Positions 1-64,000 of a stretch of DNA of 64,000 nucleotides are shown here, piece by piece (the stretch's first letter is position 1; each line of letters opens with the position of its first letter). A program made the position numbers and the translations under genes. Source of the DNA: Ahaetulla prasina (taxonomy: Eukaryota > Chordata > Lepidosauria > Squamata > Colubridae); contig NC_080544.1 of NCBI RefSeq assembly GCF_028640845.1, positions 58,790,711 through 58,854,710 of the forward strand, given 5' to 3'. The notes beneath the pieces are model-generated. The model was not told the origin of the DNA. It searched no databases and was given only the letters and a program-made list of their open reading frames with translations.

Positions 1-2334
<2,334 letters not shown>

Positions 2335-2699
2335 TTAGTATATTATTAAAATAAATATAAAAGTGGAATGGCAAATGTTTCAGGCCAACACATCTCTGTT
2401 ATTTATTACTTCTGTCTTGTGCCATGCACACCATGTCTATGTCACTGCTCAGACTGCCCAACAATTTATCAACCCACCTGGGCAATATTAGACTGCAGGT
2501 AATATCTGTCTATTCATAAAGAGAGACCAGAAGTGGAGGAAGCAATTAAAGAAGACAGCCTTCTTCCACTTTTTTGCTCTTCTCTACCTCTGGAAATTGG
2601 GTCTAAAATATTTTTCCTCCCAAAAGGAAAAAAGGCACATATACTGTATAAAAGAAAAAAGGAAACAGGAGAAGGGAGGGAGAGAAAAGGGGAAGGTTT

Positions 2700-2790
2700 A
2701 TCTTAAATGGTGTAGGGCGGGGTGGGGTGGGGTTGGACTAGATGACCTACAAGGTCCCTTCCAACTCTGTTAATCTGTTAACAATGGAAA
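2700..2790 (+). mobile_element. CR1 LINE 3'-end fragment
   Basis: The motif GGTTGGACTAGATGACCTAC followed by AAGGTCCCTTCCAACTCTG is the conserved CR1 3' untranslated end, also seen at 51430-51475. Only the terminal part is present, interrupted by a GGGGT-rich stretch at 2715-2732. It lies between two CNNM2 exons and carries no coding sequence. Confidence 0.75.
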
Positions 2791-3146
2791 ATAGAGAAGA
2801 TTCAGTCCTCATGCATGTTTGTTTCATTCCAGCAACTACTCTTAATTAAATGAAAGGCAAAGAAAGTTACACGGTTTTCCTAGTGGCTTCCAGTTCAGTT
2901 TTAGCCTGATCAAATCTATGAAAGCAATGTGATGCTGCTCCTTACCCTGCCTCCTCAAACAATTTTAAGTTGTACTAGCTTTATTTCTGTTATGCTCTTG
3001 GAATTTTTATCAGGACTGAACATAAAATATAAGAGAAGGGAATATAATGAACAAGGAGACACAATATACAATTCCCTAACACAGCTTCTCTATTCCATAC
3101 ACTGTTTCATTGATTTCTCTGTTAGCAATTTAGCAGTTAGATCCTA

Positions 3147-3961
<815 letters not shown>

Positions 3962-4663
3962 CAGCGATGGCTAACCTTTTTCTCCTTGGGTGGCAAAATG
4001 CCCCCCCATGCCCCGCCCCCGTGCATGCACGCACAAGACCCCGCGCTGCCCCGCTTACACCCATAATGCAATGCCTCCACGCATGCCCCATTCTCCCTTT
4101 GCGCATGCACGCACGATCCCCCCGTGCCCCATTTTGGGCCTAACAGACCTCCCTGAAGCCTCCGGAGGCCAGAAACAGCTGGTTTCCGGTAGGCTTTCCT
4201 GGAGCCTCTAGGAAGGCGAAAATGGCCTCCCCCAGCCCTCCGGAGGCCAGAAATGGCCCTTTCTGGATTTCCAGGAAGCCCGTTTTTTGCCCTCCAGTGG
4301 CTCTAAAGGCTTTCCTGGAGCCCCCAGGAAGGAGAAAACAGACTCCCCTATCCTCCGGATGCCAGAAACGGCCTGTTTCCGGACTTCCAGTAGTCCCATT
4401 TTTCACCCTCCCAGAGCATCCACGCGAGCCCTGTACTTACCTGGCATCCAAAATGGGCCACGTGGAGACTCCAGGAAGGAGAGGGGCAGCATGGGTATGC
4501 GTGTGCGTCTCCCACATGTGTGGCAGAGATCCAAAAATAAGCTGGCCGGGGGGAGGCGCGCATGCATGCACGGTGGAACTGACCTAGGGCGATAGCTTGC
4601 GTGCCCGCAGAAATGGCTCTGCATGCCACCTGTGGCACACATGCCATAGGTTTGCCATCACGG
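3962..4663. mobile_element. hAT-like non-autonomous element (702 bp)
   Basis: Ends are inverted repeats: CAGCGATGGCTAACC at the left and, read inward on the other strand, CCGTGATGGCAAACC at the right. The flanks ATCTAGAG (3954-3961) and AGCTAGAG (4664-4671) match at 7 of 8 positions, fitting the 8-bp duplication of hAT elements. The interior is GC-rich, with repeated blocks around GCCTCCGGAGGCCAGAAA, and has no transposase. The element at 31311-32324 belongs to the same family. Open frames inside are not conserved proteins. Confidence 0.8.
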
Positions 4664-4800
4664 AGCTAGAGAATTCCTCAACCCTCTCATGATTCCAGAG
4701 GACTTGTGAAGGAGGCTGAAAAGGAAGGTTCCTATTCTGACCTCCACATAAAGACATTATGGAAACAGTTCCCTAAATCAAACAGGAAACAGGATTAGAT

Positions 4801-4975
4801 GAACTAATTTTATTTTACGAGAAGGCTACATTAATAGAATCTTGCAAATCTGAAGGCACAAACTTCCTCCTGTCACTTTTAACTGATTGATCCATCAGGA
4901 AGGGTCCTTTCTAAGTTTCTTTCTCTAACAGTTAAGCTGCTGGGGCTCTTACATCTCTTGTCTGTTTCCTAGGCA
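4801..4975. repeat. Dispersed repeat, copy 1 (pair with 22495-22720)
   Basis: This stretch aligns by eye with 22495-22720: both contain GATGA-CTAATT, then TTAATAGAATCTTGCAA (TTAACAGAATCTTGCAA in the other copy), TCTGAAGG, CTTCCTAAGTTTC-like and TCTCTTGTCTG blocks in the same order. I do not recognise the family. No termini or TSD could be fixed. An L2-like relic follows at once, so it may be the upstream part of that LINE. Confidence 0.5.
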
Positions 4976-4984
4976 GCATCTGTT

Positions 4985-5770
4985 CCTTTTTCACCCCAAG
5001 GTCAATTGTACATTCTACACATCAGGACTACAACTTTGTATTGTGCGCCAGTTGCACCTGTTCTTGGATCATGAGATTCTGCTCACAATTACTCACTCCA
5101 TGGTCATCTTCCAAAAGGATTACTACAATGCTTCTGCCTTTGAAGAGTATCCAGAAGCTCCAGCTGCAATGGCATGGACAATGATATATGTCTCTAGAAA
5201 GACACATTACACCTTTGGTCTGTGAGTTTGCATTGGTTACCAATTTGTCTCCTGGTACAATTCAGGGTGCTGGTTTTGATCTTCAAAGCCCTACATGACA
5301 TGAGGCCATGTTATCTGAGGAACTGCCTCTCCTTGTTTATATGTACCCATCCCATCAAGCCTGGCAGGAGAGTCATGCTGTAGGATCCATCCATAAAAAT
5401 TTTTTGTCTGGTGGGACCTAGAAAAAAAGTATTTTCTGCCATAGAACCTGCCCTTCGCAATATTATTTGCCCTAAATTTAGCCTCAACCCTTATAGCTAT
5501 CCTGAAAGTCTTAACATATGCTTTTTGCATCATGCCTGGGGATCCCCTGACAGTAGGCAGCCTGTACCATGGCTACATCATGCATAACATTCTGATTTTG
5601 ACCCTCTTGCCATCTTGGTTTCAGTAATTGTTTTTAACAAAACAATTTTAACAAATTAAATAATTAATTTAGTTGGTATTATAATATGTATAACCCAGTG
5701 GTTTTGAGGCATGCTGCCCAGAGTTACCTTGTGTGAGATGGGCAGCTATATAGATTTGATAAAACAAACA
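4985..5770 (+). mobile_element. Old L2-like LINE 3' end (degenerate)
   Basis: At 5047-5145 the plus strand reads VRQLHLFLDHEILLTITHSM and FQKDYYNAS, a clear decayed match to the VRQLRPFLDRDALCTVTHAL and SRLDYCNAL region of the younger L2 copies in this window. Further on, TGGTTACCAATTTG and TTTTGATCTTCAAAGCCCTA correspond to the C-terminal coding part. The end, near TGCCCAGAGTTACCTTGTG and GGGCAGCTATATAGATTT, is a LINE 3' UTR. The copy is full of stops and frameshifts. Confidence 0.65.
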
Positions 5771-6745
5771 TTAATGAACAGCATTCATGTAGAAATGGTA
5801 TAAGTAAAGATATTTTAATAGGAGCTTAAGGGATATTACGGTAAGCAAACTGAATAATAGAGTAGAAAGTGTACTAAAGAAAGGATAGCATAGAGGTCTC
5901 AGAAAATTGTAGTCTACAGATCACTGCAGAAACAATGGGATCTCCTTAATTGACTGCATAAGGTTACATCTCCAAAGGTGACCTGCTCGGTGCCCTGTTC
6001 TCAAACTATTTAGGAAGTTACATAGTGTGAAGTTTGTTTACAAACTAATAGGCAGTCACTGCAGTTATTTCAGCAGTAGTAGAATGTGCATACAGTAGAT
6101 ACTTCTTCAGCAACTTAGCTGCTGCCTGCATCCCATTAAAAACCCATTAGTGGAAGATGCCCCTGTCCAGGAAAAGGTATAGCTGGTATACTAACAAATG
6201 TTCCAGGTCACAGAACTAAGTTGGGCCTCCAATGATGATAAACCAAATTCACATATTGAGGAATACACCCGCCCAACTGAGGCTCTGTGTTGTTAGGATT
6301 CAGCCTCTGTATTTGAATTTATTACTTATTCAGCATCTGAAAATATGCTTGATCAGATATGACAGCATAACAAAAATACACGTGCATCTTCCAAAATGCC
6401 TGCGGTCCAATATACATTGTTTTTTCACAACTTTCTGCCTCTTTTCCACAACAAACTGCAATGATGGCACATGAGGTACTACAAACCATGCACTGCGGTA
6501 ATAAAAATTTTCTGACATTTTCAGAGAAGGCATACACGGCGCTTCTGAGGGCTAATCCAAGACACTTTGCTGCCTAATGCCTGACAATATTCTTACACTC
6601 TCAAATACCATGTATGAGAATGATAGTTGAATAAAAAGCAACAGATCATTTTAAAGCATAAGGCTAAGTTAAAGGGTATAAAATTGATCACATGGTGAAA
6701 AAATTGTCCTTTATCTTCTAAAATAGCTGTCTTAGAATGTCTCTT
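5771..6745. other. CNNM2 intron, nothing recognised
   Basis: Intronic sequence of moderate AT content. Short open frames on both strands around 6232-6537 overlap each other antisense and resemble no known protein. I see no repeat boundaries. Confidence 0.45.
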
Positions 6746-6746
6746 T

Positions 6747-6816
6747 TTGTTACAATACAGAGGCAGTCACATCCACATCTGTATTTTGTTACAATACAGA
6801 GGCAGTCACATCCATT
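6747..6816 (+). repeat. Short tandem duplication (about 38-bp period)
   Basis: The block starting TTTGTTACAATACAGAGGCA and continuing GTCACATCCA occurs at about 6747-6776 and again at about 6785-6814, separated by a few bases. The two units are identical over about 30 bp, pointing to a recent local duplication about 150 bp downstream of a CNNM2 exon. Confidence 0.8.
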
Positions 6817-6960
6817 TTAAAATGGGCTAGGCTTTCAATTTTAGTTCATATTTAATTCTTCTCTTCTCAAAATGTAATTTCCCTCAAAAAATAAAAAGAC
6901 AGAAAACTTTATTACAAGAAGGCTTTTGTATAATTCCGAGGGCAAACACTGTGGTGCTTA

Positions 6961-8466
<1,506 letters not shown>

Positions 8467-8468
8467 GA

Positions 8469-8925
8469 GATAGTCCTTGACTTACAACAACAATTGGTGA
8501 TTGTTAGATGTTATACCCTGTATTTTGCTCTGGGAAGTCCGGGGTGGGGGGGATTGGGGGGAGGGGGGAGGGGGGAGGGAGGGAGAGGGGAGGCATTTGT
8601 GGAAATTTTCTATAAAACTTTTTAATAAAAAAAATAACAATTGGGACAAGAATTTCTGTTGCTAATTTCTGTTGTGAACCTGTTTTTAAGTCAACCTGTT
8701 TTTTCCCATTGCCTTTGCTTGCCAGAAGTTAGCTGGGATTGTCGCAATGACTCCAGAATGCTGCTACCATTGTAAATATATGAGAGTTACCAAGCACCCA
8801 AATTTTGATTATGTGACCGGGAGGATGCTGCAACAATTGTAAGTCACTTTTTCAGTGCTATTGTAACTCTGTGAACAGTCTTTGAACCACTAATTAATGG
8901 TTGTAAATGAAAGATTATTTGTATC
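8469..8925. mobile_element. Mariner-like MITE of the TAGTCCTTGACTTACAAC family (interrupted)
   Basis: The start TAGTCCTTGACTTACAACAA and later landmarks (GCTTGCCAGAAGTTAGC, CCAAGCACCCAAATTTTGAT, GTAAGTCACTTTTTCAGTGC) define a family seen again at 14822, 34360, 55480, 61935 and 63446. Better preserved copies end in inverted repeats around AGTCCTCGACTTAC, suggesting a Tc1/mariner-type MITE. This copy is split by a short L1 insertion at 8498-8635. Confidence 0.7.
8498..8635 (+). mobile_element. Severely 5'-truncated L1 insertion with TSD
   Basis: A 138-bp segment with an L1-style 3' UTR: TTATACCCTGTATTTTGCTC, then a G-rich block (8536-8591), then a polyadenylation region with AATAAA and an A-rich tail. 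It is flanked by the perfect 9-bp repeat AACAATTGG at 8489-8497 and 8636-8644, the target-site duplication of target-primed reverse transcription. The host sequence is a mariner-like MITE. Confidence 0.8.
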
Positions 8926-9166
8926 TGTATCACCCTTTTGGCCACAGTAAAGGCATGGAGAATCCATTTATGTTATTTTAGCTGTCAGATTTCATGTAGT
9001 TAAACAGAATATTTTGGACTATGGAAGATCATTTCAATAAATTATTATTGCAGCAAGATTACCATAGGCATAGATTTGGAAAGATTTGACACCACTCATT
9101 ATGAAGAAATGGTTGGTGAAGAAAATAGATCTTGCTGAAATAGATAAATTGACTTGTTTGATTAAA

Positions 9167-10212
9167 ACTCCGGAGAAGACGCCTAGAGAGTACCTGGAGG
9201 TCCAGCCGTTCCGAGGCTGATCGGACACTAGTTAGGTCTTTCCCGAAGACCTACCTAGTGGCACTGAGGGAGGCGAAACGTTCCTACGTTTCCACCCTCA
9301 TTGCCTCGGCAGATAACCGCCCGGCCGCCCTATTTCGGGTGACCCGCTCTCTCCTACATCAGGAGGGGCGGGATGACCCCTTGCAGGGACGTGCCGAGGA
9401 GTTTAGTGGTTATCTATACGATAAAATCGCTCAGCTCCGGGATAGTTTGGACCAAAATTGTGATGATCCAGGTGAGATGATGGAGACGCGTCTTGTCGAT
9501 GTTGTTTGGGATGAGTTTGATTCTGTGGCTCTCGAGGACGTGGACAGGCTACTGGGGAGGTTACATGCCACCACATGTTTACTGGACCCGTGTCCCTCCT
9601 GGCTGGTGCTGGCCACTCAGGAGGTGACACGAGGCTGGCTCCGGGGAATTATAAATGCTTCATTGTTGGAAGGGGTTTTCCCCGCCGCCTTGAAAGAGGC
9701 GGTGGTGAGACCCCTCCTCAAGAAGCCTTCCCTGGACCCAGCTATTTTGGGAAATTATCGTCCAGTCTCCAACCTTCGCTTTGTGGCGAAGGTTGTAGAG
9801 AGTGTGGTGGCATGGCAGCTTCCCCAGTACCTGGATGAAGCTGTCTATCTAGACCCATTCCAGTCTGGCTTCCGGTCCGGATATAGTACGGAGACAGCTT
9901 TGGTCGCGTTGGTGGATGACCTCTGGAGGGCCAGGGATAGGGGTTGTTCCTCTGCCCTCTCTCAGCGGCTTTTGATACCATCGACCATGGTATCCTGCTG
10001 CACCGGTTGGAGAATTTAGGAGTGGGAGGCACCGTTTATCGGTGGTTCTCCTCCTATCTCTCTGACCGGTCGCAGATGGTGTTGACAGGAGGGCAGAGAT
10101 CGACCACGAGGCGCCTTACTTGTGGGGTGCCTCAGGGGTCGATTCTCTCGCCTCTCCTGTTCAACATCTATATGAAGCCGTTGGGCGAGGTCATCAGTGG
10201 CTTTGGGGTGAG
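9167..10212 (+). mobile_element. L2-type LINE copy A, 5' half (interrupted by copy B)
   Basis: Plus-strand remnant of an L2-clade LINE ORF2 from the endonuclease/RT linker into the reverse transcriptase. It reads VVRPLLKKPSLDPAILGNYR and PVSNLRFVAKVVESV (RT entry), SGFRSGYSTETALVALVDDL, then after a frameshift near 9960 [32 protein letters not shown] and GFGV. It stops in mid-RT at 10212, where copy B is inserted, and resumes at 13213 with YQLYADDT. The 5' end is truncated. Not functional. Confidence 0.9.
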
Positions 10213-10384
10213 TAATAAAGCTCCCCTGATTTTAGATCTAATTCAGGAAGGGACCACGGATGTTATGGGCATTACGGAAACCTGGTTGGGCACAGAAGGG
10301 GGGTTTCCCCTAGTAGAGATGTGCCCACCAGGTTTCCGAGCATTCCATCAGCCGAGGGCCCAAGGTAGGGGTGGCGGGGTGGCG

Positions 10385-10957
10385 GTTATTATTTATTTAT
10401 TTATTTATTTATTTTATTTATTTTATTAAATTTCTATACCGCCCTTCTCCCGAAGGACTCAGGGCGGTGCACAGCCAGAATAAAAACACAGAATATATAC
10501 AATTAAAAGAAATTAAAATGAACTATTACTATACGGCCGATAATTAAAACATTTAAAAATTTAAAATATTATTAAAACCCCAATTTAAAATCAACTATTT
10601 ATGCCAGTCCTGCTTGAATGAATAAATATGTTTTAAGCTCACGACGAAAGGTCCGAAGATCAGACATCCCGGTCAAGGAAGGGACGCAACTGGCGAACCA
10701 AGCGAACTTGGTAAAAGGCCCTCCTGGTGATGGCCGCCAGATGTTCATCAAAGGACAGCCGACCATCCAGGAGGACACCCAAGTTGCGAACCACCTCCTT
10801 TGGGGCCACTAACTCGCCCCCAACAGTCAGCTGCGGATGACTGTACCGGGGTGCCGGCATCCACAGCCACTCCGTCTTGGAGGGATTGAGCTTGAGTCTG
10901 TTTCTCCCCATCCAGACCCGTACGGCTTCCAGGCACCGGGACAGCACTTCGACCGAA
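10385..10957 (-). mobile_element. L2-type LINE copy C, nested in copy B
   Basis: Minus-strand L2 3' fragment. Reading right to left it has [50 protein letters not shown] and RQLRPFLDRD, then jumps by an internal deletion straight to FRREL and the 3' UTR, the hairpin sequence at 10439-10469 and a TTTA-repeat tail at 10387-10426. It interrupts the endonuclease of copy B between GGGVAVI and RERLEP; TTATTA-type sequence on both sides suggests a short TSD. Confidence 0.85.
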
Positions 10958-11735
10958 TTATTAGGGAGAGGCTGGAACCGAGGGAGACCACTGTGCCTCA
11001 GATAGCTGGGTGTGAAACCCTCTATGTGAAGTGGGGTCGTAGGACTCAGGTGGGCTTGTTGATCACGTACCTGGCTCCTTGCTATGTGACAACAGCCCTG
11101 CCCGGGCTGTTGGAGTTGCTAGCTGGGTTGGCAGTTGAGACCCCTAGACTGTTGGTCATGGGGGATTTCAACTTGCCATCAACTGGCACGGCATCCTCGG
11201 CCGCTCGGGAGTTCATGGCTTCCATGACGGCCATGGACCTGACTCAATTAATTGATGGCCCTACTCACATTGGGGGAGGCACCCTGGACTTGGTTTTTAT
11301 CTCTGGCCAGTGGTTGAATGATCTGATTTTAAAAGATTTAGTTATCGATCCTTTGTCATGGTCAGATCATTTTCTCCTTCGTCTGGACTTTCAGACCGCT
11401 ACCCACTGCCGCAGGGAGATGGAACCAATGCGTTGGTTCCGTCCCAGGCGCCTGATGGAACCTGAGAGGTTCCTGACGGAGCTTGGGCCGCTTCCGGAGA
11501 ATCTGGCCCACGGCACGACTGAAGAGCTGGTCACGGCCTGGGAACAGGCCGCGGCTGGAGCTTTGGACCGTGTCGTGCCTTTGCGGCCTCTGACCCGGCG
11601 TCGGTCTCAACCAGCTCCTTGGTTTTCCGAGGAGCTGAGGGAGATGAAACGCCGGAGAAGACGCCTAGAGAGTGTCTGGAGATCCAGCCGTTCTGAGGCT
11701 GACCGGACACTAGTTAGGTCCTATAGCAGGTCCTA
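10958..11735 (+). pseudogene. L2 ORF2 endonuclease domain (copy B)
   Basis: Open frame with the AP-endonuclease signature of non-LTR retrotransposons: LLVMGDFNLPSTGTASSA (catalytic N within GDFN), THIGGGTLDLVFIS and WSDHFLLRLDF (the SDH motif that holds the catalytic His). The following basic stretch RRRRRLESVWRSSRSEADRT begins the linker to RT. The first half of the domain lies at 10213-10384, before the copy C insertion. The deletion after 11735 removes the RT fingers, so no active protein is made. Confidence 0.85.
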
Positions 11736-12990
11736 TACCCCAGTACCTGGAGGAATCTGTCTATCTAGACCCGTTCCAGTCCGGCTTTCGGCCCGGAGAC
11801 AGCTTTGGTTGCGCTGGTGGATGATCTCTGGAGGGCCAGGGATAGGGGTCATTCCTCTGCCCTGGTCCTATTAGATCTCTCAGCGGCTTTCGATACCATT
11901 GACCATGGTATCCTGCTGCGCCGGCTGGAGGGGTTGGGAGTGGGAGGCACCGTTTATCGGTGGTTCTCCTCCTACCTCGCTGACCGGATGCAGACGGTGT
12001 TGACAGGGGGGCAGAGATCGACTCCAAGGCGCCTCATGTGTGGGGTGCCGCAGGGGTCGATTCTCTCACCCCTCCTGTTCAACATCTATATGAAGCCGCT
12101 GGGTGAGATCATCAGTGGCTTTGGGGTGAGATACCAACTGTACGCTGATGACACTCTGCTGTACTTTGCCACCCCAGGCCACCCCAGCGAAGCTGTCAAA
12201 GTGCTGTCCCGGTGTTTGGAAGCCGTACGGGTCTGGATGGGGAGAAACAGGCTCAAACTTAATCCCACCAAGACGGAGTGGCTGTGGATGCCGGCACCTC
12301 GGTACAGTCAGCTGCAGATGCGGCTGTCCATCAGGGGCGAGTCGTTGGCCCCGATGGAGAAGGTACGCAACTTGGGCGTGCTCCTGGATGGTTGGTTGTC
12401 CTTTGAAGATCATTTGGCGACCGTCTCCAGGAGAGCTTTTTATCAGGTTCGCCTGATCCGCCAGTTGCGTCCCTTCCTGGACCGGGATGCCCTATGCACA
12501 GTCACTCATGCTCTCGTTACCTCTCGTCTGGACTACTGCCATGCTCTCTACATGGGGCTCCCCTTGAAGAGCACCCGGAGACTTCAGCTAGTCCAGAATG
12601 CGGCTGCGCGGGTTATTGAGGGAACGGTTCGGAGCTCCCACGTAACACCTATCCTGCGCAGACTGCACTGGCCCTGTTGTTTTCCGGGTGCGCTTCAAGG
12701 TATTGGTTACCACCTTTAAAGCGCTCCATGGCTTAGGACCGGGCTATCTATGGGACCGTCTACTGCCGGCCTCTATCTCCCATCGTCCGGTGCGTTCCCA
12801 CAGAGAGGGACTCCTCAGGGTGCCGTCAGCCAAACAGTGTCGACTGGCGGCTCCCAGGGGGAGGGCCTTCTCTGTGGGGGCTCCTACCCTGTGGAACGAA
12901 CTTCCCCTCGGGCTCCGACAACTACCTGACCTTAGGACCTTTCGCCGCGAACTTAAAACCTATTTATTTCATATGGCTGGACTAGCTTGA
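11736..12990 (+). pseudogene. L2 ORF2 reverse transcriptase and C-terminus (copy B)
   Basis: The long frame at about 11805-12719 has the RT motifs LLDLSAAFDTIDHG (catalytic Asp), [20 protein letters not shown] and YADDTLLYF (catalytic DD), then the thumb-like region LKLNPTKTEWLWM and VRQLRPFLDRDALC-type blocks. After a frameshift near 12690 the C-terminus continues as RFKVLVTTFKALHGLGPGYL and WNELPLGLRQLPDL to a stop at 12988. Because RT fingers are deleted and a frameshift is present, this is a dead but quite young copy. Confidence 0.88.
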
Positions 12991-13148
12991 TTTTTACTTT
13001 TAAATTTTAATTTAATTGAATTTGATGGGTTTTTAAAGTTTTGTAATTTTATGGGGGTGTATATTATTTTAATATTTGGGCAAATTTAAATCAATTTCTT
13101 AAGGGATGTTTTAACTATTGTGTATATCTGTATTTTATCTGCCTGTTC

Positions 13149-13179
13149 ACCGCCCTGAGTCCTTCGGGAGAAGGGCGGT
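13149..13179 (+). ncRNA. 3'-terminal UUCG hairpin of L2-type LINE
   Basis: The RNA would form an 8-bp stem, ACCGCCCU paired with AGGGCGGU, a small internal loop (GAG opposite GA), and an inner UCC/GGA stem closed by a UUCG tetraloop. It sits immediately before the 3' repeat tail, where the LINE reverse transcriptase is expected to bind its template. Same-family copies carry it at 14214-14244, 10439-10469, 23334-23364 and 24741-24771 (the last three on the minus strand). Confidence 0.7.
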
Positions 13180-13206
13180 ATACAAATTAAAATATTCATT
13201 CATTCA

Positions 13207-14260
13207 GTCAGTTACCAGCTATACGCTGACGATACTCATTTTTCCACCCCGGGCCACCCCAACGAAGCTGTCGAAGTGCTATCCCGGTGCCTGGAAGTCG
13301 TACGGGTCTGGATGGGGAGAAACAGACTCAAGCTCAATCCCTCCAAGACGGAGTGGCTGTGGAGGCCGGCACCCCGGTACAGTCAGCTGCAACCGCGGCT
13401 GTCTGTTGGGGGCGAGTCACTGGCCCCAACAGAGAGGGTACGCAACTTGGGCGTTCTCCTGGATGGACGGCTGTCGTTTGAAGATCACTTGGTGGCCGTC
13501 TCCAGGAGAGCTTTTTACCAGGTCCGCCTGGTCCGCCAGTTGCGCCCCTTCCTTGACCGGGATGCCTTATGCACAGTCACTCACGCTCTTGTCACTTCTC
13601 ACCTGGATTATTGCAATGCTCTCTACATGGGGCTACCCTTGAAGTGCACTCGGAGGCTTCAGTTAGTTCAGAATGCAGCTGCGCGGGAGCCACACGTTGC
13701 TCCCATGTAACACCGTTCCTGCGCAGTCTGCACTGCTACCTGTGGTCTTTCGGGTGCGCTTCAAGGTGTTGGTTACTACCTTTAAAGTGCTCCATGGCTT
13801 AGGGCCCGGGTACTTACGGGACCACCTGCTGTTACCTTATGCCTCCCACTGACCCGTACCCTCACACAGAGAGGGTCTTCTCAGGGTGCCGTCCACCAAG
13901 CAATGTCGGCTGGCAGCCTCCAGGGGAAGGGGCTTCTCTGTTGGAGCACCTACCCTCTGGAACGAACTTCCCCCTGGTTTGCGTCAATTACCTGACCTTC
14001 GGACCTTTCGCTGTGAATTGAAAACGCACTTGTTTATCCAAGCGGGACTGGCTTAATTTTTTAAACTTTTGAATTTTAATAATTTTAATTGGGGTATTTT
14101 ATGAATTTTATGGGTCAAATTTGACGGTTTTAAATTTTCGGCCATTTATAGAATATGTTATTTTAATTTTTGTTTTAATTTGTATATTGTACTGTTTTTT
14201 AATCTGGCTGTACACCGCCTTGAGTCCTTCGGGAGAAGGGCGGTATAAAAATCTAAATAA

Positions 14261-14347
<87 letters not shown>
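13207..14347 (+). mobile_element. L2-type LINE copy A, 3' half
   Basis: Continuation of copy A after the copy B insertion: YQLYADDTH, LSRCLEVVRVWMGRNRLKLN, VRNLGVLLDGRLSFEDHLV and QLRPFLDRDALCTVTHALV to about 13690, then frameshifted C-terminal sequence (about 13700-14050), an AT-rich 3' UTR, the hairpin at 14214-14244 and a long TAAA array ending at about 14347. The array is the LINE's own 3' tail. Confidence 0.88.
14258..14347 (+). repeat. (TAAA)n microsatellite tail
   Basis: About 20 near-perfect TAAA units directly after the 3' hairpin of L2 copy A. The position marks it as an expanded LINE tail. Confidence 0.95.
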
Positions 14348-14818
14348 AAAGCATTATCTACATTTATTGGTGACTGAAAGCCTCTTACGGAATTTTTGTA
14401 TAAAAATGAAAAAAAAACCCCACCAAAAATGCCTTATGTTTCAATGATTACACAGGCTAGAGTATAGAAAGAAGAAGAATGAGATAATTTTGGAGATAGG
14501 CTAAATAAAGTTATACATATAACTTTATATCTTTTTTCTTTCTTTTCTATTTTTCTTTTTCTTTTTTGCATATTTTTCTCCCCCTACTTTATCTTGGTCT
14601 GTGTTAGTTTTTTTCTCTTTGTTCAAAAGTTTTAATTTAAAAAATTATACAAAAAGAGATATTAACTGAAAATTTTAGCTTTTGTCACACAGTCATATTT
14701 ATATGGTTCTTATTATATCCCAACAAAACACTGTTTTTGACAGTTCTTATTTATAGAAACATAATGGAGCCCAATTAATTCTTAATATTATGTCAGTACA
14801 TCGAAGAAAAATACTGGT
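14348..14818. other. No feature recognised
   Basis: AT-rich intronic sequence with polypyrimidine runs around 14531-14590. No coding potential or repeat ends recognised. Confidence 0.5.
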
Positions 14819-14821
14819 AAT

Positions 14822-15125
14822 CCTCATTTACTGACTGGAATTAGGACTGGTCACTCAATTGCTAAATAGTGTGGTAGTTAAGCATGACATTACGTGACTG
14901 CGCCAACTTACTAGAACCTCAATTGCAGCAGATCTGACTGTAGTCGTGAATCACTATGGATTGTTAAGCACCACATCACATGCGCTGGTTGCAAGTTTCC
15001 AAATTGTGATTACAGGACTACTGGGACATGGTGTTGACCACAACTTTGAGGGCCAATTGTCTCTACTTTCAACATCATTATAAGTTCGACTGATCACTGA
15101 ACAAGTGGTTGGCAAATGAGGGCTA
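14822..15125. mobile_element. Mariner-like MITE, old copy
   Basis: Begins GGTAATCCTCATTTACTGAC and ends GGCAAATGAGGGCTATC, diverged versions of the TAGTCCTCGACTTAC ends of this family. The interior shares TTGTTAAGCA and AAATTGTGATTAC blocks with the other copies in the window. Highly decayed. Confidence 0.6.
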
Positions 15126-18100
15126 TCTATAAATTAACTGATGTTTTGACTAATCATATTAAAGTATTCCTTATTAACTAACAACAGCACACTTATCCAG
15201 AATTAAAAAATAGCAGAATTCAGATACTCATTCTTTAATATCTATTATAGATGTTAGATTACTACCTAAATGGCAGATGCAAGAATTTTTTTTAAAAAAA
15301 AAAGACATTTGTATAAGTAAGAATTTGATTCAAATATCTTAGGCTTATTGAACAAGCAATCAAAATATCCTATATAAGCAAATGGTTGTTTAAAGATATT
15401 CTGGAAACAGAAGATCAGGGAGAAGATCTTAATAATTGACATAAATACTGCATCAGGTCAAAATAATTCAGTTCACTAAACTTCACATCTGCTTTCCCAG
15501 GGACCTAACATAAGCAAATTCTTTGAGAATGCTGTCTGTTGAAAGTTAAATTCTTTTGCTATTCCCAGCTTGTGATCATTTAAAAGGAATTTTCCAAAGC
15601 AAGGTCTAATATTAGACTTAAAATGAAGTTTCCATTCCACTTACGCGATATTCTCACCAAAGTAACTACTACATAATCTGATTGTCTTGGAGCTACTCGT
15701 TTAGATGCAGATGACCATACTTCAAATACCAACTGAAGCACACTGGCAAAACTTGTCTCAAAGAAACCTTTACAGTGTGAATCATTATTACAATCATACT
15801 TTGCATTTATAATTATGCACAATATCACAAACTTCATTAGGCCATACAAATGAAAACTCTTCCTTGCATAATTATATTTTGTTATTAATTTGCAATCCAT
15901 GAAATGGGTTCTATGTTACGTGGTATCTCAGAGTCAACATAAGTTCTAATTATTCAAATTGTGTCAAAGAAAGACAACAGAGATTTATCTGGTAGCAAAG
16001 TACAGTGTACACAGAGTGCAGATACAACTAAAGGTATGGAATCATTTTGACTTAAACTACCCATTTCAATGAAGTTTACATTTTAAATTTGAAGTCGATA
16101 AAACATATTAATGAAAAGAAATAATACACAGTTTCATAGAGATTCACTACCCTTATACTTTGATGCTTTAAAATAAGAAACATGAATACTTAACATTTTA
16201 TTCCAATCTTTAATAGTATATATATTTGCTCTTTTATAGCTCTATGGAAATTAATTTTAGAAGAAATAAAATATACAATGTGATATCACCAAAAGGATTT
16301 TTTTTGGACATGCAAATATTAGGAAAAAAATATTGGGCCCCTAAACCAAACTAAAGCTATTGATATGTTAGGTAGTGTGGGTTGCTACAATCATAAAAGT
16401 TAATTTGCAATACAATTAGCTTCTTTATTTCTTTACTTTACTTCTATAATGCTCTTCTTCCCAGGAATGTATGTTTTGACATGGCTGCATCTAATGCAAT
16501 AGTGTAAAAAGCAGCAATAAAATACATATTTGCAATGGATGGGTTACATTGTGTAGTTTTACATAGAATTTGGATAATTACTGCTAAAAGATTCATGAAC
16601 TATGTGCCGAAGATTTAGATACAGAAATGAAGCATAGTATGTTCAATTGTTAATCAACAAAGCATATGCTTATTAATTAATGAGGATTAATTTTAATCAG
16701 TAGGATTAGTATCAGTAATTTTAATCAAAATTTTAAAAGACTACAGACCACCTATTAACTACCTGTTTGTTTATATTGAAGTACAAATTGTACAAAGTAC
16801 AAATGCATTGCCAGACAAATCATGTTTATTTGGGTTAACAAGTAGTAACACTGATAGGTTTATATGTAAATGTGTGTCTGCATATATTAATACATGTATA
16901 CATAATAAAGAAGGTTGGTGATGAGATTGAGATGGTGAGGGAAAGGGAAACTTTGTAAAGTTTTCTAAAAAGAATCTAGATGGGTTCTTCATTTTAATAG
17001 TTAACCAAATATACAACTTAGAACTTGTGAATGATTGCCAAAAAGAAATTTAAGAACTACTTAATGTTACATCATTTTTTCTTCATTCCACTTGGTTATG
17101 ATTGGGACAAACAAGCACCCCCACACTTGACATTATTCAAATATATCGTTATATAGTTTATTAAATAGCACTCTGCCCATACAGTTGAAACCAATTTTTC
17201 CCACTCCCACATTAAAGTATCACTAATTATGAAGATTTGACAATTGTCCAAACTGAGAAAGGAAGTGGAAAATGAACAAAACATCAGAAAGATCCTGAAG
17301 AGAATGAAGCCATTTTTTTTCTTTAGATGCTTAGAGAAGATCTGAGATAGACAAACTGAAATAATGGAAATGTTTTCTATGATTCTTAAAATGAACTAAT
17401 GTGCACAAAAGGGTATTATTTATAACAGCATACTTATAATGCAGCAAGAGAAGTTCTCATAGAAACCTAAGTCCTTCAGCATGTCAGCATAGTACTTCTG
17501 TTGTTGCCGATTAATTTCACTGGACCCTGCGATGATGGATAGGAATTCTGAAGGACATTCTATTTCCCCTGAGAACCTACAGTCCATTTCCTTTCTAAGT
17601 TAATAAATGTTACTTATAATTATTTTATTCTATCAGTCCGACTTGCCATATTGGTACCATTTTGTATTTTGAGATCAATATCTTAAGAAAGTAGGGGGAA
17701 AAAATCAGGAAAAATAAGAAACCAAAAAAATCTGCACACTGGTACCAGTGGTAGCCTATTGGAAATCAACGACACAAACTTTTCTGTTTTAGATTGCTTT
17801 TTCTTTTATTTGTAAACTTCCCAATGATGAACATGCTCAAAACATGACTTCTTTTCTAAATGGAGACTGCTATACTAGTGAATTCATTGTCAACATTTCT
17901 CAATTTTCTAATACCAATTGCCAGTTCAAATAATATGAGGTTTCTACATAGCTAGCATTGTTATATAGAAAAAAGATGCCAACAATGTTCATTTGTTTAT
18001 ATTTCTTCCAAATTTGCCTTTTACCACATGGGTACCAACCTTGCTGCTAGGCAAGAAAAAAATCTATATCCCCAACTAAGAGGGTGAAACAAAATTAATT

Positions 18101-21100
18101 CAAATCTCAACTTGATGCTATCTGGAGGATGCATTCATTAAATGCACATGCCCCCAAATGTTTTGAGAAATGTTTTTTTAAGTGCAGATAGTAATTGCTA
18201 CTAATTATGCAAAAATGTAACCTGTTACTTTCACCCATCAAGTTTATAAAAGAAAAAACATCCAAAGCAAATCAAACAAAGGACCTAATGTTAAACAACA
18301 TAATTACCTTTAGTTTTTTAAGCAAATAGATTTACTTTTGACATCAATATGCAGCATAACAATCAGAAATGCGATGGATAGATATCTTCTAGTAAGTTCT
18401 CTATCCAATGACATTTTGAAGCCTACTACCCTATAGCACCTTTGCCTCTCTGCTACTTTTGATACTGCCCTATCTAACCATTCTAAGTACAAAAACACTA
18501 CAGAAGGGGAAGTATCAATAACAGAGGAAATCTACATGAAATTTTAGGCATTAGATGAGCATTAACAATCAATTTATTAAGTTCGCGCTACCGTTGCGAA
18601 CCGGTAGTAAAAGTAAGTAGAACCCACCCCTGATCTAGTTCTACTGTAACACTTGGGTATAAATGCTGAATTTGTGCCAGAAATAACCACTCTGTTGTGT
18701 TATATTGTTTCACCAATTACAAAATTACAATCTAGATTACAATTGCAAACAAAACTGAGACAAACATTGATAGTGCCACATTAATGGCATTATATTAAAA
18801 AAATCAAGGCAGAATCAGTGTCTACTTCGGTAAAATTAAAGTTACTTCTGCAACACATTGTAACAATACTTTATTAGTGATTACTCTGTACATCAAAAGA
18901 GACCAACTTTTTTTCCTATTATTCTTGGGTTTCCTTCAAGATGTAGTCTTGTCTTCAAGAACCATGGAGGAAAACAATAAATGATCAGAACCAGCTGCTT
19001 CACACATGATGTTAAATGTTGGAAATCTCAGTACATCATTAAATCGTTTAAGAGAACCCTATCTCCCTGGCAGTGAATTTCAGCATCCATTTCTGGAAAT
19101 TCATTACACTGTACTGGTTTAGCAGACTGGTACTTAAGTTCCATTATTTAATTCTAGTTCAGGTAATTCAGGCAGATGAACCTCTTTGGCTTAGTTTCAT
19201 GAACCACATCTTTGGCAGACAGCAGATCATGTACAATCCTTCTCTCCTCTACCTTTTCCTTCACTTCCTCATATTCCTCTGGTGATGAGTTGTGATCCTC
19301 AAGCCAGCCACATCACTGAAAAAAGAAGAAAGGCACGTGACCCAGGACAATAAATGTACCACATATAGCTGCCATTGTTACTCCTACAAATAGGAAAATA
19401 CAAGGAAAGGAGGTGAGCATGACAGTCCAAGGGACATATTTTGCTTGTGATGACACACAGAAGTTATGTGAGCTGGGGTAAAAGAATGCATGCAAACTAT
19501 GAAGATTTGGAAAGGGAAGTAGAAAAACAAGGCAAAGAAAGATGTGTGGGAAAAATGAGGCCACATTTTTGTGAAAACTAGTAATTACACAATGTGACAG
19601 AATACCAAGCAGTAAAATAAATGAGGATATTGTTATTTCTCTAATAACACGTTTCTCTTTCTCTTTTTAAAATTATTTTATCTGTATGAGACACAATATC
19701 TCTATAATGCAACCCTGAATAGAAGAATACTGTAGCCTAAATCACGGGTCACAGCAGCTTAAAAATATAACATAACACAGCATAGTTTAGCTTACCAGTA
19801 GCAAAAGTACAATGAGCAATGCTGCCTTTTGTGTTGACCTTCTCTGTTCTGGTACCACCTGTAAAAAAGTGGAATGCTGGCAGCTCAGATCTTACGAATT
19901 CTGCTTCTCAGATAACTCAAAGTGTTGAATTCTTTGAAGAAACTGTCTCCATGCTTAAGGTAAAGAGTTGCTCAGAGATAAAATGTGTACTTGGCATCAG
20001 AAGTTATAATTAAAACACTACACATGACTAACCAACAAGAAATGCTGTTATTTTTTATGCTTCTGTAATTTTTATACATTGGAACAAATTGGGGCACCTC
20101 TTTTGGGACTACTTCTACAGACCTTTTGTACCCCAGTTGTCCTCCAGAATCTGGAAATACTGAATCTGCAATTGTTTTTTTCATGTCCAGGACCCCCGTA
20201 GAGTCTAGTCCTCGGAAAGTCTAGTTCACACCATACAAATTATTTTAAATCCAATTGTGCAGCATCTTGTGAAATTCACCATTACTTTCCAGATATATCT
20301 ACAGGTTCTGGGCACCCAAATAGAGAAAGAAGTAATAAAACTTATATCTCATAGCTTTTAGAAACACATTGGCAGCATGCCCAATTTGATGCTATCGATA
20401 TACAAAATGTTTAAGCTAATAAACATTTGATGATAACATGTACGTGTAAAGAGTTATATCTAAAGAAAACCAAGAAGTAGAACAACTTTACTTGACCATG
20501 TGTTTAAAGTAGCAGTTAAGATTGAACTGGGAGTGGGGCAAGTCTCTTTTCATCCAGGAAATGTACTGGAGCTTTGGGGCTATCACTTAACTCAAATTAC
20601 CTTCTAAAAACGTTGCTGGGGGTGAAAAATGGAGGAAAAAATATTCTTCCCTGAGCTCATGAAGGAAGATGAGATATAATTCTAAGGAATGAACCAGCAT
20701 TTTATTGATAGTAAGAGAGTGGCTGAAGTATCAAATACAGGATTGTCCATAATGCAGAAGGAAGACAATTCCAATAATTTATTAACAAATGGAAACGAAT
20801 TTTTCTTCTTGGGTATTAATATTACACTACTTTAGGATTTGAATAAAAATCAATCTACATAAGAAACAACAATAAAAAAAATCATCAGCAGCAGCAGAGG
20901 AAGTATGAGACTTAAACTTGCCTTTTCCCCCAAGTCATAATAAATATCTAAATGTGGCATCATAAACTTATGTTAGAAATATTTCCAAGTTTGACAAATT
21001 ATCTTACATTCAAAATAATTAGTTACCAAAATGAAAACAATGAAAAGCATATTTGTCAAATATGGTATCAAAATCCTGGATTTTAGGTCACAATATCTGA

Positions 21101-21149
21101 GAAGGATAAATAAAAGAAAGATGCTAATCCAGGATTCTTTACTATAAGA
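15126..21149. other. Long AT-rich intronic stretch without a recognised gene
   Basis: About 6 kb in which I see no exon, RNA gene or well-bounded repeat, apart from a hAT terminus at 18578-18629. A short open minus-strand stretch at 17435-17605 has a protein-like composition but no recognisable family. Short open frames at 15580-15900, 16771-17284, 19073-19566 and 20973-21221 look like chance. Confidence 0.45.
18578..18629. mobile_element. hAT terminus fragment (AGAACCCACCCCTG end)
   Basis: The sequence GAACCGGTAGTAAAAGTAAG then TAGAACCCACCCCTG matches the right end of the PGK1-bearing element at 56090-56128 (CTGGTAGTAAAAAAATTTAG, AACCCACCCCTG). Only this end is seen; no partner end with a matching TSD was found. 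Confidence 0.65.
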
Positions 21150-21480
21150 CAGGGGTGTCAAACTGTACCTGGGGTTAGGGTTAGCCCTTCTTGCCAGATT
21201 GGATAGGATGGATAGAAACAATTGGGGAGAAACAATCTAGTAAATAACCTGGTCCTAAGCCATGAGGGACTTTTAAGGTGACAACCACCACCTGAATTTA
21301 ATACTTTCTGAAGAACAACCAAGTCAGGAAGGTTGTAGACTTTGGGGAAAGTGCTGTTCTAGAGAGAAATGGCAAAAGAGAAGGCATACTTTCTAAATGC
21401 TATAAAGAAATGTTTCCTTTGTGATAGGCACCTAGACCATGGAAGACCTTTCTTGGTCTTATCAAATAGGCATAAACAAT
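21150..21480 (-). mobile_element. hAT MITE fragment and old L2-like relic
   Basis: CAGGGGTGTCAAACTG at 21153 is the end of the GTGTCAAACTC hAT MITE family (compare 30987). From 21249 the sequence AACCTGGTCCTAAGCCATGA, GACTTTTAAGGT and so on is the antisense of the L2 C-terminal coding region (compare 23750-23790), heavily decayed to about 21480. Confidence 0.55.
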
Positions 21481-21574
21481 GGGAGAGAGGGTCCCACAGA
21501 TAACCATTTCCAATTATTAAATGATGAGGTAAAATAATGTTAAGTAAGTAAATAAATGATCGAGAAGAAAGCCT

Positions 21575-22165
21575 TTACTGCCATGGCAGCTGTTCTGACC
21601 TAGGCTTCCCCAGCAGCATGAAGCCAGGTCCTTGTCCCAATAAACCCCTTTTATTTAATTTACAGTGAATTCCTCTCCAACAAAGTCTTTCCTCTCCCAC
21701 AGTCTTTCAAGATAGTTAACAATTACCGACCTTTATCAGGCTTAGAGAGTGGCCAGGCCGATATCTTTCAGACACCGCAATACTTGGCAAGAATGCAGTA
21801 ATGAACTAATTGTCTCCTGCACTCCACTCCCCTTTCACTTTTATTCCCTCTGGGAGAGGCCATTCATTGTCCACCTGTGGCCTTACTCCCAAGTCGACCC
21901 TTGTTCTTTAGCTGTTCCCTTCGTCTGGCAACTCTGTGCATGCGCACACTGGGAACAGGCTCCAGTTGTTTGTCTGCCTCACTGATGTCTGACTCCAAAG
22001 GTAGCTGATAACTGGCATACAGCTAATTGCCCCCTCTCTGCCTCTGATGCAGAGCCCTCAATCAGAGCCTTCCCCAGACTCCAGAACTGGCCCATGTTTC
22101 TCCCCAACCTCCTCACTGTCCAAATCTGCTGCCAGATCTGCTGGCCAAAGGCAGGCCACAAAAGC
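21575..22165 (-). mobile_element. LTR retrotransposon LTR (probable solo LTR)
   Basis: Read on the minus strand, the segment has promoter-like sequence, a TATA-type AATAAAAG near 21840, and about 190 bp later an AATAAA polyadenylation signal near 21650, followed by GGGGTTTATTGGGACAAGG. This U3-R-U5-like order, and general similarity in layout to 33216-33830, suggests an LTR. No gag-pol flanks it and exact termini were not fixed, so a decayed solo LTR is the best call. Confidence 0.5.
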
Positions 22166-22319
22166 AGCTGCCCTTTAGAACATCATTCCTGTGAGATTGG
22201 CTTGGCTTTGTTCCTGTTGGCCATTTGTAAGGTCTTGAAAATTTAGATTTCTACTCAAATCTGGGGCCCTGGGAATGGATTAAAGTAAATCTCTGGGCTG
22301 TAGAAATGATAGATTAGAT

Positions 22320-22400
22320 CAGTGTACAAACTGGCTGAAGAATTCTGGGAATTGAAGCCCAGACATCTTAAAGCTGCCTAAATTGAGAAACACTGGGTCA
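22320..22400. repeat. Foldback hAT MITE fragment (TTCTGGGAATTGAAG)
   Basis: AAGAATTCTGGGAATTGAAG, CATCTTAAAGCTGCC and GAGAAACACTGGG match half of the palindromic MITE seen complete at 54618-54748. Only one arm is present. Confidence 0.6.
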
Positions 22401-22494
22401 AATCATGCCCAGCTACTACTGTATGTGTTTTTGTTTTTGTTTTATATTGTATATTTCTTGTTTTATTCTACAGATATCAGCGGTTGTGGGTAAA

Positions 22495-22720
22495 CCAGAC
22501 AAGAAACAACTAGATGAGCTAATTCTACTTTATTGTACGGCTATATTAACAGAATCTTGCAAGTCTGAAGGTACACATTTCTCACCACCACTTCTAACTG
22601 CCTCACAGGTCCTTCCTAAGTTTCTCCCCCATTAATCCATTGCTGGTTCTTATGTCTCTTGTCTGACAGTTTCTTTGGCAACATCTCTTCCCCTCTTTTC
22701 CCCAAAATCATCCACACGTT
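22495..22720. repeat. Dispersed repeat, copy 2 (pair with 4801-4975)
   Basis: Shares an ordered set of blocks with 4801-4975 (ATTAACAGAATCTTGCAA, GTCTGAAGG, CCTAAGTTTCT, CTTATGTCTCTTGTCTG, GGCAACATCT). It is followed by AT-rich sequence with CTGTATGCCCCTTAAAGTTA near 22922, LINE-3'-UTR-like. Family not identified. Confidence 0.5.
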
Positions 22721-23281
22721 CCATTTTATTTGTAAGCCAGATGTAGCCACAAAAAATGAAATGGGCAACTGTATATATTGAATGAATGATCAGGCTTTTT
22801 TTACCAGGCCCTTATTAAGGGAGATTTGTGAATTGCTGAAACATTATAAGTTTTTAAGTTTTCATATTCTGGATGATTATTTTATGCATTTAATTGTTAT
22901 ATTATGCTTTTAACCATTTCTGTATGCCCCTTAAAGTTACATGACTATTAGATAGATTTATAATCAAATTAATTAATAAAATATTCTAATATATTGCTTT
23001 TCATTTCCTATACTGGGCATCTTTGGCATGGTTCCAGAGCAATTTTAGAGCAGAAACTTTTCCTTTACTACCACTAGTATGGACAGTTAGCTGGCTTCCT
23101 TAGCAAATACAATTCTATACCCTATTCCCCCAGATTGGATACATTGTTTTTTTAAAAATATTCCCAATGTATAACAATGTAGTTTTGGGGAAAGAAAGAG
23201 TTAGGTGCACTCTAGGACAAACAAAGAAATCTAACTCATATCGATTTCTAGGAAGAGAAATGAAGCAGCATTGTTTAATTT
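22721..23281. other. No gene recognised
   Basis: AT-rich, possibly the decayed 3' end of the preceding repeat to about 22980. Nothing else supportable. Confidence 0.4.
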
Positions 23282-24533
23282 TATTTTGGTTTATTTATTT
23301 TATTTATTTTTATTTATTTTATTTGATTTTTATACCGCCCTTCTCCCGAAGGACTCAGGGCGGTGTACAGGCATAATAAAACCGACAATACAATATACAA
23401 GTTTAAAATACGATTTAAAAAACTTATTTTAAATTAGCCCAATAATTAAAATTTACCATACTAAGAAAACCCCGTTTAAAATTAATAAATTTAAACATTA
23501 AAATCCCAATTTAAGCCAGCCCTGCGCGGATAAAAAGATGAGTCTTGAGTTCGCGACGAAATGTCCGAAGGTCGGGTATTTGGCGAAACCCGGGGAAGTT
23601 CGTTCCAGAGTGTGGAGCCCCACAGAGAAGGCCCTTCCTGGGGCCGCCAGCCGACATTGTTTGGCGGACGGCACCCTGAGAAGTCCCTCTATGGGAGCGC
23701 ACGGGTCGGTGGGAGGCGGTGGTAACAGCAGGCGGTCCCGTAAGTACCCAGGTCCTAAGCCATGGAGCGATTTAAAGGTCATAACCAACACCTTAAAGTG
23801 CACCCGAAGGCCACAGGCAGCCAGTGCAGTCTGCGCAGGAGCGGTGTTACATGGGAGCTACGCGTAGCTCCTCTATAACCCGCGCAGCTGCATTCTGACT
23901 AACTGAAGCCTCCGAGCGCACTTCAAGGGAGCCCCATGTAGAGAGCATTACAGTAATCCAAGCGAGAGGTAGCAGGCGCATGAGTGACTGTGCATAAGGC
24001 ATCCCGATCAAGGAAGGCGAACTGCCGAACCAGGCGAACCTGGTGGAAGGCCCTCCTGAGACGGCCAAATGGTCTTCAAACGACAGCCGATCATCCAGGA
24101 GGACACCCAAGTTGCGCACCCTATCCTTTGGGGCCAATAACTCGCCTCCAACAGCCAGCCGCGGCTGCAGCTGACTGAATCGGGGTGCCGGCATCCACAG
24201 CCACTCCGTCTTGGAGGGATTAAGCTTGAGCCTGTTTCTCCCCATCCAGACCCGTACAGCTTCCAAACACCGGGACAGCACTTCGACAACTTCATTGGGG
24301 TGGTCTGGGGTGGAAAAGTACAGCTGAGTGTCGTCAGCGTACTGCTGGTATCTCACCCCAAAACCACTGATGATCTCACCCAACGGCTTCATGTAGATGT
24401 TGAACAGCAGGGGCGAGAGAATCGACCCCTGTGGGACCCCACAAGTGAGGCCCCTCGCGGTCGACCTCTGCCCCCCTGTCAACACCGTCTGCGACCGGTC
24501 AGAGAGATAGGAGGAGAACCACCGATACCGATG
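23282..24533 (-). mobile_element. L2-type LINE copy D
   Basis: Minus-strand L2-type LINE, 5'-truncated in the RT. From right to left: [73 protein letters not shown] and VRNLGVLLDDRLSFEDHLA, then frameshifts, and the C-terminus FRRELKTHLFIRAGLA near 23511. The 3' UTR holds the hairpin at 23334-23364 and a TTTA-type tail at 23285-23325. RT catalytic YADD is present but the fingers are missing and frames are broken. Confidence 0.88.
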
Positions 24534-24689
24534 GTTGTGTTCAAGGCCATTCCTGATTCCTGACAAAGATATTGAGAGTCTCAATCTCTATTTGGATGAG
24601 CCTACCAAGCAAATTCACCCTTGTTTTTCAGTCATTAAAACCAACACACATACATGCTGCTGTTATGTTTCTTCATAAATGTTATTTTA
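24534..24689. other. Spacer between two L2 copies
   Basis: Unique-looking sequence between the 5' end of copy D and the 3' tail of copy E. No feature recognised. Confidence 0.5.
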
Positions 24690-26262
24690 AGTATTTATTT
24701 TATTTATTTATTATTATTTATTTATTATTTTAATTTATATACCGCCCTTCTCCCGAAGAACTCAGGGCGGTTTACAGCCAAATAAAACAACAATCACAAA
24801 AATTAAGAACATTTTTTAAAAACTAATTCAATTTGGCTAAGAAGAACTAAAACTCTAATAAAAAACCCCATTAAAACTATTAGGCCAGCCCTGCGTGATG
24901 GAACAAAAATGTCTTCAGATCGCGTCGGAAGGTCCAGAGGTCAGGGAGTTGACGTATCCCTGGAGGCAGCTCGTTCCAGAGGGCAGGGCCCCCCCTGGAG
25001 AAGGCCCTCCCTCTGGGGGTCGCCAGTCGACATTGTCTGACCAACGGCACCCTGAGGAGACCCTCCCTATGGGAGCGCACTGGTCGATGGGAGGCAATTG
25101 GTAGCAGCAAGTGGTCCCATAAATAACCCGGTCCTATGCCATGGAGCGCTTTGAAAGTGGTAACCAGTACCTTGAATTGCACCCGGAAGACCACCGGAAG
25201 CCAGTGCAGCTTGCGCAGGAGAGGTGTTACATGGGAGCCTTGAGTTGCTCCATCTATCACCCGCGCAGCCACATTCTGGACCAGTTGGAGTTTCCGGGTG
25301 CTCTTCAAGGGGAGCCCCATGTAGAGACCGTTGCAGTAGTCCAGGTGGGAAGTGACGAGGGCGTGAGTGACTATGCATAGGGAATCCCGGTCTAAGAAGG
25401 GACACAACTGGTGTATCAGGCGAACCTGATAAAAAGCTCCCCTGGCGACGGCCGTCATATGCTCTTCTAAAGACAGCCGTACATCCAGGAGGACACCTAG
25501 ATTGCGGACCCTCTCCATGGGGGCCAATGACTCACCCACTACAGTCAGCGATGGAATCAGCTGGCTGTACCGGGATGCCGGCATCCACAGCCACTCAGTC
25601 TTGGAAGGGTTGAGTCAGAGCCTGTTTTTCCCCATCCAGACCCGCACGGCCTCCAGACACCGGGACATCACTTCAACGGCTTCGTTGGGGTGGTTAGGAG
25701 TGGAAATGTACAGCTGTGTATCATCAGCATACAGGTGACACCACACCCCAAAACCACGGATGATCTCACCTAGCGGCTTCATGTAGATGTTGAACAGGAG
25801 AGGCGAGAGAACCGACCCCTGTGGCACTCCACACGAGGCGCCTAGCGGCCGATCTCTGCCCCCCTGCCAACACCGTCTGCGACCGGTCAGAAAGGAAGGA
25901 GGAGAACCACCGAAAGACGGTGCCCCCCACTCCTAACCCCTCCAGCCGTCGCAGCAAGATACCATGGTCGATGGTATCAAAACCCGCTGAGAGATCTAAT
26001 AGGACCAGGGCAGAGGAACAACCCCTGTCCTGGGCCCTCCAAAGATCATCCACCAACGTGACCAATGCTGTCTCTGTGCTGTACCCAGGCCGGAAGCCGG
26101 ACTGGGACGGGTCAAGATAGACATTTTCATCCAGGTGCTGGGGGAGCTGTTGCGCCACCACACTCTCAATAACCTTCGCCACAAAACGAAGGTTGGAGAC
26201 GGGACGATAATTCTCTAAAGCAGCTGGATCCACGGAGGGCTTCTTGAGGAGGGGCCTCAAGT
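24690..26262 (-). mobile_element. L2-type LINE copy E
   Basis: Minus-strand L2-type LINE starting in RT (MRPLLKKPSVDPAALENYRP, VSNLRFVAKVIESVVAQQLP) and covering SGFRPGYSTETALVTLVDDL, SAGFDTIDHGILLRRLEG, then after a frameshift [20 protein letters not shown] and [16 protein letters not shown] stop falls at about 25615, after WMGKNRL. The final frame at 24880-25584 is open to the natural C-terminus FLFHHAGLA. The hairpin sequence is at 24741-24771 and a TTTA tail at 24692-24733. In SAGFDT a Gly replaces the usual Ala next to the catalytic Asp. Least damaged L2 C-terminus in the window. Confidence 0.9.
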
Positions 26263-26375
26263 AGGTATGCTTGTGTCAGTTTGTGCTTTAGGTGTTGTAA
26301 TCTGATCACTGGTAACATACCTAAGAAACCCTAGGGTTGATCATAAAGAGATGTACCTGTAAGAACCCTGTGAAC

Positions 26376-26721
26376 CAGTGGTGAAATCCTACCGGTTTGT
26401 ACCGGTTCAGGCGAATTGGTAGTGATAAAAGCTACCGGTTGGTCCAAACCGGTATTTCCGACGATCAGCTGTGCCACATGATTTAAAATCGCTAGAAAGC
26501 AGGAAATCCTGCTTTCTAGTAAATATAAATTGTGTGGCACAGCTGTTTCCCCCACCCCCCCGCTGTTCTACTTACCTTCCCAAACCTTTTTTCCACGTGC
26601 AGCGTGCATTTGGTGCATACTGCACATGTGTGCACGCAGTATGTGTTTGGCACGCACTTGCCATGCACCGCACATGCGCGGGTAGTGAACCAGTGGCAAA
26701 CCGGGGAAGATTTCACCACTG
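26376..26721. mobile_element. hAT MITE with perfect 8-bp TSD
   Basis: TIRs CAGTGGTGAAATC at both ends, and perfect flanking duplication CTGTGAAC at 26368-26375 and 26722-26729. Length 346 bp, no transposase. Subterminal CCGGTTTGTACCGGTT and AAACCGG repeats. It contains a 12-bp-arm hairpin (CTAGAAAGCAGG, loop AAAT) at about 26493-26520. Same terminal family as the elements at 39017 and 47428. Confidence 0.92.
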
Positions 26722-26774
26722 CTGTGAACCCTTGATTACCAGAAGACAATAGGGATTTGTCAAGTACTAATTTT

Positions 26775-26955
26775 GGAAAGAGAGCCAGTTTGGTATAAGA
26801 AACTGAAAGACCACGAGTTCTGTCTTAGGCATGAAGCTAACTGGGTGACCTTGGGCCACTCTCAGCCCTAGGGAGAAGGCAACGGCAAACCAAATCTTGC
26901 TCTTTACTTGTCCAGGCAATAGTCAGAAGTTAATACTGACCCAAAGATATCCCAC
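26775..26955 (+). mobile_element. Sauria-type SINE
   Basis: GAGCCAGTTTGGTATAAG, GTTCTGTCTTAGGCATGAAG, CTGGGTGACCTTGGGCCACT, CTCAGCCCTAGGGAGAAGGC and AACGGCAAACC are the core landmarks of the Sauria SINE family, with a tRNA-related head and a BovB-like tail (CTTGTCCAGGCAATAGTCAG). Decayed; no TSD identified. Confidence 0.8.
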
Positions 26956-27029
26956 ACACAAATTGCAAGAATAATTTTGTTTCTTTTTCTAATTACTTCC
27001 CTAATACATTATGCAAATCCTATAGTCAT

Positions 27030-27475
27030 AATATATCTTGATTTCAGCAAAGCATTTGAGAAAGTACCTCATAATACACTAATCAGCAGCAATAGGCTAG
27101 AGTAAATAACAGTTAAGTACATACATAGCTGACTTGAAAATGGTGAGCAAAAAAAGTTCAACAATGATTCCCCATCAAATTGAACAAGTGTTGTGAAAAA
27201 TCAAATGAGGTGCCAAAAGAACCAGCCCCATGCTTCTTTTTAATAATTTCATCAATGTTTTGGATGAACAGATGGACAGAATGCTTATCTAATTTGCAGA
27301 GACCAGCAAGATTACTTGGGATAGCTAATACCCTAGAAGACTAAAATAAAAGCCAAATTAATCCTGATAACTTGGAGAAATGGATTGAAAGTAACAGTAA
27401 GAAATTTAACAGAGAGGTACAAAGTTGTTTAATTAGGAAACAATGAAAATCAAATGCAGATACGTAGAACAGGGG
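27030..27475 (+). mobile_element. CR1 LINE relic (RT region)
   Basis: The plus strand reads LISAKHLRKYLIIH-like sequence matching CR1 YLDFSKAFDKVPH (27040-27075), then FINVLDEQMDRMLI. Many stops. Represents old CR1 ORF2 sequence. Confidence 0.55.
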
Positions 27476-27954
27476 GATATTGGGATTGAAATTGGGGTTG
27501 GTTATAGTTTATGTGATAGCATTTTTGTAGGAGGAGAGCAGTGTTAGTCTATTGTGGCAAAAATCTGGAATCTTATTGCATTTTTTACAACCAACATAAA
27601 TTATTAGAATGCAGGGCATGATTTTACTCTATTTAGGATTCTCCTAAAATTACTGCATTAGATAACTATTGCTGCCTATAATTATCTAAAGGTGCAAAGA
27701 TCTTCAGTTCCCAGTACCGTAAATAGTTTCAACTGCACAGAATAATATCTGCCTACCTAAATCTGATCTCCAGTTGGATGAAACCAATCATTCTATTAAT
27801 AAAATATATTAGTTAAAAATATGCTACTAGGCTCTTTGTAATTGTTGAAAAAATTCTTGGAATAGTAATTAATTGAATACTCAACGGGAAGCTGTAAAGT
27901 GAAAATGGTTGTCCCAAAGGATTTAAAAAATCCTTCCATTTCCCCACCATCCAG

Positions 27955-28310
27955 TCAGAGCTGAAGAAGCTTCTCGGATGAGAAACGAAATGTCTTCAAA
28001 GAGAAAAAAAACCCCAGAAAGTTCAGTTGCCTCTTGAAAAAGCACCTTTGGGACAACCATGATCTGGATGACTAAGAATCTCCATAAACATTTATGAAAG
28101 TGATTGTAAGCTGCATCATTCCCAGATCATTCTTTGTCCAGTTCTGGTGGCAGTACTTTAAGGAATTAGAGAAACCAGAAAGATTCAGAGAAAGCAAGGC
28201 AGATGATTAAGATACTTGGAAACGATTAGCAAAGAAAGCACCAAATAACAGAACAGATTATCTTAAAGAATATCTCCAATTATACCACTTTGCAGGCACC
28301 AACAATGTTT
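27955..28310 (+). mobile_element. Dispersed retroelement 3' end and CR1 relic
   Basis: 27958-28095 contains GAAGAAGCTTCTCGGATGAG, AAACGAAATGTCTTCAAAG, AGTTCAGTTGCCTCTTG and AAAAGCACCTTTGGGACAAC, landmarks of a widespread vertebrate retroelement 3' end that I recall as Penelope-like but cannot assign firmly. 28110-28310 (CCAGTTCTGGTGGCAGTAC and on) matches the CR1 [24 protein letters not shown] region in decayed form. Confidence 0.5.
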
Positions 28311-28321
28311 AAGTATATGCT

Positions 28322-29626
28322 TTCAATGTTAGATCTTACTACATCCTACAACATCTTGAGACTCCAAAGACCTATGCAAGGGTCCTTTTTGTAGACTTTA
28401 GTTCAGCATTCAATACCATCGTTCCAGACATTCTTCTAACTAAGCTAAACCAGCTACAGGTACCGGAACAGACTTGTAAGTGGATCACAAGCTTCCTAAC
28501 AAACAGGAAGCAGCAGGTGAAGCTAAGCAAGATCACATCAAATACCTGTACAATTAGCTCAGGGGCCCCCCAAGGCTGTGTGCTCTCCCCACTTCTCTTC
28601 TCTCTGTATACCAATGACTGCATCTCCAATGATCCATTTGTTAAGCTACTGAAGTTCGCAGATGACACAACAGTGATTGGTCTCATTTGAGACAATGACG
28701 AATCCGCATATAGACGAGAGGTCGAACGACTAGCCTTGTGGTGCAACCAAAACAATCTGGAACTGAACACACTCAAAACCGTAGAAATGGTGGTAGACTT
28801 TAGGAAAACCCTTCCATACTTCCACCTCTCACAATACTTGACAACACAGTATCAACAGTAGAAACCTTCAAATTTCTGGGTTCTATCATATCGCAAGATC
28901 TCAAATGGACAGCTAACATCAAAACATCATTAAAAAGGACAACAAAGAATGTTCTTTCTGCGCCAACTCAGTAAGCTCAAACTGCCCAAGGAGCTGCTGA
29001 TCCAATTCTACAGAGGAATTATTGAGTCTGTCATTTGCACCTCTATAACTGTCTGGTTCGGTTCTGCAACCCAACAAGAAAAACACAGACTTCAGAGGAT
29101 AATTAGAACTGCAGAAAAAATAATTGCTACCAACCTGCCTTCCATTGGGGACCTGTATACTGCACGAATCAAGAAGAGGGCCGTGAAAATATTTGCAGAT
29201 CCCTCGCATCCTGGACATAAACTGTTTCAACTCCTACCCTCAAAACGACGCTATAGAGCACTGCACACCAGAACAACTAGACACAAGAACAGTTTTTCCC
29301 CGAAGGCCATCACTCTGCTAAACAAATAATTCCCTCAACACTGTCAGACTATTTACTGAATCTGCACTACTATTAATCGTTTCATAGTTCCCATCACCAA
29401 TCTCTTCCCACTTATGACTATATGACTATAACTTGTTGCTCGCAATCCTTATGATTTATATTGATATATTGATCATCAATTGTGTTGTAAATGTTGTACC
29501 TTGATGAACGTATCTTTTCTTTTATGTACACTGAGAGCATATGCACCAAGACAAATTCCTTGTGTGTCCAATCACACTTGGCCAATAAATTCTATTCTAA
29601 TTCTAATTCTATTCTTATGACTTATT
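28322..29626 (+). mobile_element. Rex1/Babar-type LINE, 5'-truncated
   Basis: Plus-strand LINE with RT motifs RVLFVDFSSAFNTIVP, then SGAPQGCVLSPLLFSLYTND and LLKFADDTTVIGLI, followed by an in-frame stop. A second frame (28949-29329) carries LRQLSKLKLPKELLIQFYRG, IIESVICTSITVWFGSATQQ and RALHTRTTRHKNSFSPKAI to a natural stop. The 3' UTR (CACTTGGCCAATAAATTCTA) ends in an ATTCT-type repeat tail at about 29590-29620. GAPQGC and FADD identify the Rex1 clade as I know it. Broken by stops and a frameshift. Confidence 0.82.
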
Positions 29627-29635
29627 GTGTGATGG

Positions 29636-29860
29636 CAATATGGAGGAAAGTTTCTATTGTGGCAACTGTCCTATGGAATGATCTCTCCTCTCCGGTATGC
29701 CACATTGACAAAGTTTATGTCTCTCTCTCTTTTTTTCCCTACCTATAAACTCACTCTATTTATTTTTTAATTGGCAGTTATTTTTCTAATTTCATTCTGA
29801 TCTTAATGAATTTGTAAACTACTGAAATAGCAAGAAGCTTCAAAATACTTTTAATAAATA
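29636..29860 (+). mobile_element. Old L2-like LINE C-terminal relic
   Basis: VATVLWNDLSSPVCHIDKVY at 29660-29720 corresponds to the APTLWNELP segment of L2 C-termini, followed by an AT-rich 3' UTR-like stretch and AATAAATAAGTAAATGA. Short and decayed. Confidence 0.5.
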
Positions 29861-30986
29861 AGTAAATGACTTCCAGTATGTTGTCCACAATACAGTGATA
29901 AAATTTTTTATTTGGATCTAGAGTTTTATCATTGAACTTTGCTTTTGATCATCTTTTATATTCCATATTTTTAATCATTGAGTACGTGGGCTGAAGAAAC
30001 TTTATAGAAGCACTTTCTCAAAAGGAATATAAATACTCTGGGGCAACTAACCTATAATATTTCATACATAGTGTTGAAGAAAAATTATAGATATAAGATT
30101 CTGACATGATGGCCTTTGGGTATTTATTCTCAAATTGTCCTGTATGTTGTTCATGGAAGTTTTGAGAGTCTCTCCCTCCCTCCATTGGTCCTGCCCCATT
30201 TAACCAGATACAGTTTATTTCTGAAGTGACTATCTAAAAAAAGAATTCGGATTACCCAAATAGCTATTTTACCTTACTATCCCACCAGAATAAAATACAT
30301 TTTTCCACTCAGATTTTCCCACCATTAGAAAATGTGACAAATATTTCAAACTGTTTCTATAAAAGCAATTGGAAAGTATAAATATAGAAATGTGATCATT
30401 TAGAGAAATATTTAGTTATAGCAGACAGAGAATGAGCAATAGTGAGAGTGTGCTTCTAGTTTATACTTAAACTATAATGTCTTTTCTGGTTGACTATGCA
30501 GACAGAAGGTTGTATAAAATCCCAGCTTCCAATTTTAAGCATCTGAGAGTTATTTTACTTACAGTGCAAAATCACATGGCTCATTCACATAATTTTTTGA
30601 AAAGCATTTATATAGCACAAAATAATTGAAATAAACCTTATATCACACATTCTCAAATCGTGGGTAAGATAAAACTTTGAACATATTTTACATATAACTT
30701 CCTTGCCATACAAATAAAAGTAAAGGCATAAGCATTTATAAATAACCTTGATAATATAGATAGTAATGGCATTCTCACATACATGTGTCCTAATGTCCAA
30801 TGCAAATATATAAGTCATAGAGTTTGCCCCAAGGCATTATGACAGATATTTTATTGCTTCCTCCCTCCGCCAAAAAAAAAAAAGCGCCTGATTTTGGTTT
30901 CAGTTAACTGAGACTTACAAAATGCAGAACACTGGAAATATTATAGGTTCCATTTGAAGAATGGGACTGGAAATTAGTATCTACAA
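29861..30986. other. No gene recognised
   Basis: AT-rich sequence without recognisable exons or repeat termini. Short open frames at 30585-30818 appear to be chance. Confidence 0.5.
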
Positions 30987-31121
30987 CAAGGCTGTCAAAC
31001 TCGCAGCCTGCGGGCCAAATGCATCACATACTGGCCATACCCACACTCACTTTAGCAAAGGGGAAAGAAGTTGTGATACATCATGTGACGACGCCATGAC
31101 AATGTGAATTTGACACCCCTG
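30987..31121. mobile_element. Short hAT MITE (GTGTCAAACTC family)
   Basis: Left end CAAGGCTGTCAAACTCG, right end GAATTTGACACCCCTG. Flanks ATCTACAA (30979-30986) and ATCTATAA (31122-31129) match at 7 of 8. 135 bp, typical GCAGCCTGCGGGCCAAATG interior. Same family as 21153 and 36581. Confidence 0.85.
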
Positions 31122-31224
31122 ATCTATAATATCAACATCAGTATGATGTCCAATTCTATGAATAGATGATGTCCAAAATATGTGACAGGAGCAAGTGGAG
31201 CAAAATGTTGTCTGACAAGACAGA

Positions 31225-31310
31225 GAAAATACCAAAAGTGGAACTAAAATGACAACCCTGGAAGTTTTAAAGAAGACATTGGACAACCATTTGTCTGAAA
31301 TGGAATAGGA
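31225..31310 (+). mobile_element. CR1 3' end, left part (split by hAT)
   Basis: CCTGGAAGTTTTAAAGAAGA and CATTGGACAACCATTTGTCT correspond to the last codons of CR1 ORF2 ([16 protein letters not shown] in the copy at 51370-51415). The element resumes at 32325 after a hAT insertion. Confidence 0.75.
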
Positions 31311-32324
31311 CAGTGATGGCTAACCGTTTTGCTGTTGTGTGCCAAAAGCGGGGGAAGTGCGGGGGGGGGGGGTGTGTGTCACGCGCATGTATACCCACAC
31401 CCATAATTCAATGTGCCCCCCCCCGTGTATGTACATGCGACCCCTCCCCGCTCCTCCCACTTTTGGCACGTGATGGCACAGTGGACCCAGTAGGCTCGTT
31501 TTTCACCCTCTCCAGGCTCCAGAGGCTTTCTTAGTGCCTGGGGAAGGCGAAAACAGCCTTCTCCACCACTACTATCCTAGAGGCCCTCCAGAGGCCAGAA
31601 ATGGCCCATTTGCCGACTTCCAGTGAGTCCAGAAGGGTCATTTTTCACTCTCCTTAGGATCCAGAGCCTTTCTAGGAGTCTGGGGAGGGCGAAAACGGCC
31701 TTCCACACACACCCCGGAGGCCCTTCAGAGGCCAGAAACTTCCGGTGGGACCAGAAGTTGGGAAACAGGCTGTTTCCGCCCTCCGAAGGGCCTCCAGAGG
31801 GGTGGGAAAGGCCGTTTTTGCCCACCCCAGGCTCCTAGAAAAGCTCTGGAGCCTGGGAGACAGGAAAATGGGTCTTCAGGTCCCACAGGAAGTCGGAAAA
31901 CAGGCTGCTTCCGGCCTCTGGAGGGCCTCGATAGGTGGGAAAGGCGTTTTGCCACCCCAGGCTCCTAGAAAAGCTCTGGAGCCTGGGGAGACAGGAAAAT
32001 GGGTCTTCAGGTCCCACAGGAAGTCGGAAAACAGGCCGTTTCCGGCCTCTGGAGGGCCTCCGATAGGGTGGGAAAGGCCGCTTTCACCCTCCCCAGGCTC
32101 CCAGAAAGCCTCTGGAGCCTGGGGAGAGCAAAAAATGGACCTTCCCCCCCCTCCAGAGGCCGGAAACAGCCTGTTTCCTGATTTCCGGTGAGCCCAGAAG
32201 GCCCAAAAATTAGCTGATTGATGCGCATGCACGCTGGAGCTGAGCTAGGGATGTTCACAGGTGGCACATGGATATGGCTCCATGTGCCACCTGTGGCACA
32301 CGTGACATAGGTTTGCTATCATGG
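31311..32324. mobile_element. hAT-like element inserted in CR1 (1,014 bp)
   Basis: Left end CAGTGATGGCTAACC; right end inverted CCATGATAGCAAACC. Flanks GAATAGGA (31303-31310) and GCATAGGG (32325-32332) derive from the CR1 sequence GTGTAGGG, so the duplication is confirmed by knowing the uninterrupted CR1. The interior has four to five GC-rich blocks around CCTCCAGAGGCCAGAAA, CCTGGGGAGA and TTCCGGCCTCTGGAGGGCCT repeated every 90-120 bp. No transposase. Confidence 0.85.
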
Positions 32325-32400
32325 GCATAGGGTTTCCTGCACAAGCAGGGGGTTTGATTTGAAGATCTCCAAGGTCCCTTCCAATTCTGTTATTCTATTT
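32325..32400 (+). mobile_element. CR1 3' end, right part
   Basis: GGGTTTCCTGCACAAGCAGG, GGGTTTGATTTGAAGATCTC and CAAGGTCCCTTCCAATTCTG complete the CR1 3' UTR interrupted at 31310, with a TTATTCTATTT tail. Confidence 0.8.
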
Positions 32401-32470
32401 GTGATTCTAATAAATAAATATATTATAAATTTAACAAGTAAAGATGTTAGTTTTAAGCAAAATAAAATGG

Positions 32471-32526
32471 AATGAATGAATGAATGAATGAATGAATGAA
32501 TGAATGAATGAATGAATGAATGAATA
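32471..32526 (+). repeat. (GAAT)n microsatellite
   Basis: About 13 GAAT/ATGA units without interruption. Confidence 0.95.
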
Positions 32527-33215
32527 AGACACAAGATGAAATAACCTTAAGTTGATAATAAAATAGAAAAAAGAACTAGTCAACAAAAGTAAGTGAAACA
32601 TTGGAAGAATGGGTCTGTTGGAGTTCTAGACTAAAGCTAACAAGTGCTAAACAGATTCTTTAATTTCAAGAATGCAAATTTTAATAAACTCAGATAATCA
32701 ATGAATACATTTCCATGATGGAAGAAGCCAATGGAAAAATGTAAAAATATCTGGGAGTGAGGGTGAAGATTCATTCTCTGAATGTTTTGAACATTCTGTT
32801 ATCAGGCTAGGCAACATCTTCAGCGGATGTTGAACCCCTAAACTCTACTGAAGATGTTATCTAGCTCAGAGAATGAACCTTCACCCTCAATCTACACCCA
32901 AACTACAGGTAGTCACCACTATTGCATATCTGAGAGTTCCTGTAGAAACAGTAGAGACAAAACTGCAAATACTCTAATTGTCTTGTATTTAACCTCCTCT
33001 TTTCACAGAAAGATTTTAAGACAATAGTTGTTGGACAACCAAAGCATCCAAAGATAAATATTATCTGGACTCAGATAATATTCAGCTGGTCAGAATTTAG
33101 ATTTAGGGATGACAGAGAGACTAAACAGGATACTGTTGTTGATAATTGTCAAGACTTGGATAGATATAGTGTTTTCTAATCCTTTTAGAATTCATGAGAT
33201 CCTACAGTTCAATTA
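32527..33215. other. No feature recognised
   Basis: No coding or repeat signal I can name. Two stretches about 80 bp apart (AACATCTTCAGCGGATGTTG at 32813 and AGATGTTATCTAGCTCAGAG at 32855) have weak inverted similarity. Confidence 0.4.
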
Positions 33216-33830
33216 ACCACGGTGCTCTGTCCCCTCCCGGCCTCAGCCACGCGAGCTGGCTAAACTAGCCAGTAATTGGGTTCACGGCTGCTATCAGTCC
33301 TGGCAGGGAATCTGCAGCTGCCTGCCAAAGTCTCCCTTATCTTGGGGTTACTGGGCAACCAGGAAGTCAGCAATCCAGGCCGAATGTTCAGCTCAATTTT
33401 CCACAAGTCAAAGAGTTCAGCTCACTTCTCCACGAGTCAAATAGTTCAGCTCAATTTTTGCTCATCACAGAGCAGAAGAGCAGCCAGGGCTGCTTTTATA
33501 CTCTGTGGGGTGTGGCTCCGTGACTCAGCACTCTCTAGGCCTGCCACACCCCTTCCTTTGTTGTAGCCGCCTCTTGTATCTCTGAAACCTGGGATCTAGC
33601 CAGGCCTGGTTGCCATCAGCCAGGTCTGGAGGCGTGGCCTGCGGGGGGAGTGTCAGGGGACGGAGGCCTCATTATCTCCTCCACCTGGCCTGCCTCTGGC
33701 TCCTGGAGCTGAGCCAGAGGAGCCGGTGCCCCAGAGGTAAGTCCTGATGGCCCTTCCCCCTCACTTTCCGAGTCAGTTTCTGGCAGGGGCCCGGCTCGGG
33801 GGTGCAGACACAACACACAGTATCTTTCTA
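33216..33830 (-). mobile_element. LTR retrotransposon LTR (probable solo LTR)
   Basis: Read on the minus strand from about 33830: GC-rich U3-like sequence, then the TATA box CAGAGTATAAAAGCAG at 33492-33507, then a transcribed-looking segment with direct repeats of TGAGCTGAAC plus CTCGTGGA/CTTGTGGA blocks (33395-33450). About 600 bp with no gag-pol at either side. The shared design with 21575-22165 suggests related LTR families. Precise termini and TSD were not determined. Confidence 0.55.
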
Positions 33831-34355
33831 ATCTATCTGTGTGAGTTAGGGAATGAAATAACAGTTTTACAGTGGTTTCACTCTCTTTAAAGAGATCAGC
33901 CAGGCAATTATGTCTAACAGGATGGGAAACAAATGGTTCCCCTAGTCCTATTATTTGACATCTACCAGAAGCTTTATAAAAGAGCATTTGATATTTTAAT
34001 ATTTTTTTGACAAAACAATCTTTAAATCTATAGGAAGAACACTGATAACTATTGCTTTCCTGTGCTCTACCTGTGTTCATTTGACTAGCCTCGTATTTGA
34101 AATGAGATTGGCCTCCACATGGTTGCCATCAGGAACTTATTGAGAATGTAATTGTTCCAAATGGCCTTTGATGATCCTTGATGCTTAGGAAAATTGTAAT
34201 TGTGCTTTTCATGATTTTATAGTTATTTATTTTAATTTGTGCTATGGAAGTTTTATTTTTCCTTTTGTTATTATGAACGATTGAGAATTCAACATTAAAC
34301 ACTAAAATATCTGTATAAGGCTTTTTAGCCTTCTGGCTAAGCTCAAGTAATATCC
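33831..34355. other. No feature recognised
   Basis: AT-rich stretch following the LTR; no supportable element. Confidence 0.4.
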
Positions 34356-34359
34356 ATAT

Positions 34360-34535
34360 ATATAGGTAGTCCTCAACTCACAAGCACAATTGAGCCCAAA
34401 ATTTCTGTTGCTAAGTGAGACATTTATTAAGTAGGTTTTGTCTCTTTTTACCACCTTTCTTGCCACATTTCAGTGCTGTTGTAACTTCAAATGGTCACTA
34501 AACAAATTGTTGTAAGGCAAGGACTACCTGTACAC
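34360..34535. mobile_element. Mariner-like MITE, deleted copy
   Basis: Starts TAGGTAGTCCTCAACTCACA and ends GGCAAGGACTACCTGTA, clear inverted ends with TA at the outer edge. The interior (AATTGAGCCCAAAATTTCTG, TTGCTAAGTGAGACATTTAT, TGTCTCTTTTTACCACC) is the family consensus with the middle deleted. Confidence 0.8.
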
Positions 34536-35039
34536 AATTGCTAAACTGCCTCTTCCATATTCAGATTTTTTTTTTTGCTGGAATTTTATTTCTCTGCAGA
34601 CCCCAGCCATTTCAAAATCCCTTTTGAATTCATATGTGGCTTCTCCACGCATACCTATTTGCTCCTGTTTTTGAAAGACATCCTGTTGACTGGCAGAATT
34701 CTTTTTATGTGTTCTTTCTTTTCAACTCTGTTGAGTTGTTGAGAATAAAAGGACACATATGAGAACTGGAAAGAAGGGCAAGCACCAAGAACAAATACAT
34801 GCAATGTCAGGTAATTTAATACTTAACATGAGGTAAAGTTGATTTAAGATACTAAGAACAATAAAGAAGGCTTCTCCAGATAGTTTCAAAATAAAAGGAA
34901 AAGAATGAACATATTAGCTTCTTATTTTGGCTCAGTCATTTCCAGTAGGTAGGATGTGTCCCATTAGGCAACTACCAAAGTAGAATTAAATCTTTAGATT
35001 AATAAAAGCATGATCAGGGAATACCTATTTATTCTGTGT
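34536..35039. other. No feature recognised
   Basis: AT-rich sequence without nameable features. Confidence 0.4.
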
Positions 35040-35345
35040 TTAAATTCTCAGACCCAGATGAATTGAATCCTCAGTTACTGAAGAAACTTGATGATGATCT
35101 GGCAGTAGTTTTACGTACTATCTTAAAGATCATAAAGAACACAATCTGTAAGCCATTCCTTGAGATGCTATGATAATTATCAGAAGTCAGCAAGAATTTC
35201 TCAAAACAAATCTTGCCTGATTAACCTTATCACATTATTTAATCAGGTATTTGTGGAAAGGTTATAATATATCTTTATTTCAGGAGATCATATGACAGAA
35301 TACTCTTGTATTTTGATATTCTTGTAAGCAAGATGGTTAAATATG
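35040..35345 (+). mobile_element. CR1 LINE relic
   Basis: DPDELNPQLLKKLDDDLAVV at 35051-35110 and later SCLINLI and ILVSKMVKYG fit the CR1 ORF2 region just ahead of and into RT (DELHPRVLKELAD-like, KLVKYGL). Many stops and small deletions. Confidence 0.6.
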
Positions 35346-35381
35346 GGTGAGAAGGCAAAAAAGCAGAAATAAAATACAAAA

Positions 35382-35749
35382 TACTGTATTTTTCGGACTA
35401 TAAGACGCAGCTGAGTATAAGACACACCTTAGTTTTTGTGAGAAAAAGGAGAAAAAAGCTGATTGACGGTGGATCGGCCTCCTGGAATACCCCCAATCAG
35501 TTGTTCCCAGAACTTTAGCAACAGGTTTGTTGGTTGTGAGCTTGGCCCTTGCTTTTTCAGCCTCTGAAACCTTCGTTTCAGAGGCTTTTTTTCCAGCCTC
35601 TGAACCTCCGTTTCAGAGCCTGCTTTCAGCCTCTGAAGCCTCCATTTGAGAGTCTGGGCGGAGCTACATTCTGTATATAAGACACACCCAAATTTTCACC
35701 CTCTTTTAGGGGGGAAAAAGGTGTGTCTTATACTCCAAAAAATATGATA
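35382..35749. mobile_element. MITE with TCGGACTATAAGACGCA ends
   Basis: Left end TACTGTATTTTTCGGACTAT, continuing AAGACGCA; the right end, inverted, reads TATCATATTTTTTGGAGTAT, continuing AAGACACACC. About 370 bp with long TIRs, TA at the edges and internal tandem blocks of CAGCCTCTGAA with GTTTCAGAG. Non-coding. The TA edges suggest a Tc1/mariner-type MITE; superfamily uncertain. Confidence 0.75.
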
Positions 35750-36139
35750 GTTTTGATGAGTTAGTCTGAAAATAATTGAATTTAGCAGACACAAATGCAA
35801 TATTTTCTCTGTTTATTGACAAGAGTTTATTCACACTGATCAACCCTAAACTAGCCAAAGGTATAAACACAGAGTTACTACATAACACAATATAACTGAC
35901 CACACAAAGCTTATAAAAATGTAGAAACACAATATATTTTAAATTTTTTGGCTAAATCTGTGAATTTATCAGATGAACCCTAAAGAATTCCTCATTTCAG
36001 GAGTCATAGCAGAACAGTGGTTAGAAAGTAGAGTCATCCCACTAAGTCAACTCAAAATATGAATCTGCTACATAAATTCATAATGCAAAAAGAACTGTTA
36101 AAAACATCTACAATCAGATTCATAAAAAACAACAAACTC

Positions 36140-36572
36140 TCTTTTTTAAAAATTCTTGTCAGCAGAAAAAGCAATAGCATCCTACAAATCGGAGGAGGTC
36201 ATCCCGTTTGACACTCAAAGTGACTGCAGAGCCAACCCTCCCATTGGGGGCTGCCTGGCTCTCTTTGCCAGGGGTTGGGAGGGCATCATGAACTGTTTGC
36301 TCCATCTAGGAACAGTCATAGTCAACTGTGGCGTGCACGGTCTACCTCTCCCAGGAGTGACAGACAAATCTAAGGGATTTGGCAAGTCAAATCAGAAGGG
36401 ATCATACAGTGCCCCTGGCCCTTCTCTCACAGCTCCTGGGCAACATGGTGTCCTGCATTTCCATCATGCCTTGGGCACTCCTGCACGCCAGATCCCTACA
36501 GTTGTTCCTCCTGCCTTACCAAAGGTCAGGCAGGAGCAATTTGCTGGCCAAGGTCAGGGTTAGTTATATCAA
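36140..36572 (+). mobile_element. DIRS-type retrotransposon relic (third copy)
   Basis: 36160-36200 reads EKAIASYKSEEVIPFDT; 36236-36290 reads PIGGCLALFARGWEGIM, the entry of DIRS RT; and 36425-36560 in another frame reads LALLSQLLGNMVSCISIMPW, ALLHARSLQLFLLPYQRS, matching the RT/RNase H junction of the two DIRS elements at 43577-44200 and 60400-60550. The RT core is deleted. A hAT MITE follows at 36581. Confidence 0.75.
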
Positions 36573-36580
36573 AGCTATAT

Positions 36581-36914
36581 TAGGGGTGTCAGACTCAAGG
36601 CCTGAGAGCCAGATTCGGCCAGCGGGGTGTTTAGATCTGGCCTGTGGGGCCACCCTTTAAACAGTGAAGGACTGACCAGTGGTGCCTCTGCCAGCGAAAA
36701 CGGAGCTTGGGAGGGCCACATGCGACCCTCCTGAGCTCTTCTTTTGCTGGCAGAAGATTGCAGGAGACCATCACGGCCAAAAAGAGAGCTTGGAAGCCCA
36801 TTTTCATTGGCAGAGCACTTGCGTCACCTCAGGCACCCCCGACACGAGTGATGTTGAGTCCCCTGAGGTCAAATACAACCCTGATGCGGCCCTCAATGAA
36901 ACTGAGTTTGACTG
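36581..36914. mobile_element. hAT MITE with perfect TSD AGCTATAT
   Basis: Left end TAGGGGTGTCAGACTC, right end CTGAGTTTGACTG. A perfect 8-bp duplication AGCTATAT at 36573-36580 and 36915-36922 fixes the ends. 334 bp, same family as 30987. The GC-rich interior has no transposase. Confidence 0.9.
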
Positions 36915-37039
36915 AGCTATATAAATATCCAGACAATGCGCTTGAACTACTGAAAACAGAAATAAACAACCTTTACAATATCTTTCAATGCAGCAGATAC
37001 TTGTGAAATTTCATCAAAAAGTGCATATCAATGCTCTTT

Positions 37040-37265
37040 CCCCAGATCTTTGGAGAGGATGACTAATGCCCCTTTCTTCATTTTGGTTCCCTTCAGGGTT
37101 TATTTACTTTGCCATCATTGTTCTATCTTGTGCTGCTTGTAGTTGTGTGTGTTTTTTGTACTGTGCCTTTACATGTTTTAATGACTGTAAGAAGCCCAGA
37201 GTTGCTTATACTTTGCTATATACCCAGGTGGCAAATACTTTTAATGAATTATTATTAAAATATAT
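37040..37265 (+). mobile_element. Old LINE 3' end (L2/CR1 group)
   Basis: TTTGGTTCCCTTCAGGGTTT, then TGTAAGAAGCCCAGAGTTGC and GGCAAATACTTTTAATGAAT with ATTATTAAAA form a LINE-like 3' UTR with the 'aagCCCAGAGT' motif seen also at 5710. Weak. Confidence 0.4.
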
Positions 37266-39008
37266 CAACAAATATTGTCAAAAGACACAAAATGATGTGA
37301 TTTCCCTGCACATAGACAACCTTAGGCATTAACTGCATCTAGAAATAGAACAGGCCAGATTTAAAAATGTAAGAGAATTCTTAGAAATTTGGCACTCCTA
37401 CCAGCTGCGATCCATAGAGTTATCAAAAGACCCTTAAAGACTATCAAACAATATAGCCAAGGACCTAACTCTAACACATCAGTTCAACACACTCCTTCAG
37501 AGAGTATTTAAAGACTTGCAATTTTCCCATCATAGTTTGGTTCATCTACATTTTCCTATAAATAAAGATTACACATAGAACATAAATCTCTGGTACATAT
37601 TGGGCTTTGTTTGCTTGGTAGTTCTTGTAATCAATAAAGAGAAAAAAGAGAAAAAGAGTATTGGGTCTTGAGCAAAGATAAAGAAGGGAGATGGGAGCGT
37701 TCTCATATTTCCCAAGAGACAGGTATCTTTTCTTTATCCTCAAATGTTTTGTTTTGGAAACAAATGTATCTATTTCTGTCATTTCCTTTAAACTTGTGCT
37801 ATTTAGATTTGTAGTCTTATAGAGTATTAGATAAGCATGACTGATAGCAGTGTCTGAGAATGAGTGTTGGAGCCCCCAAAGCATTCTTAACCTAAGTATG
37901 AAGCTTTCAGAAGCTAAAATATGCCCTGCTATGAAACATATGTCTCAATGAATAATATTTGTGGATTATAAATGTTTTGCTCAAAACATTCCTTCTTTAA
38001 TCCATAGTCATAATCAAGTCAGCACTTTCTATGGAGAACATATTTCTGAGTTTAAATTCAAGAGACCATTTGAAGGAATCTAAGAACTCAAAAATACTGA
38101 AATAGACATTAGAAAATATTTTTCATATTACATATTATAGTTACTAATAATAACAATGGAATAAAACTAAAATCTGGACATTTTTCAATTCTTCTAGAAT
38201 TCCCCTATGCCTTAGGCATTTTTTTTGGCAGACTAAAATATCTGCTTATTTTCTGTTTCTGTATTAGTTTATAATGATCCAGATATGATTAGCAAACCCA
38301 CCCACTCCTTTATATCATCACTAACCTTGTTTTAAATGACTATGAAAAAGAACACACTATAATTACATCTCTAGAAATCAGTGGGATTTGAGTTTATAAA
38401 TTCTCTTACTTGAATTTACTTTAAATTGTTATCTTATTACTGTTCAAACATTCAGTCATACCAAAATCCTCCATCATCTGACTGATAACAATTTGCTCAG
38501 ATTGTCATCTTCTTTAAGTTTTTGCAGTCATTTCTCTTCATCTTGTCTCTGCTGGCCTCCTTTTAAATTGCCTTTGATTTTTCCAAGCAGCAGAGTCTCC
38601 TTAAAAGATTCTTGCTTTTGCATTTTATGTTCAAAAATTTAAGCTCAAGCTTCATGAATAGTGGTTCCAATGAACTGTTTGATTTTACTTAATCTGGCAG
38701 TTCAAAATATTCTCAATAATTTCCATTAGTAGCCCATTCAGAGGCATATATTTTTCTTCATTTAACCCTTCTGATGGAACCACAACAAACATGCTATAAC
38801 CAGAAAGCCCACTATAGGGATTTTTTTTTATATAAAAAAAATGACCCCAACTTAGTTATCCAATTCTTCATAATTCTTTCTTGTTCTTTGACACTGCAGT
38901 TTGTCTACTCTAATACAACACAACTCTGGATCCAGTACTGTAAATCTGCACCTGGCAAAAGAACTTTTTTTAAAAAAGCAGACAGGCCTCCTCCAGAAAA
39001 CCTGAAGC
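37266..39008. other. No gene recognised
   Basis: Mostly AT-rich. I saw no exons, termini or TSDs. Open frames at 37546-37884 and 38774-39025 have no recognisable family. Confidence 0.45.
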
Positions 39009-39016
39009 CCTTGACT

Positions 39017-39357
39017 CAGGGGTAAAATCTAAAAATTTTCCTTACCGGTTCTGTGGGCGTTGGTTAATTGGTGGGCGTGGCTTGGTGGTCAGATGACTGG
39101 GTGGGTGTGGCCAATAACAAATAATAAAAATAATAAACAAAGTATACAAAACAATAAGTGGTACCAAAAACCATCTTTCACAATTTACACACACAAAATA
39201 CAATACAACACAACACAACACAACTGACACACACACAATGTAAAAGCAGCTGCACTTCACCCAAAATGGCCCCTGCAACAAGCAGGAACCTCACACAGCC
39301 ACAAAAAGCTCAAAAACCAACTTTCACACTTTACACACACATACAACAAAACTGACT

Positions 39358-39388
<31 letters not shown>

Positions 39389-40119
39389 CCACATACAGCT
39401 TTGTGAGATTGTGTATTTGTGTAGTTAGAATGAAACACTACAGAAACACAACAAATTTCAGAAAGCTGCACATATATTTTATTTTATTATTTTATTTTAT
39501 TAATATTTTTTAGATGGGGTCTCCAACCTTAGTAACTTTAAGGTTTGTGGACTTCAATTCCCAGAGTTCCTCAGCCAAGAAAGCAGGCAGATTAGTTGCT
39601 CACTGAGGAAATGGATTAGCTAGCAACTGATTCTGCCTGCTGAAACTGCTCCTTTCGGGCTGGGAATGCCATTCAGTAATTAGTAATTAGTAATTCAGTA
39701 ATTAGGTGAGTGCCTTAGAATCTCTTAAAAGGAGGTTTTCTACAAGCTCGGCCGAAGAGCTTGTAGAAAACATGTTTTTTAAGGTTCTGCTGATGAGGAA
39801 CTCAGCTGCAATTGCCAGAGGAGCCTTTTAAAACTTTTTTTTTCAGCTGAAGAGGTTGTTAAAAAAAGAGTTTAAAGGCTCTGACGCTCTCAGCTGAGCC
39901 GTGGGATCCTCAAATGCTTTTTTTTTACTTTTAAAGGCATGTTTTCAGCTGAAGAAAAACTGCTTTTAAAACTAAAAAAAAAACAACCTCTGATGATGGT
40001 GCGGCTCAGCAGAGGCGGGGGGGGGGGGCAAGGATTTTTGCCACCCGTTCTCCGAACCACCAGCCGCCATCGCTACTGGATCGGGTGAGCCAGTCCAAAC
40101 CGGGAGCATTTCACCCCTG
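39017..40119. mobile_element. hAT non-autonomous element with perfect TSD CCTTGACT (1,103 bp)
   Basis: Left end CAGGGGTAAAATC, right end (inverted) CAGGGGTGAAATGC. The perfect 8-bp TSD CCTTGACT is at 39009-39016 and 40120-40127. Subterminal GTGGGCGTGGCTTGGTGGTC and CAGATGACTGGGTGGG-type repeats are the complement of those at the right end of the PGK1-bearing element, so the two share a family. The interior includes CA-rich sequence, an arm of the foldback MITE (39520-39620) and A/T-run palindromes. No transposase. Confidence 0.92.
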
Positions 40120-40127
40120 CCTTGACT

Positions 40128-41885
40128 CCAGTAGAAACTCTGCTTCCACAATATCTACTCTAAGAGAGACCCCTGAAATAGGAGATGGCTCTTAGAAGTC
40201 TAGTGATCACCAGGAACTTACTTTTGCTAATAAGGAAAGTGACCTGTGAGCATAGTCTTCTTCTCACATTTCTCATAATGCAATGATATAGTCAGCTAAG
40301 TCTAAAGCAGACTTTTGGCAAAATACTGCTTCTTTATTGCTGAGACTGCCCAACTGGCAGCTATCTCTGTTAAAATTAAGGACTTAGAAATGTTTAAATA
40401 ACATTATTGATTACTTCATTTAGTATGATAGCTAAGACTAAAATACTCTCTAAGCCAGAAAGAAGCCATGGCAATGAATTTGGTAGGTGATCAAGAGGAG
40501 GCTCCTGAAGATATCTATATCTGTAAATTTATCTAAAGCTCACATATTTTTAAAAAAGCTATGCTTCCCTTAGGAATGGTCCTCTTCTTACCAACACATA
40601 AAGCACATCAAGGCTGTAATCAATATCCCCTCAATTCCACAGCTGAAAGATGCCAGAACATAGTCCTGCCTATATGTCTATTTACTAGCAATGCCATCCA
40701 TCTGAAAAGGTAGCTAGTGAGCCTGAAATGGCATGCTGATGTCCCTGGTAAATTGTATTGAGGATCCCCTTAGAAATAAAAAATAATCTACCTCAGTCTT
40801 TCAATGTTCCTTCTATTGCACTGTATTCTTGTCAGAACTGGGTACTTTCACTTTGTCAATCAGAAAAAAAATTGGACTCAGAATTGGTCAAAGTGATCTT
40901 TTCTTGGTCTTATAGAACATAAGTGGATAGAAAGTCCACATAGATGAGCCTGGTTTTTTGACTCAAATTTCTGAGTTACAACTATTAATTCTACAGGAAA
41001 TTTGGCCTGTGGTACAGATTACCCTACTTGGGTACATTAACCACTCTTTTACAGCTACAACGGGAGCAATGAGAAGCCATGCCTGCAAAAGCCTAAGCAC
41101 GTTTCACTGTTGATAGGACTGCCCCTATTTAGCTTGGGACTACGATCTCTAATCAATTTGGCAGCTGTATGTTTATCATTATCAACTATTTTTATTGAGG
41201 TGGGCTATAATAAAATAACTTTTAGTCCAGTGAATTAGGGAAAATTTGAGCCATTTTCAGATGTTCTCTGACCATTCGTTACTGAAAAAATGCTTTAACC
41301 CTTTTTGCCTAGGCAATAGTACTGCATACCACCATCAAGATAATCTTTTTTATTCTCTACAGCATTGTATTAAAGCTTCTCTGATAAAGTCCTTGTCCTA
41401 CATCACACTCCCAAAACAATAATGGCCTTTTGCTAGAGATAGTAGATGCATCCTGACAGTTGTAAATCTGTTTACAGCTAAACCCCTTTTTGGAGATGCC
41501 TTACAGCTCACAGATATGCATTAAAACAGCCTTAAACCGTACAAAAGTTCAATCCAAATTTTTGTGTATTCTCTTTTAGGTCCCATGGCAGATTGATCAG
41601 GAGACAATTGATTATTCTTACTGGTAGGTTTTTTATCAGAATCTATTTGTAGCCACTAAGTACTTACTTAATTTCATTTCTGCTATACACTATAGAATTT
41701 TGCCTGCCTACCTTGTCACCTTACCCACAGCAATATTGGAGTGGAGGTATCTTTTTGTAGACAATCTTGAGATTCAAGTGAGATTGGAATACTTGTCTAC
41801 ATTTTCTTCCATTATCTCTTCTATGATATAAAATATGTTCTACCCTTTCAAGACTCCTCATTAATGGAATTCAATTGTTCCTTTA
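40128..41885. other. No gene recognised
   Basis: Unique-looking intronic DNA of moderate AT content; no exon-like, RNA or repeat signature identified. Confidence 0.45.
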
Positions 41886-41968
41886 GGTAGAAGGGACGTT
41901 GGTCTTACCTGAGATGTTCCTTCTTGTTAGGGTGGAAATAGCATCCAGGAATGGGTTTATTCCGTCTG

Positions 41969-43492
41969 TTAGCTAATTGGACTGAGTCTGCAAGTTGTTA
42001 TGACATGCCTCCTCTGCTTGCGTCCCCAGCTTTTTGACAAAGACGTCGATGCAGACTGATGTGCTGTGCTGTGTTGCAGTCGTATTCCCTTGTGGACCCA
42101 GGACCAGATGCCAATCTGGATGGGACTGGATGCTATCTCCACCCCAACAAGAAGGAGTGTCTCAGGTAAGACCAACGCCCCTTCTCCATAGTGGTGGAGA
42201 TAGCAGCCAGGAATGGGACATTCCAAAGCTGGCTGTACTATGGGCAGGGCGCGGTCTAGTCTGAAATCCCTGCTCTGTGTGGACACTCTGAAGTACCCGC
42301 CTGCCAAAGGCCACCTCAGCTGAGGCCTAAGTGTCCAAATTATAATGGCGGATAAAAGGGGATAGAGAGGACCAGGTAGCAGCTCGACACACCTCCTCAA
42401 TAGAGGCCTGTGTTACCCATGCCCCAGAGGTGGCCACACTCCTGGCAACAGCAAGGCCTGGATCTCATAGGCCTTGGCGATACATGCCCTACTCCAGCAT
42501 CCCAAGGTTGAGGAGGTAACCCTGTTGCCCAGTGTGGCAGGCTGAAAAGAGATAAAGAGGGACTCCGTCCTCTGCAGAGAGAAAGTCCTTTTGATATATA
42601 TGCGGAGGGTTCTCCGCACATTCAAGGTGTGCCACCTATGTTCCAAATGATGAACTGGCTCAGGACAGAAGTTCAGCAGCACCAGTTCCTGAGCCTTGTA
42701 GAATCAAGCGTTCACCTTGGGGTGAAGGATGGGTCCAGCCCCAAAACCATTCTGTCAGAATGGAATACACAAACGTCTTCCCTTACCAACAGAGCCGCTA
42801 GTTCGGAGACCTCCCTGGCCGATGTAATGGCCACCAGAAATGCCACCTTACACATAAGGTAGTGTACGCTGGGTTCTCAAAGATTTGAAGGGGGCTCCGG
42901 TAAGGCCTTGGCCAGGTCTCATGTCAGGTACCTGTGCGCCACAGGTGGCTTGACGTTGGTTGCTCCCTGAGGAACCGCCGGATCACGGGTGCTGGGAGAG
43001 GGAGTCCATGGCTTCACATGTCAAAACGGAGGACAGAGCTGCCACCCGCCTCCTGATCGTATTTGGGGATAGCCCGTTGTCCAGTCCTTCCTGGAGAAAC
43101 TCCAGGATCTGGGCTACGAAAACATCCATAGGGACCAATCCCCCTTTGGCACACCACCCACAAAAAGTGATATATAACATCACATATAACATTTGGTTGG
43201 TGGTGACCTTGGAGGAGAAATTGTCCCCACTCAAAAGGCTCCGGTCAAGTGCCAGGCAGTCAGTTGGAACCACTGTGGGTCCGGATGGACCAACGCCCCT
43301 GGCTGAGGGAGACTCTGAGGGATCCTCCATGGTCGAGCCACCAACAGGTTTACTAGGTCTGTGAATCAAGGCCTTTTGGGCCAGTGGAGGGGCAGAAGCA
43401 GAAGGTCCTCCTCCAGCAGCTTCCTGATGACTTTTGTAATAAGAGGAAGAGAAGGAAAGGTGTACAGCAATCCTGGAGGCCAGGGACTGCAC
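41969..43492 (-). pseudogene. DIRS tyrosine recombinase (copy 1, broken)
   Basis: The N-terminal core-binding part at 42983-43492 reads VFVAQILEFLQEGLDNGLSP and NTIRRRVAALSSVLT. The catalytic part at 42413-42682 reads HLEHRWHTLNVRRTLRIYIK, RTESLFISFQPATLGNRVTS and CIAKAYEIQALLLPGVW, then loses frame before the HxxR motif. Compare the better preserved copy at 60880-61489, which keeps R, HxxR and Y. The enzyme normally integrates the circular DNA intermediate. Confidence 0.82.
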
Positions 43493-45460
43493 AGCACATC
43501 TACTCCCTCTGCCCCTGGTGTTGCAAACCTGGCAAAAAACCTGGGGATCTGGCAGTTATCTTGGGTGGCAAATAGGTCAACTGCCAGGAGGCCGAAGCGC
43601 CATTTCCCGGAACAGGGATGAGTGTGGGTGCCACTCCGTGTGGTCAACTGAGGCTCTACTGAGCCATCTGCCTGTACATTTGCCACTCCCGATACATGTG
43701 CGCCCCTGATGGACAGCAGATGAGTCTCTGCCCAAAGGCCCAGCTGCTCGGCCTATTGCATGAGAGGCCTGGAGTGGGTCCCCCCTAGGTGGTTGATGTG
43801 AGCCTTGGTGGCTACGTAGTCCATCAAGACCAAAATGTGTCAGCCTAAGACCACGCCCTCGAACCTCCTGAGAGCCAGGTGGATCGCCCAGAGCTCTAAC
43901 CAATTTATGTTGTGGCTCAGATCCTCCTGAGTCCACTGTCCCTGAGCCATACGTGACTCTTATTCCCCAGTCAAATAGGCTCGCATCGGTTGTTGGTGTC
44001 AGACGATCTGGTTCTCTGAACTGGCAGCCTTTGGAAATGGTCTGGGACATCCACCATTCAAGAGAAAGTATCACCTCTGGCAGGATCTGCACTCTGGCCA
44101 GCGAGCTGCTTCTGCAGGATCTCTGATACAGAAGGAGGAACCACTGTAGACTTCTGCTGTAGAGTTGTGCCCATGGGGTGATAGAAATGCAGGACACCAT
44201 CTTTCCCAGGAGCTGAGAGAGAAGGAGCGGTGGTACAGTACAGTACAGTCTCTCCTGATACGAACTGCCAATTCCCTCAGGCTGGATTGGCGCTCCTGGG
44301 ATAGATATACCTTGGACTCCACAGTGTCAGATGAAGCAGTCGATTTCTCAGGACCAGGTGGCTTTTGGTCATATTTATAGAAAAGCTGTGGTCCTGTAGG
44401 ACCTGGACCGTGGTAGCCAGGTCCCTTCTCACCTGAGCCGGACTGAATAACGATATCTTCCAGATAAAATTGGATCCTTATCAGTAGAATCCAGAGGTGG
44501 CCCGCCAGTGCGGCAATCAGCTTGGTAAACACTCTGGGGGCAGAGGACAGGCCAAATGGCAATGCCCAGTATTAGTAATGTTTCCCCGGATAATGGAAGC
44601 AGAGAAACTGTCTGTGGGCAGATCGGATGGGGACATGAAGGTACGGTTCCGTCAGATCCACTGACATAAGGAAGTTGCCCTTTCTGACGTGCTCTAAGAT
44701 GGTCTGGAGCAACTGCATCTTAAACTTTCAGTAAATAATGTGACGGTTCAGAGTCTTGAGGTCGAGAATTGTCCTCCATCTCCCCTGAGGCCTTTGGGAT
44801 GACGAATAGTAGGGAATAAAACCTCTATCCCTGCAGCTCCTCCAGAACTGGTTGGATAGCCTGAATATCCAAGAAATGTTTTATGGCCAATTCCATGAGG
44901 AGCCGCTTTGTCCCATCCTTTGACACAGGACACCGGATGAAGAATCTTGGGGGAGGGGAGATGAATTCCAGGGAAAGGCCCAATCTCACCATCTCCCTGA
45001 CCCAGGTTTCCATGGTGGTGTCCTCCCATCAGTTGGCAAAGAAGGTCAGGTGACCCCGAATGGGAGGTTGGACGAGCAGTCACCTCTGGCGCTGAAAGAA
45101 GCGACCCCTCCCACCACGAAAGGATCTTTTGAGTGGATACGTCTGCCCTTGCCTAGCCTGCCTGGCCTGTTGTTGCCCTTGTCTGGGAAGAAAGGACCTT
45201 TGTGAATGCAGCATTCTGAATCTACTGTCTGGCCCTCAAAAGGACGAGGGTCAAAAATAAGGGGGTGGGTGTGACAGCAGAACCTTGCGCTTGTCCCTGG
45301 ACTCGACTAGAATAGGATCCAGGGTGTCCCTAAACAATTTTCCCCCAGAATACGGGGTGGATGCCAGCCTCCACTTATTCCTGGCATAGGCATTGGCTGA
45401 AAGCATTCAGGAATGGGTAAGTGAGAAAAAACATGTCTTGTCCAAGTTAGACTGAGTCTA
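43366..45460 (-). pseudogene. DIRS gag end, RT and RNase H (copy 1, broken)
   Basis: Reading down from 45460: gag C-terminus (decayed), then the RT region with METWVREMVRLGLSLEFISP and KDGTKRLLMELAIKHFLDI (about 44825-45013), a stop and frame changes, MPFGLSSAPRVFTKLIAALA followed by FYLEDIVIQSG (44440-44562), LLLYQRS and LTTDASLFDWG-like RNase H sequence (PTTDASLFDWGIRVTYGSG, about 44000), and DLFATQDNCQIPRFFARFAT with GLLYTFPSLPLITKVIRKLL (43366-43620). The RT box reads YLED rather than YLDD, a change in the catalytic pair, and several frameshifts separate these blocks. Confidence 0.85.
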
Positions 45461-45649
45461 AAAGCTGGGATGCAAGGAGAGGAGGCATGTCATAACAACT
45501 TGCAGACTCAGTCCAATTAGCTGAAGATGGAGTAAACCCATTCCTAGTTGCTATCTCCACCACTATGGAGAAGTTGAATACTTCCTCTTCAGGATATGAA
45601 TTCAGCTCTTACAAATAGAATGGTACCAGATCCTGTTGTTGGTTGTTGT

Positions 45650-45960
45650 TTTTTATAAAACCCAATAAAATTCTTCCATCTTTGCCTTAAAGTGGGCCTC
45701 TGGTGGCTCAGCAGACTAAGTCAGTCTGTTATTAACACAGCTGCTTGCAATTACTGCAAGTTCAAGTCCCACCAGGCCCAAGGTTGACTCAGCCTTCCAT
45801 CCTTTATAAGGTAGGTAAAATGAGGACCCAGATTGTTGGGGGCAATAAAAGTTGACTTTGTATATAATATACAAATGGATGAAGACTATTGCTTAACACA
45901 ATGTAAGCCGCCCTGAGTCTTCGGAGAAGGGTGGGATATAAATTCAAATTTTAAAAAAAA
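45650..45960 (+). mobile_element. tRNA-derived SINE with L2-type 3' tail
   Basis: tRNA-related head with TGGTGGCTCAGCAGACTAAG (A-box-like) and AGTTCAAGTCCCACCAGGC (B-box-like), a body with GACTCAGCCTTCCATCCTTT and AAAATGAGGACCCAGATTGT, and a 3' end GCCGCCCTGAGTCTTCGGAG continuing AAGGGTGGGATATAAAT, which matches the 3' hairpin of the L2-type LINEs in the window. Ends in an A run. A second copy is at 59395-59655, inverted. Confidence 0.85.
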
Positions 45961-45964
45961 GTGT

Positions 45965-46255
45965 ATGGTCAATTTGAAGTTGATGTTGTCTGTCCAGCAA
46001 TATCCATGCATAAATTGACTTTTTATATTGTTGCAAAAAAATAGTTGCCATCAACTCTGAATAATTCTTGCAGCCTATAAGCCGCTTTTAGACTGGGAAG
46101 GGTAGAAGGAAAGAGAAGAGGACAACCAACAGTAAGGTGGCAATGAATGCACAATTGGAAGACCAGATTAGGGATAGATTTTCATGGAGAACATTTATCT
46201 ATGTGGTTGCATCAGGTCAGTGAACTGATGGCATATAATCAATCAATCTATCTGT
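45965..46255 (+). mobile_element. BovB/RTE-like LINE 3' end
   Basis: GGTAGAAGGAAAGAGAAGAG, GACAACCAACAGTAAGGTGG, then TTGGAAGACCAGATTAGGG, GTGGTTGCATCAGGTCAG and AATCAATCAATC form a BovB-like end: C-terminal GRxKRGQPTVRW-type peptide then a short repeat tail. Assignment rests on these landmarks only. Confidence 0.55.
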
Positions 46256-47427
46256 CAGGCTTTTATGAGCATACAATTTTCTCTAGAAAGTTCTTCTAAT
46301 TTGTAAGATTACTATAAAACATCTGAGCAATCTCTTTTTACAGATTCTTTGGGGCAAAGAACAAGCTATTTGTAGCAGCCCAGTGTCATCTTGTGGTCTG
46401 TTTAGGGCATTTTTATTTCTCGTGTGTATGTCTGACTATCTCTGTGTGTATGAATGTGTATATATTTTCCAACTACTGTTTTCTCTTGATCTGAACAGCT
46501 TTTGTAATTTATTTTCTTATGCTTTTTATATTTCACTTTTTTTTTTCAATAAGGCTAAATCTTTTAGTCGCATGCCTACATCATACATCCAGAAAGAGGC
46601 ATTATAGAAATTATGTCAATTTTTGCAATTTGATATTTTATGATAGCCTCTGAGTTTCACACTGGGTAAGTCAATGGATTTCAGGTAACTCCTAGAAAAA
46701 TAAGGGGTAGTTACTGGAATTGCCAAGCTGCCAATCCAAAACAGGACAAGGGATGAGAATATGAATACATAGAAGTCATCTGAGTTTTGAGACCTCCAAT
46801 CTTCCCCCTACAATCTACTACAAACATAAACATTGCAAGTTCGATAAAGAAAATTATTAATGTTGTCAAATTCCTCAGCATCTAACTGTTGGTGTGCTAG
46901 CTACTTGTATATTAATTTGCATCTCCATGAAAATCAGTGTCTATGTCACAACTAGTCTGTTACGTTTACTTAGCATTAACCTATTAATCCTGCTGTTAAA
47001 GTCAAAAAGAAACTGAAACTTTCTGATCTCTTAAATGAAATGATGGTAAAATAAATATACATTTTCATATTGGTTGCAAATTTTAAGACTTAAATCTAGC
47101 TGACAAACACTACCTAGGTGGGCAAAATCAAGGAAGCAAAAACTACACAAATTTCATCAAAATATTTTCAATGCAATTTTGGGATAAATATAAGATGAAC
47201 TGACTATCTTCATTAACACTAAATTAATTAATCTACATACTTGACTGTTCTGGCCAATCATAACCCCTGAATTGGTGTTCAGTTTAATATAACCAATAAT
47301 CCCTAATTTGTCCAAATTATGCTGAAAAAATACTTTATTTAAATATCTTATGTTTATTTTTACTGCATTTACTCAACTTGATGCTAATAATTCTTGGAAA
47401 AAAATAGTTATTTCGTTTAGTAAGACT
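46256..47427. other. No gene recognised
   Basis: AT-rich intronic sequence. No supportable coding or repeat feature. Confidence 0.45.
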
Positions 47428-47665
47428 CAGTGGTGAAATCTGAATCCATTTATTACCAGTTTGGTTGCTGTACATGCGCGCTGTGCGCCAAACGTGTGCT
47501 GCGCACACACATGCACAATGCGCACCATGCACCAAATGCAAGGTGCGTGTGCATGCACTGCATGCCAAAAGAAGGCATGGAGTAAGTAAAACAGCATGCA
47601 GGGATCAGCTGTGGCGTGCTAACTTTTTTTTACTTTTAAAAGCATTTTTTTACCATTCTCAAAGT
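47428..47665. mobile_element. hAT fragment, one end only
   Basis: Starts CAGTGGTGAAATCTGAATCC, the terminal sequence of the family at 26376, followed by alternating TGCGC/TGCAC-rich DNA and AACTTTTTTTTACTTTTAAA, AGCATTTTTTTACC, which reappears inverted at 60090-60312. No right end with a matching duplication is seen. Confidence 0.7.
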
Positions 47666-48745
47666 TTCAAATGAACTCTATTCCATTTCTTAAAAAATAA
47701 CCACAGTGTGTGACTTTGTTTGGAATGTTCTCTTCTGACTATTAAAAGGGCAACCGTTAACAGGGATAGCACAGAACAACATGTGTGCAGTAAGTGAGCA
47801 GCAGGCTGGGCACAGAGCATCCTGCAGAATTGAAAGAGCACTTTCTAATGCTTTATTTCTGTCCTCCTCTCTCTTCAAACTTCTATGCCACATGCCATTC
47901 TAGTGGTGTCCAACCCTCAGGAGCTGTTAGTGGCTGAACTAGAAAAGACACGAAAGCCCATCTCTTTTTGTTGTCTAGATCCTATCTGTTATGCAGAATC
48001 AATTTAAAAATAACATAAGTGACCTATGTAAGACTTTTGCAGTGGATTCACAGTATTAAAAATAAAACCTTACAGGGGTCAAATGGTATACCTATAACCC
48101 CCTGAAACTCACAGTGACCTTTTTATTTTCCATTGGAGTTGCAATTTTCCAGCAGTTTAAGCTCGTTTGACTTAATGACTCTAACATGAAGTTGAAAATG
48201 GAAAATGTTCCTGGCAAGATTGTTCCACTCAAGAGTAATTTATGCAGGTGTGTTTGCGTCAGGCCCCACCTGTTTTATACTATGGACTCTATGTCACTGA
48301 CCTTTTGTCTGGAATTTTCAGTTGGTATGCCTGTATACAATATAATTTATGGCACATTGTGTACTTGTAGCACTTAAGTAAGTGACAGTTTACTAGAAGA
48401 AAATATAATAGTAAATAGTCCAATGGACTTTCTTACTACCTTAGAAGCTTCTTGTAACTGAAGGAAGTTCAATATTTTTGATTTAAGGTTATAATAAAAC
48501 ATATCTATCTATTACAAAATACATTTCATATAGAAATACAGTCATTACATTTGAAAATTTGTTTCTAAATGATATTGCTAAAGTGATCAACATTTATTGA
48601 GGGTGATTTGCCTATATAATAATAAGCCTTCCTGAGTAACAAAAGAAAAAAAAGAAAAAGTAATAGTAAGACTTTACTGGGGCAAGAGCTAACAGAAAAG
48701 GGAATAATAACAAAAATCTTTAGATCAAATTATCTGTTGTTTTTA
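47666..48745. other. No gene recognised
   Basis: No exon-like signal or repeat termini recognised. Confidence 0.45.
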
Positions 48746-48751
48746 TCATAA

Positions 48752-48881
48752 TAGAGAGGGAGGGAGGGAAGGAGGAGGAAAGAGAAGCAGCAGAAGGAGG
48801 AGGAGGACAAGGACAAGGAGAAAGAGAAGGAGTAGGAGTAGGAGGAGAAGAAGAGGAGGAGGAGGAGGAGGAAGAAGAAGA
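48752..48881 (+). repeat. Purine-rich GGA/GAA low-complexity tract
   Basis: About 130 bp of almost pure A/G on the plus strand, built from GGAGGA, GAAGAA and GGACAA units. Confidence 0.95.
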
Positions 48882-48889
48882 TATTCGAC

Positions 48890-49550
48890 TTCCTACCACA
48901 TAATTGGATAATCAAGTGCCTAGAAATAATAGAAGTCAATGGAATCCTCAGAAATTTTGTGAAAAGATCAATGACACAGTGGTAGACACAGTAATTGCTA
49001 ATCAATGCTGATAGACTGGGAGAGATTAACATCTTTCAAGACTCACTCTTGCCACTATTGTTTTTTATTGTACTGATTCTTCTGTCAACAATATCGAACT
49101 AGTCAAGCCACAGCTATTAAACATCAAAAACATGTACCAGTCTATCCCAACATCTTTATATGGGCAATCTGAAGTTGTATGGAAAAATACTATATGAAAT
49201 AGAATAGTGGTCCAACAGTATCTGTATATTCAGCCAAGATATTGCAATGGAATTTGGACTGGACAAATGTGGCATCCTATCATAAACAGGGGGAAATAGT
49301 GAAAACTGAAGGAATCAAGATGTCCTTATGGAAATAATATCATGAGTCTGGATGAAGGCAATCATTATAAATATCTGGGTACCCTTCAAACTGCCAAAAT
49401 CAAGCACACTGAAATCAAGAAGAGGGTGAAGAAGATCTTAAAGTCTAAATTCAGTGAAGGAAATACCATCAACTATTATAACTTGAGCAATTCCAGTCAA
49501 TAGATACACAACTGGAACAGTGGACAGGTCCAGAATTAAAGGCCCTGGAG
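48890..49550 (+). mobile_element. Old LINE relic, probably R4/Dong-like
   Basis: Decayed plus-strand sequence with VNRYTTGTVDRSRIKGPGD near 49497-49553, preceded by blocks that read like GMEFGLDKCG (about 49242-49275), a TGGGTACCCTTCAAACTGCC block (YLGTLQ) and KIKHTEIKKRVKKILKSK (49397-49450). This order fits the thumb and C-terminal region of R2/R4-type LINE reverse transcriptases as I recall them. Many stops; family assignment is tentative. Confidence 0.5.
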
Positions 49551-49580
49551 ATGGATGGATGGATGGATGGATAGATGATT

Positions 49581-49639
<59 letters not shown>

Positions 49640-49656
49640 GACAGACAGACAGATAG
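49551..49656 (+). repeat. GATG/GATA/GACA composite microsatellite
   Basis: A block of GATG units, then about 17 GATA units, then GACA units and GATA again. Simple GATA/GACA arrays of this kind are the Bkm-type repeats known in snakes and enriched on sex chromosomes. Confidence 0.95.
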
Positions 49657-50054
49657 ATAAATTATGGACTGGATTTGGAATTTTTACCCATATCAAGTTC
49701 TTCCAAAGGTCATGGAATAGGCAGATTTATTTTATTCTATTATTTTATTGTATTTATTTTTCATATTTTTGGTCTGCCCATCTTCCTCGTAGAGGGACCC
49801 TGAGTGGTATACAATAAAATGTTAAAATATAAAACAGTATATATACATTTCACATATACATACACATACATACATATACACACACACACCTTTATAATAA
49901 GTCTGTAATAAATTTAAATAATATAAAATATACAGAGAAAATTCATCATCTGGGATAAGTTTCAATAATTTTCAAAAAACTAGATATCTTATAACATACC
50001 ATCTCATGGTATCTTATGTAGATTTAGGGCATAAGATTTTGTGGACTTATTTTA
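49657..50054. other. Probable SINE/LINE tail remnant, otherwise AT-rich
   Basis: TCTGCCCATCTTCCTCGTAG and GACCCTGAGTGGTATACAAT at 49773-49815 resemble an antisense 3' tail of an L2-tailed SINE or LINE, next to TTTTA-rich sequence at 49727-49755. CA/TA repeats follow at 49849-49890. No gene. Confidence 0.4.
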
Positions 50055-50125
50055 TTTTATTTTTCTTTATGTACATTGAGACCATATGCACCAAAGACAA
50101 ATTCCTTATGTGTCCAATTACACTT
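50055..50125 (+). mobile_element. Rex1-type LINE 3' tail fragment
   Basis: TTTCTTTATGTACATTGAGA, GCACCAAAGACAAATTCC and CACTTGGCCAATAAAG match the 3' UTR end of the Rex1 copy at 29505-29600. Only the terminal 70 bp is present. Confidence 0.75.
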
Positions 50126-50815
50126 GGCCAATAAAGAATTATATTATTATAAAATAATTTTATTATTTATTTTATTTTGTGGAATTATATATACTCTACT
50201 CAGAAAGCTCAAACTGCCCAAGGAGCTGCTGATACAGTTCTACAGAGGAATTATTGAGTCTGTCATTTGCACCTCTATAACTGTCTGGTTTGGTTCTGCA
50301 ACCCAACAAAACAGGCACAGACTTCAAAGAATAATTAGAACTGCAGAAAAAAAACAATTGCTACCAACCTACCTTCCATTGAGGATCTGTATACTGCACG
50401 AATCAAGAAGAGGGCCGTGAAAATATTTACAGATCCCTCACATCCTGGAGATAAACTGTTTCAACTCCTACCCTCAAAACGATTCTATAGAGCACTGCAC
50501 ACCAGAACAACTAGACACAAGAACCATTTTTTTTGCCAAATGCCATCACTCTGCTAAACAAATAATTCCCTCAACACTGTCAAACTATTTACTAAATCTG
50601 CACTATTAATCTTCTCATCGTTCCCATCACCCATCTCCTTCCACTTGTGACTGTATGACTGTAACTTTGTTGCTGGTATCCTTATGATTTATATTGATAT
50701 TGATTGTTAATAGTAGTACCTGTATTGTAGTACCTTAATTGTCAATAGTAGTACCTTAATAGTACTACTTAATAGTACTACTTAATAGTAGTACCTTAAT
50801 TGTCAATAGTAGTAC

Positions 50816-51500
50816 CTGTGAGAGGGATCTTGGAGTCCTAGTGGATAACCATCTAGATATGAGCCAGCAGTGTGCAGCAGCTGTTAAAAAAGCCAACACA
50901 GTTCTGGGCTGCATAAACAGAGGGATAGAATCAAGATCACGTGAAGTGCTAGTACCACTTTATAATGCCTTGGTAAGGCCACACTTGGAATATTGCATCC
51001 AGTTTTGGTCGCCACGATGTAAAAAAGATGTTGAGACTCTAGAAAGAGTGCAGAGAAGAGCAACAAAGATGATTAGGGGACTGGAGGATAAAACATATGA
51101 AGAACGGTTGCAGGAACTGGGTATGTCTAGTTTAACAAAAAGAAGGACTAGGGGAGACATGATAGCAGTGTTCCAATATCTCAGGGGCTGCCACAGAGAA
51201 GTGGGAGTTGGGCTGTTCTCCAAAGCACCTGAGGGTAGAACAAGAAGCAATGGGTGGAAACTGATCAAGGAAAGAAGCAACTTAGAACTAAGGAGAAATT
51301 TCCTGACAGTTAGAACAATTAATAAGTGGAACGACTTGCCTTCAGAAGTTGTGAATGCTCCAACACTGGAAATTTTTAAGAAAATGTTGGATAACCATCT
51401 GACTGAGATGGTGTAGGGTTTCCTGCCTGGGCAGGGGGTTGGACTAGAAGGCCTCCAAGGTCCCTTCCAACTCTGATGTTATGTTATGTTATGTTATGTT
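50816..51500 (+). mobile_element. CR1 LINE 3' end inserted in Rex1
   Basis: 5'-truncated CR1 with a clean reading frame from [20 protein letters not shown] (50841) to a stop at 51414, a 3' UTR with GGTTGGACTAGAAGGCCTCC and AAGGTCCCTTCCAACTCTG, and a tail of four ATGTT units (51476-51500). Intact frame and well-kept UTR suggest a relatively young insertion. Confidence 0.88.
50841..51416 (+). pseudogene. CR1 ORF2 C-terminal fragment (open frame)
   Basis: 191 codons without interruption covering the region after [76 protein letters not shown] and ending [20 protein letters not shown] to LTEMV. This is the standard CR1 C-terminus. The endonuclease and RT catalytic core are missing because the insertion is 5'-truncated, so the frame cannot make an active enzyme. 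Confidence 0.88.
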
Positions 51501-51716
51501 TCCTGATTGCTTATTGTACCCTATGACTATGATGAAGTGTTGTATCATTAAGTGTTAAATTTGTACCCTATGATTATCATTACGTGTTGTAAGTGTTGTA
51601 CCTTGATGAAGGTATCTTTTCTTTATGTACAATGAGAGCATATGCACCAAGACAAATTCCTTGTGTGTCTAATCACACTTGGCCAATAAAATTCTATTCT
51701 ATTCTATTCTTAGGGC

Positions 51717-51830
51717 TGAGAGAAATTGACTGGCCTATAGTCATCCATTTGGCTTTATGTCCAAGGCAGGATTTGAACACAATCTCCCAGTTTCTAGCCT
51801 GATGTCTTAATCATTACACTAAACTAGTTT
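51717..51830 (-). mobile_element. Sauria-type SINE head, inverted
   Basis: Read on the minus strand it gives AGTTTAGTGTAATGATTAAG, GACATCAGGCTAGAAACTGG, GAGATTGTGTTCAAATCCTG, CCTTGGACATAAAGCCAAAT and CAATTTCTCTCAGCCCT, the tRNA-like head (A and B boxes) and first part of the body of a Sauria SINE. The 3' part is missing. Confidence 0.75.
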
Positions 51831-53471
51831 TCATATCTATTTTAACCTTGATAAAATAAATCAACTTTATATTCCTTCCTTTTACTTCTAACACTCTTAA
51901 TCCAGAATCCCTTCAAATAATGTTGTAGAATTAGATTTCTTTTAATTTCTTCTTTATCCTTTCTCATGGGATTCTTCAAAGCTTTAACAAATCTCTTTTG
52001 TGAGTCCAATAAAGAAAAATTATACAAGTCACTCTCTTAGTTTACTGTTTGTATGTTCTTTTTTTCCATAGGCAGATATTACTGTTGACATGTCTCCATT
52101 TTTCAAAAGTGATCATTCTATTTGTTAGAATATTTTACACCATTCTGTAGCTATCAGTCAAGTTTATATGTTCTTCTTCTTTAATTTAAACCTTTAGTTC
52201 CCTCTCGCGTCCTATTTTTTGAAAATAGTGTTTAAATTATTATTTTATATTATCTTTATAACTATTATAAATTATATTTTTTAATAAAAATGATTAGAAA
52301 AGGAAGTATAACCCTTTCAAAGATGTTGGCTGCAGTTTGAGCAAGATGAGAATTCCCTCATCTCCCAGTGCTCAACTTCCTACCCCAGGACCATTGTCTT
52401 GCAGACTCCTCATGAGGAGCAACTATTTGGAGCACTTGTTGGTGACCTTGCAACCTCTTCTTTATCCTGAATGGTTCAAAGCTTTGTTCTTTACAGCAGT
52501 TGTTAGTTCCACTTTTCATAAACCCATCTTCAGTCCACCATTCTTCCTTTGAAAGTTACTCTTTACTGTGCATTGGATTTTACAAGTTGCCGATAGTCTA
52601 CTGGAGGGGGCAGCCATAACAAAATAAATAAAAATAAAATTATGTCTGCAGAAAAATATGCTGGTATCATTTGTGCTCCCATGACTGCCAACCTCCAATA
52701 TGCCTCAGCAATAAAGTTTGTGAATAATCATGTCCTGTCCTGAACAGCTTTACTACATAACAATTTAGGCCAGCAGTTGGAGTAGATTTCAGCATTACTA
52801 GCTTTCAGGAAAAAAATCATCAACATTCTCCTTAAAGTTGATGGGCAAGCTTGAGCAATATGGGCGTCCACACCAGTAACTTTTGACTCAGCCTATTTTT
52901 GAAGGTGGGTTCATAATAAATAGTAAACACATATTCAGTTTTGTAGAAAGGTATCATGTTTGTACCATGTAGAGATGTCAACTGTTTACTTAGGGTTTCA
53001 CCAAAACATATAAAATGATTACACATTCTTAAACCTTTGTATGAAACTGTGTATGTATTGATAATATATTACCACAGATTTTTAATGAGAGATTTACACA
53101 TAGAATATATATATTTTCTTAGACAGCTGTATTTCCATGCATACAGATACACATACCAAATTTTCTACATAATCTGTAACACATTCCCTTAAACCTCAGG
53201 CTTTGAAGAAATTCAGGATTGGTATGTATACTATGGTATGCTTTGAAGCAAACACTACTCTGAGGGAAGATGGGGTATATATATAATTCCTGAACAGGCT
53301 AAAATAACATCTGACTACCCATTTCTGAAGAGCCCCAATAAAAAATGAAACTTGTCATACAGTGTCTACAGGTGGTCAGCCTAACTAAAAAATATTACAC
53401 AAGACATACACAGTGTAAAAAATAGACAAACCCCAGTCCTCCAAGAAGGGGAATGGAAGTCATATAAAACT
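51831..53471. other. No gene recognised
   Basis: AT-rich intronic sequence up to the hAT element. Short open frames at 51842-52027 and 52337-52552 have no recognisable family. Confidence 0.45.
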
Positions 53472-53479
53472 CTGTATAT
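53472..53479. repeat. Target-site duplication, left (CTGTATAT)
   Basis: Identical to 56129-56136. It brackets the PGK1-bearing hAT element exactly at its terminal inverted repeats. Confidence 0.95.
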
Positions 53480-53689
53480 CAGTGGTGGGTTGCTACCCTT
53501 CCGTACTGGTTCAGGAGAACCAGTAGTAAAAATATTTAGTAGTTCGCAGAACCAGTAGGAAAAGATGGATGGCAACGCCCCCGAACCGGTCGCCGGTCGC
53601 TCGCCCCGGCCGCCTATTCCCTTCCCTGCGGCCCTGCTATGATTGCCTGCCACCGATGCCTGCCATGGCAAAAAGCCACACAGGAAAAG

Positions 53690-53935
53690 TTCCCAGGACT
53701 CCCCCCCGCCGCTACCACCGCTACTGTCGCCCCGCCACCACCTCTGCTGCCGCCGCCACCCCCACCGCCTTTGCTGCTGCCGCGCTGCAACCTTTGCTGC
53801 CGCCGCCGCCATCTCTGCCGCTGTCCCCGCCGCTGCCCCCGCCACCCCTGCCACCACCTCTGCCGCTGCCCCTGCCGCTGCCCCGCCACCACCGCCACCT
53901 CTGCCGCCACTGTCGCCGCCTACAGGCATCTTCAA
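53690..53935 (+). repeat. CCG/CCA-rich imperfect repeat inside hAT
   Basis: Nearly pure C/G/T-rich trinucleotide-like sequence (CCGCCGCCACC, CTGCCGCTGCC types). All three plus frames are open as Pro/Leu/Ala-rich runs, as expected from composition alone. It may be expanded upstream DNA of the captured gene or a separate acquisition. Confidence 0.8.
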
Positions 53936-54089
53936 ACTTGCCTCCTTTAAGACTTGTGGACCAATCAACTCCCAGACCAACCGTCCAACCTGAACACACA
54001 TCGCCCTGACCGACGCTGACGGCTACCAATCCAGACTCGGCAAAAGGAGAGCACGAGGTGGGTGGGTGGGGGAAATGGAGCTTTCCGAA

Positions 54090-54322
54090 CATGTCAAACA
54101 CAACTTTCCGAATCGGCCGAGCAGCCCCCCTGGCCGAGATTGACGGCCTTGCTCGGCTAATTGCATGAATCCTGGGAAGTGGGTCAGCCTATCCAGAGGA
54201 GGCGGAGGTGGGGCATGGCCTCCCCTGACCTGCCGAAGAGATCCGCCGCCTCCCTTGCTCTTTCTCTGCCTCGCTCACTTGCTGCTCAGCCGGAGGTCGC
54301 TTGCTATGCTGGAGTCGCCAAG
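54090..54322 (+). promoter_or_regulatory. PGK1-derived GC-rich 5' region (putative captured promoter/5' UTR)
   Basis: The 230 bp before the PGK1 start codon are GC-rich with many CpGs (GAATCGGCCGAGC, GAGATCCGCCGCC, GCCGGAGGTCGC) and no TATA box. GGGAAGTGGG at 54174-54183 is ETS-like, and GGAGGCGGAGGTGGGGC (54199-54215) is Sp1-like. The start codon context is GTCGCCAAGATGTC, close to the Kozak optimum. Vertebrate PGK1 promoters are TATA-less CpG islands, which fits. Activity here is inference. Confidence 0.55.
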
Positions 54323-54387
54323 ATGTCACTCTCCCACAAGCTCACCCTCGATAAAGTCGACGTGAAGGGCAAGCGTGTTGTCATGAG
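54323..54387 (+). CDS. PGK1: Phosphoglycerate kinase 1, first coding exon (captured, isolated)
   Basis: From ATG the frame reads MSLSHKLTLDKVDVKGKR and VVM, then two bases (AG) of an Arg codon, then the splice donor GTGACG at 54388. This is the N-terminus of phosphoglycerate kinase 1 (cytosolic glycolysis, 1,3-bisphosphoglycerate plus ADP to 3-phosphoglycerate plus ATP), and the exon ends at the same place and phase as exon 1 of vertebrate PGK1 as I know it. Two residues differ from the human sequence as I recall it (Asn5 to His, Leu12 to Val). Without splicing, the frame stops at 54389-54391. No exon 2 (VDFNVPM-like) is visible downstream. The exon lies wholly inside a hAT element with a perfect TSD, so it is best read as captured, not the native locus. 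It has no disabling change: ATG, frame and donor are all intact. Confidence 0.85.
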
Positions 54388-54617
54388 GTGACGCTTGAGC
54401 AGGGGCTGCCCTTCCGAAGGGTCAGAGGGTTTCTGGGGGAGGGGGGGCCGCAGGAGCTGCGCTGATCTGGGAGGCACCCACAGTGCTGCTCCCCTTCGCT
54501 CTGAGGGGCAGCGAGCGCCTTTGAGGTCGCCGCAGCCGAACCTGAAGGGCCTCCCTGGTGAGGGAGGGGGAGCAAGGGGCCCTTTGCCCAGCCACGGGTG
54601 GAAAGAACTCCAAGGCA

Positions 54618-54748
54618 GGGGTCTCCAACCTCGGCCACATTGTGGTCTTCAACTCCCAGAATTCCTCTGGGAGCAAAGCTGGCTGAGGAATTCTGGGAGT
54701 TGAAGTACACAAGTCTTAAAGGAGCCAAGTTTGCAGACACCTGTCCTA
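54618..54748. mobile_element. Foldback MITE (AACTCCCAGAATTCCTCTGG)
   Basis: CAGGGGTCTCCAACCTCGGC at the left and an imperfect inverse (TTTGCAGACACCTGTCCT) at the right. The middle is a long palindrome: CTTCAACTCCCAGAATTCCT facing AGGAATTCTGGGAGTTGAAG. The CAGGGGTCTCC ends are hAT-like. It is nested in the PGK1-bearing element, probably inserted in the captured PGK1 intron. Confidence 0.8.
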
Positions 54749-54751
54749 GAC

Positions 54752-54809
54752 TTTGAAGGAGGGAGGGAGGGAGAGGGAGAGAGAGATAATGAAAGAAAGA
54801 AAGAAAAAG

Positions 54810-54856
<47 letters not shown>

Positions 54857-55248
54857 AGGAAGGAAGGAAGGAAGGAAGGACAGAAAGAAAGAAAGAAAGA
54901 AAGAAAGGAAGGAAGGAAGGAAGGAAGGAAGGAAGGAAGGAAGGAAGGAAGGAAGGAAGGAAGGAAGGAAGGAAGAAAGATTCATGGATGGTTGATTGAT
55001 GGCACAAAATAAATCAATTTGATTCGTGGCACAAAATAATGCAAAAGAGAAAGAAAAAGAGAAAGAGAAAGAGAAAGAAAGGGAGAGACAAGAAAGAAAG
55101 AGAGAAAGAAAGAAGGAAAGAGGGAGAGAGAGAGAGAAAAGAGAGAAAGAAAGTAAAAGGGAAAGAAAGGGAGAGACAAGAAAGAGATAAAGAAAGAAGA
55201 AAGAGAAAGGAAGGGAGAGAGAGAGAGAGAGAAAGAAGAGGAAGGAAG
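54752..55248 (+). repeat. Long polypurine GAAA/GGAA/GAGA microsatellite
   Basis: About 500 bp almost entirely purine on the plus strand: GGGA, then GAAA (54793-54855), GGAA (54855-54880 and 54905-54973), a short mixed break at 54975-55040, then AGAAA/AGAG mixtures to 55248. Open frames on both strands here are repeat artefacts (Lys/Glu/Arg or Ser/Phe/Leu runs). Confidence 0.95.
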
Positions 55249-55299
55249 AACCACAAACCCTGGCACTAGATGTGGCTTCAGAAGATGCTTTGAAACAGG

Positions 55300-55560
55300 A
55301 CAGCAATCTAGGGCTGGAAGGGATCTTAGGGGCCATCTAATTCAACCCGCTCCTCCAGCAGGAAATCTTACATCTCTAGATTATTTTGGTGCCTCTAACG
55401 AAGAGGAAAATTGCCAGAAAGGAGAAGGAGTTTACTAGGTCAAGGCTGCCATGCAGAGGAAGGCAGAGATAGTCCTTGTCTTATGACCAGAATTGAGCCC
55501 AAAATTTTGGTTGCTAAGCAAGAGCATTGTTAAGTGAGTTTCACCACATTTTACTCAGTC
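55300..55560. mobile_element. CR1 3'-end and mariner-like MITE fragments inside hAT
   Basis: 55308-55370 (GGGCTGGAAGGGATCTTAGG, GGCCATCTAATTCAACCCGC, TCCAGCAGGAAATCTTAC) is a diverged antisense CR1 3' end. 55476-55556 (TAGTCCTTGTCTTATGACCA, AATTGAGCCCAAAATTTTGG, TTGTTAAGTGAGTTT) is the left third of the mariner-like MITE family. Confidence 0.65.
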
Positions 55561-55939
55561 CATGATCTCTCCTGGCTCTAACAGTCATGTGCAAGTTAGG
55601 GAAGAACATCTGAAGTGTGTGTAATGTTCTAAATGTACAGAAGTTATAGTTAAATGTGTGGCAGAAAGTGGACTCCAGGTATCTTTTTCCAAATGTAGTA
55701 AGTGAGGTTGAATGTATATAGTTTTAGAAGAGGAGTGTGTGTATGTGTATGTACATACAGTATATATATAGTAGATAATGTATCTTTTTGTGTGCCTATA
55801 CACGCTATACTATGTAATATGTATGTACACATATGGCATATATACATAGGATTTAATAGTATATTTTGGATGTTCAGTAGTAGTAAATAAATAGACAGGG
55901 AAATTGACGTCAGTGACATCAACCTTTGACATGAGTGAC

Positions 55940-56090
55940 ATCAAGTTGGCCACACCCACCCAGTCACATGATTACCCAGTTACACCCACCCAGTCACATG
56001 ACCACCAAACCACGCATACCCAGTCACATGACCAAGCCACACTCACTGTCATATGACCATCAAGCCACACCCAAAAAATAAGCCACGCCC
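55940..56090. repeat. Subterminal tandem repeats of the hAT element
   Basis: Four imperfect units of about 25-30 bp around CCCAGTCACATGACCACCAA (55962, 55991, 56019 and 56048 regions), each with CCACACCCA-like sequence between. The inverted counterpart is at the left end of the 39017 element. Such subterminal repeats are typical transposase-binding sites in hAT families. Confidence 0.8.
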
Positions 56091-56128
56091 ACAGAACTGG
56101 TAGTAAAAAAATTTAGAACCCACCCCTG

Positions 56129-56136
56129 CTGTATAT
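56129..56136. repeat. Target-site duplication, right (CTGTATAT)
   Basis: Perfect partner of 53472-53479. Confidence 0.95.
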
Positions 56137-56585
56137 GCCAGATTGTCATAATAAAATATTTGTATCCCTCTGGTCTGAAGGTTAGGAGAAGTTAGATCAT
56201 ACATACCACATCAAGAGCACAAATGAAACTGTATTTGTCTCCAAGGTTATCTACCAATATGAACATGAACCATATGTATTCTCTGGAAAATGAAGTTTTT
56301 TATAATTGTTGTTTAGCTGAGAGAAATGAGTTACAACCTTCTACCTTCATCTATTCAACCAATAGTACAAGTAAGCTTAATATACTGTATTCAGTACTCA
56401 TACCCAATATCCATATACCAATGTTACCAATCTTCATAATGCAACTCTTTGCTATTAATTAAGTTTAGTCTTATTTGTTTTAACTCTTTATATTTTAACT
56501 ATAGCTAGATACCAGGAAGTATAAAGACTGGCAGTCTGTTTATACGCATATACACATAGGCACACAGATTCTTATATACAGACAC
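56137..56585. other. No gene recognised
   Basis: AT-rich sequence between the hAT element and the Tc1-like element. Confidence 0.45.
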
Positions 56586-56880
56586 AAACATAGTACTTAA
56601 AATTTGTGGCACTTTTGAATTATCCAAATTTCTACATAACCATGATCTAAAATGTGGTTTTAAATTAAAGAGAACCGAGTTAAACAAATGAGTCACCAAA
56701 ACTATATTTGTTCATTGATTTACTGGAGAAAATGAGCAAGTTACATACTTCTGCATGGCAAAAGTCCGTGAACGTATTAGTTTATTTGAAGGGGAAATTA
56801 GAGTCAAGTGTTTCAATCAATGGAATGATAATCAGGTGTGATTATCATCATCATTATGAGAGGTCCTGCCTTATTTAAAG

Positions 56881-57115
56881 AGCTTTGGTGGCCAGTGGTT
56901 AGAGTGCAGCACTGCAGGCTACTTCTGCTGACTGCCAGCTGACTGCAATTTGGCAATTCAAATCCCACCAGGTTCAAGATTCACTGAGCCTTCCATCCTT
57001 CCGAGGTTGATAAAATGAGGACCCAAATTGTTGGGGGCTATATGCTGATTCTGTAAACCGCTTAGAGAGTAAGGCACTGTAAAGAGATATATAAGTCTAA
57101 TGCTATTACTATCAG
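56881..57115 (+). mobile_element. tRNA-derived SINE inserted in the Tc1 element
   Basis: TTTGGTGGCCAGTGGTTAGA, GTGCAGCACTGCAGGCTACT, CTGACTGCCAGCTGACTGC, ATTCAAATCCCACCAGGTTC (B box), CCATCCTTCCGAGGTTGATA, AAATGAGGACCCAAATTGTT and CTGTAAACCGCTTAGAGAGT with a CTATTACTAT tail. A tRNA-related SINE family common in squamates, with an end unlike the L2-tailed SINE at 45650. Confidence 0.85.
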
Positions 57116-57159
57116 AATTCTGGATATTCAGTATCAAAGCTTGAATTTCACACACAGGT

Positions 57160-57840
57160 ATGACTCAAAAAACACAGATTCTGGTAGACTCCAAAAACAG
57201 TTGATTTCCCATCTAGTAATAAAAGATTACAAAACAATTTCCAAAGAATCTAGACCTATCAGTCCACTGTCAGACAGACTATACAAATGGAAGCAATTCA
57301 ACATCATTGTTGCCCTTTCCAGGAAGGTTTAACCAATTAATATCACACCAAAAGCAAAGTATTGGGATGTATCGAAGAACGTCAGGGTGAATCTAAGGAA
57401 CTAAAGTATTCTCTTACATTGGCAAATGGCAGTACATGGAGTTCCTCTATTACCCAGAGGAACATTGAACAACAATGACAAGCTACTACTAACCAAAAAG
57501 AAAATTGTTGCCCATGTGTATTTTAGGGGAAAAAACACATGGATAAGCCAAAAGACCAATAAAAGAGAAATTTGTAGCTCAGGATTAAAATGAGGCATAC
57601 TTGATGCTTTGTGAGTTTGGTTGTTTTATGGCAGACATTCCATTATGTAAACCAAACTGAGAGAGCACCAAGGACCCTTTAAGCCAGAAGAGCACTGAAA
57701 GAATATTTTGTGACAAAAGAGACCAAAGCAACTTTTTGGGGCTTGAATGAAGAGAGTTATATTTGGCGAAAGGCAAATACTGTATTCCAGCATAAAAACC
57801 TTATCCCATTTGTGAAACTATCTGTTCTTATAAAGAAAGA
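57160..57840 (+). pseudogene. Tc1-like transposase, N-terminal and middle part
   Basis: Plus-strand remnants: GYKTISKE-like (DYKTISKESRPISPLSDRLY) and KWKQFNIIVALSRKV for the helix-turn-helix/linker, ITPKAKYWDVSKNVRVNLR, LLLTKKKIVAHVYFRGKNTW for the catalytic-core entry, and ETKATFWGLNEESYIWRKAN with TVFQHKNLIPFVKL at the end (the usual DETK box, with the first Asp changed). Several stops and frameshifts. The order and spacing match intact Tc1 transposases. Confidence 0.82.
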
Positions 57841-58532
57841 ACTCTTGTATCCATAGAGTAAGAGGTTAATTTATAATTGTACAGAACTATTATAATTATT
57901 GCAATAACTATAACTGTATTATAACTATTGTAAAGAAGATCAGAAGCCACTTCTTTGAATCTTTTTCCTTTCTTTTCTATTTTCTTTTCCTGTTTTCTCT
58001 TTCTTGCACTTTTAGTTTCTCCATTGCACTGAGGAGAGAGAATCCAGGAATGGGTGTTGTTCTTCTCTTTTGCCTGGAGACTGAGCCTGTCATCTTTTTT
58101 GGTGACACCTCCCTTGCCTGGTGACCTCCCAGTTTGGCTCAGTCTTCAGCCAGAAGAGATGTTCAAAACAAAACAGTTTCATAGCTCCATCGATTCCTGG
58201 ATTCTCTTCAAAACCGTGAGACAAAGGAAAAATATTTTTCCGAGATCACTGGACAGCAATCAGGTCGGCTAACTGGTCCACTGGTTAGCCGCCTCTCTGG
58301 CTATTTAAGAGCCGAGGTCCCTGCCATCCTTACAACACAGCAGAGAGAGACTTGATCCCGAGCCGCATCAATGCCAACGAGCTGAGGCCCCTGGCATATC
58401 CCACATGGGGGAGGAGCTGTCCGGAGGGGATTCAATCCTGTCCGGCTTCACCCAGGCACACTGACAGCGGCTGGTAGATTGGCATGAATCCAAGCACAGC
58501 AGCCGCAGTCCATTGCGGGCCAGTTCTGCCTA

Positions 58533-59990
58533 ATGATGCACTGGAAAATGGCAGCCCTAGAGCCTCTCACCAGCCACCAACTGCAGGAAGGGGACAGAAG
58601 GGCTTCTTCTATAACCCCCCAAGCTGCAGACAGGGCTCCTCCAGCCAAAAAAACAGCTGCCAAAGGAGCAACAGTTTGGAGCCGTAAAATAGCTGTTGCG
58701 GCCAGCAGAGGCTTCAAGGTGGCTGAAAACGATGCCAAACAGCACCGAAAAGCCACTGAGAAAGAACGTACCAAAGTCGAAAAGGCTGACAGAAGCCAAG
58801 GCCTGGGAAACCCTCCCAAGGGAGGAGCTGTCATTTCCTTCCCTTCAGAGGAATGACCATTAGAGTCTTGCAATGAACCAAGCCTCTTGCTCGATATACT
58901 ATTGCGCCTGGTCACCAGATGGTGGTAGAGAGCTGATTTCTTGGAGACACTTGACGAAACTGAGAAGAGTGAGGTAATTCCATCACCCAAGCTTTTCCTG
59001 GACATGGTCCAGAGGCAATGGGTCACTGGACGGTCGCAAACCTTTCTGACGCCCTGCAAACACCAACTGTAGATAGCCCTGTGGCAGCCTTGACATCAGT
59101 TGCATTCCTGCCCACTGATGCAATTGACTGCCTCAAGGCAGCGGACAAGAAGATAGAATTGGCTCTCTGCAGGGCTCACCAGGCGGTGGCCTGGGCAGTA
59201 AAGGCTGCAACTTCCGCTTCATTTTCCAATAGGGCCTCCTTGCTCTGGCTTTGCCAGATGCAAGAAAGGGCCCCTCATGAGGATGTCAGATTTCACCAAG
59301 ACATCAATAAACTGGTGGCTGCCATTGAGTTCGCAGCTGATGCCACCCTGAATGTGGCAAAGTTCACATCTAGATCTATCACTTCCTCGGGTTTTTTTTT
59401 ATTATTTGAATTTATATCCCGCCCTTCTCCGAAGACTCAGGGCAGCTTACATTGTGTTAAGCAATAGACTTCATCCATTTGTATATTATATACAAAGTCA
59501 ACTTTTATTGCCCCCAACAATCTGAGTCCTAATTTTACCTACCTTATAAAGGATGGAAGGCTGAGTCAACCTTGGGCCTGGTGGGACTTGAACTTGCAGT
59601 AATTGCAAGCAGCTGTGTTAATAACAGACTGCTTAGTCTGTTGAGCCACCAGAGGTAACAGCACATCCCCTGTTATGGCTTCGGCATTGGCAGGCTGACA
59701 GCAAGAATAAATGGAAGCTGGCCTCTGCTCCCTTCAAGGGCACCAAGTTGTTCGGGGAGGCCCTGGACCCCATCCTAGTGGACACCAAGGACAGGGGCAA
59801 TGCCATCCTTTTCCTGTACAGGCGAGGCAACCGGCGTCCCTCACCTTATTTTCGGAGGCAGCCTTTTTGGATCTTGATTACAATCAGTCCCAGAGGCCAT
59901 ACCCTGGCAGACAAGACAGACAGGCAGTCCAGTCTGGATTTTTGGAACCATCAACTGTTTCCAAGCAAGCGGCCATTTTTTGGCTCAGGA
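58533..59990 (+). pseudogene. DIRS gag (copy 2, broken)
   Basis: 58533-58856 is a basic, Ala/Lys/Gln-rich N-terminal region. 59018-59390 reads LKAADKKIELALCRAHQAVA, SNRASLLWLCQMQERAPHED and INKLVAAIEFAADATLNVAK with FTSRSITSS, the conserved DIRS gag core. An inverted SINE interrupts at 59395-59655; gag resumes with KLFGEALDPILVDTKDRGNA and RRPSPYFRRQPFW to about 59990. Stops and frameshifts separate the blocks. Confidence 0.8.
59395..59655 (-). mobile_element. tRNA-derived SINE with L2-type tail, inverted, inside DIRS
   Basis: Same family as 45650-45960 on the other strand: the 3' end GCCCTGAGTCTTCGGAGAAG with GGCGGGATATAAATTC at 59410-59445, and the tRNA-like head at 59555-59655 (TGGTGGCTCAACAGACTAAG, AGTTCAAGTCCCACCAGGC). 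It splits the DIRS gag. TSD not determined. Confidence 0.85.
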
Positions 59991-59995
59991 AATCA

Positions 59996-60312
59996 CCCTT
60001 ATTCGGTTGAATAAGTTGCAAAAAATGCTTTTAAAAGGTAAAAAAAAAGGCTCTGATGATCACAGCTGAGCCATGCGATCGTCAGAGCCTTTTTTTACTT
60101 TTAAAAGCATTTTTTACAACTTATTTGGTGGAATAGGTTGTAAAAAAATGCTTTTAAAAATAAAAAAAAGTATCGTGCACCACAGCTGCTCACCCCCACC
60201 CGCACGCTGTTCTACTTACGACATGCCTCTTTTTGGCCTGCACTGCACGTGCACAGAGTGTGCATGTGCAGTCAGCAAACCATTAGTAAACTGGTTCAGA
60301 TTTCACCACTGT
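59996..60312. mobile_element. hAT fragment with a 48-bp foldback, inside DIRS
   Basis: The right end CAGATTTCACCACTG at 60298-60312 is the terminus of the 26376/47428 family. 60010-60061 and 60077-60125 form a near-perfect inverted repeat of about 48 bp with a 15-nt spacer. Matching alternating GTGCA/TGCAC sequence with 47460-47560. The left terminus and a TSD were not found; the element occupies the position of the lost DIRS RT. Confidence 0.75.
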
Positions 60313-60680
60313 CGAGGACTGTGGCTTTTCAATCAACACTGCAAAAAGCCATTGCTCTCCGACCAGGTCAGCCTACAGGCCCTGGCAAAGCGCATCCAGG
60401 ACGAAGATACAGTATCACTGGCACTCCTGTCGCAACTTCTGGGAAAGATCGTGTCTTGCATTTCCAGCATACCATGGGCATGTCTGCATGCCAGGACCCT
60501 ACAGTGGTTTCTCCTGCCTTACCAAAGGACCAGCAGGAGCAACTCAACATTCAGGGTCTGAGTTCTGCAGGAGATACTGCTGTCCTTCCAGTGGTGGATG
60601 TCCCAGGCCATCAACAGGGAATGCCTGTTCAAGGAGCCTGGCTGTCTGACCATCACGACGGATGCCAGCCTCTTCAGCTG
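60313..60680 (+). pseudogene. DIRS RT end and RNase H remnant (copy 2)
   Basis: LLSDQVSLQALAKRIQDEDT followed by LALLSQLLGKIVSCISSIPW and LHARTLQWFLLPYQRTSRSN gives the RT end. Frameshifted RNase H entry around 60580-60670 (WWMSQAINRECLFKEPGC, then TITTDASLF-like). The RT catalytic part and most of RNase H are deleted. Confidence 0.78.
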
Positions 60681-60769
60681 ACACCTAACACCATCCATAG
60701 GCAGGTGGCAGAACTGTCTTTGGTCTTGTCGTATGGGAGTCTGGAGTCTCTCACTAAACATCCTACCGT

Positions 60770-61489
60770 GTGCAGGTTCCACAGGGGCACAACGAACTTG
60801 AGGCCCCCTGTGGTTCACAGGTATCCCACCTGGGACCTGACAAGGTTTTGCATGCTCTCACCGAGGGGCACTTCAAGCCACTAAGATCAGTTATCCTGTG
60901 TTTCCTCACATGTAAGGTAGATGTCCTTGCGGCCATCACGTCGGCCAGACAGATGTCAAAACTGGCAATCCTTTCTGTGAGGAAAGACCTATGTATATTC
61001 CACTCTGACAGGGTGGTCTTACAGTTGGACGCCTCCTTTGTTCCCAAGGTGAATTCCTGGTTCCATAGGGCCCAGGAATTGATACTGCCTGAATTTAGCC
61101 CAGGGCCAAAACATGCCCTGGAGAAGAGATGGCACACCTTGGATGTTAGGAGGGCCCTATGCATTTATATTAAGAAGACTTCTCCCCTCAGGAGGACAGA
61201 GTCCCTATTTGTTTCTTTCCAACCCTCTACTCTGGGCAACAGGGTCACTCCATCAACAGTAGGATGGTGGATTCGGCCGTGCATTGCCAAGGCCTATGAG
61301 TTTCAGGCTCTTTTAGTACCTTGGAGTGTGATGGCCCATTCCACCAGAAGTGCGGCCACAACAGCAGCTTGGGCGACACAGGATATAGAGGAGGTCTGTG
61401 GAGCAGCGGCATGGTCCTCTCCATCTCCTTTTATCACACACTACAAGTTGGACATCTTCACTTTGGCTCAGGTGGCCTTTGGCAGGTGA
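60770..61489 (+). pseudogene. DIRS tyrosine recombinase (copy 2, catalytic part open)
   Basis: An uninterrupted 239-codon frame. It includes VDVLAAITSARQMSKLAILS (first catalytic Arg in SAR), IFHSDRVVLQLDASFVPKVN, KRWHTLDVRRALCIYIKKTS, LGNRVTPSTVGWWIRPCIAK, AHSTRSAATTAAWATQDIEE (HxxR) and FITHYKLDIFTLA (nucleophile Tyr). The Arg, HxxR and Tyr of the tyrosine recombinase family are all present. The N-terminal core-binding domain is absent, so activity is unlikely, but the catalytic half is surprisingly well preserved. The frame ends near the natural C-terminus, AQVAFGR. Confidence 0.85.
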
Positions 61490-61934
61490 ATTCTCCAAAG
61501 GGAACACACTGATCAGGGACTGAGGACCAGACTGTTTCCCACCTGTAGGACAGGGTGGCTAAGTCCCATTCCTGGATTCTCTCTCCTCAGCACAATGGAG
61601 AAGGGGCGTTGGTCCTACCTGACATGCTCCTTCTCATGGCGTTGAGAGAGAGAATCCAGCCCCACCCTGACTAATATCTGGTCCACAGTCCGGGAGAGTC
61701 TCATATTTTCACAGGTCACAAGCCTTGTCATCGCTACGCCTTTGCCAAACTGGGAGGTCACCAGGCAAGGGAGGCATCACCAAAAAAGATGACAGGCTCA
61801 GTCTCCAGGCAGAAGAAAAGAACAACACCCATTCCTAGATTCTCTCTCTCAGCGCCATGAGAAGGAGCATGTCAGGTAGGACCAACACCCCTTCTCTTTG
61901 ATTTCTTTCTATTTTTTGTTTTCCTTACGTTATA

Positions 61935-62310
61935 CAGATAGTCCTTGACTTACAACAGTTCACTTAGTAACCATTCAAAGTTACAATGGCACTAAAAATG
62001 ACTTATGACTGTTTTCCACACTTATGACCATTGAATCATCCCTGTGGTCCCATGATCAAAATTCAGATGCCTGGCAAACAACTCATAATTATGACGGGTG
62101 CAGTGTTCGAGACCATGTGATCCCCTTTTGTGACCTTCTGACAAGGAAATTCAATGGGAAAGTCAGATTTACTTAACAACTGCAGTGATTCACTTAAAAA
62201 CTATGGCAAGAAAAGTCATACAATGGGGCAAAACTCACTTAACAAATGTTTCACTTAGCAACATAAATTTTGGGCACAATTGTAGTCATAAGTTGAGAAC
62301 TGCCTGCATT
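61935..62310. mobile_element. Mariner-like MITE, nearly full length
   Basis: Left end TACAGATAGTCCTTGACTTA, right end TCATAAGTTGAGAACTGCCT, continuing GCA. The ends are inverted repeats with TA at the left edge. Interior landmarks: CACTTAGTAACCATTCAAAG, CCATGTGATCCCCTTTTGTG, AACTGCAGTGATTCACTTA. Best preserved copy of the family in this window. Confidence 0.8.
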
Positions 62311-62355
62311 ATTTTGTATTAGTTTTTATTTTACTTTTAAAAAATCTTTTAGATA

Positions 62356-62443
62356 GATAGACAGATAGATAGATGAAGAAGGAAGGAAGGAAGGAAGGAA
62401 GGAAGGAAGGAAGGAAGGAAGGAAGGAAGGAAGGAAGGAAGGA

Positions 62444-62519
<76 letters not shown>

Positions 62520-62520
62520 A
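62356..62520 (+). repeat. GGAA/GAAA microsatellite
   Basis: A short GATA run (62350-62372), then about 18 GGAA units, then about 19 GAAA units. Open frames here are repeat artefacts. Confidence 0.95.
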
Positions 62521-62824
62521 ACGTCAAGGTGTCAGTCTGTGGACTGAAGTTCAAGAGAAAGTGGGTCATGCAGCAAGACAATCACCCAAAACACACAAAT
62601 TGTATATTTAAAGAATAGCTAAAGCAGAAGAAAGTTAATGTTCTGGAATGGCCAAGTCAAAGTCCTGACCTTAATCCTTTAGAAATGTTGTTGAAGGACC
62701 TGAAACAGGCAGTTCATGTGAGGAAGCTCTTCAAAATCGCTAAGTTGAAGCTGTTCTGTAAGGAGAAATGGGCTAAAATTCCCCCAAGCTCATATTCATC
62801 AACAGTTACTGGAAATGTTTAGTT
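62521..62824 (+). pseudogene. Tc1-like transposase, C-terminal part
   Basis: VKVSVCGLKFKRKWVMQQDN, HPKHTN, then LEWPSQSPDLNPLEMLLKDL and KQAVHVRK. The QQDNxPKHT box and WPSQSPDLNPIE box hold the second Asp and the third catalytic acidic residue of Tc1 DDE enzymes. An in-frame stop at about 62616 follows IFKE, so the copy is dead. Confidence 0.85.
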
Positions 62825-63076
62825 ATAGTAATTGCTGCCCAATAACATCAGTTACTGAAAGCAAAGTTTCACATGCTTTTGCCACACACAAATATGTAAT
62901 CTTGGATCATGTTCCTCAATACATAAATAAACAAGTGTAATGTTTTTTATTCATTTGTTTAATTAGGTTCCCTTCATCTAGTTTTAGAACGTGTGGAGAA
63001 CAGATCATGTTTAAGACATAGTTATGCAGAAATAGTGAAAATTCAAAAAGTTTACAAACTTTTAAGCATCACTCTG

Positions 63077-63445
63077 TTTGTGTGTGCGTGTGTGCACTCA
63101 TACATGTGTAAAATATTTAAAGAAAGTATTTATTATTTATCAACAATAAATAAATGATAGAATCCAACTATTTCAATTACATAAATTGTTTAAACAAAAT
63201 TTAGAAGTAACCTGGAATAAAAAGATGTCACTGAATGTAAGAATACAACAAAAAACTACATAGTTAAATATGTCCTTCTAATTGAACAATCTACAAATAT
63301 TGTAAAACAAATAAATAAAATCACTTGCAAATATTAGTAATGCATTCTTTTGTTGTCACAACAATGCTACTCAGTTAATTCCAAGCAAAATAGGATTTGT
63401 TGACTTGAAATATAAACATCTATTACATTTGCAGATGCTTTCATC
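63077..63445. other. No gene recognised
   Basis: AT-rich sequence with a TGTG-rich start at 63077-63095. No feature recognised. Confidence 0.45.
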
Positions 63446-64000
63446 TACAGATAGTCCTTCACTTACAATCATAATTGGGACTGGAATTTCCATCGTCAAG
63501 TGATGCGGTCATAAAATGAGATTACATGACTATATTGCTTAAGGATGGAAATCCCAGAGTTGCAGTTGTCATTGTTAGGTAAGAATTGTAGGTTGTTAAG
63601 CAACCCATTTCATTCTGGGCTTGTCCCTTCCCAGCCCTGAGCCTCAGTAAGGTAAGGATCAATCTTTGACTCCCTTCCCCATACAACCTATCTCTCATCC
63701 ATCTCTGCCCTCCGGGCTAGCTTGCACCCTGTATACTGTGGCTCAGGAGCTACTTTTGGTTCTTTCTTTCTTTTTAATGCAAAATCCAGTTCTAACTAAG
63801 CGTAGCATCCACAACAGGCATGGCTCATCAGGAATAAAAAGATAATGAAGGTCATCTGGGGCAGTGAAGTACTGGACAAAAATGGCATAAATAGCGGGAA
63901 GCTAGGCAGGTGGGAAGTTAAAATGCTCCTGCTGTTATAAATGCAGACAGGTTGCCAAGCTCCCAAATTTTGATTACGTAGCTGTAGAACACTGCAATGG
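63446..64000. mobile_element. Mariner-like MITE, runs off the window
   Basis: Begins ACAGATAGTCCTTCACTTAC and later contains CAGGTTGCCAAGCTCCCAAA and TTTTGATTACGTAG, matching the family at 8469 and 61935. Between about 63600 and 63930 it carries sequence not seen in the other copies, so it may hold an insertion. The right end lies outside the window. Confidence 0.6.

Follow-up and report, generated by a model that had tools for sequence, protein, structure and literature searches.

The element and its contents

The window, the 64,000-nucleotide stretch of Ahaetulla prasina DNA analysed here, holds a complete non-autonomous hAT element at 53480-56128, and the 5' end of PGK1 lies in its interior. 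The element is bounded by 12-bp terminal inverted repeats (TIRs) with one mismatch, CAGTGGTGGGTT at 53480-53491 (plus strand) and a right end at 56117-56128 (minus strand) whose reverse complement is CAGGGGTGGGTT; the left end is seen identically in other copies. hAT TIRs start with the motif CAGNG, as both of these do. Immediately outside them stand the two copies of a perfect target site duplication (TSD; 8/8, unstranded), CTGTATAT at 53472-53479 and again at 56129-56136. These ends, read directly in the window, are as the first-pass annotation had described them. It had also claimed subterminal repeats in common with a second hAT element, and the end of that element, which runs from 39017 to 40119 between flanks that both read CCTTGACT, indeed matches 56128-56036 (95 bp, 77%). 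No transposase-like open reading frame was noticed by eye among those listed within 53480-56128. Helitrons move by rolling-circle replication and carry neither TSD nor TIR, and are ruled out by the TIRs and 8-bp TSDs; the same features set the element apart from HelibatN3, a bat Helitron. Elsewhere in the window, CNNM2 exons are present and show its vertebrate origin.

All internal parts lie on the plus strand. The hAT left part (53480-53922) consists of subterminal sequence up to about 53614 followed by a CCG-rich stretch, and 53480-53614 is common, in whole or in part, to the cargo-free and two-gene elements described below. The left arm of a hAT-type MITE follows at 53923-53976, and directly after its end, TCAACTCCCAGA, begins the PGK1-derived DNA (53977-54711, placed by blast and junction alignment), comprising upstream sequence, exon 1 and a MITE-containing portion of intron 1. 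The coding part of the exon, MSLSHKLTLDKVDVKGKRVVM plus AG, occupies 54323-54387, 65 nt from its ATG at 54323, and the splice donor GTGACG follows at 54388-54393. Beyond the PGK1 piece lie what is left of the right arm of the MITE belonging to the element (54712-54743, element-like rather than PGK1-like when aligned), a GA-rich microsatellite (54753-55250, interrupted at about 54981-55045) and the hAT right part (55257-56128). The last is common to other family members and has at least 44 matches genome-wide (best 40 of 4125 candidates scored).

PGK1 and the spread of its copy

The identity of the exon, proposed from the peptide and donor phase, is borne out by several lines of evidence. Its 21-residue peptide matches PDB PGK1 chains at residues 1-21 (best E 5e-6), and a tblastn of the human PGK1 protein against the window finds exon 1 at E 5e-7, with the runner-up at E 0.2 and no further PGK1 exon in the window; a Pfam scan of this peptide and of the TLCD3A exon peptide found no domain. 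The resident PGK1 lies on another contig (C11, locus L010), where exon 1 is followed by exons 2 and 3, and blast matches 53979-54719 to this locus at 81%. The reading of the locus as a vertebrate Pack-hAT is thus sustained.

The annotation had further supposed that the family might have multiplied after capture, and had proposed a copy count in the assembly. It is evident that the family did multiply. The PGK1-bearing element is found at a minimum of 12 loci by genome search, several with their own TSDs, and 27 more loci have, by match pattern, a derivative in which the PGK1 piece is shortened. By blast, the same element surrounds the PGK1 exon in the window copy and at nine further loci, of which two, L014 and L017, lack one end. 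Among 22 family copies (eight with PGK1, nine two-gene and five cargo-free), the flanks match at 7/8 or better without shift in 15, against 2 of 462 cross-paired flanks; comparison of the flanks revealed no TSD at L015, L016 and L046. Chance or an assembly join is excluded by the other copies of the PGK1 element, for which 12 loci are listed. The PGK1 consensus sequences of the one-gene and two-gene subfamilies differ at 7 of 220 sites, which fits a single capture behind both, and because the PGK1-segment tree is poorly supported (34-57), no order among the copies is claimed. At one locus (L030), the excess differences seem by eye to fall mostly within a scrambled exon stretch.

A second captured gene

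In all 17 fetched loci of the 27 second-type loci, the shortened PGK1 piece is followed by the 5' end of a second gene, TLCD3A, in the form of upstream DNA and exon 1; hAT left-end sequence is present in 16 of the 17 and absent from L041. The TLCD3A cargo matches 37 loci in the genome besides the resident gene, whose exon 1 is at C1:5451048 and whose downstream exons, on the same strand, match the human TLCD3A protein. At its right edge the captured piece passes into a GA microsatellite that is present both in the element and in TLCD3A intron 1; the junction falls within this tract at a point that cannot be placed, and at the left junction at most 1 nt is shared (by eye). A GA tract of the same kind as that at 54753-55250 thus flanks the TLCD3A capture. 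Neither this second gene nor the MITE borders of the PGK1 piece are visible from the window alone.

Cargo-free relatives and the capture junctions

Of 13 candidate places for cargo-free relatives, six were fetched. Where the cassette would sit, each of the six has MITE sequence that is 96-98% identical to the left arm in the window, then flanks resembling TCCTAGACTTTGAAGG apart from small differences, and none has a PGK1 match there. The MITE is internally shortened in four of the six, and all six lie at other genomic sites, not at the same insertion. They likely represent the state before capture, with a MITE where the PGK1 cassette now sits, and the MITE whose left arm survives at 53923-53976 probably lay inside the element beforehand. 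A 304-bp stretch of the cargo-free elements with a GTAAGC-like donor (L050:1815-2118) was considered as a third captured 5' end and rejected. Its search gave at least 53 rows (best 40 of 738 candidates scored), and as no resident-gene-like outlier stood among the listed matches, it is taken as sequence of the cargo-free family.

Alignment to the native PGK1, which the annotation had suggested for locating the breakpoints, places MITE sequence on both sides of the PGK1 piece. On the right, the switch point falls within 54692-54711, where the MITE of the PGK1 intron and that of the element are identical over 20 nt, and the resemblance of the arm changes from PGK1 to the element within the MITE. 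On the left, about 3 nt of microhomology are seen by eye. Such shared repeats at the capture edges suggest template switching primed by repeats.

Divergence and CpG decay

The copies show CpG decay. At resident PGK1 CpGs, 37-60% read TG or CA in each of 10 copies, compared with 4-10% C>T or G>A at other C/G sites. This decay suggests germline methylation, and the promoter activity of the copies is accordingly unproven. The early proposal that a strong constitutive promoter could have been scattered across the genome is borne out for the scattering, while a working promoter in the copies is uncertain.

The substitution spectrum of the PGK1 copies was tallied without L012, L018 and the first 60 columns (a weak left edge). 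Transversions were counted with the same 60 columns left out and with L018, whose intron aligns badly, given apart. The PGK1 consensus differs from the resident gene by 25 transversions over 482 noncoding sites (5.2%), and nine copies differ from their own consensus by 41 over 4645 (0.9%), or 73 over 5171 (1.4%) with L018 included. For TLCD3A the corresponding values are 4.3% and 1.5%, based on the 14 copies, out of 17, that exceed 850 nt. Had PGK1 simply been captured not long ago from the gene resident in this genome, the consensus would not be expected to lie further from the resident than the copies lie from the consensus. Over all 65 sites of the PGK1 exon, consensus and resident are identical, with 1-6 exon changes in single copies, which speaks against a long decay before the burst.

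How the gene starts were probably taken up

Taken together, it is very probable that a non-autonomous hAT element with an internal MITE and GA microsatellite took up gene starts by template switching during repair or replication, primed at those repeats. The element's MITE would have paired with a member of its own family in intron 1 of PGK1, and synthesis would have proceeded upstream, across the intron and exon 1 into promoter DNA, before rejoining the left MITE arm at the microhomology of about 3 nt. The resulting PGK1 element spread to the 12 or more loci, presumably with hAT transposase supplied in trans. A derivative with the shortened PGK1 piece carries the TLCD3A 5' end, which it would have taken subsequently, and the two-gene element reached about 27 or more loci. 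The copies would then have been methylated in the germline, as their CpG decay suggests; most of the captured promoters have probably fallen silent, and some splice donors could be usable in principle.

Given the divergence pattern, it is conceivable, though unlikely, that the donor of PGK1, and perhaps of TLCD3A, belonged to another lineage and that the element came by horizontal transfer at some stage. The excess of consensus-to-resident transversions for both genes favours this, as does the intact exon consensus beside changed single copies. Yet the TLCD3A figures also fit a capture within this lineage that preceded the burst by about one burst-length, and a lost paralogue or fast-evolving resident noncoding DNA would be equally adequate. 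Moreover, the donor and resident PGK1 share the intron-1 MITE, so any donor was a close relative. The narrower form, that both first exons were captured in another vertebrate lineage, from genes that had by then diverged from the resident ones, before transfer here, is slightly less likely again; if true, promoter-plus-exon cassettes of one species would have been carried into another.

It is doubtful, more so than a foreign donor, that two MITEs around PGK1 exon 1 moved as a composite into the hAT element. The PGK1 DNA is bounded by inverted MITE arms (40 nt, 88%), as such a unit would be, but the octamers that flank the MITEs on the outside are not the same (GCCGCCTA and TCCTAGAC), the cargo-free relatives have a single MITE at the cassette place, and the within-MITE change of the right arm is more in keeping with a template switch than with a unit having been inserted. 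No free-standing MITE-PGK1-MITE unit outside a hAT element was found among the fetched copies, which include 17 of the 27 second-type loci.

Passive carriage of a segment that arrived by retroposition or segmental duplication is very improbable. PGK retrocopies are common in vertebrates, which lends the idea some appeal; however, both segment edges fall in MITE sequence that is uninterrupted in the cargo-free relatives. Processed pseudogenes are marked by removed introns and a poly-A tail, and one is ruled out here by the retained donor, part of intron 1 and upstream DNA. Finally, CpG-rich DNA, an ATG, an exon and a donor would all suit a native PGK1 start with hAT ends from unrelated insertions or an assembly join, a reading rejected as scarcely credible on the presence of the resident gene and its exons 2-3 on C11, the lack of any other PGK1 exon in the window, and the same element at other loci, several with their own TSDs.

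Relation to known gene-capturing elements

The family is thus an animal Pack-TIR of a known kind, in a large, two-gene variant: it holds internal fragments of host genes whose resident copies lie on C11 (PGK1) and C1 (TLCD3A), and cargo and element have moved together to new sites. The annotation had supposed clear vertebrate hAT cases with promoter plus exon to be few. Animal Pack-hATs are known, since Tan et al. (2021; PMC8277862) report 208 hAT-associated Pack-TIRs in 100 animal genomes, but only four multicopy families. Pack-hAT-N8_XT of the western clawed frog, described there with a 291-bp piece of the CAPSL 5' UTR on three chromosomes, is likewise a hAT element with TIRs that contains part of a host gene, has its parental copy elsewhere, has spread with distinct TSDs and bears GC-rich cargo; template switching is proposed for it (PMC8277862). 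Going by that description, the PGK1 element differs in carrying a coding exon 1 with its donor at no fewer than 12 loci, to which 27 two-gene loci are added by match pattern, in its serial capture, and in having cargo-free relatives that mark the cassette's entry point.

Turmoil-1 of C. elegans is similarly an animal transposable element with two protein-coding sequences, which its report places in the inverted terminal repeats of a nematode element; uptake of a promoter and first exon by a hAT is not part of that account as excerpted (PMC2572040). Plant Pack-TYPE elements, including Pack-hAT, are non-autonomous TIR elements that have taken up coding DNA (PMC8903248), whereas the present one is from a vertebrate, with capture edges in repeats common to the element and host introns.

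The way in which cut-and-paste elements pick up gene pieces mostly has to be deduced from the finished products. In this genome cargo-free relatives, one-gene and two-gene elements occur together with both resident genes, which makes the junctions readable and gives an unusually complete record of mobile DNA taking up gene pieces. It suggests that repeats shared by the element and host introns, the MITE and the GA tract, could be the entry point for capture; if so, the first exons most at risk would be those whose intron 1 contains such repeats. A parallel is provided by Helibat/HelibatN3 of bats, which spread a host promoter (NUBPL), a splice donor and a short stretch of N-terminal coding sequence, and for which exon trapping is reported (PMC4778049). 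A vertebrate hAT family can evidently also distribute the upstream sequence, start codon and splice donor of a housekeeping gene over many loci, and HelibatN3 offers a case in which use of such cargo has been demonstrated.

The PGK1-bearing element and its copies

The first-pass annotation had described a hAT transposon carrying the 5' end of PGK1, and this Pack-hAT-type finding is real and well supported; its most valuable parts are a second captured gene and capture junctions in shared repeats. The element, at 53480-56128 (the window being G000:C6:58790711-58854710 of a 1.77-Gb genome), ends in 12-bp inverted repeats with one mismatch and is flanked on both sides by the 8-bp duplication CTGTATAT (8/8). 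Inside it, on the same strand, lies the 65-nt PGK1 exon 1, with its ATG at 54323 and the donor GTGACG at 54388, whose peptide matches PGK1 residues 1-21 in PDB (E 5e-6). No further PGK1 exon was found in the window by tblastn with a PGK1 protein (next match E 0.2), and the resident gene is on contig C11; with these results and the copies at other loci, the alternative of a native gene at this place falls away.

A genome search with the 65-nt exon gave 11 matches (11/11 candidates scored). One is the resident PGK1 (L010), with exons 2 and 3 downstream; the remaining ten, the window among them, all lie inside the same hAT element, and in this search the resident copy is the sole PGK1 exon 1 not carried by a hAT element. 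The query 53955-54620 returned 43 rows (40 scored of 52 candidates), among which, genome match counts here being lower bounds, are at least 12 PGK1-element loci (the window, L009, L011-L018, L030 and L031), the resident gene, and at least 27 loci of a second type, recognised by match pattern, with three additional rows as their second pieces. It had been raised that the family might have multiplied after capture, and copies elsewhere are indeed present, several with target site duplications (TSDs).

The ATG is kept in 10/10 aligned loci and the donor GT in 8/10, being absent in L015 and L018. L014 has a one-base deletion within the exon, L030 reads CTG in place of ATG, and L031 breaks off at the counterpart of 54282, short of the exon. 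In the eight copies with both ends read, TSDs match at 8/8 (window), 7/8 (L009, L012, L018, and L011 with a one-base shift) or 6/8 (L013), with none in L015 and L016; one end is missing in L014 and L017. The right end (55455-56129) is present again in tandem in L015 (oriented coordinates 6447-7099).

A second captured gene

Sequence was retrieved for 17 of the 27 loci of the second type (L032-L048), and their anatomy, read within 3.2-kb pieces, runs from the hAT left end (present in 16/17; not in L041) through a nearly whole MITE, shortened PGK1, about 770 bp of new DNA and a GA tract to the hAT right part. The PGK1 piece joins 54243-54297 to about 54360-54501, and the ATG is therefore gone in the consensus. 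Within the new DNA is an exon with an ATG (copy consensus MWQTLALGLVFFPALFAASIRSLWWLAPEWSLKDRILLSGR), followed by a GT donor. Searching the genome with this DNA gave 45 rows (40 of 47 candidates scored): by count at least 37 loci, the hAT ends having been inspected in part of these, a single additional locus at C1:5451048, and seven rows that are second pieces.

The locus at C1:5451048 holds the resident exon 1, and the window's hAT element has no match in the fetched stretch. Downstream on the same strand, exons at C1:5416803-5426198 match a human TLCD3A protein, and on these grounds we read the second cargo as the TLCD3A 5' end. One of these matches contains an in-frame TGA, and the protein also matches a second, TLCD3B-like place on C4. 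Among the nine two-gene copies compared, TSDs match at 8/8 in L034, L047 and L048 and at 7/8 in L032, L037 and L039; in L042 and L045 a match needs the right end to be shifted by one base, and L046 has none.

Cargo-free relatives and the capture junctions

The element's right part (55257-56128) gave 44 rows in the genome (40 scored of 4125 first-look candidates), and among these thirteen places lie, by position, away from PGK1 and TLCD3A matches alike; C6:91804418, 15 kb from a TLCD3A match, was left out. Six of the thirteen were fetched. None of the six stretches contains PGK1; in each, MITE sequence begins at the position of 53923 and is followed by a slightly varying version of the flank TCCTAGACTTTGAAGG. 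L050 and L051 have the MITE at full length, and in the remaining four it is shortened internally. Element TSDs match at 7/8 or better in 5/5 checkable relatives, the left end of L049 lying outside the fetched piece.

A member of this MITE family sits in intron 1 of the resident PGK1 (L010, about 4262-4363). In alignment, the right-hand MITE of captured copies resembles PGK1 as far as TCTGGGAGTTGAAGTCCACA, a 20-nt stretch that both parents share, and resembles the element beyond it. At the left junction the element's MITE arm ends after TCAACTCCCAGA and PGK1 upstream DNA follows; by eye, the two have about three bases in common there. For TLCD3A, AAACAGCC marks the left-hand point where resident and captured sequences diverge, with no more than one base shared; on the right both continue into a GA microsatellite also present in the element. 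Both captures thus appear alike, with a repeat common to element and intron 1 on the right and little or no homology on the left. Template switching primed from such repeats, with synthesis running, as we infer, from intron 1 towards the promoter, would account for both features in both captures. A second, complete MITE of the family lies in resident intron 1 at L010:4710-4852, about 350 bp downstream of the capture-involved one.

Age, probable methylation and possible donors of the cargo

Across the PGK1 cargo, individual copies stand 5.6-14% (K2P) from their consensus, and that consensus stands 11% from the resident gene. CpG observed/expected is 1.01 in the resident and 0.48-0.70 in the copies; 37-60% of resident CpGs read TG or CA per copy, versus 4-10% C>T/G>A elsewhere, and C>T or G>A make up 214/273 changes (eight of ten copies). 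Such decay would be the mark of germline methylation. It had been proposed that a strong constitutive promoter could have been scattered across the genome: PGK1 upstream DNA has indeed spread to multiple loci, but the methylation mark argues against ten live promoters, though single copies may be active.

Between the PGK1 consensus and the resident gene, 482 noncoding sites show 23 transitions and 25 transversions, and the 65 exon sites show no difference. Copies have 0.9% transversions (41/4645, nine copies; 73/5171 when L018, which aligns badly, is counted in), and each carries 1-6 changes in the exon. The TLCD3A consensus differs by 22 transitions and 26 transversions at 601 noncoding sites and at 3/124 in the exon, with 1.47% transversions in 14 copies. 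The excess of consensus-resident over copy transversions, with an unchanged PGK1 exon, speaks against a simple recent capture from resident PGK1. Either the captured lineage predates the burst for a while, shielded from decay, or the donors were genes other than the resident ones (from another lineage or a lost paralogue), or fast evolution of the resident noncoding DNA accounts for the excess.

Comparison with known systems

The family is of the same kind as the animal Pack-TIRs of Tan et al. (2021; PMC8277862), a survey that counts 370 in 100 animal genomes, 208 of them hAT, and only four multicopy (three frog, one alligator). Compared with the multicopy example described there, 291 bp of CAPSL 5' UTR on three chromosomes, the present family has more copies, coding and splice content and serial capture, and cargo-free relatives stand beside it. 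Turmoil-1 of C. elegans is reported to be one animal element with two coding sequences (PMC2572040), and bat HelibatN3 with the NUBPL promoter (PMC4778049) offers a functional parallel. No earlier report of the PGK1/TLCD3A family stood among the top-ranked titles of literature searches that covered mainly openly accessible papers.

Surroundings in the window

An exon of the metal transporter gene CNNM2 lies within 2035-2334 on the minus strand (PDB match, E 7e-33), and a second CNNM-like exon was recognised by eye near 6976-7059, also minus. Since no CNNM2 first exon was noticed by eye among the window's long ORFs, the PGK1 element here is probably located within CNNM2 or upstream of it, in antisense, an orientation that precludes sense splicing into it.

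A second complete hAT element occupies 39017-40119, with CCTTGACT on both flanks and one end resembling the right end of the PGK1 element in inverted orientation. LINE copies with reverse transcriptase, CR1-like by eye, form two arrays at 9162-14311 and 23271-26259, partly in opposite orientations and about 75-85% alike. An inverted pair of related repeats (41889-42852 and 60911-61895) is 68% alike over 1 kb, and nearby ORFs resemble, by eye, the remains of a tyrosine-recombinase retroelement.
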